Shown here: in pieces, positions 1 through 64,000 of the stretch
How the letters are laid out: the number at the start of each line of letters is the position of its first letter
Numbering within the stretch: position 1 is the stretch's first letter
NCBI GenBank assembly: GCA_017470485.1
Contig: JAFUYQ010000016.1
Location: 62,001 to 126,000, forward strand
Origin: Synergistaceae bacterium
GTDB taxonomy: Bacteria > Synergistota > Synergistia > Synergistales > Aminobacteriaceae
Length of the DNA stretch: 64,000 bases
Reading direction: 5' to 3'
Translations under genes and position numbers: made by a program
Notes under the pieces: model-generated
Seen by the model: only the letters and a program-made list of their open reading frames with translations
Database searches by the model: none
What the model was told of the DNA's origin: nothing

Positions 1-162
1 GGCGAGCCTCTGACCTTCGGTGAAACCTGAAGCCCTCAGAAGTTCGGTGCATTCGTCCGAGAGCTGCTTAAACTGTCTGCGAGTTATCCATTTCTGAGCG
101 AACCAGCAGCAATTTTCATCAGGTTTCGAGGCTAAATACTCATCAATAATTTTATCCAGCAT
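1..162 (-). CDS. Adenylate-forming (AMP-binding) synthetase, N-terminal part only
   Basis: Only the first 54 codons lie in the window; the gene runs off the left edge. The translation begins MLDKIIDEYLASKPDE, followed by a WFAQKWITRRQFKQLSDE segment and a LLRASGFTEGQRLA segment. This is the usual opening of acyl-CoA/acyl-ACP synthetase-type adenylating enzymes: a helix, then an 'aryl-W-T-yx-qL' strand-helix, then 'G...Gd.Va'. A GAGGAG ribosome binding site (173-178) precedes the ATG at 160-162. It sits downstream of the jag operon terminator, so it is probably transcribed separately. Catalytic motifs are outside the window, so the substrate is unknown. Confidence 0.6.
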   Translation of the reverse strand, partial: MLDKIIDEYLASKPDENCCWFAQKWITRRQFKQLSDECTELLRASGFTEGQRLA

Positions 163-216
163 TTTTGAATTTCTCCTCTGATGCAGTCTTTGTACAAAAT
201 TTTACCAATAACCGGC

Positions 217-249
217 AAAAAAAATACCCTCAGTTTTTCTCTGAAGGTA
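217..249 (-). terminator. Rho-independent terminator after jag
   Basis: On the minus strand an 8-bp stem (ACCTTCAG / CTGAGGGT, one G-T pair, 7-base loop) is followed directly by eight T. It lies 17 bases past the jag stop and ends the rpmH-rnpA-yidD-yidC-jag transcript. Confidence 0.85.
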
Positions 250-265
250 CTTTGTTTTACGGTAC

Positions 266-1036
266 TTAGTCCCTGTCTTTGCGTCCTCTTCTTCTTGGGA
301 ATCTTCTGCGTTCGGGGACATTTCTTATGCCTGTGCGCTCGGTCAGTTCTCTTTGAGCGCGCACTCTCATTGTTGCCGGGCCCGGAACTCTGAGTTCATC
401 AGGTTCATACTTAGGGATAATTACGACTTTTCTGTTCGGCGATTCGCCCACTGATTCGGTGGTAACATCGCTTCTGCTTTTCAGCGTTGTGTGAATTACC
501 CAGCGTTCCCACGAGGCCATAGGGTCGAGCCTTATGGGTTTTCCGTATTTAACGGCCTGACGTGCGGTAGCTTCAGCGAGTCTCTCAAGGCTCTTTGTTC
601 TGCGTTCCCTGTAACCGCATGAGTCAATTTTTATTCTCGGCTCATTCTTGGGATCTCTCAGTGCCAGATTAACGATGTACTCCATTCCCTTCAGAGCGTC
701 GCCGTAACGCCCCACGAAGTAATCAAGTGCCTCATCGCCCTGAACATCGAGCATGTTCCGTTCTGTCTCTGAAGGTACTGAATGGGCGTTGATGTCCATG
801 CGTTTGAGTACCTCGTCAACGAACTCCTGACTCCTCATCATCAAATCGGGACGGCTCTGAGCGGTTATCTCGATTTTAGTTTTCTTTGCGCCGAAAAGCC
901 CCAAGAATCCCTCGCGTTCAGTCCCAAGAACTTCGGCGTGTAACTCCTCAACCGGTATTTTCCACTGCTTAGAGACTTCGTTCAATGCTTCCTGAACGTC
1001 CGAAGCCTCTACGGTAATTTTTCTTTCCTGTATCAT
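266..1036 (-). CDS. jag: RNA-binding protein Jag (SpoIIIJ-associated / EloR)
   Basis: 256 residues with the three expected domains: Jag_N at about 3-50 (ending GFLGLFGAKK), a KH domain at about 88-165 with the GRYGDALKGMEYIVNLAL helix-turn-helix, and an R3H domain at about 170-232 around LDPMASWERWVIHTTL. Jag/EloR proteins bind RNA and act in cell elongation and division control, usually next to the YidC insertase. The ATG (1034-1036) overlaps the yidC stop as ATGA, pointing to translational coupling. The C-terminal tail is Arg-rich (RRRFPRRRGRK). Length is normal for the family. Last gene of its operon. Confidence 0.95.
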   Translation of the reverse strand: MIQERKITVEASDVQEALNEVSKQWKIPVEELHAEVLGTEREGFLGLFGAKKTKIEITAQSRPDLMMRSQEFVDEVLKRMDINAHSVPSETERNMLDVQGDEALDYFVGRYGDALKGMEYIVNLALRDPKNEPRIKIDSCGYRERRTKSLERLAEATARQAVKYGKPIRLDPMASWERWVIHTTLKSRSDVTTESVGESPNRKVVIIPKYEPDELRVPGPATMRVRAQRELTERTGIRNVPERRRFPRRRGRKDRD

Positions 1037-1863
1037 TTCGATTTTGGTTTCTCCTTATAGAGAATTGGTTTCTGGCTCATTTCCTCAGAAGTTTTCTTTG
1101 AGACTCTCATCTGGTGAACTATCCCCATTAATGACGACACACCCCAGTACAATAGAACGCCTCCCGGAAGCCCGAAGCATATGAACGTCAGGAAAAGCGG
1201 CATAAACCAGTTCATCATTGCCATCTGCGAGTTCCCTGCGCTCGATAAATGCTGCTGAAGCCACGTAAGATATGCTATCAGTATCAGAAGTATGAAATTG
1301 AATATCCATGTTCCCAAGTGCGAGAAAAGCAATCCGAGATTAGTGAACGATGAAAGGAATACCATCACGAATCCTAACTGTTCGTCAGGGATTCTCACGC
1401 CTGCCTCGTCAACAAGGTTCAATGCGTTCGCCACTGTCGTCAGGACGCTTCCGCCGAGATTAACGCCGAGAAATGTTACGTCCGTGAATGCCTCAGTTTT
1501 CGTGAGGTCATAGAGTACGCCGTAAAGCAGTATGAAAATCGGAAGCTGTATTATCAGGGGAAGACAGCCGCTTGCCGGGTTGACTTTGTTGTCCTTGTAG
1601 AGAGCCATAGTTTCCTGATTGAGTTTGTCTTTGTCATCGGCGTACTTTTCCTGAAGGACTTTCAGCTGAGGCTGTAACTTCTGCATTTTCTGCATACTTG
1701 ACATCTGCTTTGCCGTCAGAGGGTGCATGAGAAGCCTTACAAGAAGCGTCAGGGCAATTATTGCCAAGCCCCACGCAAAATTAGTGCCGATTCCGATTCC
1801 TGTGATAGCGTTGTGAATCATTTGCAGAAGTCCGAGTAATAGACTTTTAGCCTGCTCCCACAT
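1033..1863 (-). CDS. yidC: Membrane protein insertase YidC/Oxa1 family
   Basis: 276 residues, the short form without the large periplasmic P1 domain typical of Gram-negative YidC. It inserts and folds inner-membrane proteins with or without SecYEG. Five hydrophobic segments are visible; the conserved Arg of the hydrophilic groove is in LTLLVRLLMHPL (about residue 43), followed by the amphipathic coiled region MQKMQKLQPQLKVLQEKY and the NPASGCLPLIIQLPIF segment. The C-terminal tail is basic (KEKPKSK). Upstream lies yidD (18-base gap), downstream jag (4-base overlap). Confidence 0.95.
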   Translation of the reverse strand: MWEQAKSLLLGLLQMIHNAITGIGIGTNFAWGLAIIALTLLVRLLMHPLTAKQMSSMQKMQKLQPQLKVLQEKYADDKDKLNQETMALYKDNKVNPASGCLPLIIQLPIFILLYGVLYDLTKTEAFTDVTFLGVNLGGSVLTTVANALNLVDEAGVRIPDEQLGFVMVFLSSFTNLGLLFSHLGTWIFNFILLILIAYLTWLQQHLSSAGNSQMAMMNWFMPLFLTFICFGLPGGVLLYWGVSSLMGIVHQMRVSKKTSEEMSQKPILYKEKPKSK

Positions 1864-1881
1864 TATTAATTCTTCACCTCG

Positions 1882-2100
1882 TTAAAATTTTTTAGGCGGA
1901 AGGTCGACTCCGCCGTCGTTCCAAGCTCCGCACTTCATGAGTCTTTTCACCGTCAGGGCAGTTCCTTTTAGGAAGCCCCATTCCTGATAGACGCTCAGGG
2001 CATAATTCGAGCATGTGGGATAGAAACGGCAGTTATTGCCCAGATAGGGTGAGATTAAGACCTGATACATACGGATTAAGAATATTGCTGCGTGTTTCAT
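1882..2100 (-). CDS. yidD: Membrane protein insertion efficiency factor YidD
   Basis: 72 residues, normal length. It shows the family signature LIRMYQVLISPYLGNNCRFYPTCSNYA with the paired Cys, an N-terminal amphipathic helix, and C-terminal GGVDLPP. YidD helps YidC-dependent insertion at the inner membrane. It lies between rnpA (11-base gap) and yidC, the standard order of this operon. Confidence 0.93.
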   Translation of the reverse strand: MKHAAIFLIRMYQVLISPYLGNNCRFYPTCSNYALSVYQEWGFLKGTALTVKRLMKCGAWNDGGVDLPPKKF

Positions 2101-2111
2101 TTTCTGAATGA

Positions 2112-2456
2112 CTATGAGTTTTTGACGAGTAACCTGCGGCGGATTAAGAGCCTTTCGAGTTCGGGCTGAATGTCGGTTGATTTTGAGGAAAGCCCTTTGT
2201 CCTGAAGTGTGAGGACTATTTTAATGCCTGACAGCATTCTTCCCGATAAAGCCCTGAATGCCTCGCGCAATATTCTTCGTCCTCTTGTTCTGACGTGAGC
2301 TTTTCCCTGACGTTTACCGACAGCACAGCCGAATTTTATGCAGTCGCCGCCGTTCCGTAAATATAATATCCGCACCAGCTCACCGTTTATTCTAGTGCCG
2401 GTGCGGAATATCTCATCAAATTCCCAGCCTTTGCGAAGTCTTTGGACTTTAGGCAC
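2112..2456 (-). CDS. rnpA: Ribonuclease P protein component
   Basis: Protein subunit of RNase P, which removes the 5' leader of pre-tRNA. The core reads [17 protein letters not shown], then [26 protein letters not shown], the RNR-type basic helix, then a basic C-terminus. The GTG at 2454-2456 gives [13 protein letters not shown], 114 residues, which matches the family's usual length and N-terminus; it overlaps the rpmH stop by 8 bases. An upstream in-frame GTG (2520-2522) would give 136 residues and a 74-base overlap inside rpmH. Neither start has a clear Shine-Dalgarno sequence, so the start is uncertain. Confidence 0.85.
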
Positions 2457-2589
2457 GTGTAAGGTATTTACGTCCTTTGCGCCTTCTGTTACGGAGAACC
2501 GCACGTCCTGACGGTGTTTCACTGCGCGCTAGAAATCCTATTTTTCTTTTTCTGGGGATTACGTGAGGCTGAAATGTTCCCTTCTTCAT
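2449..2589 (-). CDS. rpmH: Ribosomal protein bL34
   Basis: 46 codons: [20 protein letters not shown], then [18 protein letters not shown], the unmistakable L34 pattern in the large ribosomal subunit. An AAGGAG ribosome binding site sits about 9 bases before the ATG (2587-2589). It is the first gene of the rpmH-rnpA-yidD-yidC-jag operon, behind an extended -10 promoter at 2637-2645, and its 3' end overlaps rnpA in another frame. dnaA is not next to it in this window; rapZ is divergent instead. Confidence 0.95.
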
Positions 2590-2636
2590 TGATGATGCTC
2601 CTTCTCTGTTGTCGCTTTCCGCGAAATGATGAGCGC

Positions 2637-2645
2637 ATTATAGCA
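2637..2645 (-). promoter_or_regulatory. Extended -10 promoter of the rpmH operon
   Basis: Minus strand reads TGC-TATAAT (TGn extended -10) about 48 bases upstream of the rpmH ATG. No good -35 is seen at 17 bases, which is usual for extended -10 promoters. Confidence 0.6.
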
Positions 2646-2694
2646 CAGTCAAAAACTGGTGTACAATGTCGCCGGTAAGGAGGGGTACATTAAA

Positions 2695-3546
2695 ATGAAA
2701 CAGTTTGTTATTGTTACGGGAATGAGCGGTGCAGGGAAGACAATGACGCTTAAAGTTCTTGAGGATTTCGGCTTCATAACGATAGATAACCTTCCGCCGG
2801 AATTACTGCCCAATGTTTTCTCGCTCCTCGAAAAATCATCAGGGCGCGGAGTTGTAGCGACTATTGATGTCCGTAATGTATCGGGTAATTTCGTGAAGGT
2901 CATTGATGATATAGCCGGTGCGTGGGGAGGGAATGCCAAAGTAGTTTTCCTCACGGCATCGGACGAGGAGTTATTGAGGCGTTACGAGAGGACGAGGAGA
3001 GTTCACCCTTTGAGCAAGGGGCTTTCGACAAGGGAAAGTATAAGGGCTGAACGCGAACTTCTTGCGCCGGTTCTGGACAGGGCTGACATAGTTATTGATA
3101 CTTCGATGATGGATCTGCACCAGCACAGGGAAAGATTAGTCCGTGAATTTTTCGGCGATGACGGCGGCGTATCGTTAATCATCAGCTCGTTCGGCTACAA
3201 GTACGGAGTGCCGCAGGACGCAAGTTTTGTATTTGATGTCAGGTGCCTCCCTAATCCTTACTATGTCGATGAGCTGAAGAACCTCACCGGCGAGGACGAG
3301 CCTGTGAAGGATTACCTTCTTAAATTTACGGAGACACATAAATTTCTTGAACTCACTAAGAATTTTCTGAGCTTTTCAGTACCTCAGTTCCTCAATAACG
3401 TCAGGGGACAGCTTCATATTGCTGTAGGCTGCACCGGCGGAAAGCACAGGTCAGTAGCCGTAGCACAGTGGCTCTATGAATACTGCGCTCAAAACTGGCG
3501 AGGTGTCTGCGTTATTCACAGGGACAAGGAGCATTCTAAGTCATGA
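2695..3546 (+). CDS. rapZ: RNase adapter / nucleotide-binding protein RapZ (YvcJ)
   Basis: 283 residues from this ATG. It opens MKQFVIVTGMSGAGKT (Walker A at residues 9-16), has the IDNLPPELLP signature after the P-loop, and the C-terminal domain VAVGCTGGKHRSVAVAQ. RapZ is a GTP/ATP-binding protein; in enterobacteria it controls GlmS by delivering its small RNA to RNase E, but that role is not established outside them. The upstream in-frame ATG at 2659 is rejected because AAGGAGG lies 11 bases before the ATG at 2695 and family members begin here. The stop overlaps the yvcK start (ATGA). Confidence 0.93.
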   Translation: MKQFVIVTGMSGAGKTMTLKVLEDFGFITIDNLPPELLPNVFSLLEKSSGRGVVATIDVRNVSGNFVKVIDDIAGAWGGNAKVVFLTASDEELLRRYERTRRVHPLSKGLSTRESIRAERELLAPVLDRADIVIDTSMMDLHQHRERLVREFFGDDGGVSLIISSFGYKYGVPQDASFVFDVRCLPNPYYVDELKNLTGEDEPVKDYLLKFTETHKFLELTKNFLSFSVPQFLNNVRGQLHIAVGCTGGKHRSVAVAQWLYEYCAQNWRGVCVIHRDKEHSKS

Positions 3547-4628
3547 GCATGTTCGTCTTAGGAATAATAACGACGCTAATCATTCTGATTATGTTCGGGC
3601 GCATAAGATTCTCATCATCATCGCCCGAACGCGCCTTAAACCGAAGATTATCCGAAGGCCCTTACATTCTCGCAGTCGGAGGAGGCACAGGGCTTTCGAC
3701 TCTTTTACGTGGGATAAAGTCATTCACTAGGAACATTACCGCTGTTGTAGCCGTTACTGACGAGGGAGGCTCATCAGGACGTATCAGGAATGAATGGGGA
3801 ATGCTCCCTCCCGGCGATGTGAGGAACTGTATCGCCGCCCTTGCCGAAAATGACAGCGAACTGCGAAGGATACTTGACTTCAGGTTTGACAGGGGCGAAC
3901 TTGCCGGACACAGCTTGGGGAATTTACTGCTTCTTGCGGTAACGGAGATGTCGGGAGATTTCAGCAAGGCAGTAGAAATTATGAATCATCTTCTCTCGAT
4001 AAGAGGCCGTGTGCTTCCAGTAACCACCGAAGGAATAACCCTGATGGGAAAGACTGATGACGGTTTGAAGGTCAAGGGAGAACTCAGCATTTCGGAACAC
4101 GGGAAAGACCTTCATGAAATATGGGTCGAACCTCTTGACGCTAAGCCATTGCCGGAAGTATTGAATGCTGTCGATGACGCTGATGTTATTCTCTTAGGGC
4201 CCGGAAGCCTTTTCACGAGCGTTATACCGAACTTGCTGCTTGAGGATTTCGCCAACAAGCTGAGAACTTCAAATGTTCCGTCAATATACATCTGCAACTT
4301 AATGACACAGCCCGATGAGACTCAGGGAATGAACATCGTACAGCACCTCGAATGGGTCAGCGCAGCTCTCGGAAAAACTCCCGATTTCATCATCGCTAAT
4401 TCGGACACCATACCTGAAGATATTGTTGAACGTTACGAGGCTGAAGGGGCGAAACCGTTATATCTTGATGACGAGCAGAGGCAGTCAATAAAAAGTATGG
4501 GCTGTGAATGCGTCGAAACCGGAATAATGACGGTGATTGACAGCCCCAAAGAAGGACGGGTTCTCCGTCATGACTCAAGAAAACTCGCCTCCACTATCTT
4601 CAAGATTACCAGAAGAATTTACGATTAA
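3543..4628 (+). CDS. Gluconeogenesis factor YvcK / CofD-like protein
   Basis: 361 residues. An N-terminal membrane segment (about 3-19) precedes a CofD-like fold starting YILAVGGGTGLSTLLRGIK, with VTDEGGSSGRIR and LPPGDVRNC, then LAGHSLGNLLLLA and LLGPGSLFTSVIPNLL. YvcK proteins bind UDP-sugars and are needed for growth on gluconeogenic carbon and for normal cell shape. It is translationally coupled to rapZ. The whiA gene that often follows is missing: a convergent gene comes next. Confidence 0.9.
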   Translation: MSMFVLGIITTLIILIMFGRIRFSSSSPERALNRRLSEGPYILAVGGGTGLSTLLRGIKSFTRNITAVVAVTDEGGSSGRIRNEWGMLPPGDVRNCIAALAENDSELRRILDFRFDRGELAGHSLGNLLLLAVTEMSGDFSKAVEIMNHLLSIRGRVLPVTTEGITLMGKTDDGLKVKGELSISEHGKDLHEIWVEPLDAKPLPEVLNAVDDADVILLGPGSLFTSVIPNLLLEDFANKLRTSNVPSIYICNLMTQPDETQGMNIVQHLEWVSAALGKTPDFIIANSDTIPEDIVERYEAEGAKPLYLDDEQRQSIKSMGCECVETGIMTVIDSPKEGRVLRHDSRKLASTIFKITRRIYD

Positions 4629-4640
4629 CGTTGAATGGAT

Positions 4641-5138
4641 TTACGCGGTTGTTTTGAGCTGGATAATTTCGGCCTCGACCGCCTGAATCTGATTCCTTAT
4701 CTGAGCCTTCAAAGCCTCATCACTCTCGCGGCTCAGTTTCTGCTGTAACGCGCTCTTCTGCTTCTCAAGCTCCTCTATTTCATCGTCATTATCAGATGAT
4801 GAGGAAGATGAGCTTTCAGAGGACTGAACGGGTGATGATGATGGTTTCGATTCGGCTTTCTGGTCAGAAGATGATGATTCTGTTTTCTGAGTGCTTTCAG
4901 ATTTTGAGGCCGGCTGAGTGTAATTCACTTTCAGATTTCCTTCCTCATCATGCGAAACGCTGTAGATACCTTCGACTTCCTCGCCGACAGGATTATTTTT
5001 GTCGTACTCGTCAACTGCCTTAAGCTCCTGAATTTTCTGTTCCTGCTGAATCTGCTGAGCCTGCTGTTCCTGTTTGTTGGCGCGGATTCTGTACTGCTCC
5101 GATGACTGTATACTGCTCTGCGATGCCTGTATGTTCAT
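4641..5138 (-). CDS. Ser-rich, coiled-coil protein of unknown function
   Basis: 165 residues, no signal peptide. Residues 20-40 are Gln-rich (QEQQAQQIQQEQ), 75-118 a low-complexity Ser/Glu/Lys stretch including runs of Ser, and 118-162 a heptad-like helix (IEELEKQKSALQQKL...IQAVEAEIIQL). This C-terminal arrangement resembles FlxA-type proteins, but the match is weak. The ribosome binding site (AAAGGAGA) is good and the strand is free of overlap with other genes, so it is probably real. It is divergent from 5219 and converges on yvcK with 12 bases between stops. Confidence 0.6.
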   Translation of the reverse strand: MNIQASQSSIQSSEQYRIRANKQEQQAQQIQQEQKIQELKAVDEYDKNNPVGEEVEGIYSVSHDEEGNLKVNYTQPASKSESTQKTESSSSDQKAESKPSSSPVQSSESSSSSSSDNDDEIEELEKQKSALQQKLSRESDEALKAQIRNQIQAVEAEIIQLKTTA

Positions 5139-5171
5139 AATTACAGGTCTCCTTTCTTCAATAAACGCGAT

Positions 5172-5177
5172 TATAAT
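5172..5177 (+). promoter_or_regulatory. Candidate -10 box for the 5219-7117 gene
   Basis: TATAAT lies 43 bases before the ATG at 5219-5221, in the short divergent region with the Ser-rich gene. No convincing -35 is seen. Confidence 0.4.
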
Positions 5178-5218
5178 AATACTGCAATTTCAAATTCGGA
5201 AGGAGATTTCATTAATTC

Positions 5219-7117
5219 ATGCGAAGATTTTTAGCTGCCGTTATGATTCTGAGCCTTGCAATTCCTGCCTACTCCGCTGAAATCACAAGAGCCAATCTCG
5301 ATGAGGCCGAACGTTATTTCAACAATGCTTACATTCATTTTATGAGACGCGATTACAGAGATGCCCAAGTCTATTTGGATCAGGCAATACGAATGAACAC
5401 ATTTATGGTCGATTATTACCTTCTCTCGGCATTAAACCTCAACCGCATGGGCTACACTAATGAAGCCTCAGGCGCATTGAACGGTTATCTTGAGGTAAGG
5501 CCGATGGACGTTTCAGCACCGAGAATACAGCGGAATTTCAACGAACAGGACAGCGTATTGCGTTCAGTCTTGGGAACATCGCCGATACCAGTTTCATGGC
5601 GTTACGCTGAGACTAACATTCAATCCGAATGGAACACAGGAATTACGCGCCCTTTCAGTATAAGAGGCTTGGGAAAAGTAAGGGCATTAGGCCGGACGGT
5701 GTGCATACCTGACCAGCTGGGCGGAAAAATTTACGTCCGTTATGAAGGCCGGAGAATACTCTCATCATCGGGAAGTTTCATGGAAATTAATGTGCCTTCG
5801 CCGGTAATTTCAATTCCGATGGGGGACGGGACATTCCGTATTTTCTGCGAGAACGGGGACGTTTACAGACTTGGTTCATTGTCTCAGGAAAATATTTCAG
5901 CCGATTACATGGTAACTCTTCCATCGCTTGTGGTTTCGGACGCTGAGATTATCGCCGAGAATTTATTTGCTGTTGCCGACCCTGCCGAACGTAACATAGC
6001 TTTCTACAGCATTAACGGCGGTGATGTAAGAGTAAGATACTGGCAGCCCCCGTTAATGGAGGGGGATTTTCTTTTTGAGCCTGTATCGGTTGAGAGTTTC
6101 GCGGACTGGTTAGCAGTGGCCGACAGAATGAATGACAGGATATATATTCTTAACGTCATAAGCCATGAATATTTTGACATCAGGGGAGTACCGAAGCCCA
6201 GAGATATTATATGGTCGGGAACAGGCGAACTCTTTGTGATTACTGACGAGGGGAAAATCTGGAACTTCATCATTGATTTCGGGACTCGCACTTATGCCAA
6301 CAGGAACGCCGGTGCGCTTTACGAAGACCGTAAAAATTCGTGGTCATTCTTCCGTTCGCCGGACGGTAATATTTCGTGGCTCGACATGAGCGTGTCAAGA
6401 ATATACCGTTCTGTTATGACTCCTGCCAGAGACGAAGTACCCGGTTTCCTGAGCGTCTATAACCCTACAATCGCCGTCAATAATGAGAACCGCGAGAGCT
6501 TTGTGCTTGAGGCAGCATTGATGTCGCCGTTCATGCACTACGCCAACAGGTCGGGGATTACAGCCCAGTCAGTATGGAATGACAGGAACATGAGATGTAA
6601 TGTAATCTGGGAACGTCCGAAGAATTTTGACGCTGTACTTTTTCACGCGCCTATGCCTTCGGGGACGGTGTTCCCTCTGAACGTAAGGCCGTCAATGATA
6701 CGCAGCGGACGTGATGTTCAGAGCGTTCTGTCATCGGTATGGCTTCTTCACCGCGAGACATTAACGAACGTTCTTGTGGACAGCTCGATACCGTTCAGCG
6801 ATGAGGATATGTTAATGCTCCTGAAGTTCTGCGTTCTTAACGGCCTCGAACTTGATGTTTACGCGAGGGATATTCCGAGTCTTGGGCTGATGAGAGCGTC
6901 AGCGTTCACGGGCGGCAAGGTCGTCTATTCGCTGGGGAACACTCTTGAACTTCCCGTGCAGAGAACTCACTTGCAGATTCAAATTCCATTGCCGGAGGAG
7001 TTATCGAGTTCCGGCTATCCGGGAAGGTCAATGCTTGCGGTTTATCTTGACGCAGGACTGATACAGTCGAGAGCATGGATACCGCTGTATCCTGACATGT
7101 TCGGAACGGTGAAATAA
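5219..7117 (+). CDS. Secreted TPR protein with propeller-like region, unknown function
   Basis: 632 residues with a signal peptide (MRRFLAAVMILSLAIPAYSA, cleavage near 20). Residues about 25-95 form TPR-like helices (AERYFNNAYIHFMRRDYRDAQVYLDQAI). Residues about 140-400 hold repeated 'v.d...n.iy....' strands suggestive of a beta-propeller (NRMNDRIYILNV, GTGELFVITDEGKIWN). The last 150 residues resemble neither. AAGGAGA lies about 14 bases before the ATG. It is monocistronic, with a terminator right after the stop. It may act in the periplasm or at the cell surface; no function is assigned. Confidence 0.75.
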   Translation: MRRFLAAVMILSLAIPAYSAEITRANLDEAERYFNNAYIHFMRRDYRDAQVYLDQAIRMNTFMVDYYLLSALNLNRMGYTNEASGALNGYLEVRPMDVSAPRIQRNFNEQDSVLRSVLGTSPIPVSWRYAETNIQSEWNTGITRPFSIRGLGKVRALGRTVCIPDQLGGKIYVRYEGRRILSSSGSFMEINVPSPVISIPMGDGTFRIFCENGDVYRLGSLSQENISADYMVTLPSLVVSDAEIIAENLFAVADPAERNIAFYSINGGDVRVRYWQPPLMEGDFLFEPVSVESFADWLAVADRMNDRIYILNVISHEYFDIRGVPKPRDIIWSGTGELFVITDEGKIWNFIIDFGTRTYANRNAGALYEDRKNSWSFFRSPDGNISWLDMSVSRIYRSVMTPARDEVPGFLSVYNPTIAVNNENRESFVLEAALMSPFMHYANRSGITAQSVWNDRNMRCNVIWERPKNFDAVLFHAPMPSGTVFPLNVRPSMIRSGRDVQSVLSSVWLLHRETLTNVLVDSSIPFSDEDMLMLLKFCVLNGLELDVYARDIPSLGLMRASAFTGGKVVYSLGNTLELPVQRTHLQIQIPLPEELSSSGYPGRSMLAVYLDAGLIQSRAWIPLYPDMFGTVK

Positions 7118-7122
7118 GAATT

Positions 7123-7149
7123 GCCCCCTGAATTTACTGGGGGCTTTTT
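7123..7149 (+). terminator. Rho-independent terminator
   Basis: Perfect 6-bp stem GCCCCC / GGGGGC with a 10-base loop, then TTTTT, five bases after the 5219-7117 stop. The stem also encodes the last codons of the convergent gene at 7134-8633. Confidence 0.85.
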
Positions 7150-8633
7150 AGTATCTGCCGGCTGTTGTAGACAGGTCTGTAAATTTTCCCGTCAATCTCG
7201 TAATCAGGCAGGGCATGAATCGTTTTAATCTTATGATTTTTTTCGGGGAAGAAGTAACCGTACACTGTCCCCAAAACTGTTTTATCACCGCTCATAATCT
7301 GAACTTCAGACGGAGTGAACACAAACTTCAATCCATCGTGCATAACTTCGGACTGAGGCTTAACGCTCTGCTCCCTCCTGAGAGCCTCAAGGTTATTCCG
7401 TCCGTAACGCCCTAATGACGAAAGATAGCCGTAGTCAAAATCCTGCGGTTTTATTTGACCAGTTCTTAAACGCGAAACCTGATTCTCCGCCGACAGCCTC
7501 AAAGGATCTAGGACAGGCGAGTTCATCAGAAGCACCAGTACGGCCATGAAAAGAACACATGCGATATTGACCCTTCCGATTGAGAGCGGCCAGTTATGAG
7601 CTATAACGGTTCCGGCGTAAGCTATCCCCCAGATACCTGACGTTACCGCCAAAAATAAAGCCTGTACCCTGTCGGTAGTCAGCCCGTACTGAGAAATTCT
7701 CAGGCTCAGAGAGTATATGCAGAGAACTGAATATATCGGGAGGCACAAAAGTGATACCTGAGCGAGGACATCAATACTTCTTGTCCTGAAAGTTGACTTT
7801 GCACCGTCAAGCCATGCGGCGTTAGCGAGAATTATTGTTCCGGCCTGAAGCAGAAGCATTAACGTGCTTGCCTGACCAGTACTCCAAAGGGCATTAAGCC
7901 CCGAAGGCCCTCCCCACAAAAGACACACTAGGAACGCCAGCGATAATACTGAGAAGAACGGCAGAAGCCATGCCAGAACAGCAAGAAGCCATCTCCCAAG
8001 CGAGTCTATGCCCGGGTGCTTGATGGCAATGCTTATCGAGACGGCTATTATTATCATCGTCAAAGGAACAGCACAGACAGGATTAAACAGTATCAGCGGC
8101 ACAACATGAAGCCCAACTATGTCGAAAAGAAGTCCGGCAGTTATGAGAAGCCCCCAGAATACAGCGATTACTATTGATGCCTGAAAAAGCAGAAATAAAT
8201 TCCTGCATAACTGGAAAAATATCTCGCTGTACGGGAATTTCCAGCTCCATGAGGCTATACGGCACTGAAAAAACGGTATCGTCATAAACACAGCCATTGA
8301 GATCCGTATAAGGTCTGAATTTTGGGACGGTACAGCCTCAAAATTCCCGTATGACCATAAACGGTATGCCCATAGCACAAGAAGCACTCCAGTCAGTCCC
8401 GTAAGCAAATTCCAGAGCCTCCGCCCCCAATGTTCCTGCGAGAGCCAGAATACAAACGGCACTAGGAATATTACTGTCAGCGGCATAAATCCGATGAATT
8501 TCGGCGGCTGTATCCTCAGCTGTGAGAGTGCCGGATAACCTGATGTTGCTACGGCATATACCCCCAGAAGTATTCCCTGTAACAGTGCTGTGATTACTAC
8601 GCAGATATATCTGTTCCTGTCTGTTCTGTTCAT
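7134..8633 (-). CDS. DUF4153-type polytopic membrane protein
   Basis: 499 residues with about 11-12 hydrophobic helices up to residue about 385, then a soluble tail. The region after the last helix, DPLRLSAENQVSRLRTGQIK followed by DFDYGYLSSLGRYG, matches the characteristic tail of DUF4153 inner-membrane proteins, where a 'dQv.rl..G...p..fD..yl....GryG...L' pattern occurs. Function of the family is unknown. It lies 19 bases downstream of the LmeA-like gene on the same strand, so the two probably share a transcript. The 3' end overlaps the terminator of the convergent gene. Confidence 0.65.
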   Translation of the reverse strand: MNRTDRNRYICVVITALLQGILLGVYAVATSGYPALSQLRIQPPKFIGFMPLTVIFLVPFVFWLSQEHWGRRLWNLLTGLTGVLLVLWAYRLWSYGNFEAVPSQNSDLIRISMAVFMTIPFFQCRIASWSWKFPYSEIFFQLCRNLFLLFQASIVIAVFWGLLITAGLLFDIVGLHVVPLILFNPVCAVPLTMIIIAVSISIAIKHPGIDSLGRWLLAVLAWLLPFFSVLSLAFLVCLLWGGPSGLNALWSTGQASTLMLLLQAGTIILANAAWLDGAKSTFRTRSIDVLAQVSLLCLPIYSVLCIYSLSLRISQYGLTTDRVQALFLAVTSGIWGIAYAGTVIAHNWPLSIGRVNIACVLFMAVLVLLMNSPVLDPLRLSAENQVSRLRTGQIKPQDFDYGYLSSLGRYGRNNLEALRREQSVKPQSEVMHDGLKFVFTPSEVQIMSGDKTVLGTVYGYFFPEKNHKIKTIHALPDYEIDGKIYRPVYNSRQILKSPQ

Positions 8634-8652
8634 GGCGTTACGGCGAAGCTGC

Positions 8653-9396
8653 TTACTTTGTGTAGGAGTACCTCATACCGTCTGAGAACGGCTGGGGAAG
8701 TATTCGTGTCGAAAGAACTGCACTGCCCTTCTTGAGTTCAACCTTGTGAAGGCTCAACGGCAGCGGAAAATCATTGAGGTTCACTAACGGCTGAATCTCT
8801 GAGAGAGCTTTCTTCGTTACGTAATCCGGAAGGTCAAGGCGGTTAATCTTAACCTGAGGATCTTTGAGCCAGAGTTCCTTTCCCTTGACGATTCTGAGGC
8901 CGCTTGTGATTTCAATCAGAATGTCAAGGTCAATTATTCCGGCCTTAGCATTGTAGTAGCCTCGTCCCGAAAGCCCTGACGGTTCGATTTTGAGCGAGAG
9001 GTCGTGCCATTCCTCGCGGCCGTCGCCGAAGGTCTTAGCCTTTATGGCGTTGTTGATGTCGTCCTCGAAGATACTCGCTACCGCCTGAACGCTAATTGCG
9101 CTGAGGCATTCGACATTACCGTCTTTCCAGTTCGAGGGGGCATTGAACTGGACACCCTTCATTCTGACGGTAACGTTGTCGATTCTCAGATCCTCGACGA
9201 CTAAACCTTTCAAGCTCATATAAATGTCGCTGAAAAGTCCAGTCTCATCAGGCAGAGCATCGACAATAATTTCGCCGCGTTCGACCCCGAAACGGCCTAC
9301 ATAATAAGCCAGAAGGTCATCAACAGGATCAGCAAACGACGGACAAACCATACAGACAGCCATAAGGGCTGCTAAAAGAATTTTACGCAAAGCCAA
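8653..9396 (-). CDS. Secreted LmeA-like (DUF2993) protein
   Basis: 247 residues with a signal peptide (MALRKILLAALMAVCMVCPSFA). The body alternates beta strands and ends with the DUF2993-like pattern LKDPQVKINRLDLPDYVTKK, then LVNLNDFPLPLSLHKVELKKGSAVLS. LmeA proteins bind phospholipids in the periplasm or cell envelope, so an envelope lipid role is plausible. The start is TTG (9394-9396) behind AAGGAAGG; a second TTG two codons later has equally good spacing. Divergent from dnaG, with 48 bases between starts. Confidence 0.6.
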   Translation of the reverse strand: MALRKILLAALMAVCMVCPSFADPVDDLLAYYVGRFGVERGEIIVDALPDETGLFSDIYMSLKGLVVEDLRIDNVTVRMKGVQFNAPSNWKDGNVECLSAISVQAVASIFEDDINNAIKAKTFGDGREEWHDLSLKIEPSGLSGRGYYNAKAGIIDLDILIEITSGLRIVKGKELWLKDPQVKINRLDLPDYVTKKALSEIQPLVNLNDFPLPLSLHKVELKKGSAVLSTRILPQPFSDGMRYSYTK

Positions 9397-9432
9397 AACA
9401 CCTTCCTTAGAAAAGAAATATTCCCGGACAAT

Positions 9433-9438
9433 TATAAT
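9433..9438 (+). promoter_or_regulatory. -10 box of dnaG, placed for a leaderless mRNA
   Basis: TATAAT ends six bases before the dnaG ATG (9445). Transcription would start at or next to the A of the ATG. No Shine-Dalgarno sequence precedes the ATG, which agrees with a leaderless message. No good -35 is visible. Confidence 0.55.
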
Positions 9439-9444
9439 ATATCC

Positions 9445-11166
9445 ATGAGGGACAACAGATTAGTATCAGACATAAAATCATCACTGAATATCGCTGACAT
9501 AATCGGACGATACACTTCACTGCGCAGGAGCGGACGCAGTTATTCAGGATTATGCCCGTTTCATGACGAGAGGACACCGTCATTTCATGTTTACACGGAC
9601 ACGCAGACTTATTACTGTTTCGGCTGTCATGAGGCCGGTGATATTTTCACGTTCGTGATGAAAAAGAACGGCCTTACTTTTCCCGAAGCCGTTGAAACCC
9701 TCGCAGAACAGGCCGGTATCGACACCTCAAAATACAAAACTTCCCCCAGAAAACGGGAACGTTCACTCTATGACATCATGGACATGGCCGGAGATTACTT
9801 CAGGGATTGCCTGAAGAGGCTGCCGGGCGGAAGGGCATATCTTGAGCGCAGAGGCATAAGCATTAAAGACGCTGAGAATTTCGGCTTGGGCTACGCGCCG
9901 GACTCATGGGACGGACTCATTCAGGCCATGCGCAGAAAAGGCGTTAATGACCGTGAGATGATTGACGCTGGATTAGTGATTGAGAACGAAAAGGGAATCT
10001 ATGACCGCTTCAGAGGCAGAGTAATTTTTCCTGTACAGAATCTTTCGGGAAGGATTACGGCTTTCGGAGGCAGGGCAGTAGCCGAGTCCCCTGCAAAATA
10101 CATAAACTCTCCCGAATCCGACATCTACCATAAACGCAGCAGCCTTTACCTCATTAACAGGGCTTCGTCATCAATCCGCGAAAAACAGTACAGCATACTA
10201 TGCGAGGGATACATGGACGCTTTGAGGCTTCACAAGGCCGGTTTCACTGAAAGCGTTGCGACGCTCGGCACATCGTTGACGGAGGAACAAGCTAATTTAC
10301 TAAAACGCTTCGCGGACATGTGCTACATCTGCTACGACACCGACAGCGCAGGAATTAATGCCTCAGTTCGCGGAATGTATATCCTTGCCGAAAACGGCCT
10401 CGATGTCAGAATAGTAAGCCTCCCGAACGGTAAAGACCCTGACGAATTTCTCAGCCTCAGCAAAAATCCTCATGAAAGTTTCATCAAGGCAATGAACGAG
10501 TCATTACCGCTGATAAAATTTCACATTGAAGCGTTAAGGCCAATGCTTGAGAACCAGAGGACTAAAAAGAATGCTCTCCGTGAATTATGGGAGGGCGTTA
10601 AGAGAGTGCCGGCTGAGGACGCTCTGAAGAATCTGACGGAACTAAGCACCGCTTTCATGATTCCTCATGACGAGATGAGGAGCAGAATACTTAACGCGAA
10701 CGGTTCTTCAATTTCCGTAACAGTAAACACCAATTACGCTCCCGAATCTGTAGTCATTGATAATGCGCTGGAGTGTGCGTTTTGCGCATTGCTCATGCGT
10801 TACAGGGAATGCCGCCTCAGAATTAAACCTGATGAAATCTACGGGCTTCTTACGGACTCGGAGACTCAATTTACGGCTGAGGCGTTACTGAACGATAACC
10901 CCGATGAAATGATGAACTTGTGGCGAGCAATCGGCGATAATGTAAGACTTGAGATAATCGCGAAGGGTGATATGTTTCTTTCGGAGGTTAAGGGCGAGGG
11001 CTGGCAGGGAAAATGGGAAAGGGTACTATCTGACCTTGAGGCATTAAGAGTGAAACGCCGTATCGCTGAAATCAGTGCGAAACTGACAACGAATACGGCA
11101 ACTCATGACGAGGCTGCGGAATTTTCGAGCCTAATGAAGACTATGGAAACTTACAGGAATCAATGA
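9445..11166 (+). CDS. dnaG: DNA primase
   Basis: 573 residues. The CHC2 zinc-binding domain is at about 33-65 (CPFHDERTPSFHV...YYCFGCHEAGDIF). The RNA polymerase core and Toprim domain follow, with FRGRVIFPVQN, FGGRAV, YINSPESDIYHK, LCEGYMDALRLHKAGF (Toprim Glu) and CYDTDSAG (Toprim DxD). The helicase-binding C-terminal domain is short and divergent. It makes RNA primers at the replication fork. rpoD, often the next gene, is absent: apbE converges and overlaps its last 36 bases. No ribosome binding site precedes the ATG. Confidence 0.95.
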   Translation: MRDNRLVSDIKSSLNIADIIGRYTSLRRSGRSYSGLCPFHDERTPSFHVYTDTQTYYCFGCHEAGDIFTFVMKKNGLTFPEAVETLAEQAGIDTSKYKTSPRKRERSLYDIMDMAGDYFRDCLKRLPGGRAYLERRGISIKDAENFGLGYAPDSWDGLIQAMRRKGVNDREMIDAGLVIENEKGIYDRFRGRVIFPVQNLSGRITAFGGRAVAESPAKYINSPESDIYHKRSSLYLINRASSSIREKQYSILCEGYMDALRLHKAGFTESVATLGTSLTEEQANLLKRFADMCYICYDTDSAGINASVRGMYILAENGLDVRIVSLPNGKDPDEFLSLSKNPHESFIKAMNESLPLIKFHIEALRPMLENQRTKKNALRELWEGVKRVPAEDALKNLTELSTAFMIPHDEMRSRILNANGSSISVTVNTNYAPESVVIDNALECAFCALLMRYRECRLRIKPDEIYGLLTDSETQFTAEALLNDNPDEMMNLWRAIGDNVRLEIIAKGDMFLSEVKGEGWQGKWERVLSDLEALRVKRRIAEISAKLTTNTATHDEAAEFSSLMKTMETYRNQ

Positions 11167-12150
11167 ACGGATAATATTATCCTTTGCGTTTGAAGTTGCT
11201 GATATTCCTGAATGAGTTATGAAAATTACACGGGGGGGATTTTCCATTTTTCTGAGAATCTCAAGTGCCTTATCGACTCCCGTAATCATGAACGCCGTAG
11301 CTAATCCGTCCGCAAGCGAGCCGTCCTCCGAAATCACTGTTACTGAAAGCAGATCGCTCATTATGCTTCTGCCGGTCAAAGGGTCGAAGAAGTGCGAGTA
11401 TTTTTTGCCGTCAACAGTCCTGTAACGCTCATAATTCCCAGAAGTTATAACAGCACAGTCCTTAACCTCAACAATCAACGCAGGGCTTCCTGAAGGTTCA
11501 AGAGGGTTCCTTATTCCTACACGCCACGATGAACCGTCAGGCTTTGAGCCTACAGTGTGAACGTTTCCGCCGAGATCAATTATTGCCGACTTAACGCCCT
11601 TATCCTTCATGAGCCTTGAAATTTTCGTGGAGGCATAACCTTTGGCGATACCGCCTAAATCGAGGACACAGCCTTTTTCTTTGAGAAAGACATTTCCTTC
11701 TGAGACGGTTAAATTCTGAATGCCTGAGAGTTTCACGGCAATGTCGAGGCTTTCCTGAGAGGGTAATTTTCCTTCCGGCCTGTTGATTTTCCACAGCCTA
11801 GTTACAGCACCGATGAGAGGATTAAAGACTCCTCCCGTAATTTCATAGAGCCTCACTGAATCTTTAATGGTTTCGATTGTCTCAGGGCTTGCAGGAATTT
11901 CACGAACGCCCGAATTTTTATTGATGATGGAGATGTCAGACGAGGGGTCATACATTGAGAGCTTTTTGTCGAGACTAGATAGAAGCGCGAATGAATCATC
12001 AAGAACGGACTCATCATGCCCGTAAACAGTCATTCGTATCAATGTATTCATAGCCATACCAGTTCGGGTGAACTCGCTGTTTTCCCTTAGAGCCAGCGAT
12101 AAAAGCCCTGCTATAACAAGAAGCGAGGCGGTAAGAATTTTTCGTTTCAT
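11131..12150 (-). CDS. apbE: FAD:protein FMN transferase (ApbE family)
   Basis: 339 residues from this ATG. It has an N-terminal membrane segment (about 5-21) without a lipobox Cys, then GMAMNTLIRMTVYG, LDLGGIAKGYAS, IIDLGGNVHTVG and SHFFDPLTGR, all ApbE hallmarks, and DGSLADGLATAFMI near the C-terminus. ApbE attaches FMN covalently to Thr in flavoproteins such as NqrB/RnfG outside the cytoplasm. AAAGGAG lies 11 bases before this ATG, so the start at 12168 (six codons earlier) is not preferred. No Nqr/Rnf genes are in the window. Confidence 0.9.
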   Translation of the reverse strand: MKRKILTASLLVIAGLLSLALRENSEFTRTGMAMNTLIRMTVYGHDESVLDDSFALLSSLDKKLSMYDPSSDISIINKNSGVREIPASPETIETIKDSVRLYEITGGVFNPLIGAVTRLWKINRPEGKLPSQESLDIAVKLSGIQNLTVSEGNVFLKEKGCVLDLGGIAKGYASTKISRLMKDKGVKSAIIDLGGNVHTVGSKPDGSSWRVGIRNPLEPSGSPALIVEVKDCAVITSGNYERYRTVDGKKYSHFFDPLTGRSIMSDLLSVTVISEDGSLADGLATAFMITGVDKALEILRKMENPPRVIFITHSGISATSNAKDNIIRSLIPVSFHSLH

Positions 12151-12205
12151 GGCAAAGTCTCCTTTCATGGGATATTATTATATATGCGAAGGGAGAGATA
12201 AAAAC

Positions 12206-13132
12206 GTGAAATACTACATCGGAATTGACATCGGCGGAACTAATATCAAGACTGGAGTTGTTGACGAGGACGGGAAAATCATCAGCGAACACAGTATTCC
12301 TACAAGGGCTGAGCGTCCTCAAGAAGAAGTGTTGAAGGACATAATCAAATCGGTAAGGGCTTCAGTTTCCGGCGTTGACATAGATTACAGTGATGTTGTC
12401 AGCGCAGGAATAGGGACACCGGGCTTCATTGACGTGAAAAACGGCGTTGTTATCTACAACAATAACTTAGGCTGGAGAAATTTCGGAGTGAGCGGTGAGC
12501 TGAGCAGGGAATTAGGCATTCCTGTAACGCTTGAGAATGACGCTGACGCTGCCGCGCTCGGCGAGGTCATCGCAGGAAGCGCGAAAGGCGCGAAAAGCGC
12601 AATGATTATCACGCTCGGCACAGGCGTTGGAACCGGCTATGTCGTTGACGGGAAAATCGTCAGGGGCTGCGAGTTCGGACACATGGTCATCGAGTTCGGA
12701 GGCCGTCAATGTACCTGCGGACGGAAAGGCTGTTTTGAGTCTTACTGTTCGGCGACAGGGCTGATTAACATGACGAAGGAGCTTATCTCTGATAATCCCG
12801 ACGGACTAACAGCGAGAATTGCCGCTAAAGAAGGAAGCGTCGGAGGCCGGACAGTCTTTGATGCCTCGCAGAAGGGCGACAAGGAAGCTGATGAGCTGAT
12901 TGACAAGTATATTAGTTATCTTGCGTGCGGTCTGGTGAACTTAATCAACGGTTTGCAGCCTGAGATAATAAGTTTGGGCGGAGGGATCGCCAAACAGGGA
13001 ACCAGACTCATTGACCCTCTGAAGGAGAAAGTCTACACGGAGATTTACGAGGGCATAAAATTCCCAAAGATAGTAACTTGTACATTGGGTTACAAGGCCG
13101 GATTAATCGGGGCGGCTCTTGCGGCAAGATAA
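12206..13132 (+). CDS. ROK-family glucokinase
   Basis: 308 residues from a GTG behind GGGAGAG. It opens VKYYIGIDIGGTNIKTGVVD (phosphate-binding loop), carries LENDADAAALGE with the catalytic Asp, ITLGTGVGTGYV, and the ROK zinc motif GHMVIEFGGRQCTCGRKGCFE. ROK glucokinases phosphorylate glucose to glucose 6-phosphate in the cytoplasm; related ROK kinases use other hexoses or amino sugars. Upstream in-frame ATG codons (12068 on) are rejected because they would run through the start of divergent apbE. Confidence 0.87.
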   Translation: MKYYIGIDIGGTNIKTGVVDEDGKIISEHSIPTRAERPQEEVLKDIIKSVRASVSGVDIDYSDVVSAGIGTPGFIDVKNGVVIYNNNLGWRNFGVSGELSRELGIPVTLENDADAAALGEVIAGSAKGAKSAMIITLGTGVGTGYVVDGKIVRGCEFGHMVIEFGGRQCTCGRKGCFESYCSATGLINMTKELISDNPDGLTARIAAKEGSVGGRTVFDASQKGDKEADELIDKYISYLACGLVNLINGLQPEIISLGGGIAKQGTRLIDPLKEKVYTEIYEGIKFPKIVTCTLGYKAGLIGAALAAR

Positions 13133-13138
13133 AAATCA

Positions 13139-13161
13139 GCCTCCCCGAAAACTGAGGAGGC
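13139..13161. terminator. Weak bidirectional terminator candidate
   Basis: GCCTCC / GGAGGC stem with an 11-base loop between two convergent genes. The flanking T tracts are short and interrupted (AATTTTATTT on plus, GATTTTTAT on minus). Confidence 0.45.
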
Positions 13162-13171
13162 ACTGAGAATT

Positions 13172-14425
13172 TTATTTCAGAAGGAAAACGCTGACATCAT
13201 TGACGTTAGTGCCTGTAGGGCCGGTCATGAGTAAAGCGTCAGCCTCTTTGAGGGCGTGATAGGCATCATTATTTCTGAGGACTTCGGGAATGCTGATGCC
13301 TTTAGTTTTGAGAATGCCGGCTGTCTTACCGTCAACTATTCCGCCTGCTGCGTCAGTAGGGCCGTCAGTACCGTCAGAACCGAGCGAGGCCGCTACGACA
13401 TTTTCAAGCCCGTCAATTCCGAGAGCTGCTGAAAGCGCAAGTTCCTGATTGCGTCCGCCCAAGCCTTTTCCTGTGAGATGAACGACAGTTTCACCGCCGG
13501 CAATTATCGCGCAGGGAGCTTTAACGGGGCTTCCTGATGTCAATACTTCGCGCGCAACTGAGGCCATGAACGAACCTGCTTCCCTTGCCTCGCAAGTCAT
13601 AGTAGTAGTGAGGACGAGAGGGGTATAGCCTTTCTTCTGAGCGAGAACGCTGACAGCCCTGCAAAGTTCCGTAACGCTTCCTGTGATAGTGGCTGTAACG
13701 TTGCTGAGGTTCTTAGGAGTTTCGCGTGAAAGCACCTTGAGGAGTTCGGGCTTGACGTTGAGGCTGTACTTCTTAACGATTTCGAGAGCCTCGCCGCTTG
13801 TTGATGTGTCGGGAGCTGCGGGGCCTGAGGCGATACTGTCGAGCCTGTCGCCGAGAACGTCCGACAAAACCACCATGAATACATGAGCCGGAGCGCACAA
13901 CTCGGCGAATCTTCCGCCCTTAACGGAGGAGAGGTGCTTGCGGATTGTGTTAATCTCAACGATGTCAGCACCGCAGGAGAGAAGCTGCCCTGTAATGTCC
14001 TGCATGTCCTCAAGCGTAACGCCCTCTGCCGGAAGTTCAAAGAGCGCAGAGCCGCCGCCTGACACAAGGAAAAGGACAGTATCATCGGCAGAGAGTCCTT
14101 TGACGTGCTGAAGGAGGGCTTTAGTACCGTTGATGGTATTTTCATCGGGTACAGGGTGTCCGGCCTCGAAGATTTCGAGTCCTTTGATTTCGCCCATAGA
14201 GTGATCGTATTTAGTTACGACCGCGCCGGTGATGTTTGAGCCGAGAATGTCTGAGGCAGCTTTAGCCATTCTCCAAGCGGCCTTGCCGATTGAGGCAACG
14301 ACGAGCTTGCCTTTTGACTTACGGGAGGTGAACGCAGGGTTATTGAGGGCTTCTTTGACGGCATTCTCAGGAAGGACGGCTTTTACGGCACCGTCAAGAA
14401 TTTCACGCATATCATCTTTGAGCAT
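13172..14425 (-). CDS. Glycerate 2-kinase (DUF4147/MOFRL family)
   Basis: 417 residues. N-terminal DUF4147 domain with KLVVASIGKAAWRMAKAA, GHPVPDENTINGTKALL and the FLVSGGGSALFELP nucleotide loop. C-terminal MOFRL domain with IIAGGETVVHLTGKGLGGRN, LSLGSDGTDGPTDAAGGIVD and LLMTGPTGTNVNDV. It phosphorylates D-glycerate to 2-phosphoglycerate, feeding serine or glyoxylate carbon into lower glycolysis. AAAGGAG precedes the ATG at good spacing. It stands alone between the ROK kinase and the flagellar operon. Confidence 0.9.
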   Translation of the reverse strand: MLKDDMREILDGAVKAVLPENAVKEALNNPAFTSRKSKGKLVVASIGKAAWRMAKAASDILGSNITGAVVTKYDHSMGEIKGLEIFEAGHPVPDENTINGTKALLQHVKGLSADDTVLFLVSGGGSALFELPAEGVTLEDMQDITGQLLSCGADIVEINTIRKHLSSVKGGRFAELCAPAHVFMVVLSDVLGDRLDSIASGPAAPDTSTSGEALEIVKKYSLNVKPELLKVLSRETPKNLSNVTATITGSVTELCRAVSVLAQKKGYTPLVLTTTMTCEAREAGSFMASVAREVLTSGSPVKAPCAIIAGGETVVHLTGKGLGGRNQELALSAALGIDGLENVVAASLGSDGTDGPTDAAGGIVDGKTAGILKTKGISIPEVLRNNDAYHALKEADALLMTGPTGTNVNDVSVFLLK

Positions 14426-14480
14426 GTTGGTATCTCCTTTGTCGTTAATTCTTAACTCTTAATGGAATGCCACAATTATA

Positions 14481-14849
14481 TCAGCCCTGAACGTCAAAAC
14501 CCCTTGCTTCCTCATCAGCCGCTAATCTATCTTTAGCCTCTTTGTCAGCGGCGACCTTGCCAATCATTGAGTCATAGAGCATTTTCCATAACCCTGCGCC
14601 GCCCGAACTGGTTACGAGGTCATCAGTTGCCATTTCGAGGGTTAATTCCTCCATCTGCTGATAAGGTCTGCCCTTGTCGTTACCGCTGATTGAGAGGGCG
14701 GATTTCCGCATGTCCTTCCAGAGTTTCGACCACAATATAGCCTCGAACTGCTGGCATGATTCTTTCAGTTTCAAAGCGTCAGGGGTCTTATGAATTTCGG
14801 GGTCAATATCTGTTTTTACGATTTTCGATGTCGGTATACCGTTAATCAT
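14481..14849 (-). CDS. flgJ: Flagellar rod-binding protein FlgJ, muramidase-less form
   Basis: 122 residues: only the FlgJ N-terminal domain, with KESCQQFEAILWSKLWKDMR, the MEELTLEMATDDL stretch and GAGLWKMLYDSM. The peptidoglycan hydrolase half found in enterobacterial FlgJ is absent, as in many other phyla where a separate enzyme does that job. It caps rod assembly in the periplasm. Last gene of the mreB-flgFGAHIJ run, 35 bases after flgI. Confidence 0.85.
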   Translation of the reverse strand: MINGIPTSKIVKTDIDPEIHKTPDALKLKESCQQFEAILWSKLWKDMRKSALSISGNDKGRPYQQMEELTLEMATDDLVTSSGGAGLWKMLYDSMIGKVAADKEAKDRLAADEEARGFDVQG

Positions 14850-14884
14850 TTTCGTTTATCCTTTTCCAGTGTTTTTGAGCCTCA

Positions 14885-16012
14885 TCACATTACTACCAGT
14901 TCACCGTGTAACGCTCCTGCCCTGTCTATGGCCTGCAATATGTCGATAATGTCTCTGGGCTTTGCCCCCAATGAGTTCAGCACCCTCACCAAGTCTCTTA
15001 CTGTTGTGGTAGCCGGCATGGCTATAAGGCTTCCGCCCTCCTCATCGGCAGTAATGTCAGTTCTCCCCGTAACAACTGTAGTACCTCCGCTGAAACTCTC
15101 AGGCTGAACGACCGTTGCAGTCTCGCCCACCGTAACAACGAGGTTTCCGTGAGCGACTCCGACAGAACTGATTTTGACGTTACCGCCCATTACTACAGTA
15201 CCGTTGCGCTCATTAACTGCGACTTTCGCAGGATTATCGGGTTCTATCTCAATTCCTCCCATGTTCGCAAGAAATGCAGTCGGTGCCTGAACATATTGTC
15301 CCGGCAAGTTAATCTCAACTCTTCCGGCATCAGCGGCGTAAGCTACGACACCGTAAGTCCTGTTGATGGCATCAGCGATTCTCTGAGCAGTTGTGAAGTC
15401 GGGCTGTTTAAGGAGCAGTGCCACCTGACCGCCCATCGAGTAATCAGAGGGTACTTCGCGTTCAACGATTGCGCCGCCCGGAACTCTTCCGGCAGTGGGG
15501 ACGTTCTGAGTCCTTGTAGCACCTGCGCCCTGTGCCGAACCTCCTCCGACAACTACAGGGCCTTGAGCGACAGCGTAAACCTGACCGTCAGCAGCCCTCA
15601 AAGGCGACTGAACAAGAACGCCTCCCTGAAGGGTTGAGGCATTTCCCATAGTGTTGACGTTGACATCAATGGTCTGTCCCGGCCTGACATAAGGCGGAAG
15701 GTTAGCAGTGAGAGCGACAACGGCAAGATTTCTGGTTCTTACGGATCTAGCGTCAAGGGTAATTCCGAAGTTCCTCATCATGTTCCTCATCATCTGGACA
15801 GCCATAGGCGAGTTGTCGCCCGTTCCGTTTAGACCTGTAACCAGTCCGACACCGGTCAGCTGATTGCCTCTCGCGCCCTCAACGTCCGTAATGTCCTTGA
15901 TTCTCACGGAAGGATTAACTCGGCTGAAGTCCATATCCTGAAGGTTGACCGCCCCGAATGACACCCCCGATAAAGCAATAACAGTCAAAACCGAAAGTAT
16001 TAACTTCCTCAT
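14885..16012 (-). CDS. flgI: Flagellar P-ring protein FlgI
   Basis: 375 residues with a signal peptide (MRKLILSVLTVIALSGVSFG). Typical FlgI segments: RIKDITDVEGARGNQLTGVG, LVTGLNGTGDN, RTRNLAVVALTANLPP, GGVLVQSPLRAADG and the C-terminal LVRVLNSLGAKPRDIIDILQ. It forms the ring around the rod at the peptidoglycan layer. AGGAGG lies 8 bases before the ATG used here; the in-frame TTG two codons earlier is less likely. Confidence 0.95.
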   Translation of the reverse strand: MRKLILSVLTVIALSGVSFGAVNLQDMDFSRVNPSVRIKDITDVEGARGNQLTGVGLVTGLNGTGDNSPMAVQMMRNMMRNFGITLDARSVRTRNLAVVALTANLPPYVRPGQTIDVNVNTMGNASTLQGGVLVQSPLRAADGQVYAVAQGPVVVGGGSAQGAGATRTQNVPTAGRVPGGAIVEREVPSDYSMGGQVALLLKQPDFTTAQRIADAINRTYGVVAYAADAGRVEINLPGQYVQAPTAFLANMGGIEIEPDNPAKVAVNERNGTVVMGGNVKISSVGVAHGNLVVTVGETATVVQPESFSGGTTVVTGRTDITADEEGGSLIAMPATTTVRDLVRVLNSLGAKPRDIIDILQAIDRAGALHGELVVM

Positions 16013-16024
16013 CGTCAAGTCCTC

Positions 16025-16600
16025 CTAGAAAACTGTCTGCAAAATCTGAGTGATTACGCCGGGCTTTTGAGTCCTAGAGATTATGCCCCTGCCTTTAACG
16101 GAGATTTCAGCGTTAGCGATTAGGCGGCTTGAAATCTGGTTATCGCTGTTCACGTCCTGAGGTCTTACGACTCCGGCGAGCATGAGCTGCAATACTTCAT
16201 CACTTGTTCTTACGTCTCTTGTGCCTTCGATGACAAGATTGCCGTTAGGGAGGACTTCGGTAACGAGGCAGGCCAGCGTAGTTGTTGCGCTGTGCGTCCG
16301 TTCAATGCTTCCGTTTCCTTTGGTATTGTTCTCGCTTCCGAGAGTAAGTCCGCGAATGAAGCTGAGTATTCCAGTACCCTGAGTAACGCTGAGTTCCGCG
16401 TTCTTTTTTAGTTCCATCTCGGATTCATCGCTTGCGTCAGTTCTCTCGTCAACAAGAACCGTAACGATGTCGCCTACTCTTCCGGGTCTAGCGTCAGCGA
16501 ACCAGTTAGCCCTGTCGTCCCATAATGACGCGCCGAACGATACTGCCGGAAAAATAACAGCTATCATCAGAGCCGAACAAAAACACAAAAATTTTTTCAT
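16025..16600 (-). CDS. flgH: Flagellar L-ring protein FlgH
   Basis: 191 residues. Signal peptide to about residue 23 (PAVSFGA), then SLWDDRANWFADARPGRVGD, IVTVLVDERTDASD, LVTEVLPNGNLVIEGTR and VVRPQDVNSDNQISS, all FlgH features. It makes the outer-membrane bushing. Unlike the classical FlgH lipoprotein, no Cys lies at the signal cleavage site, so this form appears not to be lipidated. Its presence supports a diderm envelope. Confidence 0.93.
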   Translation of the reverse strand: MKKFLCFCSALMIAVIFPAVSFGASLWDDRANWFADARPGRVGDIVTVLVDERTDASDESEMELKKNAELSVTQGTGILSFIRGLTLGSENNTKGNGSIERTHSATTTLACLVTEVLPNGNLVIEGTRDVRTSDEVLQLMLAGVVRPQDVNSDNQISSRLIANAEISVKGRGIISRTQKPGVITQILQTVF

Positions 16601-16612
16601 CGTTAATCACTC

Positions 16613-17563
16613 CTAATCTGTGCTTACCGCAACTGTATTTTCATCAATAATTCTTGCCCTCAGCGTAATTTTTCTGTCGTCAGCGCGTCTTACCCTTACC
16701 CATTCGCCGGGCTTCCCGTCCTCAAGAAGCACACCGTCAGCCGAAGCAGTCGCACCGCCGTAACTGGCAACGATTTTGACCTGCCTTCCCCTTTTGAGGG
16801 TCTGAGAACTTGTGAGGGCTGAAAGTTCGATCGGCTCACCCTGCCTGAAGTTTTTGTTTGACGTGAAGCCCAAGACCTCCGAAACGTCTGAAGGATAAAC
16901 GCCGACCCTGTTAATTTTCATCGGGCGCGTGAAAACGTCTGAGCGCGAAATCTTATCGCCCCTCTTGATGTTGCGTGAGGCAATCACTGTATTCTGAAGC
17001 CATGTGAGACGGACATTAAGCGGTTTCACTCTGCCTGAATCGTCTCTGAAGCGCAAGGTTGCTCCTGAAGTGCCGGGAACGAGGCTTGCAGGGTCAATTA
17101 GTGTTCCGTCAGGGACGGGATTATTTGCTGAAATTTCGAGTCCCCCGTTCCAGCCTGAGAGTTCCTTGAGGAGGGGGACGAGGTCATTAACAGAACGCTG
17201 AGCGTATGACGAGCCGCCTGTCTCTGTGAAATTCCCTTCGTAATCGGGAGGCTCAACCTTCGAGATTAACGGCATACGAATCTCAAGCCTTATGTCGCTC
17301 AAATCGCTCTCATCAATCGCCCTCATAACGTCCTTCCGTGAAATTTCCCTTCCGTCATTCCATAACTGAACGTCAGCAAGCATTTCACGTGTTCTTTTGT
17401 TACCGCCCTTAATCCTTGCGATTTCGCCGAGCCTTACCGTGCCTTTGTTGGCGTAAACAACTGAGGGTATTTCGAGGATTAACGACTGAGCGGCAAATGC
17501 TTGGGCTGAAACGGCAAAAAGCAGAAGCCATATTAGCCCCTGCCTGAAGATGTTACTTTTCAT
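16613..17563 (-). CDS. flgA: Flagella basal body P-ring formation protein FlgA
   Basis: 316 residues from the ATG at 17561-17563. Signal peptide (LIWLLLFAVSAQAFAA), an N-terminal extension, then the SAF-type C-terminal domain: VIASRNIKRGDKISRSDVF, VLGFTSNKNFRQGEPIELS, LKRGRQVKIVASYGGATASA and VRVRRADDRKITLRARI. It is a periplasmic chaperone for FlgI. Longer in-frame starts (to 17641) would overlap flgG, so they are rejected; the chosen start is 7 bases after the flgG stop. Confidence 0.9.
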   Translation of the reverse strand: MKSNIFRQGLIWLLLFAVSAQAFAAQSLILEIPSVVYANKGTVRLGEIARIKGGNKRTREMLADVQLWNDGREISRKDVMRAIDESDLSDIRLEIRMPLISKVEPPDYEGNFTETGGSSYAQRSVNDLVPLLKELSGWNGGLEISANNPVPDGTLIDPASLVPGTSGATLRFRDDSGRVKPLNVRLTWLQNTVIASRNIKRGDKISRSDVFTRPMKINRVGVYPSDVSEVLGFTSNKNFRQGEPIELSALTSSQTLKRGRQVKIVASYGGATASADGVLLEDGKPGEWVRVRRADDRKITLRARIIDENTVAVSTD

Positions 17564-17570
17564 GAGCTGC

Positions 17571-18362
17571 CTAACGTTTGAGGCCGTTAGCGATTCTGAG
17601 GAGGTCATCGGCGGTCTGAACGCCCTTAGAGTTAGCCTCATATGCTCTCTGAGCGACTATCATTTCGACCATTTCCTCGACTACCTGAACGTTTGACATC
17701 TCTAGGACATTCTGCCTTACCTGAGGCATTCCGTTCTCGCCGGGATTTCCTGTTTGGGGCTGACCGCTCGCCGGAGTCTCAACGAAAACCCTGTCTCCTA
17801 ATGCCCGAAGTCCCGTAGGGTTTACGAAGCGCGCTAATTCGACCTGTCCTACTTCCTGAAGCTCCATATTGTCTCCCGTCCTGATCGTAACGCGGCCGGT
17901 AGGCGATAACTGAATGCTCTGAGCTTCCTGGTCAACAGTTATTGCAGGTTCGATAGGGTAGCCGTCCTCATTAACGATCTGCCCCTGATCATCAAGCTGC
18001 CACGCGCCGCTTCTTGTGTAGCCTATAAGGCCGTTGCCAAGATTGACCTGAAAGAAAGCGTTGTCCTCAACGATTACCCAGTCCAATGAGCCGTCAGTTA
18101 TCTGGAAATTTCCCTGAACCATAAAACTCGGAGTGGCCGCCACTTTCGTTCCTAATCCGACCTGAACTCCCGTAGGCACTACAGAACCGCCCTCAATAGG
18201 TGCGCCCGGCTCTCTGTAAATCTGATACATTAAGTCCTCGAAGTCAGCTCTTCTTTTCTTGTAGCCGTGAGTGTTTACGTTGGCAAGGTTGTGGGTTACA
18301 ACGTCTAAATGCGTCTGCTGTGCTATCATTCCTGACGCGCTTGACCATAATGAACGTAACAT
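17571..18362 (-). CDS. flgG: Flagellar distal rod protein FlgG
   Basis: 263 residues. It starts MLRSLWSSASGMIAQQTHLD, then VVTHNLANVNTHGYKKRR, and ends MSNVQVVEEMVEMIVAQRAYEANSKGVQTADD, the conserved N- and C-terminal coiled segments of rod/hook proteins. The length is that of FlgG. AAGGGAGG precedes the ATG. It lies 18 bases after flgF and 7 before flgA. Confidence 0.94.
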   Translation of the reverse strand: MLRSLWSSASGMIAQQTHLDVVTHNLANVNTHGYKKRRADFEDLMYQIYREPGAPIEGGSVVPTGVQVGLGTKVAATPSFMVQGNFQITDGSLDWVIVEDNAFFQVNLGNGLIGYTRSGAWQLDDQGQIVNEDGYPIEPAITVDQEAQSIQLSPTGRVTIRTGDNMELQEVGQVELARFVNPTGLRALGDRVFVETPASGQPQTGNPGENGMPQVRQNVLEMSNVQVVEEMVEMIVAQRAYEANSKGVQTADDLLRIANGLKR

Positions 18363-18380
18363 AATTTATCCTCCCTTATA

Positions 18381-19190
18381 TTATCCTCTGCTGAACGATG
18401 TAATTAATTTGCTGGTCTGTTCGTCATGAGTCATTAATGCTTTTGACGCTCCCTCATAAATTCTCTGAGCCTCAATCATTCTGGCCATTTCGGTAACGAC
18501 TTCGACATTTGACATCTCTAAAGCTCCAGACCATACTTTAACATTTTCGACATTCTCAGCCTCGCCGGACTGCTCGGTAGGGGTGAGAAGATTCTTCCCG
18601 TGATGGCGCAAATAAGTCGGCCTCTCGAAATTGAACACGGCGACTCTTCCGACAACTTCGTTATTTGCAATGACCTGACCCTGCCTGTTAATTTCGACAG
18701 TTTGAGCGTTATTGCCGACGTTTATCGCGCCGCCCTCGCCTTGAAGCGTTAAGCCGTTATTGTTGACGATATTGCCGTTGTTATCGAGGCCGAAATTCCC
18801 TTCGCGAGTGTAGAACGTCTCGCCGTTCGAGTCGGTCAGGGCAAAAAATCCTTTCCCGTCAATCGCAATGTCTAACTGGCTCTCAGTCGTCTTCAGAACG
18901 CCCGGAAACGTGTCCATAACGTCCTCAGAGAATATCGCCGCCAATGCAACAGAACCGATGACCTCCCTTCCCTTGAAGGGCATATCGGCAGGAAGAACGG
19001 TGGTGAGTTTAGTTTCGCCGTCCTCCGAAACCTTTTCGATTCTGTCGAGAAGTGCCGAGAAATCAGACGTAGCACTGATACGGCGTTTATAGCCGGGTGT
19101 GTCAACGTTGGCGAGGTTGTTTGTGATAACGTCAAGATGTGTTTCCTGAACCAGCATTCCCGAAGCTGCTTCGTAAATTCCGCGATTCAT
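18381..19190 (-). CDS. flgF: Flagellar hook-basal body protein, FlgF/FlhO type
   Basis: 269 residues: MNRGIYEAASGMLVQETHLD, VITNNLANVDTPGYKRR, an LDIAIDGKGFFALTDSNG D1 segment and the C-terminal MSNVEVVTEMARMIEAQRIYE. It is a proximal rod protein paralogous to FlgG. Position between mreB and flgG matches the mbl-flhO-flhP order of Bacillus, so FlgF is inferred mainly from context. AAGGAGAG lies before the ATG. Confidence 0.85.
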   Translation of the reverse strand: MNRGIYEAASGMLVQETHLDVITNNLANVDTPGYKRRISATSDFSALLDRIEKVSEDGETKLTTVLPADMPFKGREVIGSVALAAIFSEDVMDTFPGVLKTTESQLDIAIDGKGFFALTDSNGETFYTREGNFGLDNNGNIVNNNGLTLQGEGGAINVGNNAQTVEINRQGQVIANNEVVGRVAVFNFERPTYLRHHGKNLLTPTEQSGEAENVENVKVWSGALEMSNVEVVTEMARMIEAQRIYEGASKALMTHDEQTSKLITSFSRG

Positions 19191-19209
19191 TTAGTAAAAT
19201 CTCTCCTTC

Positions 19210-20256
19210 CTAGTAGCGTTTACGTGAGGAACGTTTTAGATTAACCAGCATTGAGCTTCTTCCTGTTGCGCGTAAATTGTCGATTTCCGCTAGGGCTTTT
19301 CCAGTTCCCATAGCCACGCTTTCCATAGGGTTCTCGGCGGTGAAACAGTTAATTCCTGTCTGCTGTGCTATGAGTTCGGGAAGTCCTCTGAGCAATGCTC
19401 CTCCGCCCGTGAGTACAATACCTCTGTCAATTATGTCGGCGGATAATTCCGGCGGTGTTAGCTCAAGAACGTTTCTAATACCGTCAACTAATGTCTGTAT
19501 CATCTCGCCGATGGCCATGTTTACGGCTGAACTTGTAACTTCAATCTGTCTTGGCAATCCCTGAACTAAATCGCGTCCCTTGACAATCATTCTGTCGTCC
19601 TGCTCAAGAGGAATGCAGGTGCCTATCATTATTTTGAGGTTTTCAGCGGTCTGGTCGCCGATAGCGAGGTTATACTGCCTCCGAAGGTAACGCATTATTC
19701 CCTCATCGAACTTATCACCGCCGAGCCTCAGAGATTTAGAGACGACTACACCGCCCAGAGAAATGACAGCAACATCGGTAGTGCCTCCTCCGATGTCAAC
19801 GATCATTTTTCCGCGAGCCTCCTCGACGTTGAGATTAGCACCGATAGCGGCGGCCATAGGCTCCTCGATGAGATATGCTTCCCGTGCGCCGACCTCTAAT
19901 GCCGCCTCAAGGACTGCTCTGCGCTCAACGTCAGTAGCTCCTGAGGGTACGCAAATCATAGCTCTGTTCCTGAAAAATTTTTGAGTGCCTTTAGTGATTC
20001 GCCTCATAAAATGCTGTAACATTGCTTCGGTCATTGCGTAGTTGGCGATAACCCCGTCCCTAAGAGGGCGTACTGAGGTTATACTGCCCGGAGTTCTTCC
20101 GACCATAGATTTTGCCTCATAGCCTACAGCTAAGATGTCTCCTGTATCCTGATCAACGGCGACAACTGAAGGTTCTCTGAGGACAACGCCGTGATGTTTC
20201 TCGTAAATTAATACTGTTGCAGTTCCTAAATCTATACCTATATCAGTGCCGAACAA
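19210..20256 (-). CDS. mreB: Rod shape-determining protein MreB/Mbl
   Basis: 348 residues, the usual length. It opens FGTDIGIDLGTATVLIY (phosphate 1 loop), has MICVPSGATDVERRAV, LIEEPMAAAIGANLNV, MIVDIGGGTTDVAVISLGG (phosphate 2) and IVLTGGGALLRGLPEL (adenosine motif). This actin-like filament guides sidewall peptidoglycan synthesis. mreC/mreD are not adjacent; like mbl of Bacillus it is followed by flgF and flgG. The ATG overlaps the end of the upstream Synergist-CTERM gene by 14 bases. Confidence 0.95.
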   Translation of the reverse strand: MFGTDIGIDLGTATVLIYEKHHGVVLREPSVVAVDQDTGDILAVGYEAKSMVGRTPGSITSVRPLRDGVIANYAMTEAMLQHFMRRITKGTQKFFRNRAMICVPSGATDVERRAVLEAALEVGAREAYLIEEPMAAAIGANLNVEEARGKMIVDIGGGTTDVAVISLGGVVVSKSLRLGGDKFDEGIMRYLRRQYNLAIGDQTAENLKIMIGTCIPLEQDDRMIVKGRDLVQGLPRQIEVTSSAVNMAIGEMIQTLVDGIRNVLELTPPELSADIIDRGIVLTGGGALLRGLPELIAQQTGINCFTAENPMESVAMGTGKALAEIDNLRATGRSSMLVNLKRSSRKRY

Positions 20257-20923
20257 TTACACGCACCCCCGAAATTAGTATAATCAATAACAGTGAAATT
20301 ATCCCTGATCCTGAATTGCAGCCGCTTCCTGAGCCTCCGCCTGATGAAGGTTTTGAAGTACCGTTCCGCCAGAAAGCGCAGTCGGAATTTATTTCGACCT
20401 CGCCGGCAAAATCTGTGTCCACGAAGCCGGTAATTTTTACAGTGCCGGAATTTGCTGACATTATTGAAGCCTGATAGGTCAATCCGTTGACGGTAACAGC
20501 AGGAAGCGTGTAAGGTCTTTCAACTGTAGGCGTAAAGCTCGGAAGTGCTACGGGGATATTGACTTCATCATAGAGATGTTCCTCTTTGACTTTGACATTA
20601 AGGCCGGTATTGTTCAGAGCATTAATGCGGAGGTAGAAATCATACGAGGTAATGCAGCTTAAATTGTCATCAATGAAGTTCTCAAGGCTGATTAAAGTTT
20701 GGGCATCGCTGCTCATTATAGTGTTTATGTTTCTGAGGTCTGAGATTTTTCTGGAAGCGACTTCAGCATGGCCGGTAATTTCGAGGCTTATGCGGACAAA
20801 ACTTTTCTCAACGAATCCGCCGCCTTCGACATTCCATCGTCCTGCGATTTCATACCCATCAGAGTGTCCGGCAAGCACCAGAAGAAATACAATGACGCTC
20901 AGAAAAAAATTTTTCATTCTCAA
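20243..20923 (-). CDS. Secreted protein with Synergist-CTERM sorting tail
   Basis: 226 residues. Signal peptide (MKNFFLSVIVFLLVLAGHSDG), a beta-rich body, then the C-terminal tail SSGGGSGSGCNSGSG, a hydrophobic segment (IISLLLIILISGV) and RVIVRH. That Gly/Ser tract, invariant Cys, membrane span and basic end is the Synergist-CTERM pattern, presumed to direct envelope anchoring. The start is TTG overlapping the larB stop; an ATG two codons on is also possible. No family match for the body. Upstream larB and downstream mreB overlap it, so the three are probably co-transcribed. Confidence 0.7.
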   Translation of the reverse strand: MRMKNFFLSVIVFLLVLAGHSDGYEIAGRWNVEGGGFVEKSFVRISLEITGHAEVASRKISDLRNINTIMSSDAQTLISLENFIDDNLSCITSYDFYLRINALNNTGLNVKVKEEHLYDEVNIPVALPSFTPTVERPYTLPAVTVNGLTYQASIMSANSGTVKITGFVDTDFAGEVEINSDCAFWRNGTSKPSSGGGSGSGCNSGSGIISLLLIILISGVRVIVRH

Positions 20924-21684
20924 TGTGATTCACTCTCCGTTCTTATTCTGTTAATCATAGAGGCGAGATAACCTGCTCCGAAACCGTTATCAATATTGAC
21001 GACACTTACACCGCTCGCGCATGAGTTGAGCATTGCCAGCAGTGCCGAAACTCCTCCGAATGACGCACCGTAACCCACGCTGGTAGGCACAGCAATGACA
21101 GGGCAGTCGGCTAATCCTCCGAGAACGCTCGCTAATGCCCCCTCCATTCCTGCAACAGCGATAATTACTCCGGCACTCATGACATCATCAATGTGCGATA
21201 AGACCCTGTGAAGTCCTGCAACGCCGACATCATAGAGACGCTTGACTTTGTTGCCCAAGACTTCCGCTGTGAGCGCGGCTTCTTCGGCGACAGGTATATC
21301 ACTAGTTCCGCCGGTGGCAACGAGAATGAACGATTTGCCTTCGGGATCAGGTATCGAACCGTAAACGCCTGCTTTAGCGTCAGGGTAATAATTTATTTTG
21401 CAGCCCATTCGCTGAAGCTCGTCAAATGCTTCCTGAGACAGACGGGTTACTAAGATAGTTTTCTGACCGTGAGAGGCCATGACATCAATAATGCCTGAGA
21501 TTTGCGAAGGGGTTTTACCTGCGCCGTAAATGACTTCAGAGACACCCTGCCTTATTTTTCTGTGGAAGTCTACTTTTGCATAGCCTATATCCTCAAAGGG
21601 CTGTTCCTTTAAGCGGAGGTATGCTTCTTCGACTGTAATATTACGGCTGTAGAGTTCGTGAAGTATTTGCTTAGTGTCATTCAA
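20920..21684 (-). CDS. larB: Nickel pincer cofactor biosynthesis protein LarB
   Basis: 254 residues: N-terminal helix LHELYSRNITVEEAYLRLKE, FHRKIRQGVSEVIYGAGKTP, then an AIR-carboxylase-like half with VATGGTSDIPVAEEAALTAE, YDVGVAGLHRVL, IAVAGMEGALASVLGGL and PVIAVPTSVGYGASFGG. LarB carboxylates and hydrolyses nicotinic acid adenine dinucleotide in the first step of the nickel-pincer cofactor of lactate racemase and related enzymes. larC and larE are not in the window. Overlaps the following gene by 4 bases. Confidence 0.9.
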   Translation of the reverse strand: MNDTKQILHELYSRNITVEEAYLRLKEQPFEDIGYAKVDFHRKIRQGVSEVIYGAGKTPSQISGIIDVMASHGQKTILVTRLSQEAFDELQRMGCKINYYPDAKAGVYGSIPDPEGKSFILVATGGTSDIPVAEEAALTAEVLGNKVKRLYDVGVAGLHRVLSHIDDVMSAGVIIAVAGMEGALASVLGGLADCPVIAVPTSVGYGASFGGVSALLAMLNSCASGVSVVNIDNGFGAGYLASMINRIRTESESH

Positions 21685-21725
21685 GAGTTTTTCACCTCAG
21701 CGAAATAATAGCACACCCCTGAAAG

Positions 21726-24494
21726 TTAATATACATATATTCTTGCTTCCAGCGGTTTAAGTTCAAGCGGATTATTATTTGCCTCGCTGCTCATGAGAAT
21801 CTTTTTTCCTGAAAATTCATCAGGCAGTCTCACGGGCTTTAACGAGAAATTCGCAACAGTAAGAGCTTTACGGCCTTCATGCTCCCTGACAAAAGCGAAA
21901 ACCTCTTGGCTGTCCTCAAGAATTTCCCTGTAACTTCCCATCGTTATAACAGGATTTTTCTTCCTTAAATCGGAAAGCCTCCTGTACCACGACAGCACCG
22001 AGTCAGAATCAGCCGACTCGCTATCAGCATTAACGGCGGTGTAATTCGGGTTGACGGGAAGCCACGAATCGCCCGAAGTGAAACCGGCATTCTTTCCGGC
22101 AGTCCACTGCATCGGCGTTCTTGCGTTATCACGTGTGAAATACCTCACAAACTTCATGGCCTCATCGGGCGAAAATCCCTCCTTAACAGCAAGGTCATAC
22201 TGTCCTTTCGTCTGAATGTCGTCAAGCCCGTCTATATTCTTCCAATCGTAATTAGTCATTCCAAGCTCCTCGCCCTGATAGATGAACGGCGTTCCCCTCA
22301 TCGTGAGAAGGACAGTTCCGAGAACTTTAGCGGCCTTAACGGGGTCAGCACCTTCTGGGAAGAAATGATTAACGCTTCTGGGCTGGTCATGGTTCTCGAA
22401 GAATACAGGATACCAGCCGTTAGCCTCAGTTGCTTTCTGACTGTTTGAGATTGCGCGCTTTAGGTCTGTGAGTGTCCATTCGACGGGACGGCACCATATT
22501 TCGGCCTTTCCGAGCGGCAATGTTACGTGGCTGAACTCGAAAAGCATATCGAACACCCCGTTTTCGCCGACCCACAAGGGCAGTTCGTCAGCACTGACTC
22601 CGTTAGCCTCGCCGACCATGAAAATATCAGTGTCCCCTTTGACCTCGTTTTTGAACTCGTGGAGGTAATCAAGTATACCGGGCTGATTGGCTGTCATATT
22701 GTGAACGTTCACAGTGCCGTCCTCAGCGTCAGGCTCACCGTCAAGAAATTCATCAGGTTTCTTAATGTAAGTTATCGCGTCAATTCTGAAGCCTCCTACG
22801 CCTTTATCGAGCCAGAATTTTGCAGCGTCATAGAGCGCGTACCTGACCTCTGGATTAGCCCAGTTCAAATCGGGCTGTTCCTTCGCGAAAGTGTGAAGGT
22901 AATACTGATTTCGTTCGGGCGAAAATTCCCATGCGCTTCCGCCGAAAATACTTCTCCAGTTCGTAGGGGCTGAACCGTCCGGCTTAGGGCTGCGCCATAT
23001 GAACCAGTCCGATTTAGGATTACTCAATGAGGATTTAGACTCCTGAAACCATTGATGTTTATCCGAGCAATGATTGAAGACTAAATCCATGACGATTTTT
23101 ATTCCGCGCTTCTTTGACTCTCTGATGAGTGCGTCAAAATCCTTCATCGTTCCGAAGTTTTCGCCTATCGCCGTGTAATTTGAGATGTCATAGCCGTTAT
23201 CAATCATCGGCGAAGGGTAAACAGGCGTTATCCACACGGCATTGACTCCCAAGCTGCGAATGTAATCGAGTTTTGAGGTAATGCCTTTGAGGTCGCCTGT
23301 TCCTGAACCGTCAGTATCAAGAAAACTTTTCGGGTAAACCTGATATACTGCGCCTGACTGCCACCATTTTAATTTTTCACCTGACATTTTTTTTTTGAGC
23401 CTCAGTATTCTTAACACGCTTTCATTAATTCTTGCCTCTGAAATTTTCCCTGACTTCACGGCCTCGATAATTCCGTCGAAAGCCTCGCGGTAATCGAAAG
23501 GCATAAGGATAATATCATTACCGGCCTCAAGCGCAAGCACAGCAGCTTCAGATGAAGTGTAATTCTTAGCGACTGCGCCCATGTTCATAGCGTCAGTGAT
23601 GATAACGCCGTCATAGCCGAGTTCGTTCCGAAGTTTTCCCGTAACCATCTCACGGGACAATGAGGCAGGAAGGTTATCAGTTGTTATGTTCTTCATGGTG
23701 ATGTGAGCGGTCATGACTGTGTCGGTCTTGCTGAAGTTTTCACGGAACGGAATAATCTCAGCTTTGAGTAGCTCGTCCCAAGTTTTACTCACGGAGACGT
23801 AATCTTCATGAGTATCGTCCTTAGTGTCGCCGTGTCCCGGAAAGTGCTTTAAGCAGCCAGCGATGTTATTTTCATGGAGGCCGTCAAGGAACTGGCCGGC
23901 TAATTTCGAGACGAGTTCCGGACTGCTTCCGAATGCCCTGTCGCCGATGACTTTATTTTCCGGATTGGTATAGATGTCGGCAATGGGTGCGAAATCCAGA
24001 TTGAAGCCGTAATCCTTCAAGTATGAGGCGATGTATGAGGCAGTTTCTTTTACACGGCCTGAGTCGCCGATTGCTTTAACACTCTGGAATTTTTTGACGG
24101 TGAAACTTTTGTGGTTAGCGATTCTTGAGATTTGTCCGCCCTCCTCGTCAATAGTCATTAACGGATATATGCCGGACGCTTTCTTGAGGCCGGAAGTGTA
24201 TTGCATGAGCTGTATCGGGGAGTCAAAGTTTTTCCCGAAGATTATGAATCCTCCGGCAGGGTAATCTTTAAGTGTCTCGCGCATTAAAGGCGAGATTGAT
24301 TTTACGCCGAATTTTCTGGGGGCATGAATCTGTTCGGGACTTAATGAAGTTTCGAGCTGGTCAGGACGGATTACAAAGAGCTGTCCGACTTTCTCGCGTA
24401 GTGTCATGGACTTGAGGATTTCGGAAGGGGTGAAGTCCGCACTTGCTGTGCTGAACGTCATTAGCATTATCAGGAATGCCGTTATTAATTTCAT
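21726..24494 (-). CDS. Secreted GH3 beta-N-acetylhexosaminidase-type / GH13 alpha-glucosidase-type fusion
   Basis: 922 residues from the ATG that has GGAGG 8 bases upstream. Signal peptide (ITAFLIMLMTFSTASA). Residues about 25-368 are a complete GH3 domain of NagZ type: TIDEEGGQISRI, LDFAPIADIYTN, the KHFPGHGDTKDDTHED His-Asp motif (216-231) and the nucleophile in VIITDAMNMG (D301). Residues about 376-922 are a complete GH13 enzyme of oligo-1,6-glucosidase/alpha-glucosidase type: WWQSGAVYQVYPKSF, DLVFNHCSD, GGFRIDAI (nucleophile D572), MVGEANG (acid E629), FFENHDQPR (D703) and the C-terminal beta domain. Each half looks intact. The junction sits on an A10 tract (see separate entry), so two products are possible. 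Confidence 0.85.
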   Translation of the reverse strand: MKLITAFLIMLMTFSTASADFTPSEILKSMTLREKVGQLFVIRPDQLETSLSPEQIHAPRKFGVKSISPLMRETLKDYPAGGFIIFGKNFDSPIQLMQYTSGLKKASGIYPLMTIDEEGGQISRIANHKSFTVKKFQSVKAIGDSGRVKETASYIASYLKDYGFNLDFAPIADIYTNPENKVIGDRAFGSSPELVSKLAGQFLDGLHENNIAGCLKHFPGHGDTKDDTHEDYVSVSKTWDELLKAEIIPFRENFSKTDTVMTAHITMKNITTDNLPASLSREMVTGKLRNELGYDGVIITDAMNMGAVAKNYTSSEAAVLALEAGNDIILMPFDYREAFDGIIEAVKSGKISEARINESVLRILRLKKKMSGEKLKWWQSGAVYQVYPKSFLDTDGSGTGDLKGITSKLDYIRSLGVNAVWITPVYPSPMIDNGYDISNYTAIGENFGTMKDFDALIRESKKRGIKIVMDLVFNHCSDKHQWFQESKSSLSNPKSDWFIWRSPKPDGSAPTNWRSIFGGSAWEFSPERNQYYLHTFAKEQPDLNWANPEVRYALYDAAKFWLDKGVGGFRIDAITYIKKPDEFLDGEPDAEDGTVNVHNMTANQPGILDYLHEFKNEVKGDTDIFMVGEANGVSADELPLWVGENGVFDMLFEFSHVTLPLGKAEIWCRPVEWTLTDLKRAISNSQKATEANGWYPVFFENHDQPRSVNHFFPEGADPVKAAKVLGTVLLTMRGTPFIYQGEELGMTNYDWKNIDGLDDIQTKGQYDLAVKEGFSPDEAMKFVRYFTRDNARTPMQWTAGKNAGFTSGDSWLPVNPNYTAVNADSESADSDSVLSWYRRLSDLRKKNPVITMGSYREILEDSQEVFAFVREHEGRKALTVANFSLKPVRLPDEFSGKKILMSSEANNNPLELKPLEARIYVY
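23387..23396 (-). repeat. A10 homopolymer at the GH3/GH13 junction
   Basis: Ten A on the coding (minus) strand read Lys-Lys-Lys and the first base of Met. They end the GH3 part (RILRLKKK) and begin the GH13 part (MSGEKLKWW). Losing or gaining one A would stop translation within a few codons (LKKKCQVKN stop, or LKKKNVR stop), giving a GH3-only protein. The internal ATG could also start GH13 alone, though only a GAGG with long spacing precedes it. Confidence 0.8.
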
Positions 24495-24554
24495 TTTATG
24501 TGCCTCCATATATAGAGATTTGCTTATACTTTAGCATAACTTTTCTAATTATGA

Positions 24555-24563
24555 TGATATAAT
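24555..24563 (+). promoter_or_regulatory. Extended -10 promoter of the toxin-antitoxin pair
   Basis: TGA-TATAAT on the plus strand, 28 bases before the toxin ATG at 24592. Confidence 0.5.
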
Positions 24564-24591
24564 TTTTAGTCAATTTATGGAGATTAGGGTA

Positions 24592-24942
24592 ATGAAGCGC
24601 ACTTTTGTACAAACACACGAATTTTCGCGGAACTGGGACAGATTAGGTTTTACTGATAATGATTTGCAGGAGCTTGAGGAGCAGATTATGACAAATCCTA
24701 AACATTGGCCGGTTATTCGAGGTACAGGCAAGTTACGGAAGATGCGTTTTGCGTTCCAGAACCGCAGTAAAAGGGACAGTGTTCGCGTATGTTATGCAGA
24801 TTTTGACGTTTACTCTGTAACATTTTTGATTACCGTTTACCCTAAAAATGAAAAGGATTCACTTTCTAAACAGGAGTGCAATAACATTAAGAAACTGATT
24901 GATATTCTTGAAGCTGAGTTAGCAAGGAGGTTTTATAAATGA
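24592..24942 (+). CDS. RelE/HigB-like toxin
   Basis: 116 residues. The pattern GTGKLRKMRFAFQNRSKR, VRVCYADFDVY, FLITVYPKNEKDSLSKQE is that of the RelE-type mRNA interferase family that pairs with short Xre antitoxins (toxin gene first). The family cuts mRNA, normally on the ribosome. The ATG at 24592 has GGAG 10 bases upstream; an in-frame ATG at 24577 lacks a ribosome binding site. The stop overlaps the next ATG (ATGA), as in a co-translated pair. Confidence 0.75.
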   Translation: MKRTFVQTHEFSRNWDRLGFTDNDLQELEEQIMTNPKHWPVIRGTGKLRKMRFAFQNRSKRDSVRVCYADFDVYSVTFLITVYPKNEKDSLSKQECNNIKKLIDILEAELARRFYK

Positions 24943-25100
24943 GCGTATATGAAAGCATAATTGCAGGATTAACGGAGGCCGTTGAAGATGCCAGAAGTGA
25001 ACAGAAAATTTTGAAACACTATACAATGGAAATCCCTGATGATACTTTGCACACTGCTCCGCCTAAATTCCTGAACATACCGCTTCCAGTAACAGAATAA
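24939..25100 (+). CDS. Short antitoxin-like protein, no HTH domain
   Basis: 53 residues: MSVYESIIAGLTEAVEDARS, then KILKHYTMEIPDD and a Pro-rich end PPKFLNIPLPVTE. The first 30 residues match the toxin-binding N-terminus of Xre-type antitoxins of this toxin family (M-s-Y-e-S-i...GL.EA.e). Those usually continue into a helix-turn-helix of about 60 residues; here the protein stops instead and a terminator follows at once. It may be a natural minimal antitoxin or a truncated one. AAGGAGG lies 8 bases before the ATG. Confidence 0.65.
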   Translation: MSVYESIIAGLTEAVEDARSEQKILKHYTMEIPDDTLHTAPPKFLNIPLPVTE

Positions 25101-25104
25101 AATA

Positions 25105-25134
25105 ATCCCCCCGTCAGTCAAAAGACAGGGGGAT
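25105..25134. terminator. Bidirectional terminator between antitoxin and glmS
   Basis: Stem ATCCCCC-c-GTC / GAC-a-GGGGGAT with an 8-base loop, located between two convergent genes. Flanks are AT-rich on both sides (AAAATTTT; TTATTTTA). Confidence 0.7.
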
Positions 25135-25144
25135 AAAATTTTCA

Positions 25145-26977
25145 TTATTCAACCGTAACGCTCTTAGCCAGATTTCTGGGCTTATCAACATCGAGCTTCC
25201 TCGCAACTGCAACATAGTACCCAAGCAGCTGAAGCGGTATAACGCTCAGGCTAGCCGCAAAATGTTCGTCAGTCTCAGGAACATGAAACACGAAATCCGC
25301 GTCATCTTTCAGCGCATCGCAGTCCCTCGACGAAATCACAAGAAGGAATCCTCCTCTGCTCTTCGCCTCAAGCATATTGCTCGCTGTCTTCAGGTATAAA
25401 TCTTTCTGAGTCATTATCCCTGCGACTAGCATTCCGCGCTCAATAAGGCTTATAGGCCCGTGCTTCATCTCGCCTGCCGCTATCGCCTCGCTGTGAAGAT
25501 AGCTTATTTCCTTCATCTTGAGACTGCCCTCCATTGCCACCGCGTAATCAATGTTCCTTCCAAGATAGAAAGCGTTTTTGGCATTAACGAATCTTCCGGC
25601 GAGTGCCTCAAGTTTTCCTTTCTCGTCCAAAATCTCGTCAATCTTCTCAGGCAATCTCTGTATCTCCGAAATCAATCTCTCAGTTTCAGCCTTGTCAATA
25701 ACTCCACGAACCTCCGCAAATTTCACGGCCAATGCGTAACATGCTATTAACTGTGCAGTGTAAGCCTTCGTTGTCGCGACAGCTATTTCAGGCCCTGCCA
25801 TCGTGTAAAATACACTGTCTGCCTCTCTTGCGATAGTGCTTCCTACAACGTTGACGATTCCTAGCGTCTTGATACCGTTCTGCTTTGCCCGTCTCATTGC
25901 CGCCAAAGTGTCAGCAGTCTCGCCCGACTGCGAGATTATTATTGCAAGAGCGTTGCTGTCCATCGGCATATCGCGGTAACGGAACTCGGAAGCCAGTTCG
26001 ATTCTTACGGGTATCTTCGCGAGGTCTTCAATAACGTACTGGGCAACAGCTCCGGCATGATAGGCACTTCCGCACGCAATAATGTATATCTGTGAAATCT
26101 TCTTTATTGCGTCATCAGTGAGTCCTTTTTCGGTGAGGTCGATTTTCCCCGAATGGTACACTGAGCCGAAGGTGTCCTTAACCGCTCTTGACTGTTCGTG
26201 AATCTCCTTCATCATGAAGTGTTCAAAGCCGCCTTTTTCCGCAGCGTTTGAATCCCAAGTTACAGTGCTGACTTCCTTGTAGGTAGCGTAGCCCTCGCCG
26301 TCAAAGAACCTCACATCGCCTTTATTGAGCCTGACAATCTCCATGTTGTCGAGGTAATAGACCTCTCTTGTGTCATGAAGAATCGCTGAAACGTCAGAGG
26401 CTAGGAACGATTCGCCTTTTCCCTGACCGGCGATTAAGGGTAAATCTTTTCTCGCGCCCCAGACTTCATCAGGGAAATCGCGGAAAAGTATCACAAAGCA
26501 GTATGAACCTTCAATATCTTTGATGGCTCTGGTGATTGCTTTGAGGGGAGTTTTTTCCTGCTTGTAGTAGAAGTCGATGAGTTTTACGGCAGCTTCGGTG
26601 TCGGTCTGAGAATAGAATGTGTAACCGTGTTCAGCGAGCATTGCGCGGATTTCTCTGTAGTTCTCGACAATACCGTTATGAACGGCAACTACGGCCATGT
26701 CATCGCTCCATAACGGGTGAGCGTTTACATCAGAGGGTTCGCCGTGAGTAGCCCAGCGAGTATGTCCTATTCCGCAGGTACCTGAGACTTCCTCGCCTGC
26801 GTTGATTCTGTCCTCAAGGATTTTGAGTCTTCCTTTATTTTTAGCGATTTTGATTTTTCCGTCAGCAAGTACCGCAATACCTGCCGAGTCGTAGCCCCTG
26901 TATTCGAGCCGTGCGAGTCCTGCCAGCAGTATTCCGCTTGCCTGCCGTCCGCCTGAATAACCTAATATTCCGCACAT
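25145..26977 (-). CDS. glmS: Glutamine--fructose-6-phosphate aminotransferase
   Basis: 610 residues, normal length. Class II glutamine amidotransferase domain with nucleophile Cys2 (MCGILGYSG), THTRWATHGEPSD-type region (GIGHTRWATHGEPSD) and NGIVENY. Two SIS domains follow, with ACGSAYHAG, ISQSGETADTLAAMR and SEAIAAGEMKHGPISLI. The C-terminus NLAKSVTVE is the family signature. It makes glucosamine 6-phosphate for peptidoglycan and lipopolysaccharide. GGAAGGAG precedes the ATG. No glmS ribozyme core was recognised in the 60-base leader, which is too short for one. Confidence 0.97.
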   Translation of the reverse strand: MCGILGYSGGRQASGILLAGLARLEYRGYDSAGIAVLADGKIKIAKNKGRLKILEDRINAGEEVSGTCGIGHTRWATHGEPSDVNAHPLWSDDMAVVAVHNGIVENYREIRAMLAEHGYTFYSQTDTEAAVKLIDFYYKQEKTPLKAITRAIKDIEGSYCFVILFRDFPDEVWGARKDLPLIAGQGKGESFLASDVSAILHDTREVYYLDNMEIVRLNKGDVRFFDGEGYATYKEVSTVTWDSNAAEKGGFEHFMMKEIHEQSRAVKDTFGSVYHSGKIDLTEKGLTDDAIKKISQIYIIACGSAYHAGAVAQYVIEDLAKIPVRIELASEFRYRDMPMDSNALAIIISQSGETADTLAAMRRAKQNGIKTLGIVNVVGSTIAREADSVFYTMAGPEIAVATTKAYTAQLIACYALAVKFAEVRGVIDKAETERLISEIQRLPEKIDEILDEKGKLEALAGRFVNAKNAFYLGRNIDYAVAMEGSLKMKEISYLHSEAIAAGEMKHGPISLIERGMLVAGIMTQKDLYLKTASNMLEAKSRGGFLLVISSRDCDALKDDADFVFHVPETDEHFAASLSVIPLQLLGYYVAVARKLDVDKPRNLAKSVTVE

Positions 26978-27125
26978 GTTTATATTTTTCTCCTTCCGTC
27001 TTTGAGTTAATATGATTCTATAATATATTTATCTTTTCACTGAAAATAGCGATTTCATGGCGAAAAACAAAGGAAGTATACGCGATAACGTTAAGAATCA
27101 TAAAGCTATTTACTAGGCTTATCGA

Positions 27126-27160
27126 AGAAAAAACAGACCCCCAGTAATTCTGAGGGCCTG
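27126..27160 (-). terminator. Rho-independent terminator after the OB-fold gene
   Basis: Minus strand: CAG-g-CCCTCAG, loop AATTA, CTGGGGG-t-CTG, then TTTTTTC. It lies about 134 bases past the stop at 27294. Confidence 0.7.
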
Positions 27161-27293
27161 CCGTGAAGCTTCGTGCTCGCGCTTCCGCTATTGCTTAGTC
27201 AGAGTGTAGCTGTACTGAAATTTGTAGCCATCTGTAGTCGCGTCATAACGCTCAACCCGCGCTGTCGTTGAGGAAGTGAGCGTTATTCTTGTC

Positions 27294-27761
27294 CTATCTG
27301 TATTTCGCAACGACTTTGCATTCTTCCAATTCATCGTTGTCATTGATTCTGCCTTCGATGACAAGTTTATCCCCAAGATGGTACTTATCGAAAATGTCTT
27401 TCCTGCTCATATCGAGGTAACATTCCACTTTATCGCTCAATTGCACATCAAAGAGCATATCGAAAAAGTCTTTCGGTCTGTCTTCCTTCAACACGATGTA
27501 GGGAAAACCGAGAAAACTTGAATCGATTCTTTCAACCTTGCCTTCTACGCATATTCGTTGCTTTTCAATTGCTTCTCTTTCCCTGATGGACTTGAAAGCT
27601 TCGTCGTACCTTTCTTTAAGTTCTCTGACATGCCACGTAGGGTACGGTGAAAACTCTTTGTTACTGTCCTCATATCCACCTCCTTCCCCCCTTGAGGCGG
27701 AAACAATGACGCAGAACATCATAACGGCAAGGAAACAAAACAAACCTTTCTTCCTGAACAT
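27294..27761 (-). CDS. Secreted OB-fold protein (tRNA_anti-like)
   Basis: 155 residues from an ATG behind GGGAGG. Signal peptide (MFRKKGLFCFLAVMMFCVIVSASRG), a charged helix (ELKERYDEAFKSIRE), then one OB-fold: ICVEGKVERIDSSFLGFPYI, VECYLDMSRKDIFDKYHLGD, KLVIEGRINDNDELEECKV. The spacing of 'v.G.V..id.......yi.l......v.c.......l..l..Gd.v.i.G.i' is that of tRNA_anti-like (OB) proteins, whose ligand is unknown. In-frame codons upstream to 27800 are rejected. About 130 bases of untranslated 3' sequence precede the terminator. Confidence 0.65.
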   Translation of the reverse strand: MFRKKGLFCFLAVMMFCVIVSASRGEGGGYEDSNKEFSPYPTWHVRELKERYDEAFKSIREREAIEKQRICVEGKVERIDSSFLGFPYIVLKEDRPKDFFDMLFDVQLSDKVECYLDMSRKDIFDKYHLGDKLVIEGRINDNDELEECKVVAKYR

Positions 27762-27817
27762 TGAGATTACCTCCCGAAAGTGTATTCGCATGGCCGACAA
27801 CGGGACACATACTGCTA

Positions 27818-27826
27818 TGCTATAAT
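27818..27826 (+). promoter_or_regulatory. Extended -10 promoter of a small-RNA candidate
   Basis: TGC-TATAAT ends seven bases before the first base of the predicted stem at 27834. No protein start follows it; pckA has its own promoter at 28015. Confidence 0.6.
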
Positions 27827-27832
27827 TGAACG

Positions 27833-27917
27833 TAGCAAAGAAGAAGTCAACCTAAATCGACCATGCGACAATTATTATTACGCAAATAGTATTGTAGCAT
27901 AACTTCTTTGCTTTTTC
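27833..27917 (+). ncRNA. Candidate structured small RNA, about 85 nt
   Basis: The 5' arm AGCAAAGAAG (27834-27843) pairs perfectly with CTTCTTTGCT (27903-27912), followed by a TTTTT end. Inside is a second hairpin, ATGC-g-ACAAT (27863-27872) with ATTGT-a-GCAT (27891-27900). A TGn-extended TATAAT box sits at the right distance upstream. Promoter, closing stem, inner hairpin and T-run together look like a complete small RNA gene. It matches no family recognised by eye (not tRNA, 6S, SRP or tmRNA). Lies between the OB-fold gene and pckA. Confidence 0.6.
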
Positions 27918-28014
27918 ATTTTCACGCAAATTCAACACGCCGGTATCCCTCAAGATTTCAATGTGAATACGACACATTCTCACAATTAGCGGGTGAAGAA
28001 TAAATAGCTAATAG

Positions 28015-28023
28015 TGCTATAAT
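28015..28023 (+). promoter_or_regulatory. Extended -10 promoter of pckA
   Basis: TGC-TATAAT, 47 bases before the pckA ATG at 28071. Confidence 0.6.
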
Positions 28024-28070
28024 TGCCCCATTACAACACAGGAATTTAACGAAAGGGGCAGAAATTTTAC

Positions 28071-29729
28071 ATGTCAACAATCGGTTATTACGATCCCGAA
28101 AACTTCAAGAAAGTTTATCACGCACAGCCTAGAACAACCATTGAAACACTATTCTACGGAAACAACGTCCATCACGTACTCGACCTCAAGGAAGCATACA
28201 ACCTCGCAAAGAACTCGCCCGGCACTATCGAACTCACAGGAATGCCCGTCTACCGTCCTACCGAGCAGGAACTTCCCCAGAACGCTAACGTCTTACTCTT
28301 CAATGACGGCGCAATCTTCGGACGCACCGCCGCCGCAAGACGCATTGTCGGCTATCCTGATGTAGACGTTGCGAAATACTGCAAGATTATCCGCGAGGCA
28401 GTCTTCAACATGCGCTACAAGAAACTCTATCAGGCTGACGCTTACGTCGGACTCGATGAGGACTTCATGACCAGCGCGCACATAATTCTTCCAGAGGGCT
28501 ACGAGAACAACCTCTACAACTGGATGATTAACTTCCAGTACGCAAACGAGGCTTACAAGCCGCGCTACGAGAAATCACGCAGAATTTCAGATCATGACGG
28601 CGATATATTCTTCGTTGCCGACCCTGACTGGTCGCACCCTGACTTCCCGTTAGGACTGGCGTTCTTCTCACCCGAAGAGAACTGCGCAATCGTTCTCGGC
28701 CTCCGCTACTTCGGCGAACTCAAGAAGGGTACATTAACTCTCGCTTGGGGCATTGCGGCACGCAACGGATATGCTTCATGCCACGGCGGACTCAAGCGTT
28801 ACACCCTCAAGGACGGAAGCAACAAGAAATACGTCATGGCGGCATTCGGACTTTCAGGCTCAGGAAAATCAACAATCACTCACGCGAAGCATGACGGAAA
28901 ATATGATGTCATGGTTCTTCACGATGACGCTTTCGTCGTAAACGTAAAGGACAAGTACGCTATCGCCCTTGAGCCGACATATTTCGACAAGGTAGCCGAC
29001 TACCCGATAGGCTGCCCTGACAACAAGTACCTTCTGACACTTCAGAACTGCGGCTGCGTAAAGACTGAGGACGGAAAACTCATCGCCGTAACCGAAGATG
29101 TCCGCAACGGAAACGGACGCGCCATCAAGTCGCGTTTATGGTCGCCGAACAGAGTCGACAGAATTGATGAGCCTCTGAACGCAATCTTCTGGCTGATGAG
29201 AGATCCGACATTGCCGCCTGTTCTGAAACTTGAAGGCCCGTCGCTTGCCTCTGTACTCGGCGCAACGCTCGCAACAAAGAGAACGAGTGCTGAGAACCTC
29301 GCACCCGGCGTTGACCCTGACGCGCTTGTCTGCGAACCTTATGCCAACCCGTTCAGAACGTATCCGCTTGGCATGGACTACGAGAGATTCAAGCAGCTTA
29401 TTGCTGACGGAGTTGACTGCTACATTCTCAACACCGGCAACTTCATGGGCAAGCCGGTAGGCAAAGAGAACACGCTCATGATTATCGAGCGCATTGTCGA
29501 GGGCAAAGCTGAGTGGAAGCCGTTCGGGAAACTGTCAGGCATTAAGACGATGGAGATTCCGGGATTTGACGCTGACCTCAAGAACGAGGATTACAGAAGC
29601 CAGCTCAAGAAGAGATTCCAGGACAGACTGAACTTCATCAAGTCGCGCGATACTGAGAGAGGCGGAATTGATAAACTTCCTGCCGACGCTCACGAGGCGG
29701 TCGAGAAGCTCATTGCTGAAATCGGCTAG
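28071..29729 (+). CDS. pckA: Phosphoenolpyruvate carboxykinase (ATP)
   Basis: 552 residues. The kinase core is clear: AFGLSGSGKSTITH (P-loop; usual family form GLSGTGKTT), VLHDDAFVV (metal-binding acidic pair), and ALEPTYFDKVADYP. It interconverts oxaloacetate and PEP with ATP; in anaerobes either direction occurs. The N-terminal 150 residues are more divergent than in the E. coli type. Codon choice here is very strict and C-rich at third positions, as also in groEL, suggesting high expression. Monocistronic, with its own promoter and a strong terminator. Confidence 0.88.
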   Translation: MSTIGYYDPENFKKVYHAQPRTTIETLFYGNNVHHVLDLKEAYNLAKNSPGTIELTGMPVYRPTEQELPQNANVLLFNDGAIFGRTAAARRIVGYPDVDVAKYCKIIREAVFNMRYKKLYQADAYVGLDEDFMTSAHIILPEGYENNLYNWMINFQYANEAYKPRYEKSRRISDHDGDIFFVADPDWSHPDFPLGLAFFSPEENCAIVLGLRYFGELKKGTLTLAWGIAARNGYASCHGGLKRYTLKDGSNKKYVMAAFGLSGSGKSTITHAKHDGKYDVMVLHDDAFVVNVKDKYAIALEPTYFDKVADYPIGCPDNKYLLTLQNCGCVKTEDGKLIAVTEDVRNGNGRAIKSRLWSPNRVDRIDEPLNAIFWLMRDPTLPPVLKLEGPSLASVLGATLATKRTSAENLAPGVDPDALVCEPYANPFRTYPLGMDYERFKQLIADGVDCYILNTGNFMGKPVGKENTLMIIERIVEGKAEWKPFGKLSGIKTMEIPGFDADLKNEDYRSQLKKRFQDRLNFIKSRDTERGGIDKLPADAHEAVEKLIAEIG

Positions 29730-29741
29730 AGAGTAAAAATT

Positions 29742-29776
29742 AAACGGTCTCCTGAAACTTGGGAGGCCGTTTTTTT
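29742..29776 (+). terminator. Rho-independent terminator of pckA
   Basis: AAACGG-t-CTCC pairs with GGAG-g-CCGTTT (11 bp including one G-T), followed by a T tract. Confidence 0.9.
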
Positions 29777-29806
29777 GTATGTTTTCGTAACATAAATATC
29801 AGTGCC

Positions 29807-30226
29807 TTAACTTTTTGCTTTTAGTAAAAACAGGAAACTTCCTACAGCATAGAACAAAGCCGCCGCAATACATGCAAGCCCGAAAAACGGAGCTGTTCTA
29901 AGTTCTGCAAAATTTTCAGCTTCAAGCACATAAAAATTTGCAACAAAAACAAAAATCCCGAAAAGCGTCCAAAGAGTTTTCAGACTCCTTGAACGCTTCA
30001 TCGTTTTTACAGCAAAATAAATTCCAATCACTGTAACGAGCAGTGATAATATCCTAATTACCGGCAGTGCTTCAGGCGTGAATACATTTTTCAGCCACCA
30101 TGAATTTTTCAGGACAAAATAACGGTACATTCCCATCTTCATTCCTGAGTAATATTCAAGAACGCAGAGAATCGGAATTATTATCACCGCGCACAGAATT
30201 GAAATTACCGAGAAAAATAAGCCCAT
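29807..30226 (-). CDS. Small four-helix membrane protein, unknown function
   Basis: 139 residues with four hydrophobic segments (about 3-23, 55-73, 82-100, 112-134) and a basic loop MKRSRSLKT. Nothing in it points to a family. It is 6 bases downstream of the rhodanese gene, so it is likely in the same operon and may be its membrane partner; that is inference from position only. Confidence 0.6.
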   Translation of the reverse strand: MGLFFSVISILCAVIIIPILCVLEYYSGMKMGMYRYFVLKNSWWLKNVFTPEALPVIRILSLLVTVIGIYFAVKTMKRSRSLKTLWTLFGIFVFVANFYVLEAENFAELRTAPFFGLACIAAALFYAVGSFLFLLKAKS

Positions 30227-30232
30227 TTCGTT

Positions 30233-31585
30233 CTATTTGAATCTCGGTTTCTGAGCCCCTGTAAGGAACGGATTTGCAGGATCGCTCGACCATTCGTACC
30301 AGCCGCCGTCGTAAATCCATATGTGAGGCCAGCCCAATACGTAGAAATCAAATGAAATCTCCGCTGCCCTCCAGCCCGTTCCGCAGTATGTAGCGACTTC
30401 GTTTTCGCGGTGAATGCCCCATTCGCTCCAGAGCGCGGAAATCTCATCGCCGTTCCTCATCGTTCCGTCAATGTTCTCGAAATCCGAAACGCCTGCCGAA
30501 CCTTCATGGCCGCAATGTCCCCAGACATCTCCCGAAATTCTGCCCTTCAAATCCCAGCCTACATAGCCTGAAACTTCACCGATCTGTTCCTCCCACGTTC
30601 TGATACTGACGAGTCTGCCGTTTGGATTTTCGAGGAGGTCTTTTGCTTCCTTCAGGTCGATGATGAGTTCACGGTGAAGCGGCACTTCAGCTCCGAAATC
30701 TTTTACAGGCTCTTTGGGAGTTGACTCCGTTGAAACCGGAAGCCCCGCTCTCTTCCAAGCGTTGAAGCCGCCGTCAAGAAGCCTCACATCTTCGACACCG
30801 CAGTACATCATTATCCACGCGATACGCGCTGCCCCCATGTTCTGAGTTGTGCTGTAGAGAACTACAAGAGTATCCTTCGTGATTCCGTTGGCCTCAAGAG
30901 CCTTCTTCAACTGCGCGTCTGAAAGCCTGTTCCAGATAGGCCCTTCCTCAAATTCATCGGTGTTGATGTGGATTGTTCCCGGAATATGGCCGTTCACATA
31001 CGAAGTTTTCTCCTCGCCCCAGCTCGCCTCGAAAACTTTGAAGGGTCTTCCGTCATAAGTCTCAGGTTTTCCGCCCGACATCAGAGCGTTCAGCCATTCA
31101 GGGTAAACGTAAAGCTCATAGCGCGGATAACTTTCCATCGGGATAGCCTCGTCAGCAGTCCACACCTCAGCAGGAACGGCGAAAAGCAAAACTTTTTCAG
31201 CCCCTGCATTCTTGAGGGCTTTTTCGAGCCTTGAGCTTTCATCATCTGAAGGATTGCCGTAAAGAATTACGGTTTTGCCCTTCAACTCGCCTTTTCTGGC
31301 GACAATCTCCGCGAGTTTTGCGTTGTCCGCGAGTTTCAGCCACGAGACAGGGAAGTCCGAAGCACCTTTCACGTGTCCGCCTCTTGCCGCTCCGTCAATC
31401 TTCCAGCCCTGATAAGCTGCTTCCGGCCTCAAATCCAGAAAAAGAACATCGGGCTTGCCTATGAAGGCTTTGAAGTCTTCAACGGAATTGACGGCTGTAA
31501 TCCCGAAAGCAGGGAAAACTGAAAGTAGTGAGAGAACTACGACCGCTGAAAAGTAAACAGCACTGCGCTTAAAAAATTTTTGCAT
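30233..31585 (-). CDS. Exported triple-rhodanese sulfurtransferase
   Basis: 450 residues from the ATG behind AAGGGAGA. Signal peptide (YFSAVVVLSLLSVFPAFG). Three rhodanese-like units: about 32-145 (VLFLDLRPEAAYQGW), 180-285 (HIPGTIHINTDEF, VRLLDGGFNAWKRAGLP) and 303-435 (RLVSIRTWEEQ, DGGWYEW). Only the third keeps the catalytic loop, YCGTGWRA with Cys401; the first two loops lack Cys (YGNPSDDE; YSTTQNMG). It should move sulfane sulfur outside the cytoplasm; the physiological donor is unknown. It follows the ArsS-type cluster with a 76-base gap. Confidence 0.82.
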   Translation of the reverse strand: MQKFFKRSAVYFSAVVVLSLLSVFPAFGITAVNSVEDFKAFIGKPDVLFLDLRPEAAYQGWKIDGAARGGHVKGASDFPVSWLKLADNAKLAEIVARKGELKGKTVILYGNPSDDESSRLEKALKNAGAEKVLLFAVPAEVWTADEAIPMESYPRYELYVYPEWLNALMSGGKPETYDGRPFKVFEASWGEEKTSYVNGHIPGTIHINTDEFEEGPIWNRLSDAQLKKALEANGITKDTLVVLYSTTQNMGAARIAWIMMYCGVEDVRLLDGGFNAWKRAGLPVSTESTPKEPVKDFGAEVPLHRELIIDLKEAKDLLENPNGRLVSIRTWEEQIGEVSGYVGWDLKGRISGDVWGHCGHEGSAGVSDFENIDGTMRNGDEISALWSEWGIHRENEVATYCGTGWRAAEISFDFYVLGWPHIWIYDGGWYEWSSDPANPFLTGAQKPRFK

Positions 31586-31661
31586 GAATGACATCTCCCT
31601 TAACAATGGAATTTGCAAGGATACTACTATAGAGCAGCTTGAAATTAAATTACGCAACTAA

Positions 31662-32330
31662 TTATTTTCTGTTTACGGGAACGTTTAGTGAAAGAAATTT
31701 ATAGACCTCACTGTGATAATCAGGCCGTTTGAGCATGAAGTCTCTAACGTCTTCTGGCGTGTCCATGTCCTGCAAAGTGTCCGCAAATTTGTATCTTATT
31801 CCCAAGCTGTTCAGTGTTTGGGTCGTGGCTGTGAGAACGTCAGAATGTCCCCATGATTTTACGCTGAACGCTTCGGGAACAAACTCGCTCATTCCTATGA
31901 GCCAGTAGCCCCCGTCCGCAGACGGCCCCAGAACTACAGGCACATCATCTAGCAGTCTGAACGCACGCTGAAGGTTCACTGCCCTCAAAGAAGGAATGTC
32001 GCTCCCGATTAAGATCGCTTTGCCGTATCCTGACGCTAAGATTTCACGCATGGCATTGCTCATCTTAACGCCGAGATTTTCGCCTCTTTGCTCCCTCAGT
32101 ATGAATGACTCTGGAACTATCTGCCTGTAATCCGTAATATCTCCGCTGCCCGTCCAGTAAAGGAACACGTCCGCTGTACCGTTCAGCTTCTGGGCTTCGG
32201 GGAATAAGTCCCTCCACATGGCCAAATGAAGTTCACTTCGCTGTTCCTTGCTTAGTATCGGGGAAAGTCTGGTCTTTGTCTCCCTTCCTACGGGAAGCCG
32301 CGAAAAAATTATCAGTGCGTCCTTAGCCAT
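31662..32330 (-). CDS. TIGR04282-type glycosyltransferase (ArsS cluster)
   Basis: 222 residues: DALIIFSRLPVGRETKTRLSP, GENLGVKMSNAM, AILIGSDIPSLRAVNLQRAF and VVLGPSADGGYWLIGM, the marks of the DUF2064/TIGR04282 nucleotide-diphospho-sugar-transferase family associated with ArsS. Its ATG overlaps the end of the preceding glycosyltransferase by 8 bases, so the pair is coupled. The actual sugar donor and acceptor are unknown. Last gene of the cluster. Confidence 0.85.
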   Translation of the reverse strand: MAKDALIIFSRLPVGRETKTRLSPILSKEQRSELHLAMWRDLFPEAQKLNGTADVFLYWTGSGDITDYRQIVPESFILREQRGENLGVKMSNAMREILASGYGKAILIGSDIPSLRAVNLQRAFRLLDDVPVVLGPSADGGYWLIGMSEFVPEAFSVKSWGHSDVLTATTQTLNSLGIRYKFADTLQDMDTPEDVRDFMLKRPDYHSEVYKFLSLNVPVNRK

Positions 32331-33006
32331 AAATAGCCCTCAGAATTTTTGTCGGAACGCCGAGAATATAGAGTGCCTTGACGATGTTCATCTTCAGCCA
32401 TGTAGAAAACCTCCCGTTCTTAATGTAACGCCTCGCCGATGTCCCTATCACTGTATCGAGCGCATGAATTAATCCCCTGCTGTGAAGTTTACGAAGCCTT
32501 CGGGATATTTCCCAGTCCTCCATCAATTCAACGTCCGCAAAACCGCCGAGTTTCTGAAAAATATCCCGTCTCAAAAATAATCCCTGATCCCCGAAGATTA
32601 AGCAGAATTTTTTAGCGCGTGTGTGCGATGTCCTCTCAATGAACTTCATGAAACGGTCATCAGCGTCGTAGAAGTGAAGCCTGAAAAATCCTCCTTCTGC
32701 TCCTGCGCTGACTGCGCGCTCAATGTCCCGTATGCTTGACGGGGACACGACAGAATCAGCGTGAACGAACCACAGTATATCCCCTGAAGCACGGGAGGCC
32801 GCCGCGTTCATCTGTGATGCCCGTCCCGATTTTGCATGAATGACGCTTATGCCCTCAAAGCGTTTCAGCCTGTCGATTGTCCCGTCAGTGCTGCCCCCGT
32901 CAGAGATTATTACCTCCTTGCTACCCTCAAGTTCAAGAAGCGAACTAATAAGTGTCTCAATCCTCTCCGCCTCGTTAAGCACCGGTACAATCACTGAAAC
33001 CGTCAA
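32323..33006 (-). CDS. TIGR04283-type family 2 glycosyltransferase (ArsS cluster)
   Basis: 227 residues from a TTG. GT2 fold: VSVIVPVLNEAERIETLISS, EVIISDGGSTDGTIDRL, GRASQMNAAASRASGDILWF, VHADSVV (DxD-type), GDQGLFLRRDIFQKLGGF and LMEDWEISRRLRK. The TTG at 33004-33006 overlaps the arsS stop (TTGA) and has GGAGG 9 bases upstream; the longer reading frame to 33057 would put the start inside arsS. Partner of the TIGR04282 gene that follows. Confidence 0.87.
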   Translation of the reverse strand: MTVSVIVPVLNEAERIETLISSLLELEGSKEVIISDGGSTDGTIDRLKRFEGISVIHAKSGRASQMNAAASRASGDILWFVHADSVVSPSSIRDIERAVSAGAEGGFFRLHFYDADDRFMKFIERTSHTRAKKFCLIFGDQGLFLRRDIFQKLGGFADVELMEDWEISRRLRKLHSRGLIHALDTVIGTSARRYIKNGRFSTWLKMNIVKALYILGVPTKILRAIYG

Positions 33007-33938
33007 GCCGTTGTACCTCCGCAGCTTGAACCGCTTCCGGCCGTGCAGGCGTAACAATGATTAGCGAACCTTATTTTTCTGCTGTGAATCTCCGTCAGCC
33101 CGCTTATGTTTTCAGGGCCGTTTATCGTAAGCCCTAACGGCTGGTTGAAGTCGCAGTCGTAGAGTTTGCCGTCCCAGCCCACAGACAGCTGAAATCTGCA
33201 CATCATTCCCTGAAGCGCGGAAGGGTTGAATGCGTCATAGAGCCTCTGCATGTACCTGTCGTAATTACCTGAACGTCTCAGAAATTCCCCGAAGCGTCCG
33301 ATTGGGTTGTTTGTGATTGCGAAAAGGCGAGTAAATTCTATTCCGTATTCAGAACGAAGACGTGTCCTGTATTCCTGTTCAAGTTCCGACTGATTGGGAG
33401 GCAGGAACGCTCCGCCCGGATTGTAGACTAAATCAAGCGGTAAATTTTCATTCCTGCCGTAACCGAGTGAGTTCAATTTCTTCAGCATTGATATTACTGC
33501 CTTGAATGTTCCTTTGCCCCTCTGGCGGTCGCAGTCGTTCTCGGAGTAATACGGAAGCGAGCAGACGATTTCAACGTTCCTTTCAGCGAGAAACTCAGGA
33601 ATGTCCGTGTAACCCTCCTCAGTCATTATTACTAGATTGCTCCTGACCATGACATGAGGGCAAATCTTCACGGCCTCGTCAACGAACCATCTGAAGGACG
33701 GATTCATTTCGGGCGCACCGCCTGTTATGTCGAGAGTGTCAAAATTCGGAAGGACTCGCAGAACTTCCTTCATCGTCTCGCGTGTCATGATTTCATGACG
33801 GTTCGGGCCTGCTTCAATGTGGCAGTGTTTACAGGCAAGATTGCACATGCTCCCCACGTTGACCTGAAGGACGCTCAATTTTTCTTCAGTCATGGCCAGC
33901 GCAGGGTCATGTATCATGTTCCCGAAAGGCTCAATCAC
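33003..33938 (-). CDS. arsS: ArsS-type radical SAM protein (cysteine form)
   Basis: 311 residues from a GTG that overlaps the preceding stop (GTGA) and has AAAGGG 8 bases upstream; a longer frame would run into the upstream gene. Radical SAM cluster CNLACKHC (Cys32, 36, 39), DITGGAPEMNP, LDLVYNPGGAFLPP, GIEFTRLFAITNNPIGRF, and C-terminal Cys motifs MMCRFQLSVGWDGKLYDCDF and HCYACTAGSGSSCGG. In arsenosugar biosynthesis ArsS-family enzymes join 5'-deoxyadenosyl to methylated arsenicals; many bacterial members have Sec in the last motif, here Cys. No arsM is present, so the true substrate is uncertain. Confidence 0.87.
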   Translation of the reverse strand: MIEPFGNMIHDPALAMTEEKLSVLQVNVGSMCNLACKHCHIEAGPNRHEIMTRETMKEVLRVLPNFDTLDITGGAPEMNPSFRWFVDEAVKICPHVMVRSNLVIMTEEGYTDIPEFLAERNVEIVCSLPYYSENDCDRQRGKGTFKAVISMLKKLNSLGYGRNENLPLDLVYNPGGAFLPPNQSELEQEYRTRLRSEYGIEFTRLFAITNNPIGRFGEFLRRSGNYDRYMQRLYDAFNPSALQGMMCRFQLSVGWDGKLYDCDFNQPLGLTINGPENISGLTEIHSRKIRFANHCYACTAGSGSSCGGTTA

Positions 33939-34267
33939 AGCGATAACCCTTTCGCAACGTTCTTCATCTGCACCCCGTGAACAAGCGAAGCACCGCCCCT
34001 TAACGCACACGCAACGTGAATGGCTTCGGTCATCTGCTCCTCGTTCGCGCCGTTCTCAAGGCAGCTCTGTGTGTAAGCGTCAATGCAGTACGGGCACTGT
34101 ACAGCGTGAGCGACCGCAAGGGCAATCAATGCTTTCTCGCGTTTCGTCAAAGCTCCAGACTCGAAAACAGCTCCGTAATACGCCATGAACTTCTCCCAAA
34201 GTTCCGGCGCAAATTCGCCCATTGTCGAGAATTTCCCCAAGTCTTCGGGTTTGTAGTAAGTCTCCAT
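33935..34267 (-). CDS. CMD-family peroxidase-like protein of ArsS clusters
   Basis: 110 residues. Carboxymuconolactone decarboxylase/AhpD fold: LTKREKALIALAVAHAVQCPYCIDAYTQ with the redox pair Cys-Pro-Tyr-Cys, and EAIHVACALRGGASLVHGVQM. This matches the small peroxidase-like protein that accompanies ArsS-type radical SAM genes. Its CxxC could reduce or protect the radical SAM partner, but that is not shown. AAGGAGG lies before the ATG; its stop is coupled to arsS. Confidence 0.88.
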   Translation of the reverse strand: METYYKPEDLGKFSTMGEFAPELWEKFMAYYGAVFESGALTKREKALIALAVAHAVQCPYCIDAYTQSCLENGANEEQMTEAIHVACALRGGASLVHGVQMKNVAKGLSL

Positions 34268-34271
34268 ATTA

Positions 34272-35075
34272 TTAATCCTCCTTTAGTTTTTCTGCGGTTA
34301 TGAGTCTGTTCCGCAGATTGCTTTTTCCTCCTGACGGTTCTCCGTTTCCGAAGATGAGGTCAAGAATGTGAATGCTCTTGTGCGTCCCGTCAATGCTCAT
34401 TGCTGAACGGCATGAGGCACAGTATGACACGATGACATTGCAGGGAGCTTCAGCGGCTCTTTCCCTCATGAACCTGCGCCCCAGCGATGAACTTCCTGAA
34501 GCTATGGCCTGACTTCCTCCGCAGCACTTCAGCTTTGCGCCTGAAAACTCGCGGACAGTAACTCCGAGATAGCGAAGTATTCCGCGAACGCTTGAGGCGA
34601 TTTCCGGCGTAGTTGTGCAAGAGTCCTGAATACCTGCCTCAAGCCCTGAATATTTCCCTCTGAGTCTTTCGGGAAGTCCATGCTCATTGATGATTGGCCA
34701 GACGGATAATATATTTCTGTTTCCGCCGTGAGCCTTGAGTATCCTGTAACAGTTCTGACAGGCTGTTATTACTGTTCCTGCATTCATAGCGTCAAGTTCG
34801 CGGTTCACGCTGTCAATTCTTTTTCGGAAGGTTCCAGCGTCCCCCATCAGTTTCAGGGGCTTGGCACAGCACGCGGTTATGATACCGCAATCCCCGATAT
34901 GCCCGATAATGTAATCACGCACGGCGAAAACATAATCAGGGTTATAGCCCGAAAGACTACAGCCGGGAAAAAACACAGTCTCAGCTTTTCCGCTTGAACG
35001 CCTGAAAATTTTTGTGGCCGATAAGAACTGATTTAGTCTTATTCCCGAACGAAAGATGAATCTCTTAATGTCCAT
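34272..35075 (-). CDS. CCG-domain Fe-S oxidoreductase
   Basis: 267 residues. Two CCG-type Cys motifs: TVFFPGCSLSGYNP...ITACCAKPLKLMGD...VITACQNCYRIL and VREFSGAKLKCCGGSQAI...VSYCASCRSAM. These domains bind non-cubane Fe-S clusters in heterodisulfide reductase-like and GlpC-like subunits. With the nearby CMD protein it could handle thiol or electron transfer for the ArsS pathway (inference). The ATG at 35073-35075 is preferred over a TTG at 35096; the start overlaps the upstream gene by 11 bases. Confidence 0.75.
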   Translation of the reverse strand: MDIKRFIFRSGIRLNQFLSATKIFRRSSGKAETVFFPGCSLSGYNPDYVFAVRDYIIGHIGDCGIITACCAKPLKLMGDAGTFRKRIDSVNRELDAMNAGTVITACQNCYRILKAHGGNRNILSVWPIINEHGLPERLRGKYSGLEAGIQDSCTTTPEIASSVRGILRYLGVTVREFSGAKLKCCGGSQAIASGSSSLGRRFMRERAAEAPCNVIVSYCASCRSAMSIDGTHKSIHILDLIFGNGEPSGGKSNLRNRLITAEKLKED

Positions 35076-35448
35076 GTCTGCCGGTGAAAAACACAACTGC
35101 CAGCCCTATAACAGCTATTGCAATAAGGGCAGTATTAATCGCTGAGAATGGTATTCTGCTCTGCATTATCCCCTCTCGGACTATCGAGGCAGGAATTACG
35201 GCCATGCGTTCAGAGCCTAACACCAAGTACATTCCGGCGAATGAAAACAGCGCACTTATTATCGAAGCCGTGAACGTACCGCAGAATTTCCGCAGAGGTT
35301 TGACTGATAACTGCACTATGAAAAGTACCGCAGTCAGCGCAAAGAATACCCAGCCAAGATTTACGCGCATTTCTAGCCACGTGTTCATGAACATAAGGAC
35401 GCTTAACAGCATACTCAGTGCGAAAGCGTTGTAGAGACAGGCAATCAT
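35065..35448 (-). CDS. Small four-helix membrane protein, unknown function
   Basis: 127 residues, four hydrophobic segments (about 5-21, 30-49, 60-77, 103-121), ending GRHGH. No family recognised. The ATG overlaps the upstream stop (TAATG) and its end overlaps the CCG gene, so it is embedded in the ArsS-type operon and probably serves it in the membrane. Confidence 0.65.
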   Translation of the reverse strand: MIACLYNAFALSMLLSVLMFMNTWLEMRVNLGWVFFALTAVLFIVQLSVKPLRKFCGTFTASIISALFSFAGMYLVLGSERMAVIPASIVREGIMQSRIPFSAINTALIAIAVIGLAVVFFTGRHGH

Positions 35449-36083
35449 TATTTTACGAGCCTGACAATGACATTGACTCTTGTTCCGTCGGGAGGGAGGA
35501 CATCAGGATTTCCGTGAAAGCTCACTTCTTTATTGTTAAGCGAGCCGGTCGGCCATGCGGCATTCGTTGAGATTCCGGCGGCGCAGGAGTCCAGACATAT
35601 ATAGCAGCCCGGACGATACTTCTGTGCAAACTCAAGATTTCCCGTGAACCTCAAATCCAACGGTCTTGCTTCACCGTCCCTAACCTCGCTGACTACTGCA
35701 TCATCAAGCGGTATTTCACCGTCAGAGCCTTCCCACGTGAGGAACACTGACAGCTTATCGCCTTCTGTGGCTTTGCCTTCCGCGCTTGAACGTGCTTTCA
35801 TGTCTGCCGGAGTGATATTGTTTCCTGCTTTTGCGCCTAATTCGGAAAGAGCATTGTAGAAGTCGATTTCGCTGACGAGCGAACGCATTATTGATTTCTC
35901 GCCGTTACCGCCCTTGTAGTATGAGAGTGCGTGTTTCGTGGGGCTGACAAGGTATTTACCGTTTACTTCAGCAGGGATTATGATTTCTCCCTTCTCCTTA
36001 TTGACGGTGAGCGAGAGTTCTTCAGCACAGACCGCTGACACTGCAACACATAATAAAGCAATGGCAAATAATAATTTCTTCAT
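35448..36083 (-). CDS. Exported YdjY-like protein of the ArsS-type cluster
   Basis: 211 residues with a signal peptide (MKKLLFAIALLCVAVSAVCA). Residues about 23-110 read LTVNKEKGEIIIPAEVNGKY, SPTKHALSYYKGG, SEIDFYNALSELGAKAGNN, which resembles the YdjY domain ('v..e.g.i.ip..vn.....HA......s...f..AL..lGa.pG'). The C-terminal half has Cys in PGCYICLDSCAAG. Function unknown. It lies 6 bases after the VTT gene on the same strand. Confidence 0.6.
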   Translation of the reverse strand: MKKLLFAIALLCVAVSAVCAEELSLTVNKEKGEIIIPAEVNGKYLVSPTKHALSYYKGGNGEKSIMRSLVSEIDFYNALSELGAKAGNNITPADMKARSSAEGKATEGDKLSVFLTWEGSDGEIPLDDAVVSEVRDGEARPLDLRFTGNLEFAQKYRPGCYICLDSCAAGISTNAAWPTGSLNNKEVSFHGNPDVLPPDGTRVNVIVRLVK

Positions 36084-36089
36084 GACAAA

Positions 36090-36752
36090 TTACCTCCTGA
36101 TAAATTTTCTGCGGAGTAAAATTCCTGCTGATGTTACGATTACCGCAAGAATTACCGCTATGAACAAATATAAATTTCTGCGTTCCTCATTTCCTATTCC
36201 GGCAGCCCCAAGCGTGAAAGCAGCAGCTCCGGGAGCCATGAAAAGGAATGTATACAGAGTGTACGGCAATAATTTTATGTCAGTCAGACCGTAGGCAAAA
36301 TTCTGAAGGTTATAAGGGAAAAGAGGAACAAGCCGTGTAATCATCAATAGGATAATTCCGCTGTGTTCCGCGTCATCAAATAGAAGCCTCTTGAGGATTT
36401 CGCTTTTTGAGAGCATAGGCCGCACCAAGTCCCGAAGGAAGTAACGCCCTGCAAGGAACGCTATCACAGCTCCCAGCGTCGCCGCCGTAAGACAAAGTAC
36501 CGTCCCTGTAAGAGGCTCGAAGAGAAGTCCGGCGATAACCGCGAACATTGCTCCCGGCATTGCGAGAAGCACACAGCCTGCTGAAGTTGCAATAATGTAT
36601 ATTGCCATTGCCTTAACAGGATTCTGCCTGACGATTTCCTGAAGCACTGGCAGTTCACTCATGAATCTTTCAGCACCGCCGTAATATTTCCCTAATGCCA
36701 TGACTACGGCCATGAGAATGAGGAAGACAGCAGGTTTCAAAAAACGTTTCAA
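36090..36752 (-). CDS. TVP38/TMEM64 (VTT domain) membrane protein
   Basis: 220 residues with about six hydrophobic segments. The VTT/DedA core is visible: AMPGAMFAVIAGLLFEPLTG, GAVIAFLAGRYFLRD, and ITRLVPLFPYNLQNFAYGLTDIK. Family members act in lipid handling or small-molecule transport across membranes. It overlaps a second paralogue by 4 bases, so the two are translated together and may form a pair. Confidence 0.85.
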   Translation of the reverse strand: MKRFLKPAVFLILMAVVMALGKYYGGAERFMSELPVLQEIVRQNPVKAMAIYIIATSAGCVLLAMPGAMFAVIAGLLFEPLTGTVLCLTAATLGAVIAFLAGRYFLRDLVRPMLSKSEILKRLLFDDAEHSGIILLMITRLVPLFPYNLQNFAYGLTDIKLLPYTLYTFLFMAPGAAAFTLGAAGIGNEERRNLYLFIAVILAVIVTSAGILLRRKFIRR

Positions 36753-37447
36753 TTTTTCTTCCGCTCCCTGAACATCTGACGGATAAGAACTATCAATGCC
36801 GACAGCGCGAACAGTAAAAGCAATCCAGTCATGAGCATTCCGGCTCCGCCTGTCAGCATTCCGCCGACATAAGAATACACTACAGTTGCAGGAAGCTGGC
36901 CTATTCCCGTAGCAATGAAGAACGGCCAGAAATTCATGGACGTTAGACCGGCGGCATAGCTCACAAGGTCGAACGATATGAACGGAAGAAGACGCGCTAT
37001 CAAAATGCTGTGAGTTCCGTAACGCTGGAAAAATTCATCTATGTACTGCAATCCTGCCTTGCTCGTTAGCCGTTCGGCAGTTCCCCTTCCGAGTACACGG
37101 GCTATGCAGAAACATAAAGCAGCACCGGCCATCGCGCTTGACCATGAGAGGATTGCGCCTTTCCACCAGCCGAAGAGATTAGCATTTGCAAGTGTGATGA
37201 TGAACGCAGGAAGCGGAGCGGCTACGGACTGGAATATCATCAGGAAGAATGATACTGCGGCGGCATAAGCTCCGTACTCCGCAACGAAATCGCGCATTAC
37301 CCTGAAATCGCCGGAGGCAAAAGCTGAGATTGTAGCGTCAATGAAATTCCTGAATGCCGGAAAAATAAAATATGCGGCTATTGATAGAACGACTGCTGAA
37401 AGTATGAGAATTTTCCCTGAATGTTTAGGCTGTATCATCTTTGACAT
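36749..37447 (-). CDS. TVP38/TMEM64 (VTT domain) membrane protein
   Basis: 232 residues, a paralogue of the next gene. Core motifs: PAFIITLANANLFGWWKGAI, GAALCFCIARVLGRGTAERL, and IARLLPFISFDLVSYAAGLTSM. About six membrane spans, basic C-terminus (RERKKN). It is the first gene of the minus-strand series leading to arsS and the two glycosyltransferases. Such VTT genes often accompany ArsS-type clusters, which supports a shared role. Confidence 0.85.
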   Translation of the reverse strand: MSKMIQPKHSGKILILSAVVLSIAAYFIFPAFRNFIDATISAFASGDFRVMRDFVAEYGAYAAAVSFFLMIFQSVAAPLPAFIITLANANLFGWWKGAILSWSSAMAGAALCFCIARVLGRGTAERLTSKAGLQYIDEFFQRYGTHSILIARLLPFISFDLVSYAAGLTSMNFWPFFIATGIGQLPATVVYSYVGGMLTGGAGMLMTGLLLLFALSALIVLIRQMFRERKKN

Positions 37448-37495
37448 AAAATTAATGCCCCGCCGCTCAGGACAGGGCTTTTTCGTTAATAACCG

Positions 37496-38521
37496 CTAGT
37501 CGAGATTCAGAGTAACCTTGAACTCGAATGTCTTTGGGCTGAACCAGTCAACGACTTTTCCGTCAATCTCCGCGTAAGGATACATGAAGTATGTAAGCGG
37601 AGTTTTCGCTGTGGCTTCGCTGAGAACAGTCTCGCGAGTGTCGCGGTTGAGCGCAATCCTCAGAAGGTCATCGCCTGCCCAGAAGAAATCTGCCCACTTC
37701 TTAGCGTCATCGACCTTCTCGATTTTCTCGTTGAGCATTTTCTTGCGGACATCAGCAGGGTCAGCCATTACCCAGCCTGTTCCCGGAAGGTAGAACTCAG
37801 TCCAGCAGTGGTAATTGCCGGTAATCTCGCCTGATTTTGCAGGGTCGACTCTGAGGCCGTAAACGTCTCTTGTCGGAATGCCTGAAGCCCTCGCCAATGC
37901 AACGAATACCGAGCTTATGTCAGCGCATTTTCCGCCGCCTGACTTCTCGGAGATCGTGCGGATAGGAAGACCGAGTCCGCAGCCCTCTTTAACGCTCTCA
38001 TCGCGGAACGTGTGTTCGAGAACCCAGCGGTAAATTCCCTGAGCCTTAGCGAGAACTGACGCTTCCTTGAGGAACTCCATGCTTGCCTCAGCGCAGAAGC
38101 CTTTGTCGATTGGCAGAGAGGGAGTAGCTTCGAGGTACTTCCTGACTTCGGGCGGGAATGCGTCCTTAGTCTCCTTGAGTGCGGCAGCCGGTTTCTTCGC
38201 GTAATGAGAATCGATATGGAAGCTCATTGTGAGTTTGGGAGTACCGGCAGGTTTCAGCCATGTGGCGTGAAGATACACTGCTCCGGCTTTGGGGTCAGTC
38301 TCAACTCCGACTTTTGCGCCCTCAGCCTTGATGTCAACGTCAGTAACAGTCTGGTTAGCGTCCGAGACGGGGTAGGGAAGCCATAACTCAGCTTTCTCGG
38401 CTTTCTCAGCGTCCTTGAGGTTCACGTCGAATGTTACCGTGCCTTTGTACTCCGCGAATGAAACAGCCGTAAATGATAAAACGACCGCAGCAACGAAAAG
38501 TACGCCTAAAATTTTGCGCAT
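37496..38521 (-). CDS. Secreted transglutaminase-like protein
   Basis: 341 residues from the ATG behind AAGGAG. Signal peptide (ILGVLFVAAVVLSFTAVSFA). The transglutaminase-like Cys-His-Asp triad is present: GGGKCADISSVFVALARASGIPTR (Cys199), GNYHCWTEFYLPG (His238) and GWVMADPAD (Asp254). The N-terminal half is a beta-rich domain. Such proteins are peptidases or crosslinking enzymes of the envelope. A longer reading frame to 38560 is rejected. Separate from the VTT genes by 48 bases. Confidence 0.85.
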   Translation of the reverse strand: MRKILGVLFVAAVVLSFTAVSFAEYKGTVTFDVNLKDAEKAEKAELWLPYPVSDANQTVTDVDIKAEGAKVGVETDPKAGAVYLHATWLKPAGTPKLTMSFHIDSHYAKKPAAALKETKDAFPPEVRKYLEATPSLPIDKGFCAEASMEFLKEASVLAKAQGIYRWVLEHTFRDESVKEGCGLGLPIRTISEKSGGGKCADISSVFVALARASGIPTRDVYGLRVDPAKSGEITGNYHCWTEFYLPGTGWVMADPADVRKKMLNEKIEKVDDAKKWADFFWAGDDLLRIALNRDTRETVLSEATAKTPLTYFMYPYAEIDGKVVDWFSPKTFEFKVTLNLD

Positions 38522-38602
38522 AATGAATCGCTCCTTATATAAAATTATTTCTGAGGACAAATCAAAAAATGCCCTTAGATTTCAACACTTTGTAATATGG
38601 AA

Positions 38603-38697
38603 ACTGCCGGAAGGATTTAGAGGGTTAAAGCACTCATGCCCAAATTAACACGGCAGTATGCACCACGTGCATTTAATGAACCGGCTCATGTTAATTT
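38603..38697 (+). promoter_or_regulatory. Inverted-repeat-rich leader of the molybdoenzyme operon
   Basis: AAATTAACA (38642-38650) pairs with TGTTAATTT (38689-38697). Inside, ATGCAC-cac-GTGCAT (38658-38672) makes a small hairpin or a DNA palindrome. ACTGCCG (38603-38609) can instead pair with CGGCAGT (38651-38657), which would compete with the first fold. The block lies about 100 bases before mobB in a 270-base gap. It could be a cis-regulatory RNA or an operator. It matches no riboswitch I can recognise. Confidence 0.45.
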
Positions 38698-38793
38698 TGA
38701 AAGCATTAAATTCTCTCCTCTGCATGTAAATAATGATGTAATATATTCTAAATTAGAGCGTTAAAAAAACAATAGGGGGTTTTCATTATCAGC

Positions 38794-39291
38794 ATGATAC
38801 CGATTTTCTCAATCACAGCGTGGTCGGGAGCAGGCAAGACTACGTTCATTGAGCATTTAATTCCTGAACTCAAACGCAGAAATCTCAGAACAGCCGTAAT
38901 AAAGCATGACGCTCATGACTTTGACATCGACAAGGAAGGCAAAGACACTTTCAGATTTACGCAGGCAGGTGCTGAAATAGTCTCAATAACTTCCCGTACC
39001 CATGCCGCATTCATGGAGAACAGATATGTTCCTCTCGCTGAAATTCTGAGATATATCCATGATGTTGATGTCATTATCGTTGAGGGCTTCAAGAATGAGA
39101 ATATCCCTAAAATCGGACTGAGGCGCGGAAATTTCCTTCTTCCTGAAGGTGAATACATTGCGGTGATAAGTGATGTGCCTATGCCGGAGTCGGAAGTGCC
39201 GGTGTTTGATGTTAATGACTATAACGGCTTTTCTGAATGGCTTGCTAACGAATTAAGGAATTGGAAGCACGGTACTGCTTTGCTAAAATAA
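38794..39291 (+). CDS. mobB: Molybdopterin-guanine dinucleotide biosynthesis protein B
   Basis: 165 residues: IFSITAWSGAGKTTFIEHLI (Walker A at 11-18), LRTAVIKHDAHDFDIDKEGKD, RFTQAGAEIVSITSRT and VIIVEGFKNENIPKIGLRR, the MobB pattern. It is a GTP-binding helper of MobA in attaching nucleotide to molybdopterin. A weak GGGGG precedes the ATG. First gene of the long molybdoenzyme/cofactor series, separated from the next gene by about 190 bases. Confidence 0.9.
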   Translation: MIPIFSITAWSGAGKTTFIEHLIPELKRRNLRTAVIKHDAHDFDIDKEGKDTFRFTQAGAEIVSITSRTHAAFMENRYVPLAEILRYIHDVDVIIVEGFKNENIPKIGLRRGNFLLPEGEYIAVISDVPMPESEVPVFDVNDYNGFSEWLANELRNWKHGTALLK

Positions 39292-39322
39292 TTAAAAATA
39301 AATCTTTCAAAGGAGGATATTC

Positions 39323-39343
39323 ATGTATCGGACAGTAACTTGA
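39323..39343 (+). CDS. Possible six-codon leader peptide
   Basis: ATG-Tyr-Arg-Thr-Val-Thr-TGA with an AAAGGAGG ribosome binding site 7 bases upstream, stronger than those of many genes here. It lies in the 193-base gap between mobB and the TorD-like gene. It could be a translated leader or a by-chance start. Confidence 0.3.
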   Translation: MYRTVT

Positions 39344-39344
39344 G

Positions 39345-39377
39345 CAGTATGTGTGTGTTTGCACGTGTTGCAGTATG
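39345..39377. repeat. CAGTATG direct repeats flanking GCACGTG
   Basis: CAGTATG at 39345-39351 and 39371-39377 flank GCACGTG (39361-39367). The same heptamer occurs at 38654-38660, next to CACGTGCA, in the mobB leader. Possible binding sites of one regulator. The rest of this gap (39378-39484) shows no other structure I can support. Confidence 0.4.
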
Positions 39378-39484
39378 TTACCGTCGGCATGAAAATCTGA
39401 GTAATCAGTTCTAATTTTGCGGCTTTGCTTCTGAAGAATCTCCGGCGGTTTTTATTGGACTAAATTTCTTGCAGGGGTAAAACT

Positions 39485-40129
39485 ATGAAAAATAATTTCA
39501 GCAGCGAAGACTTGAATATCATTTCGGAGATGAGGCAGTACGGTTACAGCGTGTTAAAACAGGTGTTCTACGTTGAGCCGTCAAAATCACTCCTTCAGAC
39601 TTTAAGGGACAATCAGATTTTTGATAACTTTCCGTTCCGTGAAGATTCAAATCTCATAGATACAGGCATAAAAATCATCAATCAGTTTTTTTCGGATAAG
39701 AACGGCAATGACGACGAAATGACTTCGGAAGTCCGCTGGGATTTCACACAGCTTTTCGTCGGGCCTTATGCACTTCCTGCTCCGGCATGGGAGTCAGTTT
39801 ACCGAAGCAATGAACATCTGCTCTATCAGGATACGGCTTTCGAGGTTCGCAGGGAATACCTGAAGTACAACTTCATACCTAAGAATTATCCTCATGAGGC
39901 TGATGATCACATAGGGTTCGAGCTGGATTTCATGCTCCAGTTAAGCAGGGACAATAATGCCCTTAAAGACAGCATGAGATTCCTGAAAGAACACCTAACT
40001 CAATGGATACCCGATTTCTCGCGCGATATTCAGAAACATGCCCTCACTGAGTTTTACAGAGGGTCAGCAATCGTTCTAAAAGGATTTATATCAGAGGATT
40101 TCAATCTGCTTCACGAGATCCTTGATTAA
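39485..40129 (+). CDS. TorD/DmsD-family molybdoenzyme chaperone
   Basis: 214 residues, all-helical. Family hallmarks: VRWDFTQLFVGPYALPAPAWESVYRS and the HIGFELDFMLQL helix. These proteins bind the Tat signal of DMSO-reductase-type catalytic subunits and hold them until cofactor is inserted. The gene lies 27 bases before the catalytic subunit, which carries a Tat signal, so the client is evident. AGGGG precedes the ATG. Confidence 0.87.
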   Translation: MKNNFSSEDLNIISEMRQYGYSVLKQVFYVEPSKSLLQTLRDNQIFDNFPFREDSNLIDTGIKIINQFFSDKNGNDDEMTSEVRWDFTQLFVGPYALPAPAWESVYRSNEHLLYQDTAFEVRREYLKYNFIPKNYPHEADDHIGFELDFMLQLSRDNNALKDSMRFLKEHLTQWIPDFSRDIQKHALTEFYRGSAIVLKGFISEDFNLLHEILD

Positions 40130-40156
40130 TATACAAAGAGGGGAGTTATACTAAAT

Positions 40157-42736
40157 ATGGGATTAATGGACAAGATTGCCAGCTTCAAGCTGGGGCGCAG
40201 AGCCTTCCTTAAATGGAGCGCGGCAGTCTCGGCTTTAACAGCTCTTTCAGGTTACGAGAATGAGCTGAAGAAAATCACACCGGCACAGGCTCAGGAAATT
40301 TCCGCAGAAAAAGGCGAATGGAAAAATGCTCCATGCTGGCACAACTGCGGCGGCCGCTGCCACATCAAAGCACTTGTAAGCGGCGGAAAAATCGTTCGCC
40401 TAAAAACCGATGACACCCACCCCGATTCTATCGACTACCCACAGTTGAGGGCTTGCGCGAGGGGACATGCTCAGCGTCAGCAGGTTGCAGGGCCTGACCG
40501 TCTGAAGTACCCCATGAAGCGCACTCACTGGGAACACGGCGGCGGTGATAAGTCATTGCGCGGTAAAGACACTTGGGAAAGAATTTCATGGGACGAGGCA
40601 CTCGATATCGTTGCGTCAGAGATAAAAATCTCGAAGGAAAAGTACGGCCCGAAATCAATTTTCCTCATGGACGAGATTTTCAACAATCAGGGCGGCGAAA
40701 TCTTCAGGGTACTTGGGCTTTACGGCGGTTACATGTCGAAATACGGCAGCCGTTCACGCGGTGCATGGCGGCAGGCGATGAAACCCATTCTCGGTTACGA
40801 CAGGAAATTTCATAACCAGAATGACAGACTCGACCTCGTTAAAGCAAAACTGATTCTCCTCTGGGGAAGTAACCCTGCTTGGAACAGTTACCCTTCGGCC
40901 ATGAACAACCTCATTCGCGCTAAGGAGGCCGGAGCTAAAATCATCGCTATAGACCCGATGTACACCACAACAGCTTCAGTCATTGCCGATGAGTACATAC
41001 CCATAAGACCGGCAACTGATACTCCGCTTCTCCTCGCTATGGCCTACGTCATGCTCAAAGAGGACAGCCCCGAAAAACCAATGATTGACTGGGACTTCCT
41101 CAACCGCTGCACAGTCGGCTTTGATTCCGAACACATGCCCGAAGGCGCAGACCCTAAGATGAATTTCAAGGATTACGTTCTCGGAAATCTCGACGGCCTC
41201 CCGAAGACTCCCGAATGGGCATCGAAAATCTGCGGTACTCCTGTAGATACGATTTACAGTTTTGCGCGCGAAGTCGGACTCACTAAACCTGTTACGGCAT
41301 TGTTCGCGTGGAACTCGGCAAGAGCTGATAAAGCTACTCACGTCTGCCTTGCCCAGATGACTCTCGCGGCCATGACCGGAAACATGGGTATTGCCGGAGG
41401 AGCGTTCTCATGCAGTTGTCAGGAACGTTCGACTGAGGGCGGCCCTGCTCTTGTCGCACCGGGTTCAACGGGAGTTAAGGCCATAAAGAATCCCGTCCCC
41501 AACAGCGAGAGAATGTGCGCAAATGAACACTGGCGCGCTATCCTCACAGGCAAATACACCGCAGGACAGGGCGAGAAAAAAGACCTTGATGTTCACGTAA
41601 TCTATCACGCTCACAGCAACATCGTCTCGCAGACCGCCAACACTATGGAAAGCATTGAGGCTCACAAGAAGGTTGACTTCGTTGTAACACATCAGTTCCT
41701 TCTGAACAGCAACGCAATGTTCTCCGATGTCGTTCTCCCGATTACTACCCCTTGGGAACGCGATGGAATGGTCTTGGGCGGAGCGCGTGAGGTCATGATT
41801 TGGACACAGAAGGTCATTGATCCTCTCTTTGAGGCGAAAGATGACGGCTGGATTGCTCTCGAACTCGGAAAGAGATTAGGGCTTGACCCGAAAGAGGTTG
41901 AACCCGTTTCGCTGAAACAGCAGAATTTCAACATGCTCGCAGGCGCAAAGGTCGCTAAACCTGATAACTCAGGAATGGAAACCCTCCTCACTATCACTGA
42001 GGAAGACATAAAGGCTATGGGAGTTGAAGGTGAGCCTCAGAAAGGCAGAATCACTCTCGGAGAACTCAGGGAGGCAGGAAGCTATCAGGTTCCGAGAAAA
42101 ATGGACGACGCTTTCTACTACATCAATAACAAGTCATTCCGTGATGACCCTGAGAAGAATCCTCTCAAGACCAGAGACGGTAAACTTCAGATTTACTGCG
42201 GAGAGCTTGCCGAAATGGTAACTAAAGTAGGCTGGAACGAAGGACACCCAATCGCAATATATGAACCTTCAGTTGAGGGTTACGAGGCTACATTCGCTGA
42301 TTTCGAGAAGGGCATAAAAGGAAAATATCCCCTTCAGGTATGCAGTGTTCACGTTCCGAGAGGGGCGCACGGAAATGTCAGTAATTCATTGTGGCTCCGC
42401 GAGGCATTCCCGATTCCATTGCTCATGAATCCTCAGGACGCTGAACCCAGAGGCTTGAAGGAAGACGATACCGTCAAGGTCTTCAACGATCACGGCACTG
42501 TCGTCCGCAGGCTTCACATCACCGAGCGCGTAATGCCCGGAGTCGTAATGCTGGGCGAAGGTTCATGGGTACAGCTTAATGAGGACGGATATGACATCGG
42601 AGGGTGTCCGAACGTTCTGACGGGTACATTCCCTTCAGGGCCTGACATCGAGTCATTCGTGAGCATTGCGGAAGTAGCGAAATATGATAAGCCTTCACTG
42701 CCTGATGCTTTATGGCCTCAGAGAATAATATTCTAA
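40157..42736 (+). CDS. Tat-exported DMSO-reductase-family molybdoenzyme, catalytic subunit
   Basis: 859 residues. Twin-arginine signal LGRRAFLKWSAAVSALTAL (Arg14-Arg15). Fe-S site Cys60-x3-Cys64-x3-Cys68 and Cys100. Molybdopterin domain: LILLWGSNPAWNSYP, AKIIAIDPMYTTTASVIADE, PATDTPLLLAMAYV; WERDGMVLGGAREVMIWTQK; C-terminal dinucleotide-binding domain ending near GCPNVLTGTFPSGP. This is closest to DmsA-type reductases (DMSO, TMAO, selenate, biotin sulfoxide). The substrate cannot be told from sequence. Next genes supply the Fe-S subunit and Tat machinery. Confidence 0.87.
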   Translation: MGLMDKIASFKLGRRAFLKWSAAVSALTALSGYENELKKITPAQAQEISAEKGEWKNAPCWHNCGGRCHIKALVSGGKIVRLKTDDTHPDSIDYPQLRACARGHAQRQQVAGPDRLKYPMKRTHWEHGGGDKSLRGKDTWERISWDEALDIVASEIKISKEKYGPKSIFLMDEIFNNQGGEIFRVLGLYGGYMSKYGSRSRGAWRQAMKPILGYDRKFHNQNDRLDLVKAKLILLWGSNPAWNSYPSAMNNLIRAKEAGAKIIAIDPMYTTTASVIADEYIPIRPATDTPLLLAMAYVMLKEDSPEKPMIDWDFLNRCTVGFDSEHMPEGADPKMNFKDYVLGNLDGLPKTPEWASKICGTPVDTIYSFAREVGLTKPVTALFAWNSARADKATHVCLAQMTLAAMTGNMGIAGGAFSCSCQERSTEGGPALVAPGSTGVKAIKNPVPNSERMCANEHWRAILTGKYTAGQGEKKDLDVHVIYHAHSNIVSQTANTMESIEAHKKVDFVVTHQFLLNSNAMFSDVVLPITTPWERDGMVLGGAREVMIWTQKVIDPLFEAKDDGWIALELGKRLGLDPKEVEPVSLKQQNFNMLAGAKVAKPDNSGMETLLTITEEDIKAMGVEGEPQKGRITLGELREAGSYQVPRKMDDAFYYINNKSFRDDPEKNPLKTRDGKLQIYCGELAEMVTKVGWNEGHPIAIYEPSVEGYEATFADFEKGIKGKYPLQVCSVHVPRGAHGNVSNSLWLREAFPIPLLMNPQDAEPRGLKEDDTVKVFNDHGTVVRRLHITERVMPGVVMLGEGSWVQLNEDGYDIGGCPNVLTGTFPSGPDIESFVSIAEVAKYDKPSLPDALWPQRIIF

Positions 42737-42758
42737 ATCTTACAGGGGGAATGAAACT

Positions 42759-43310
42759 ATGAGCCAGAAAGGTTTTCGCTACGATATGAATAAATGCCTT
42801 GAATGCAGGGCATGTGTAGTCTCATGCAAGGACAAGAACGATCTTCCTGTGGGAGTGAACTTCAATGAAATTCAGGAACGCGAGCGCGGAAAATTCCCTG
42901 AAGTCTTCGTATGGTTCACGCTGAAAATGTGCCGGCACTGCTCGAACCCTGCGTGTGTCGAAAAATGTCCGACCGGCGCAATGACTAAGGACGAAGAAAC
43001 AGGCATGGTCTACGTCAAAGAAGATGTCTGCATTGGGTGCGGAATGTGCGCAAAAGCCTGCCCCTATGGAGCGGTTCAGATTCGCGAGGACAAAAAGAAA
43101 GCTGCAAAATGCAACGGCTGCCTTGAGCTTCAGAAGAACGGTGAACTTCCTGTCTGCGTTGCGTCATGCACAAGCAGGTGCCTCACTTATGTTGACCTCG
43201 ATGAGCTTAAAAAGGAGAACGGACTCGTCCGTGCTGTGAACGATGATGTATCGCCTGACGCGACTCAGCCCAATCTCTACTACAAGCCCAAAAAGGGAAT
43301 GAAAGCGTAA
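42759..43310 (+). CDS. DmsB-like four-cluster Fe-S subunit
   Basis: 183 residues with four ferredoxin-type Cys groups: CLECRACVVSCKDKNDLP, CRHCSNPACVEKCPTGAM, CIGCGMCAKACPYGAV and CNGCLELQ...CVASCTSRCL. This is the DmsB/NrfC-type electron-transfer subunit, which rides through the Tat system with the catalytic subunit and needs no signal of its own. AGGGGGA precedes the ATG. No DmsC-like membrane anchor follows. Confidence 0.88.
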   Translation: MSQKGFRYDMNKCLECRACVVSCKDKNDLPVGVNFNEIQERERGKFPEVFVWFTLKMCRHCSNPACVEKCPTGAMTKDEETGMVYVKEDVCIGCGMCAKACPYGAVQIREDKKKAAKCNGCLELQKNGELPVCVASCTSRCLTYVDLDELKKENGLVRAVNDDVSPDATQPNLYYKPKKGMKA

Positions 43311-43318
43311 ATTCTGAA

Positions 43319-44302
43319 ATGTTCGGCGGAAAACTGGCAGGTATATTCTTTACGGACACTATTCCCGTTTTGAATGAATCTTCGTGCCTTAACCGCCGTA
43401 ACCGTTTTGAACCCTGCTGTCTTTGCCGGAAAGCCTGTAATTATGCTGCTCTGACAATAGAAGCAGGGTTTCCTGTTATTGATGAAAAGAAATGTATAAG
43501 CTGCGGACTGTGCGCTTCAGTCTGTCCGTCTGAGGCGTTGAGGCTCAAGGACTACCAGATATTCAGGAGGCTTTCGGGCGATGATGAACTCAAGTGCATT
43601 AAGTCGGGCGGTATTTACTGCTTGAAGGCTCTAAGCCCTGCGCTTATTGCCTCAATTATCGTGATGAAGCCTGATATTACTTTCGTAATGCCGTGCAGTA
43701 ATTGCGAACTTGAAGGTAAAAATTCTCATGATAATCTCGTAACTGCTGTGAAATTTCTTGACGCTCTAGGAGTTAATCACAATGTCAGAATTATCCGTGA
43801 TGAGAACTTCGAGAGCGAACTATCACGGCGCGAGCTAATGTCAATGCTTTTCATGCGAGGCAAGAACAGGGCAGGCAGTATTCTTGAAGACGTTATATGG
43901 AGCAGTAAGGGCGATACATTTTTTGCGAGGAGGTTTCTTGCTGACAATCTTGTCGGTGTTCAGGGCAGTATTGAGGCAGGAATATTCTATGACTTCGCTG
44001 TGTCTGATGAATGCAATGCCTGCGGTGTCTGCGGAGGTATATGCCCTTCGGGGGCGTGGGAACTTTCCAAAGCAGACGGGAAAGCAGAATTGAAATTTGA
44101 CACAGTAAAATGTACAGGGTGTATGCTCTGCGTTAAGACATGCCCTGAGAAAGCTATAGCAATGCGCGAGAAATTTTCATGGCCTCATGATATTGAAACG
44201 AAGCGCGGATTTGATATGCTTAGATGCCGCCACTGCGGAAGATGGTTTATACAGAGCAGCCCGAAGCAGGAATTATGCAGTTCATGTTCCGGTAGAAAAT
44301 AA
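43319..44302 (+). CDS. Ferredoxin-type protein with C-terminal zinc-ribbon-like motif
   Basis: 327 residues. Cys clusters: CCLCRKACNYAAL and CISCGLCASVCPSEAL near the N-terminus; CNACGVCGGICPSGAW and CTGCMLCVKTCPEKAI near 230-275; then CRHCGRWF ... LCSSCSG, a zinc-ribbon-like pair. The middle (about 90-215) has no Cys motif other than MPCSNCELE and is not recognised. No signal peptide or membrane span. It takes the place in the operon where an anchor subunit would be expected and may pass electrons to the enzyme or assist its assembly. Start lacks a good ribosome binding site. Confidence 0.75.
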   Translation: MFGGKLAGIFFTDTIPVLNESSCLNRRNRFEPCCLCRKACNYAALTIEAGFPVIDEKKCISCGLCASVCPSEALRLKDYQIFRRLSGDDELKCIKSGGIYCLKALSPALIASIIVMKPDITFVMPCSNCELEGKNSHDNLVTAVKFLDALGVNHNVRIIRDENFESELSRRELMSMLFMRGKNRAGSILEDVIWSSKGDTFFARRFLADNLVGVQGSIEAGIFYDFAVSDECNACGVCGGICPSGAWELSKADGKAELKFDTVKCTGCMLCVKTCPEKAIAMREKFSWPHDIETKRGFDMLRCRHCGRWFIQSSPKQELCSSCSGRK

Positions 44303-44322
44303 ATTTTAAGGAGTGATGTAAC

Positions 44323-44517
44323 ATGTTTGGTCTTGGAATGTCGGAACTCATCGTAATTTTAATCATAGCACTGATAATCTTCGGCCCCAACAAGCTGCCG
44401 GAAATCGGCAAGGCTTTCGGTAAAGCAATCGCCGAGTTTAGGGGATACGCAAGAGATCCTTCATCGAACGCAGAGAAAACCACACAGGAAGAAAAATCCG
44501 GAAAGGCTGAGGCTTAA
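44323..44517 (+). CDS. tatA: Twin-arginine translocase subunit TatA
   Basis: 64 residues: [20 protein letters not shown], then [20 protein letters not shown], one membrane helix, the [10 protein letters not shown] hinge and an amphipathic helix. TatA forms the protein-conducting part of the Tat system. It lies 20 bases after the Fe-S protein and 3 before tatC, inside the operon of a Tat-dependent enzyme. Confidence 0.93.
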
Positions 44518-44520
44518 AGC

Positions 44521-45243
44521 ATGTCCGCAAAACCTGAAGGAGCATTTATGACCATTACGGGGCATTTGTCGGAACTCCGCAGAAGAATAATACGGAGCGT
44601 CCTGTCCATTTGCATAAGTTTCGGGTTATGCTGTTTCTTTCAGGACAATATATTTGCAATGCTTCTGGCTCATTCGGAAGGCTTGCAGTTAATAGCTGTC
44701 AGCCCTACGGAACTTTTCACGGAAGGATTGAAGACCGCGTTTTTATCGGGACTTTTTCTTTCATCGCCGGTGATTCTTTACCAGCTCTGCGCGTTTCTGT
44801 GGCCCGGACTGAAGGGGAATGAACGAAAATATCTCCTCAGAGGTCTGATTATCGGAGCAGGATTGTTCATGCTTGGAGTTGTGTTCGCGTACTGCGTGAT
44901 AATCCCTTCAGCATTGCACTTCCTAACGGGAATTTCCGTAAGCAACGTCAAGCCGATGTACACGTTGAATAATTACATGTCGTTCATTTGGACATTTCTT
45001 GTTCTTTTCGGGCTTGCATTTCAGGTTCCAATGCTTCTGTCGCTTCTCGCGTTAATCGGTGTCGTAAAGCCTCATTACCTCAGAGCAAAAAGAAAATACT
45101 GCGTGCTGATAATCTTCATTCTTTCGGCAGTCCTTACTCCTCCTGATGTAGTGTCTCAGGTTTTAATGGCTCTACCTCTGCTTGTGCTTTATGAGTTCGG
45201 GATACTAGGGGCAGAGATAGCCTCGCGCTTACGCAGAAGATGA
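44521..45243 (+). CDS. tatC: Twin-arginine translocase subunit TatC
   Basis: 240 residues with six membrane helices. Typical N-terminus ITGHLSELRRRIIRSVLS, then LFTEGLKTAFLSGLFLSSPV (conserved Glu), and C-terminal SAVLTPPDVVSQVLMALPLLVLYEFGI. TatC recognises the twin-arginine signal. No tatB is seen, so this is a TatA-TatC minimal system. It overlaps mobA by 4 bases. Confidence 0.94.
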   Translation: MSAKPEGAFMTITGHLSELRRRIIRSVLSICISFGLCCFFQDNIFAMLLAHSEGLQLIAVSPTELFTEGLKTAFLSGLFLSSPVILYQLCAFLWPGLKGNERKYLLRGLIIGAGLFMLGVVFAYCVIIPSALHFLTGISVSNVKPMYTLNNYMSFIWTFLVLFGLAFQVPMLLSLLALIGVVKPHYLRAKRKYCVLIIFILSAVLTPPDVVSQVLMALPLLVLYEFGILGAEIASRLRRR

Positions 45244-45809
45244 TGATTGATGTTACGGCTGTAGTGCTTTGCGGAGGAATGTCAAAAAGAATGCAGATAC
45301 CTAAGCACACACTGTTCCTGAACCGAATACTCCCACAGCTTCAGGACTTCAGGAATATTGCCCTGTCCGTCAGAGACGAGTCGCAGATTACAGGCTTTGA
45401 CTTTCCGTTATGGCCTGACTGCGTGAGGGACTGCGGGCCTCTCGGAGGTATTCTCACGGCATTGAAGATGTCGGAGACGGAGTATGTATTCACAATTCCA
45501 TGCGATGTCCCGAACATTACACGGTCATTCATAGCTGAACTTTTGGGGAAGCTGAAGGAGGACGATACATGCCTTATTCCTGTAGTGTGCGGAAACGTTC
45601 AGCCTTTGACGGGGATATATCATGTCTCAACGGCAGACCCTATAGAGTGCGCATTAACGGCAGGAGTCCGAAGCGTGAAAAGTTTTCTGGACAGCCGAAA
45701 AGTTCATTACGTTCATTTCGGCAGAGAGTCAGAAAAAATCTTCAGCAATATCAATACAAAGGAGGAGTATAAAAACTGGCTTGATGAAAATAAAGAAGTA
45801 AACAGTTAA
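45240..45809 (+). CDS. mobA: Molybdenum cofactor guanylyltransferase-like protein
   Basis: 189 residues: VTAVVLCGGMSKRMQIPKHTLF (nucleotide loop; usual form GGxSxRMGxdK), GPLGGILTALKMSETEYVFTIPCDVPNIT and PLTGIYHVS, the MobA pattern. It attaches GMP (or CMP) to molybdopterin. The ATG overlaps the tatC stop. The loop lacks the usual Gly after Met, so activity should be tested. A 127-base gap with an inverted repeat follows. Confidence 0.83.
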   Translation: MMIDVTAVVLCGGMSKRMQIPKHTLFLNRILPQLQDFRNIALSVRDESQITGFDFPLWPDCVRDCGPLGGILTALKMSETEYVFTIPCDVPNITRSFIAELLGKLKEDDTCLIPVVCGNVQPLTGIYHVSTADPIECALTAGVRSVKSFLDSRKVHYVHFGRESEKIFSNINTKEEYKNWLDENKEVNS

Positions 45810-45840
45810 AAAATTTCCGAGCCTTTTGACCTAAGGATTC

Positions 45841-45873
45841 AATCTATGGTCATCTGGCCGACGGCCATTGATT
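45841..45873. promoter_or_regulatory. Inverted repeat upstream of modA
   Basis: Outer arms AATC-t-ATGG (45841-45849) and CCAT-t-GATT (45865-45873) match 8 of 9. Inside is a perfect TGGCC-gac-GGCCA (45855-45867). It lies about 65 bases before the modA start in a 127-base gap. Candidate operator or attenuator for molybdate uptake; it does not match the classical ModE box. Confidence 0.4.
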
Positions 45874-45936
45874 TGGCCTCAGAGCATTACTGAAAACGGT
45901 CATGCTTTCCATTTCAGAGAAGGAGAAAAAAAAATT

Positions 45937-46698
45937 ATGCGTAAGTTCACAGTATTATTTGCGTTATTGTTGTCTGTTGTCATGGTTCAAACGGCGTTTG
46001 CCGAAACACTCACGGTTTTCGCGGCGGCTTCAATGCAGGCTGCTATGGAAAAAATCGGAAACCTCTACACGGAATCAAATCCCAGTGTCGAAATCACATA
46101 CAACTTCGATTCATCAGGCACCCTCAAGACACAAATTGAGGAGGGCGCGGAATGCGATTTATTCATCTCCGCTGCTCAGAAGCAAATGAATGCCCTTGAG
46201 AAACTCAATCTCATCGACAAATCAACAAGAATTAACCTTCTTGAGAACAAAGTAGTTCTTGTTGTCCCCGAAGGAAATCCGGCAAACATAACGTCATTCA
46301 CGGATATTTCAAGCGGCAGGCTTCATCTTATAGCGTTGGGAAATTCGGACGTTCCTGTCGGGGCGTATTCGCAGGAAATTCTTGAGAACATGGGAATTTG
46401 GGACAAGCTGAACTCTGAGGGCAAAATCTCATTCACAAGCAACGTTACTGAAACCGCCATGCAGGTACGCGAAGGGGCGGCGGACTGCGGAATAATTTAC
46501 GCAACTGATGCCGCTACCCATAAACTTAACGTTGTCGCCGAACCTCCTGCCGGTACTCTGAAGACACCGGTGATTTACCCTGCGGCTGTACTCTCAGGCT
46601 CGAAACATTCCGAAAGAGCCTCAGACTTTCTGAATTTCCTGAAGGGCAGTGAGGCACGGGAAATTTTTGCGTCCATAGGCTTCACTCCTGCAAAATAA
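45937..46698 (+). CDS. modA: Molybdate ABC transporter substrate-binding protein
   Basis: 253 residues from the ATG behind GAAGGAG. Signal peptide (FTVLFALLLSVVMVQTAFA). Mature protein opens ETLTVFAAASMQAAMEKIG and has NFDSSGTLKTQIEEGAECDL, LVVPEGNP, IALGNSDVPVGAYSQEIL and VREGAADCGIIYATDA, all ModA marks. It captures molybdate or tungstate outside the membrane. The longer frame from 45868 would translate through the inverted repeat and is rejected. Confidence 0.94.
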   Translation: MRKFTVLFALLLSVVMVQTAFAETLTVFAAASMQAAMEKIGNLYTESNPSVEITYNFDSSGTLKTQIEEGAECDLFISAAQKQMNALEKLNLIDKSTRINLLENKVVLVVPEGNPANITSFTDISSGRLHLIALGNSDVPVGAYSQEILENMGIWDKLNSEGKISFTSNVTETAMQVREGAADCGIIYATDAATHKLNVVAEPPAGTLKTPVIYPAAVLSGSKHSERASDFLNFLKGSEAREIFASIGFTPAK

Positions 46699-47355
46699 AT
46701 GGATTGGTATCCTCTCATCAACTCTCTGCGCGTTGCGTTAATCTCGTGCGTTATTGTTTTCTTCACGGGAATTGCAGCAGCGTGGTACGTCTCGAAGCTC
46801 TCAGGACTTCTCAAGGCAATAACTGACGTTGTCCTGACACTTCCGCTTGTTCTTCCGCCGACAGTTGTGGGGTACTTCCTGCTGAGGCTTCTCGGCCCAA
46901 GAAGAATTTTAGGGGTGTGGGCGTTCAATAATTTCGGAATCCGTCTCACTATGATGTGGTATTCGGCAATATTCGCGTCAGTCGTTGTGTCATTCCCGCT
47001 GATGTACAGGACAGCTCGCGGAGCATTCGAGGCTTTCGACAGGACGCTTGAATATTCAGCAAAGACATTAGGATTGTCAGACACATATATATTCTGGCGG
47101 ATTAGAATGCCTTTCTGCCGTCAGGGGATTATTGCAGGAACGATACTTTCATTCGCGCGCGCTCTTGGGGAATACGGAGCTACAAGCATGATTGCAGGCT
47201 ACACTCCGGGACGGACGACAACAATTTCAACGGCTGTGTATCAGTTATGGCGCACCGGCGATAATTCTCTTGCGATGAAATGGGTACTCGTAAACCTTGC
47301 AATATCATTCTCAGTTCTGACAGCAATCAATTTTCTGGAGCGCGGTAAACAATGA
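46699..47355 (+). CDS. modB: Molybdate ABC transporter permease
   Basis: 218 residues, five to six membrane helices. VVLTLPLVLPPTVVGYFLLRLLG and the EAA loop FDRTLEYSAKTLGLSD...FWRIRMPFCRQGIIAGTILSFARALGEYGATSM are the ModB signature. The ATG follows the modA stop without a gap; the stop overlaps modC by 4 bases. Confidence 0.95.
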   Translation: MDWYPLINSLRVALISCVIVFFTGIAAAWYVSKLSGLLKAITDVVLTLPLVLPPTVVGYFLLRLLGPRRILGVWAFNNFGIRLTMMWYSAIFASVVVSFPLMYRTARGAFEAFDRTLEYSAKTLGLSDTYIFWRIRMPFCRQGIIAGTILSFARALGEYGATSMIAGYTPGRTTTISTAVYQLWRTGDNSLAMKWVLVNLAISFSVLTAINFLERGKQ

Positions 47356-48386
47356 GCCTTTATGTTGACGTTCACAAGACCTTCGGGAATTTTCAGCTTG
47401 ATGTTGAACTTTCTCTCGGAAACGAAGAACTTGCGCTTCTCGGCGCGTCCGGCTCCGGAAAAAGCCTGACTCTGAGCTGCATTGCGGGAATAGTGAAGCC
47501 CGACAGAGGGAAAATTATCATTGACGGCGTTACGGTCTTCGACTCGGAGAAGGGCATAAATGTTCCTCCGCAGAAACGTCATACAGGATTGATGTTTCAG
47601 AATTACGCATTGTTCCCTAACATGACTGTATATCAAAATCTCAGGGCAGGGCAGAGACACTCTGATACAAACGAGATTGCTGATATTTTATCGAGGTTCG
47701 GGCTTGAGGAAGTGAAAGACCTTTACCCCTCTCAAATTTCGGGAGGCCAGCAGCAGAGAACAGCATTAGCCAGAATGTTATTGTCCCGTCCGAAAATATT
47801 GATGCTTGACGAACCCTTCTCAGCACTCGACAGCCATTTACGTTTTCACATGGAGCGCGAACTCCTTGACGTTTTCAACGGCTTCGGAGGCTCCGTAATC
47901 CTCGTGTCTCACAGCCGTGATGAAGCGTTCAGGCTGTGCAGAAGGGTCGCAGTAGTTTCGGGAGGCCATATTGACGTTGAGGGCGCAAAAAATGAAGTCT
48001 TCGCTGACCCCAAAACCAGAAATGCCGCAATCCTTACCGGCTGTAAAAATATCTCGCGCTGTGAATACATTAGTGATGAAAAAATTTTTGCCTCAGACTG
48101 GGGAATAGAACTCGTGTGCCGTGAATACCGCCCTGACACAAAATATATCGGCATAAGAATGCACAGCATAACTCATGAACTTGAAGGCATTAACTGTTTT
48201 GAGTGCAGGGTGGTGCAGGTAATCGAGAATCCTTTTTCGTTCACCGTCATGATGATACCGAGAGAGTCGGATTGTAATGCAAAGCCAATCGGCTGGGAAA
48301 TGGATAAAAATTTATGGCAGAAGGTCAGAGCTGATTATGTCAAAATCTGCCTTCCGCCCGAAAATATTTTATTGCTCAAGGAGTGA
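47352..48386 (+). CDS. modC: Molybdate ABC transporter ATP-binding protein
   Basis: 344 residues. Walker A GASGSGKSLTL, Q-loop MFQNYALFP, signature ISGGQQQRTALARML, Walker B ILMLDEPFSALD, H-loop VSHSRDEA. The C-terminal 110 residues form a TOBE/MOP-like domain that in ModC binds molybdate as a regulatory site, but the sequence is divergent. Translationally coupled to modB. Confidence 0.93.
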   Translation: MSLYVDVHKTFGNFQLDVELSLGNEELALLGASGSGKSLTLSCIAGIVKPDRGKIIIDGVTVFDSEKGINVPPQKRHTGLMFQNYALFPNMTVYQNLRAGQRHSDTNEIADILSRFGLEEVKDLYPSQISGGQQQRTALARMLLSRPKILMLDEPFSALDSHLRFHMERELLDVFNGFGGSVILVSHSRDEAFRLCRRVAVVSGGHIDVEGAKNEVFADPKTRNAAILTGCKNISRCEYISDEKIFASDWGIELVCREYRPDTKYIGIRMHSITHELEGINCFECRVVQVIENPFSFTVMMIPRESDCNAKPIGWEMDKNLWQKVRADYVKICLPPENILLLKE

Positions 48387-48392
48387 TGATGT

Positions 48393-49583
48393 TTGACTTA
48401 TGATGAAGCTGCAAGACTTATTCTAGGAAGAATTGAGCCTCTGGCAAGTGTGCAGGTGAATCTTTCGGAGAGTTCAGGGAGGATTTTGGCGGAGGACGTT
48501 ACAGCAAGGTACAGCGTTCCGCCGTTCGACCGTTCGCCGTATGACGGTTATGCGTTCAGGGCTGAGGACAGCACTAATGCTCCCGTAACCCTGAGAGTTA
48601 TTGATGAGGTAAGAGCAGGAGGAGTATCACGAGTTCCCGTTAAATCGGGCGAGGCCGTGAAGATTCTTACGGGCGCGATTATCCCTGAAGGTGCTGACGC
48701 TGTCGTGAAGTACGAGGATACTGACTTCACTGAAACAGAGGTTATACTTCACGAAACTTTCAGGAGCGGTGAGAACATCATCAGGGCAGGCGAGGACATC
48801 ATGGCCGGTGAAGTCATTGCCCGTATCGGAGACGTTATAGACGCAGGAACGGCAGGGCTTCTAGCGTCTCAGAATATTCTGTTCCCAAAGGTCTTCAAGC
48901 GTCCTGTTGTCGGAATAATCTCAACTGGCAATGAACTTCAGGATTTAGATACTGAGCTTCAGAAGGGAAAAATTTACAACACCAGCCGTTATACATTTGA
49001 GACGGCATTAAGGCTTGAAGGTTTTACTCCTTATTTTGCCGGAACATCGGGCGATTCTGAACATGACATAGCGGCCATGATAACTAATGCACTTGATAAA
49101 AGCGATACAGTTGTCATAACCGGCGGAGTTTCAGCCGGAGATTACGACAGAACCCCCGAAGCCCTGAATATTCTCGGTGCTGAAGTACTTATTCGAGATG
49201 TCGAGATTAAGCCGGGCGGAAAGTGCGTATATGCTCTCATCGCCGGAAAACTGGTCTGCTGTCTGTCGGGAAATCCGGCCTCAGCCCTCACGAACTATTA
49301 CATTATCGCCCGTCCAGCTCTGAGAAAATTATCGGGCAGGAAAGATTATATGTCTGAGGAAATTGATGTCGTTCTGGGAAATTCATTCGCAAAGCCGAGC
49401 CCTCAGACAAGAATCATAAGGGGTACTCTCGCAATCTCTGACGGTCAGGCCGTAATGAACGTTCCTTCAGGACAGGGCAACGGAGTTTTGAGCAGCATGT
49501 CAGGAAGCAACGTTATGGCAGTTATCCCTTCTGGAAGCGGAAAACTCCCGAAAGGTACAAGGCTGAAAGGATTTATGATATGA
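48393..49583 (+). CDS. moeA: Molybdopterin molybdenumtransferase
   Basis: 396 residues from a TTG with AAGGAG 9 bases upstream. ILAEDVTARYSVPPFDRSPYDGYAF, VKSGEAVKILTGAIIPEGADAVVKYED, VGIISTGNEL, TVVITGGVSAGDYD and KLVCCLSGNPASALTNYY are MoeA motifs; the last 70 residues are the domain IV barrel. MoeA inserts molybdate into adenylated molybdopterin. Its stop overlaps the next gene by 4 bases. Confidence 0.93.
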   Translation: MTYDEAARLILGRIEPLASVQVNLSESSGRILAEDVTARYSVPPFDRSPYDGYAFRAEDSTNAPVTLRVIDEVRAGGVSRVPVKSGEAVKILTGAIIPEGADAVVKYEDTDFTETEVILHETFRSGENIIRAGEDIMAGEVIARIGDVIDAGTAGLLASQNILFPKVFKRPVVGIISTGNELQDLDTELQKGKIYNTSRYTFETALRLEGFTPYFAGTSGDSEHDIAAMITNALDKSDTVVITGGVSAGDYDRTPEALNILGAEVLIRDVEIKPGGKCVYALIAGKLVCCLSGNPASALTNYYIIARPALRKLSGRKDYMSEEIDVVLGNSFAKPSPQTRIIRGTLAISDGQAVMNVPSGQGNGVLSSMSGSNVMAVIPSGSGKLPKGTRLKGFMI

Positions 49584-50596
49584 AAAAAGTCAGAGTTGAA
49601 GAAGCTGTAGGATTGGAACTCTGCCATGATGTTACGGCCATGCGCGACGGTTTCAAGGGTGCTGCGTTCAAACGCGGACACATCATAACGGCAGATGACG
49701 TTCCCGAATTGATGAGGCTCGGAAAAAGACACGTTTTCATCTGGGAGAATGAGGCCGGTGAAATTCATGAGGAAGACGCTGCCTTGAGGCTCTCAGCACT
49801 CGTTAAGGTAAGCGGTGCTAAATTCACTAAGCCTTCGGAGGGAAAGACGGTTCTTATTTCGGAGGTGCGCGGAATGTTCGCTGTTGATACTGAACTTCTG
49901 AAAGCAGTAAATTCCATCAATGATATTACGATTTCGACACTGCCTAATCATTATCCCATTGAGGAAGGTTCAAGGCTTGCGTCAATGAGGATTGTCCCCT
50001 TAACAACTCAGGAAGCTAACATCATCAAGGCCGAGAGGCTCTGTGAAAACAGAAGACTGATTGACATTCTCCCCTACAAAAACATGAAAGCCGGAATAAT
50101 TATCACAGGCTCAGAAATTTATCACGGTCTTATACGGGACAAGTTCGAGGTAGTTGCAAGGGGTAAGCTGGGTAAATATCCCTGTGAAATTCTCGGAGTA
50201 ACAATCTGTGATGATGACCCTGAAATGCTTAACGAGGCGATAACTTCATACCTTGACCGTAAAGCTGACATCATAATCATGTCGGGCGGAATGTCCGTAG
50301 ATCCTGACGACCTCACGCCTTCAGCAATATACCGAACGGGTGCTGATGTCATATCCTACGGCGTTCCCTCTCAGCCCGGTAACATGACAATGCTTGCGTA
50401 TCTCGGACAGACGGCGTTAATCGGTGTTCCTGGAGCTGCCATCAGTATGCCGACAACGGTATTTGATGTTCTCCTGCCGCAGATATTCACGGGGCTGAAG
50501 TTCACAAGGGACGATCTTATACGTTTGGGGGACGGGGGATTATGCCAGCTTTGCAGGGAGTGCCGTTTCCCTAACTGTACGTTCGGGCGGTACTAA
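49580..50596 (+). CDS. Molybdopterin-binding (MoCF domain) protein with Cys-rich tail
   Basis: 338 residues. Residues about 1-70 resemble the region found before MoCF domains in MoeA-like proteins (LCHDVTAMRDGFKGAAFKRG, VPELMRLGKRHVFIW). The MoCF-biosynthesis fold is at about 170-310: KAGIIITGSEIYHGLIRDKF, IIIMSGGMSVDPDDLTPSAI, ALIGVPGAAISMPTT. It ends in GGLCQLCRECRFPNCTFGRY, four Cys that could bind metal. Related proteins accompany formate dehydrogenase and other molybdoenzyme loci; the exact step is unknown. Two bases before moaA. Confidence 0.78.
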   Translation: MKKVRVEEAVGLELCHDVTAMRDGFKGAAFKRGHIITADDVPELMRLGKRHVFIWENEAGEIHEEDAALRLSALVKVSGAKFTKPSEGKTVLISEVRGMFAVDTELLKAVNSINDITISTLPNHYPIEEGSRLASMRIVPLTTQEANIIKAERLCENRRLIDILPYKNMKAGIIITGSEIYHGLIRDKFEVVARGKLGKYPCEILGVTICDDDPEMLNEAITSYLDRKADIIIMSGGMSVDPDDLTPSAIYRTGADVISYGVPSQPGNMTMLAYLGQTALIGVPGAAISMPTTVFDVLLPQIFTGLKFTRDDLIRLGDGGLCQLCRECRFPNCTFGRY

Positions 50597-50597
50597 A

Positions 50598-51536
50598 ATG
50601 AAGGATTTATTCGGGCGCGAAATAAATTACATGAGGATTTCCGTAACGGACTTGTGCAATCTGAGATGCCGTTATTGTATGCCGGCCTCTGGAGTTCAGA
50701 AGATGAGGCATGACGATATTATGAGCGAGGAGGAAATCATAACCGTTATTGAAGCTGCCTCCGAACTCGGCATAAACAAGATACGTTTCACGGGAGGCGA
50801 ACCGCTTGTTAAAAAGAATATAGTATCAATCTGCCGGAGAGCCTCAAGGATTTCGGGAATAGATGAAGTGTGCCTTACCACGAACGGAATATTACTGCCT
50901 CCGATTGCGGACGAACTCAGAGACGCAGGGGTAAGCCGTATAAATATCAGCCTCGACACATTGAAGCCAGAGAGATATTCATACATCACAAGAGGAGGCG
51001 TACTTCGTGAAGCAATGCAGGGAATTGACGCGGCAATAAAGGCAGGCTTCAGGGTAAAGCTCAACACCGTACTTATAGGCGGCTTCAATGACGATGAAAT
51101 ATCAGACCTTGCCGGACTTACTTTAAGCATGGATATAGATATTCGGTTCATTGAGCTTATGCCTATGCTTGAGGGCTTCAGCGAAGGAAAATTCATCGCC
51201 TCACAGAAAATACTTGATACCCTTCAGGAAGTTGAAGCTCTTGGGACTGACGGTGTGGCCAAGATGTTCAGGCTCAAAGGCGCAAGAGGCAGTATAGGAT
51301 TTATCAGTCCAGTGAGCAGAGCTTTCTGCGCGAACTGCAACAGAATAAGGCTTACGGCTGACGGATATATAAAGCCTTGTCTTCATTCTGACACGGAAAT
51401 TTTCGTAAGGCATAAGACCAGAGAAGAATTGAAATCGTTAATCATTAACGCAATACAGGCAAAGCCCGAAAGTCATACGTTGAATTTGTATCATCATTCT
51501 CAGTCATTAAGGACAATGAACAGGATAGGAGGCTGA
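50598..51536 (+). CDS. moaA: GTP 3',8-cyclase MoaA
   Basis: 312 residues. Radical SAM cluster CNLRCRYC (Cys20, 24, 27), IRFTGGEPLVKK, INISLDTLKPERYSYITRGG, the second cluster CANCNRIRLTADGYIKPC, and the essential C-terminal Gly-Gly (MNRIGG). It converts GTP to the 3',8-cyclo intermediate in the first step of cofactor synthesis, with MoaC. Next to moaC with a 6-base gap. Confidence 0.96.
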   Translation: MKDLFGREINYMRISVTDLCNLRCRYCMPASGVQKMRHDDIMSEEEIITVIEAASELGINKIRFTGGEPLVKKNIVSICRRASRISGIDEVCLTTNGILLPPIADELRDAGVSRINISLDTLKPERYSYITRGGVLREAMQGIDAAIKAGFRVKLNTVLIGGFNDDEISDLAGLTLSMDIDIRFIELMPMLEGFSEGKFIASQKILDTLQEVEALGTDGVAKMFRLKGARGSIGFISPVSRAFCANCNRIRLTADGYIKPCLHSDTEIFVRHKTREELKSLIINAIQAKPESHTLNLYHHSQSLRTMNRIGG

Positions 51537-51542
51537 AACTCA

Positions 51543-52037
51543 ATGGATTTTACCCACTTCAATGATGAGGGACACGCGAAAATGGTGAACGTCGGCGGAA
51601 AGGATATTACACAGCGCAAAGCCGTAGCGGAAGGCTCAATACATGTAAATTCGGAAACCTTCAGGCTGATTAAAACTGGAGGAATGAAGAAGGGTGATGT
51701 TCTGACGGTGGCGCAGGTTGCCGGAATAATGGGAGCGAAACGGACGCCCGATATTATTCCGATGTGCCACCCGATTAACATTAACGGGGCGGATATTTCG
51801 TTTACGCTTGACGAAGAAAATCTTGCCGTAAGGGTTAGGGCTGAAGTTTCATGCTCAGGACGTACCGGCGTTGAGATGGAAGCATTAACCTCAGTGAGCA
51901 TTGCACTGCTGACGATTTACGACATGTGCAAGGCTGTTCAGAAGGACATGGAGATTACGGACATACACTTAATATCAAAGAGCGGAGGTATTCACGGAGA
52001 CTATGAAGCGTGCAGCAGTAATAACGGTGAGCGATAA
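51543..52037 (+). CDS. moaC: Cyclic pyranopterin monophosphate synthase MoaC
   Basis: 164 residues: MVNVGGKDITQRKAVAEGSI, AGIMGAKRTPDIIPMCHPININ (active-site His and Cys), VSCSGRTGVEMEALTSVSIA and ITDIHLISKSGGIHGDY. It finishes precursor Z with MoaA. The last 35 bases overlap the Mog-MOSC gene in another frame. Confidence 0.96.
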   Translation: MDFTHFNDEGHAKMVNVGGKDITQRKAVAEGSIHVNSETFRLIKTGGMKKGDVLTVAQVAGIMGAKRTPDIIPMCHPININGADISFTLDEENLAVRVRAEVSCSGRTGVEMEALTSVSIALLTIYDMCKAVQKDMEITDIHLISKSGGIHGDYEACSSNNGER

Positions 52038-52932
52038 GGGGTCAAGAGGCGAACGGATAGACACAAGCGGGCCGGCACTCGTGAAAATTCTTGAGGCTGA
52101 CAACTGGAATGTGATATACACATCAATTATTCCTGATGAAAAAGAGATGATTAAGGCCGAACTAATAAGATGTGCTGATGAACTTGACACAAGGCTGATA
52201 CTGACGACAGGCGGAACAGGTTTTTCACCGAGAGACATAACCCCAGAGGCAACACTTGAGGTAATTGAGCGTGAAGTCAGGGGTATTCCTGAAGCCATGA
52301 GGGCTGAGAGCATGAAGATAACGCCTATGGGCTGCCTGTCCCGTGCAGTATCTGGAATAAGGGGTGCATCGCTGATAATAAATCTTCCCGGCAGCGAGAA
52401 AGCCGCCTGTGAATGCTTCAACGCCGTTAAAGCTGCAATCCATCACGGTACTGACATGCTTACAGGAAAGACTCAGGACTGCGGACAAGTAACCGGTAAA
52501 ATTTTGGCTGTCTGCATAAGTGAGCATAAGGGCGAACAGAAACATGCAGTAAAAAGTGTAACGCTAAAAGCAGACTGGGGAATCATAGGAGACGCCCACG
52601 CAGGGAAATGGCACAGGCAGGTCAGCTTATTAGGTATTGAGAGCGTAAAGAAACTTGAGGATAAGACGGGCATGAAATTTCCGGCAGGAGCATTCGCGGA
52701 GAATATATTAATTCAGGGAATAGAGCTTCATAAACTGCCGGTAGGTACAAGGCTGAACATCGGGACTGCATTGTGTGAAGTAACTCAAATCGGCAAGGAA
52801 TGTCATAATGACTGCGCCATACGTAAAAAGGCCGGAGACTGCGTAATGCCTCGTGAAGGAGTTTTTGTGAGAGTGCTTAAAGACGGTGAAGCGCAATCGG
52901 GTGATGTCATCGTTATTTCTGGTTTGTTTTGA
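52003..52932 (+). CDS. Mog/MoaB molybdopterin adenylyltransferase fused to a MOSC domain
   Basis: 309 residues. The first 160 are a MogA/MoaB domain: AAVITVSDKGSRGERIDTSG, LTTGGTGFSPRDITPEATL, LINLPGSEKAACECF (LIINLPGSEKAAC). The last 140 are a MOSC domain: LKADWGIIGDAHAGKWHRQV, AGAFAENILIQGIEL, CEVTQIGKECHN. The first adenylates molybdopterin; MOSC domains bind Mo-cofactor or sulfur carriers. The Cys in GKECHNDC may carry sulfur. Last gene of the cofactor series. Confidence 0.88.
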   Translation: MKRAAVITVSDKGSRGERIDTSGPALVKILEADNWNVIYTSIIPDEKEMIKAELIRCADELDTRLILTTGGTGFSPRDITPEATLEVIEREVRGIPEAMRAESMKITPMGCLSRAVSGIRGASLIINLPGSEKAACECFNAVKAAIHHGTDMLTGKTQDCGQVTGKILAVCISEHKGEQKHAVKSVTLKADWGIIGDAHAGKWHRQVSLLGIESVKKLEDKTGMKFPAGAFAENILIQGIELHKLPVGTRLNIGTALCEVTQIGKECHNDCAIRKKAGDCVMPREGVFVRVLKDGEAQSGDVIVISGLF

Positions 52933-52945
52933 ATTTCTCTGCATA

Positions 52946-52974
52946 TTAAAACCTATCAACATAAGGGGTATAAT
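52946..52974 (+). promoter_or_regulatory. Promoter of the giant surface-protein gene
   Basis: TTAAAA (52946-52951), 17-base spacer, TATAAT (52969-52974), 44 bases before the ATG at 53019. Confidence 0.55.
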
Positions 52975-53018
52975 TTCTCAAAAATGAAGTCAAAAAATTT
53001 TATTTAGGAGGAATCAAC

Positions 53019-56000
53019 ATGTACCCAAAAACACGCGTTTCATCGTTCGTTCTCCTGCTGCTTCTTCTCAGTGCAGGAGCTTCATTTGCGGTAACAGTTC
53101 CCGGCCATGACGGTACATCGCTGCCATTGAGCCAAATACCCGACATCATCCGGCACGTTACGGGACAGACTTCGGGGGATCTGAGTTTAGGGAAGGATTC
53201 TCTGTTCCTGATGGATATACTGCACAATAAAAGTGTACAGAAATATTCTGATGTAACTGTTACAGAAACAATGATTAAACTGTCAGACAGTCTCTATACT
53301 TTTGACAGTGATGGTAACAAAATTGACATGGCCGACACTGAAGACCCGTCCCCGTTGTACTCTGACAAAATCAATCCGGATTACTGCCATTTGTCTGCGG
53401 CAGGATTATCTGCAAAGAATCATGACGGTACATATTCAGTGCTGCAAATTGCTCCTGCTGGGGACTGGCACATTGTCAGCGGCGGAATGAACAGCGGCGG
53501 TGATGTAACTATGAACAGTATCCGGCTCCGCTCTCCTTCCTCAGATTCTTACACAGGCAGCGTTGTCGATGCTGAGGCAGGCATAACCGTAAAAGGCTAT
53601 GACGGCGAACTTGTCGCATTACTCATGAGGGACGGTGAAACATTCTCCGTATATCTGGCGAAGGTCAGCGCGGACAGTAATCCGGCCTCGTCAAACGCGG
53701 AATTAGTTTCAAGCTCATGGTCAGGGACAACAGGCTACAGCGATAACGTACCCAAAATGCTTGACGGCACTATATATTACCCTCTCAGCATGGCAGTCGG
53801 TGATTTCGACAATGACGGCTATGCGAATGAGATTGCTGTAGTCAACACGAACAGGATAGCGGTACACTACCACGTACTCCAGATTTCCCACACAGGAAGC
53901 TCGGCAAAGGACGCAAACTTTTCGGTCAGCGTGTTAAACAATGGTGATGTCGGCTCATATGGCTATGGCGGCTGGGAGCCACAATACACAGGACGCTACT
54001 TGAACATGGACGGAATTACCTGCACGTTCTCCATCTGCACTGTGGCGGGTGATTTCGACGGGGACGGAAAAACAGAATTTGCTGTAGTTTGGAGGGACAC
54101 TTCACCGAATGACAGCATTTTCACAAATTTTGCCGGCAATAATTCTCTGTTCGTGGGCTACACAGGCAAAATTCACGTCAAGACCTACAAATGGAACGGA
54201 AGCACTTTTCAGACAGAAGAAGACGTGCGCGGATTTGATATGGATGACGTTGTATATGGTGACGGCGGTGATGACAGGAAGTGGAACAACATAGACCTTC
54301 CTTTGGGCGTTAAGGCCGCTGTAGGAGATTTTGACGGGGACGGACATGATGATATTGCTGTTCTGCGTGTCATGCTTCAGTACACGGAGCAGCGCGGATC
54401 TGATTTCCAGTACTCAAATTTTGTATTCGGAGCGTTTGTTGACTGGTACACATTCGACAAAGACAGCATTAAGCCGAAATATAACGGACATTCCAACAGC
54501 GGCGGAAAATGGAATTACGGCGACAGCAAAAACGGCTGGGTAGGTATTCGCACAACAGGTATGGGGATGCCTTGGTTCGATAATGAGGGCATAAGCAATA
54601 ACGACCCCTCACAGGGAAACCAGAACAAAATCAGGAGGCGTTACTATCTTAGTCCTATCACAGGAGAACAGAATCCTTATCCGCTCATTGACCGCGAATT
54701 TGACCTCATAGCCGGGAAATTTTCAGGCAGAGTAGGAACAGTAAAAACATGCGATGACCTCGTAATCAAATATCCTCAGTGGTCAGACTCAGACGGTAAC
54801 AAGCTGAGAAGCCACGTAGCATTGATGACGAACATACCGGGCGTAACGAACTGGGGGACTCAGGTTCACGAAATCACCTCGCTGTCAGACCGCGATCACC
54901 TGCTGGCTTTTGCGAAGGCTGATTATCTCAACGAGGGCGTAACACTCGGCGACCCCGTGAGGGTTACTGACACATCGGATCTCGACTATACGGCAATCCT
55001 TCAGATGTTCCCTTACCATGTCGACAACCTGACTTCAGACGGTACAGCCCTGCAGAAAGACCCGCAGAATTTCACGCTCCGTCTTAACACCGCCGTAACC
55101 TACAAAAATACTTCTTCAAGCTCTGAGACAAAGAATCTCTCCTACAACATGATAAAAACTGCTGAGACGATATTCGCGCTCGATAATCCTGCACTGCGTA
55201 CAGCCTCAAAAACATTCCAGGGCATAAGGGGAATAACGACCGCCGTACTTGGAGACAATGACACGATAAAGAAGATGGACGGCATTGGCAAAATTTGGGA
55301 CAAGCTGAAGGATACCACACAGACAACCACAACGAAATCTAACGAGAACTCAACCAGCTACACAATGTCAATAACTACCTCCGCAAACTATCAGGATACC
55401 CTGTACATGAACCAGTCAAACCGGTATATATGGCGTTACCCGATTCAGGAAGTTCCTGCCCCCGCATGGCTGATAGGACAGAACAAAGACACTTCGGCCA
55501 GCTTCGACGCTTCACAGGCAATGAATCAGCGGAGCTACATAACGTTTGCCATGAGTGAGCCGGCAATGCCAACAAGCGCGGTGGGAATCAACGACTCACA
55601 TTACCACCCGTATCACGAGTTGGGCAATCTGTTCTCGTACCCTGCCACGATTGAGCAGACAGAAGGCTACGAGGGCAGGAAGTCCCTCACAGACAGCACA
55701 TATTCGGGGCCAATCAGGTGGAACGGCGCGGAGTTCAAGCAGGAAATCTCATTAAGCACAACGTCAACGGATCAGGAGAATACAAAGAAGGTCAACAAAC
55801 CCGGGGCGATAACAAAATTCCTGTCAGTGATAGATAACATATTCGGCTCAAGCATGGCTAGTATTCCGCAGAACAGCGAGTCCAGCTACAGCAGGAGCGT
55901 AACTGACGGCGAGAGCATAAGCATAAACATTCCGGCGGCTTATAGCGGCGCGAGGTTCACGGCTGTTTTCGAGACATACCTTGATGTTGCCGGTACTATG

Positions 56001-57149
56001 ACATCAGCGTTTGCGGTTGAGAACTTCAACAGGGACGATGCTTTATGGGGAAACAAGAGCCTTTACACGCTGAAGCCTGACCCTTCACTCTTGCTGCCTG
56101 AGAAGTTCGACTACGTGACCAAGAAGGACAGCGAATGGGACAGGGCGGTATTCACGGGCAATGACAACGACCCTACGGCCATGAAAATGCGCGGCGTAAG
56201 GTTCAAGGTAGCTAGTTATGACATTGACAGCGACAACCTGCTCTTGAAGGGGCTGAAGTACACGATAAGCGTCCCGGTCTACAACGCAAGCTTCAAGGAC
56301 GCTGACCACCACTTCAAGGTGAGACTGTCATACGCCAAGACCAACGACTATAACGCTCCCAAGACGAAGATTGACGAGTATACGTTCGCAAAACTTCCGG
56401 GCTGGGGTGGAAACAGTAGGCAGTACGCAACGTTCACATGGACACCGAATATTGATGATGGAATATATTATCTTTTCGCTGAGATTGACCCCGACAACGC
56501 GATTGATGAAGTCCACGAGAACAGGCGCAACGCAAGCGGAGACATCATCGACTACGGCGGCAACAACATGGGCTACTGGAGGATAGGAGTCGCGGCTTCA
56601 GACAGTCTCACATTTGACCGCACCGAGCTGGAGAACGCAGAGTTTCACGCGGCGGCTTCAGACGGTTCTGCATTCCCCTATGTTCACTGGGTGAAAGCGG
56701 ACGGCCTTGACCTTGAGGACTTCATCAAACAGAAGGTTGACGGGGCGACTAAGCCTGTGCCTGTTGAAGTTGAGCTTGAGTACGGCGGCGAATACGTAAT
56801 GACTGAGGCGAGACTCATCGGCTACAAGCTCAAGCCTGAAGCAAAGAGCAAGGACGTATCAGCGGTAACTGACGAGGATATAGGGCTGGTGTTCGTGAAC
56901 GCTAACTTTGACATTTTACCCGGCGAGGAACACAAGCTGCACTTCAGAATCAACCCGATGTATCTTGAGGACGGTATCGGGTTCGTTCTTCTGGTTCACG
57001 GAGAAGAGTACCCGTTGACGGACATAATCTACGGGAGCGCAGGCAGCTCCAGCGGTTCGGGGGTCGCAAGTGCTTCGTCCGGCGGCTGCAGTTCAGGTTT
57101 TGGGGGACTGGCTGTTGTTCTTGCGCTGATGATGAGAAAGAAGAAGTAA
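53019..57149 (+). CDS. Giant FG-GAP/CARDB surface protein with Synergist-CTERM tail
   Basis: 1376 residues. Signal peptide (SFVLLLLLLSAGASFA). Three Ca-binding FG-GAP/VCBS-type repeats: AVGDFDNDGYANEIAVVN (about 263), AGDFDGDGKTEFAVVW (about 344) and AVGDFDGDGHDDIAVL (about 432). The middle (650-1000) is Ser/Thr-rich and not recognised. Residues about 1065-1190 resemble a CARDB adhesion-type domain (LKYTISVPVYNAS, FAEIDPDNAIDEVHENRRN). The end is GSSSGSGVASASSGGCSSGFG, a hydrophobic segment and MRKKK, a textbook Synergist-CTERM. It is most likely anchored in the envelope and exposed. TAGGAGG precedes the ATG; own promoter and terminator. Confidence 0.85.
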   Translation: MYPKTRVSSFVLLLLLLSAGASFAVTVPGHDGTSLPLSQIPDIIRHVTGQTSGDLSLGKDSLFLMDILHNKSVQKYSDVTVTETMIKLSDSLYTFDSDGNKIDMADTEDPSPLYSDKINPDYCHLSAAGLSAKNHDGTYSVLQIAPAGDWHIVSGGMNSGGDVTMNSIRLRSPSSDSYTGSVVDAEAGITVKGYDGELVALLMRDGETFSVYLAKVSADSNPASSNAELVSSSWSGTTGYSDNVPKMLDGTIYYPLSMAVGDFDNDGYANEIAVVNTNRIAVHYHVLQISHTGSSAKDANFSVSVLNNGDVGSYGYGGWEPQYTGRYLNMDGITCTFSICTVAGDFDGDGKTEFAVVWRDTSPNDSIFTNFAGNNSLFVGYTGKIHVKTYKWNGSTFQTEEDVRGFDMDDVVYGDGGDDRKWNNIDLPLGVKAAVGDFDGDGHDDIAVLRVMLQYTEQRGSDFQYSNFVFGAFVDWYTFDKDSIKPKYNGHSNSGGKWNYGDSKNGWVGIRTTGMGMPWFDNEGISNNDPSQGNQNKIRRRYYLSPITGEQNPYPLIDREFDLIAGKFSGRVGTVKTCDDLVIKYPQWSDSDGNKLRSHVALMTNIPGVTNWGTQVHEITSLSDRDHLLAFAKADYLNEGVTLGDPVRVTDTSDLDYTAILQMFPYHVDNLTSDGTALQKDPQNFTLRLNTAVTYKNTSSSSETKNLSYNMIKTAETIFALDNPALRTASKTFQGIRGITTAVLGDNDTIKKMDGIGKIWDKLKDTTQTTTTKSNENSTSYTMSITTSANYQDTLYMNQSNRYIWRYPIQEVPAPAWLIGQNKDTSASFDASQAMNQRSYITFAMSEPAMPTSAVGINDSHYHPYHELGNLFSYPATIEQTEGYEGRKSLTDSTYSGPIRWNGAEFKQEISLSTTSTDQENTKKVNKPGAITKFLSVIDNIFGSSMASIPQNSESSYSRSVTDGESISINIPAAYSGARFTAVFETYLDVAGTMTSAFAVENFNRDDALWGNKSLYTLKPDPSLLLPEKFDYVTKKDSEWDRAVFTGNDNDPTAMKMRGVRFKVASYDIDSDNLLLKGLKYTISVPVYNASFKDADHHFKVRLSYAKTNDYNAPKTKIDEYTFAKLPGWGGNSRQYATFTWTPNIDDGIYYLFAEIDPDNAIDEVHENRRNASGDIIDYGGNNMGYWRIGVAASDSLTFDRTELENAEFHAAASDGSAFPYVHWVKADGLDLEDFIKQKVDGATKPVPVEVELEYGGEYVMTEARLIGYKLKPEAKSKDVSAVTDEDIGLVFVNANFDILPGEEHKLHFRINPMYLEDGIGFVLLVHGEEYPLTDIIYGSAGSSSGSGVASASSGGCSSGFGGLAVVLALMMRKKK

Positions 57150-57160
57150 TTATGAAGGTA

Positions 57161-57199
57161 AATTTCCTGCTTCTCCATGTGAAAGGAGCAGGATTTTTT
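57161..57199 (+). terminator. Rho-independent terminator after the giant gene
   Basis: TCCTGC ... GCAGGA stem (with inner CC/GG pairs) followed by TTTTTT, 12 bases after the stop. The LysR gene converges on it. Confidence 0.75.
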
Positions 57200-57214
57200 C
57201 TAGTACTTCAAGTA

Positions 57215-58099
57215 TTAAGATACATGCTTTTTCAAGATTCCTGCTATTTTTGCGATAAATGTCTTTAGTGCCTGAGATGGATTTTTGGGGTAAATTATTC
57301 CGAACGGCATATCATACTTCCATTGCATAGGCAGCGTGATAATTGAAGGGTGAATGTCTGACCATATATCAAGCGTTTCCATGAGGCAGCATTCTTCGGC
57401 GCAGCGGTTGAATATAGACGTGTCGTAAAGGCTGGGAATATCAATCACCGTAATTTCCGGACGTGATGTTATTATCTCATCTCTTATCATGTCCAGCACC
57501 GGAGATACACCGCGTTTTACGAGCATTATTTTTTCATTGTTCAGGTCGTCCCACAAGAGAAGTTTTTTTCCGGCTAACCTGTGTTCTCTTGGTACTGCTA
57601 TACGGCATGGGATATTTCCGATAACGAGAATGCTGTATTTTCTCCGCCATTCCTCAGAGTCACATGGGCTTACGAAACAATCGACAGACGAAAGAATATT
57701 TTCAAGCACCGGCGGAGAGTCGTCAAAAGGGACAATGTTAATCCTTTCCCTGAAACTTTCCGCTTCCGAAAGCATATCAACAAGTATTTTGCAAGGCCGT
57801 AGCAGTGATGTGCCTATACTTATAGTCCTGTTCTCAGATTCCGATATTTTCCGCGCTGTTTTTACTGCAGAGTCGATCATGCTTGCTACCGACTTCATGT
57901 CATCACGGAAAGACACACCTGCGGCATTCAGCTTTGCGCCTCTGGGAGTGCGCTGAAAGAGTTTAACGCCGACAGTATTCTCAAGGGAGTTCACAAGATT
58001 CATCACTGAAACGGCAGTAACATGAAGCTCCTCAGCAGCTTTTAGGAAACTTCCTTTTTCCGCAGCCGTAAGAAATGCTTTAATCTCTCTGTCATTCAA
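57215..58099 (-). CDS. LysR-family transcriptional regulator
   Basis: 294 residues. N-terminal winged HTH: IKAFLTAAEKGSFLKAAEEL, TAVSVMNLVNSLENTVGVKLFQRTPRGAKL, then a substrate-binding domain from about 90. Divergent from the aldo/keto reductase with 122 bases between starts, which hold a T-N11-A palindrome; it therefore probably controls that gene and itself. The effector is unknown. Confidence 0.88.
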   Translation of the reverse strand: MNDREIKAFLTAAEKGSFLKAAEELHVTAVSVMNLVNSLENTVGVKLFQRTPRGAKLNAAGVSFRDDMKSVASMIDSAVKTARKISESENRTISIGTSLLRPCKILVDMLSEAESFRERINIVPFDDSPPVLENILSSVDCFVSPCDSEEWRRKYSILVIGNIPCRIAVPREHRLAGKKLLLWDDLNNEKIMLVKRGVSPVLDMIRDEIITSRPEITVIDIPSLYDTSIFNRCAEECCLMETLDIWSDIHPSIITLPMQWKYDMPFGIIYPKNPSQALKTFIAKIAGILKKHVS

Positions 58100-58130
58100 T
58101 CGGCATTACTCCTTCAGTTTTAATTTTTGC

Positions 58131-58145
58131 TTAAAACTATTTTAA
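58131..58145. promoter_or_regulatory. LysR-type operator candidate
   Basis: Perfect palindrome TTAAAA-cta-TTTTAA, containing T-N11-A, in the divergent region between the LysR gene and the aldo/keto reductase. Confidence 0.5.
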
Positions 58146-58185
58146 TATTTCAGTGTCTTCCCAGCAAATGCTTCTTCGTGCATAA

Positions 58186-59223
<1,038 letters not shown>

Positions 59224-59231
59224 ATCATGCG

Positions 59232-59450
59232 GTGAGCGAGTTCGGGACTCCTGTCTTGATGGACAAGGCGGCACTTCGGGCTATGGTTCAGGCACTTCAC
59301 CCGATAACGAAGGAACGCGGAATCTTTCTCGGCCTGCTCACGGTTTGCAGCGTTATAACTCAAGGCTCTTCATGCGCGCCGGAAATTCTCGCTGAGAAAT
59401 ACTGGCAGCAGTACACCGGACGCAAAAACTGGGAAGTCATTTGCCGTTAA
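59232..59450 (+). pseudogene. Remnant of a short-chain dehydrogenase (C-terminal part)
   Basis: 72 codons from a GTG. DKAALRAMVQALHPITKERG, IFLGLLTVCSVI, and PEILAEKYWQQYTGRKNWEV match the part of SDR enzymes after the YxxxK catalytic site and their C-terminus. The Lys (DKAALRA) remains but the Tyr and the whole Rossmann half are gone; the aldo/keto reductase stop lies only 8 bases upstream. A terminator follows. It is probably a decayed or fused-out gene rather than a working enzyme. Confidence 0.55.
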
Positions 59451-59470
59451 ACTTTCATAGCATTGAACGC

Positions 59471-59496
59471 CTCCCGAAGAATACGGGAGTTTTTTT
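59471..59496 (+). terminator. Rho-independent terminator
   Basis: Perfect CTCCCG / CGGGAG stem, 7-base loop, seven T. It separates the aldo/keto reductase transcript from groESL. Confidence 0.9.
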
Positions 59497-59563
59497 AATC
59501 CCTAAGTAAAAATAACTATTGCAAATTTCAGGTTACAGGTTTAATATTTCCGGCGTTGTTCAG

Positions 59564-59590
59564 TTAGCACTCTTTTTGATTGAGTGCCAT
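59564..59590 (+). promoter_or_regulatory. CIRCE element (HrcA operator) of groESL
   Basis: TTAGCACTC (59564-59572), 9-base spacer, GAGTGCCAT (59582-59590). The left arm is the exact consensus; the right arm matches 7 of 9. It lies 28 bases before groES. HrcA repression of groESL is implied; hrcA is not in the window. Confidence 0.9.
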
Positions 59591-59617
59591 TAAAGCCAGA
59601 GGAGGCAAATCAGAATC

Positions 59618-59908
59618 ATGAAACTTAAACCGTTAGGCGACAGAATAGTTGTAAAAGTTCTTGAGCGCGAAGAAAAAACTAAAGGAGGATTATTCCTTCC
59701 CGACACTGCAAAAGAAAAACCCACTGAGGGCGAAGTCCTCGCTGTAGGTACCGGCAAAATTCTTGACAACGGCCAGAAACAGCCCGTTGAAGTCAAAGTG
59801 GGAGACAGAATTATTTTCAGCAAATACGCAGGCACTGAAGTTAAAGTTGACGGTGAAGACCTCGTTATTTTCAGCGAGCGCGATGTCCTCGCAATAGTGG
59901 AGAAGTAA
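59618..59908 (+). CDS. groES: Co-chaperonin GroES
   Basis: 96 residues, normal length: [38 protein letters not shown], the mobile loop, and [20 protein letters not shown]. It caps the GroEL chamber. AGAGGAGG precedes the ATG. Eighteen bases separate it from groEL. Confidence 0.97.
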
Positions 59909-61561
<1,653 letters not shown>

Positions 61562-61593
61562 TCGACAGCCGGAAAACACGCAGAATAATAATT

Positions 61594-61629
61594 CCCCCGC
61601 AGGTCATGAAGACTTACGGGGGATTTTTT
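61594..61629 (+). terminator. Rho-independent terminator of groESL
   Basis: CCCCCG / CGGGGG stem with a 17-base loop and TTTTTT. It lies 33 bases past the groEL stop; the convergent gene ends 5 bases later. Confidence 0.85.
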
Positions 61630-61634
61630 GCGCA

Positions 61635-62264
61635 CTACTCATCGAAAATCATGCGCGTAATTTTCCCGTTCTTTATCCTGAACGTGATGCTCCCGAACTC
61701 ACCGGCTATATATCTCCATTCCGAACTGGACTCGCTGTCAGGCTCACCGAGAATTTCCGTGAGCTTGCTGACATTGTCGCCGATTTCAATCTCACCGAAA
61801 TTACAGCCGGGATTCCACGCCTCAACCTTCACCAGCCAGCCGTCATCGCCGTAAAATCGCTTTACCTCCGGCGAATTGTCTTCATCGTAGTAATCATCGT
61901 CCCGGTATGGCGCGTAAGTCTGCAATATCTCGATCATCATCTTGCCGACCGGAGACTGCTGGATTTCCCTGTCATAATACGGGACAAGATACTTCCCGAA
62001 CACAAACGCCGAGTCCTGCGCGTTCTTCGGCAAAATTTCGTACCATATCTCACCGTTCACTGCTGTCTGACCGGCAACAAGAACTTTCTCGCCGACGCTG
62101 AGGCGGCCCCAGATGTCGGACTCGGTGTCGGGATTGGCACGGTAACGAACGTAAGACCCCGTACAAACTCCGACTGTGGGAAAAACGACGAACTTTGAAG
62201 CAGCCTCGCAGACTGAAACGCACATAACAACGAACATAATTGAAACCGCAAGAATTTTACGCAT
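61635..62264 (-). CDS. Secreted SH3-like domain protein
   Basis: 209 residues. Signal peptide (ILAVSIMFVVMCVSVCEAA). Residues about 32-95 are a bacterial SH3 domain: GSYVRYRANPDTESDIWGRL, GEKVLVAGQTAVNGEIWYEI. The rest (100-209) has acidic stretches (YRDDDYYDEDN) and a strand-rich end (IEIGDNVSKLTEILGEPDSE) reminiscent of SmpA/OmlA-like 'G.s...v...lG.P' repeats. It may bind peptidoglycan. It follows the methyltransferase on the same strand by 2 bases. Confidence 0.65.
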   Translation of the reverse strand: MRKILAVSIMFVVMCVSVCEAASKFVVFPTVGVCTGSYVRYRANPDTESDIWGRLSVGEKVLVAGQTAVNGEIWYEILPKNAQDSAFVFGKYLVPYYDREIQQSPVGKMMIEILQTYAPYRDDDYYDEDNSPEVKRFYGDDGWLVKVEAWNPGCNFGEIEIGDNVSKLTEILGEPDSESSSEWRYIAGEFGSITFRIKNGKITRMIFDE

Positions 62265-62266
62265 GA

Positions 62267-63349
62267 TTATTCCTCCTTATTATTGTTACGATAATTTTCG
62301 CGTATTATTCTAATACTGACAAGTTCATTTTCACGGAGAACATACCAGAAATCGAAGCCGTTCACGCGCTTAGCCCTGAGATTTTTAGCGAGTGCCGCGC
62401 AGGTGTGCATATCAATAATCCTGCCGTTATAAAGAAGTTTACCGTCCGATTGTAATTCAGCGTATTCGATACCGTCATTAAGCAGGAATTTTTCGCCTGC
62501 CTTAAAGCAGCCTGCCTTTATCATTTCGGACATTCTGACGCGCTGAGGCTTGACATCAAATTCAGCCCGTGAAATTTCAGAATCCTCGAAAGCAATATTC
62601 TTGAGCCTTTCAGCACCGTAAGAGCAGTAAGTTTTGTCGCGCTCAATCATGATGTAATTTCGTCCGAGTTTTTTTGCTGCTGCTGCGGTAGTCATAGTTC
62701 CGGCGAAAGGGTCAAGGACGGTATCGCCGATGTTTGATGAAATTGCGATTATACGTTCAAGCATGGCGAGGGGCTTTTGGGTGGAATGGAGTTTATGACC
62801 GCTTGAATCTTTGAGGCGTTCGTTACCCGAACAGACAGGGAATCGCCAGACTGAACCCATTTGACGGCCTGACGCTTCGGAATTTAGAGCCTTAGCGGTC
62901 TTGTAATGGAACGTGAATTTTGAATGCTTGTCCTTTACCGCCCAGATTAAAGTCTCATGGCTGTTGTTGAGACGAGTACCCATGAAGTTGGGGGTAGGGT
63001 TTGTCTTGTGCCATACGATGTCGTTGATGAGCCAGTAGCCTAATTTCTGCATGGCCGAACCGATTGTGTATATGCACTGCATTGAGCCGATTACCCAGAT
63101 TGAGCCGGAGGGCTTGAGGAGTCTGCGGCATTCAGTAAGCCATTGGATAGTGAAGGATTCGTAGTCCTCTAGTGAGTCGAACTTGTCCCAAGAGTCGTTG
63201 CAGCCCTGAAACTCCGTGCCCTCCGTTCGGTAAAGGACTCCTTCTGTCCGCATGTAGTATGGAGGATCGGCAAAAATCAGGTCGATTGACTCGGAGGGGA
63301 GGCGGGGAAGTTCGGTAAGGGAGTCGGAGTTTATGATTACGTTTTGCAT
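62267..63349 (-). CDS. CcrM/HinfI-like DNA adenine methyltransferase with RAMA domain
   Basis: 360 residues. Beta-class order: DPPY at 28-31 (IFADPPYYMR), then the SAM site VLDPFAGTMTT (213-217). Residues 270-355 form a RAMA-type C-terminal domain (MSEMIKAGCFKAGEKFLLND ... RVNGFDFWYVLREN), as in CcrM and M.HinfI, whose target is GANTC. The GANTC target is therefore inferred. It is divergent from a type II endonuclease, so it belongs to a restriction-modification pair. GAGG precedes the ATG. Confidence 0.87.
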   Translation of the reverse strand: MQNVIINSDSLTELPRLPSESIDLIFADPPYYMRTEGVLYRTEGTEFQGCNDSWDKFDSLEDYESFTIQWLTECRRLLKPSGSIWVIGSMQCIYTIGSAMQKLGYWLINDIVWHKTNPTPNFMGTRLNNSHETLIWAVKDKHSKFTFHYKTAKALNSEASGRQMGSVWRFPVCSGNERLKDSSGHKLHSTQKPLAMLERIIAISSNIGDTVLDPFAGTMTTAAAAKKLGRNYIMIERDKTYCSYGAERLKNIAFEDSEISRAEFDVKPQRVRMSEMIKAGCFKAGEKFLLNDGIEYAELQSDGKLLYNGRIIDMHTCAALAKNLRAKRVNGFDFWYVLRENELVSIRIIRENYRNNNKEE

Positions 63350-63377
63350 TTTAGTACCTCTTCATGAAATTTTGTAT

Positions 63378-63386
63378 TGGTATAAT
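63378..63386 (+). promoter_or_regulatory. Extended -10 promoter of the endonuclease, leaderless layout
   Basis: TGG-TATAAT ends six bases before the ATG at 63393, as at dnaG. No Shine-Dalgarno sequence is present. Confidence 0.55.
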
Positions 63387-63392
63387 TATCCC

Positions 63393-64000
63393 ATGATTAA
63401 AAAATACGAAAATTTTGCAAATGAACTTAACGATAAAATAAAGTCTGACGATGAATTCTATTATGAGCTTTTAATCACAGTCATAAAGAATCCTAAGAGA
63501 TATACAGGCATATTCAGAGTCAGCAATGCGCGCACAAAGTTAATCCAGAATGTTACTCAGAGCAGAGAAATAAAATTCGGCGACTTCATGGAAGATATTA
63601 TTACGTGGTATATCGCCGAGATGGGCTACGATAATATAGACAAAAAAATTTCAGATGATCTTGAAGCCGACCAGCTCTTTTCAAAAGGTAACAGAATTTA
63701 TCTTATAGAGCAGAAAATACGTGATGACCATGACAGTACAAAGAAGCGCGGACAATATGATAATTTCTGCAAAAAATATTCAGCCTTGAGAAAGATATAC
63801 CCTGAATGCGTTATTACTGCTGTGATGTGGTTTATTGATGACGGTCTAAAAAAGAATAAGAAGTATTACATTGAACGGGCAAGCTCAGAGTCATTGAACG
63901 GCATAAATATTCACATTATGTACGGGAAAGAATTATTCACGGAAGTTTTTGAACGTTCAGATGTATGGGAAGAATTATGCAATCACTTGGCTCGAAATAA
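63393..64000 (+). CDS. Type II restriction endonuclease, partial
   Basis: The first 202 codons; the gene runs off the right edge. A PD-(D/E)xK core fits: Asp93 in LEADQLF and Glu106-x-Lys108 in IYLIEQKIRDDHDSTKKRGQ, a pattern seen in several type II endonucleases. It is divergent from a CcrM/HinfI-like methyltransferase, with 43 bases between, so the pair should recognise the same site (GANTC by inference). The start is the ATG at 63393, without a ribosome binding site. Confidence 0.7.
   Translation, partial: MIKKYENFANELNDKIKSDDEFYYELLITVIKNPKRYTGIFRVSNARTKLIQNVTQSREIKFGDFMEDIITWYIAEMGYDNIDKKISDDLEADQLFSKGNRIYLIEQKIRDDHDSTKKRGQYDNFCKKYSALRKIYPECVITAVMWFIDDGLKKNKKYYIERASSESLNGINIHIMYGKELFTEVFERSDVWEELCNHLARN

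Follow-up and report, generated by a model that had tools for sequence, protein, structure and literature searches.

One predicted exported protein combines a NagZ-like GH3 domain with a GH13 alpha-glucosidase across most of a Synergistaceae genus

Multi-activity glycoside hydrolases, such as the GH5–GH10 types, are secreted as one chain that carries two catalytic GH domains (PMC6626019). Among single-activity enzymes, BspAG13_31A of the GH13_31 group is specific for alpha-1,4 bonds (PMC10096246). Tracts of nine or ten A are slippage-prone in bacteria, and the A9 tract of Thermus thermophilus dnaX makes about half of the product short (PMC1088944); homopolymers are also established sites of phase variation (PMC3711429). 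The gene described here combines two of these themes, as it joins a GH3 and a GH13 enzyme at a run of ten A. It was found in a 64,000-nucleotide stretch (the window) from the incomplete genome, 1.95 Mb in 35 contigs, of a gut-dwelling member of the Synergistaceae; related public records are Fretibacterium/Synergistaceae assemblies from rumen and gut. Its predicted product resembles the GH5–GH10 types in carrying two catalytic GH domains on one exported chain, but, unlike them, both domains would be exo-acting, on the unrelated beta-GlcNAc and alpha-Glc bonds. This pairing of exo-glycosidases is unusual and is kept across a genus most of whose members are uncultured; the library that we searched yielded no paper on a GH3–GH13 fusion.

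The two-enzyme open reading frame lies on the minus strand (21726..24509, 927 codons). Its likely start is the ATG at 24494, with another in-frame ATG at 24509; the 922 residues of the original prediction are right when counted from the MKL start at 24494, the full frame having 927 codons. A putative export signal (MKLITAFLIMLMTFSTASAD, 24435..24494) forms the N-terminal extension. By eye, its translation shows a lysine, a hydrophobic stretch and then A-S-A, and a comparable stretch is kept in relatives, which agrees with the proposal of a single exported protein. The NagZ-type GH3 catalytic domain follows (23397..24404, residues 36–371; Pfam PF00933, Glyco_hydro_3, E 8.6e-71, profile positions 1–316 of 316 covered), then the A10 homopolymer (23387..23396; T10 on the plus strand), read as CTC AAA AAA AAA ATG and encoding K372–K374 plus the first base of M375. 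A variable linker, (M)SGEK (23370..23387), whose sequence and length differ among fused relatives, leads to the LKWWQ motif that starts the GH13 alpha-glucosidase (21729..23369, residues ~381–927; PF00128, E 1.1e-150). The Alpha-amylase profile is matched in full at residues 390–858, and the GH13 C-terminal domain weakly. Both catalytic domains are thus complete within one protein, and the domain boundaries place the join at their natural ends, as had been proposed; the stretch across the junction reads ILRLKKKMSGEKLK.

The best PDB matches of the GH3 half are the beta-N-acetylglucosaminidase 6k5j and Bacillus subtilis NagZ (YbbD, 3bmx). Alignment to both structures places the catalytic dyad at D232/H234, within KHFPGHGDTKDDTH, and the nucleophile at D306; all three residues are invariant across 23 fused proteins. 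With these NagZ-type enzymes the half shares the GH3 N-terminal domain, the KHFPGHGDT..D(T/S)H motif and the TDA nucleophile motif. Whereas B. subtilis NagZ carries its own C-terminal domain after GH3, the chain here runs on into a GH13 enzyme. The predicted activity is that of a NagZ-like exo-beta-N-acetylhexosaminidase; we do not name the half nagZ itself because it scores 178 against the cut-off of 207 for the NCBIfam NagZ equivalog PRK05337.

The GH13 half keeps its catalytic residues D577 (GFRIDAI), E634 (GEAN) and D708 (NHDQPR), which are invariant in the relatives compared. In GH13 enzymes, a valine after the nucleophile may mark alpha-1,6 specificity; here the FRIDAI motif, as in 2ze0, has an alanine at that position. 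The nearest solved structures are the alpha-glucosidases 2ze0 and 5zcb, the latter of which we take to be BspAG13_31A. The likeness to these GH13_31 alpha-(1→4)-glucosidases extends to a full-length match and to the GFR(I/V)DAI, GEAN and NHD motifs; the difference is that the present enzyme is fused behind GH3 and, by prediction, exported. The oligo-1,6-glucosidase 1uok belongs to the same GH13 group and matches strongly (E 5e-155), but it ranks below the alpha-1,4-glucosidases. The label of oligo-1,6-glucosidase first given to this half is therefore not established. Assignment as a trehalose-6-phosphate hydrolase (TreC) was rejected at 570 bits, below the 799-bit cut-off of TIGR02403.

To place the join in context, we classified the corresponding junction in 43 genomes of the genus. 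GH3 and GH13 run in frame through the same join in 25 of them (one, G014, ends its contig inside GH13), with domain identities of 57–85%. The two genes are adjacent but split in three genomes: G023, where the tract is A9, and G022 and G029, where a TAA is directly followed by the ATG. In eight genomes no GH3 lies next to GH13, which begins at its N-terminus with a signal-like segment of its own; two more (G037 and G038; L088:2897-3685 and L089:2870-3658) have a signal and a Peptidase_C39_2-like domain ahead of GH13 in place of GH3; the locus is interrupted by contig ends in G028, and four genomes have no close GH13. In the nearest genus (G065–G067), GH3 is a separate gene and the free GH13 bears its own hydrophobic, export-like N-terminal segment. 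The junction is hypervariable in letters and length, yet neither active site varies among the 23 fused proteins, a pattern that fits a working two-enzyme protein rather than an assembly accident. Separate adjacent genes do exist, in the A9 genome and the two TAA-ATG genomes, and one could imagine that an indel introduced in sequencing or assembly merged two such genes in the window genome, as the original prediction allowed. Since 24 further genomes of the genus show the in-frame fusion, and 21 of the fused genomes hold no A10 homopolymer to miscall, we discard this origin: it is refuted for the family and has next to no chance of holding for the window genome. The fusion is genuine and common to most of the genus, as judged by these comparisons.

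We consider it likely that the gene is a lineage-specific fusion of a signal-bearing NagZ-like GH3 and a GH13 alpha-glucosidase, yielding one exported polypeptide with two independent exo-glycosidases, in which the A10 is incidental. The GH3 part would supply the export signal for GH13, thus doubling as its carrier, and the protein would probably act outside the cytoplasm as a bifunctional exo-glycosidase on mixed glycans, trimming their beta-GlcNAc and alpha-glucose ends.

The tract itself was described as ten A followed by ATG; in the window sequence there are ten A in total, the last being the A of the ATG. In a structure model of moderate confidence (pLDDT 72, pTM 0.56), it encodes the final turn of the helix that closes GH3 (358–375), and we envision it as an ordinary lysine-rich stretch there. 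A slip to A9 would meet a stop 5 codons past the tract and a slip to A11 a stop 3 codons past it, in line with the predicted termination within seven codons. These prompt stops in both slipped frames, together with the dnaX precedent, make it conceivable that programmed transcriptional slippage sets a ratio of GH3-only to GH3–GH13 product. The T. thermophilus case shares the in-frame A tract and the shortened product of a slip, but the tract here is not conserved among orthologues, and the second product is hypothetical. A10 is present only in G000, G015, G040 and G041, that is, in 4 of the 25 fused genomes, where programmed slippage would call for a conserved tract. The linkers of the other 21 read KQK, KRK, KEK, AAGAAGAAG or others, in which the middle lysine becomes Q, R or E, or AAG codons are used, and the four named versions occur within the A10-bearing clade as well. 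No other slippery motif is conserved at the junction among the fused relatives, and nothing else is kept at the site.

Tract frequency is likewise unremarkable: 88 kb of coding DNA of the source genome holds one run of at least ten A, against 0.43 ± 0.67 expected from synonymous shuffles, so that neither specific avoidance nor enrichment of A10 was seen in this sample. Over the whole 1.95 Mb there are 11 distinct A/T tracts of at least ten, mostly intergenic or at gene ends. A signal in favour of the tract comes from codon choice: each of the four A10 genomes writes the three tract lysines as AAA, compared with 7 of 36 other conserved lysines that are AAA throughout the four (naive p about 0.007, for a comparison chosen after the fact among neighbouring codons that share context). 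This mild excess could mean that the tract is kept; a single clade of the A-tract rows was not rejected (p-AU 0.26), however, and shared descent may therefore explain the AAA retention. Because the tract is not common to the fused relatives, A10 is probably not a built-in switch, and we regard slippage as an enzyme-ratio device as very unlikely; the comparative evidence does not favour the idea. Bacterial RNA polymerase is known to slip on stretches of at least nine A; on chemical grounds the tract is therefore likely to yield some GH3-only product at a low level, which would most likely be noise. Elsewhere in the genome, a second A10, followed by TG, lies inside a 132-aa open reading frame (L112:1603-1612; GACGAAAAAAAAAATGATG), and A14/T15 tracts with near-identical flanks occur on two contigs (L113:1664-1677 and L114:1211-1225), between open reading frames of 310 and 357 aa, probably as a repeated element at contig ends.

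The split genomes raise the question of where GH13 starts and in which compartment it ends up. At the G022 and G029 junctions (L017 and L024), AAGGAG(G/A) lies about 8 nt upstream of the GH13 ATG and no GH13 signal peptide is present there; owing to the TAA-ATG arrangement, GH13 must start at this ATG unless the stop is read through. Such an internal ribosome start might also operate in fused genes, giving a cytoplasmic GH13 alone alongside the fusion: the junction ATG is found in many of them, and AAGGAGA precedes it by about 8 nt in G010 and G003. In the window clade, however, GAGG sits 12 nt from the ATG, and the junction methionine is missing in many fused relatives. Where present, it matches a hydrophobic position of the last GH3 helix, as seen in the free GH3 of G032, which ends KLKAEMLK*, so there is no need to read the ATG as the start of GH13. 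We therefore reject the junction ATG as a conserved GH13 start in general, and rate a dual start in the fused genes as rather unlikely.

In the GH13 tree, the window genome pairs with G023 as its sister, whose tract is A9 and which keeps both halves intact and the catalytic residues; this is a single case from a fragmented assembly (3.7 kb contig) in which a consensus error is possible. Taken at face value, the pair would suit a phase switch by replication slippage at the DNA level, with A10 giving the exported fusion and A9 an exported GH3 plus a signal-less GH13, at the kind of site where phase variation is well known. The lone A9 case and the lack of a tract in the other fused relatives make this highly improbable. 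The broader proposal, that either A9 or a slipped transcript restarts a signal-less GH13 at the tract ATG and the tract thus acts as a localisation switch, appears still slightly less probable; if true, one base would shift an enzyme between compartments. In the split G023, G022 and G029, GH13 would either be cytoplasmic now or be restored to the fusion by recoding. A change of a single base, like that seen in the A9 relative, would remove the export signal of GH13. Should the split states prove real, the export of the enzyme hinges on such single-base changes, and the locus offers a natural experiment in gene fusion and fission and in protein localisation.

With the tract incidental, as we prefer to see it, the fusion is one state of an enzyme whose N-terminal partner has changed repeatedly. 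Since free-signal, C39-fused and GH3-fused forms all occur, GH13 is, on its sequence features, an exported enzyme that swaps among GH3, a C39-like domain and a bare signal; judged in the same way, some export route is retained in most forms, the split G023, G022 and G029 excepted. With the neighbouring genus as outgroup, the GH13 tree has free signal-bearing GH13s at its base, followed by G029 and G022, with fused and further free forms mixed above them. A single clade of the fused and adjacent GH13s, as expected for one origin without loss, was rejected (p-AU 2.7e-6), which implies several joinings or several separations. We count at least four changes on the GH13 tree and eight between fused and not fused on an rpoB tree, numbers limited by quick trees with many weak forks. 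The free GH13 of G001 and the C39-fused one of G038 lie beside glmS, like many fused forms, so this is probably the same locus with partner change in place. The orientation of glmS varies and is usually convergent; an operon or functional link was accordingly rejected, and the neighbourhood is taken as locus conservation only.

Between glmS and the fusion gene, a 121-aa open reading frame (24577–25100, plus strand), with a weak RelE match below the cut-off (PF06296, E 0.0017), is overlapped by a 53-aa frame (24939–25100), forming a toxin–antitoxin-like pair that was not found in the flanks of the relatives' loci. Finally, two contigs labelled Selenomonadaceae and Solobacterium (L057 and L080) carry GH13s 65% and 57% identical to that of the window, possibly as mis-binned Synergistaceae sequence or through transfer.
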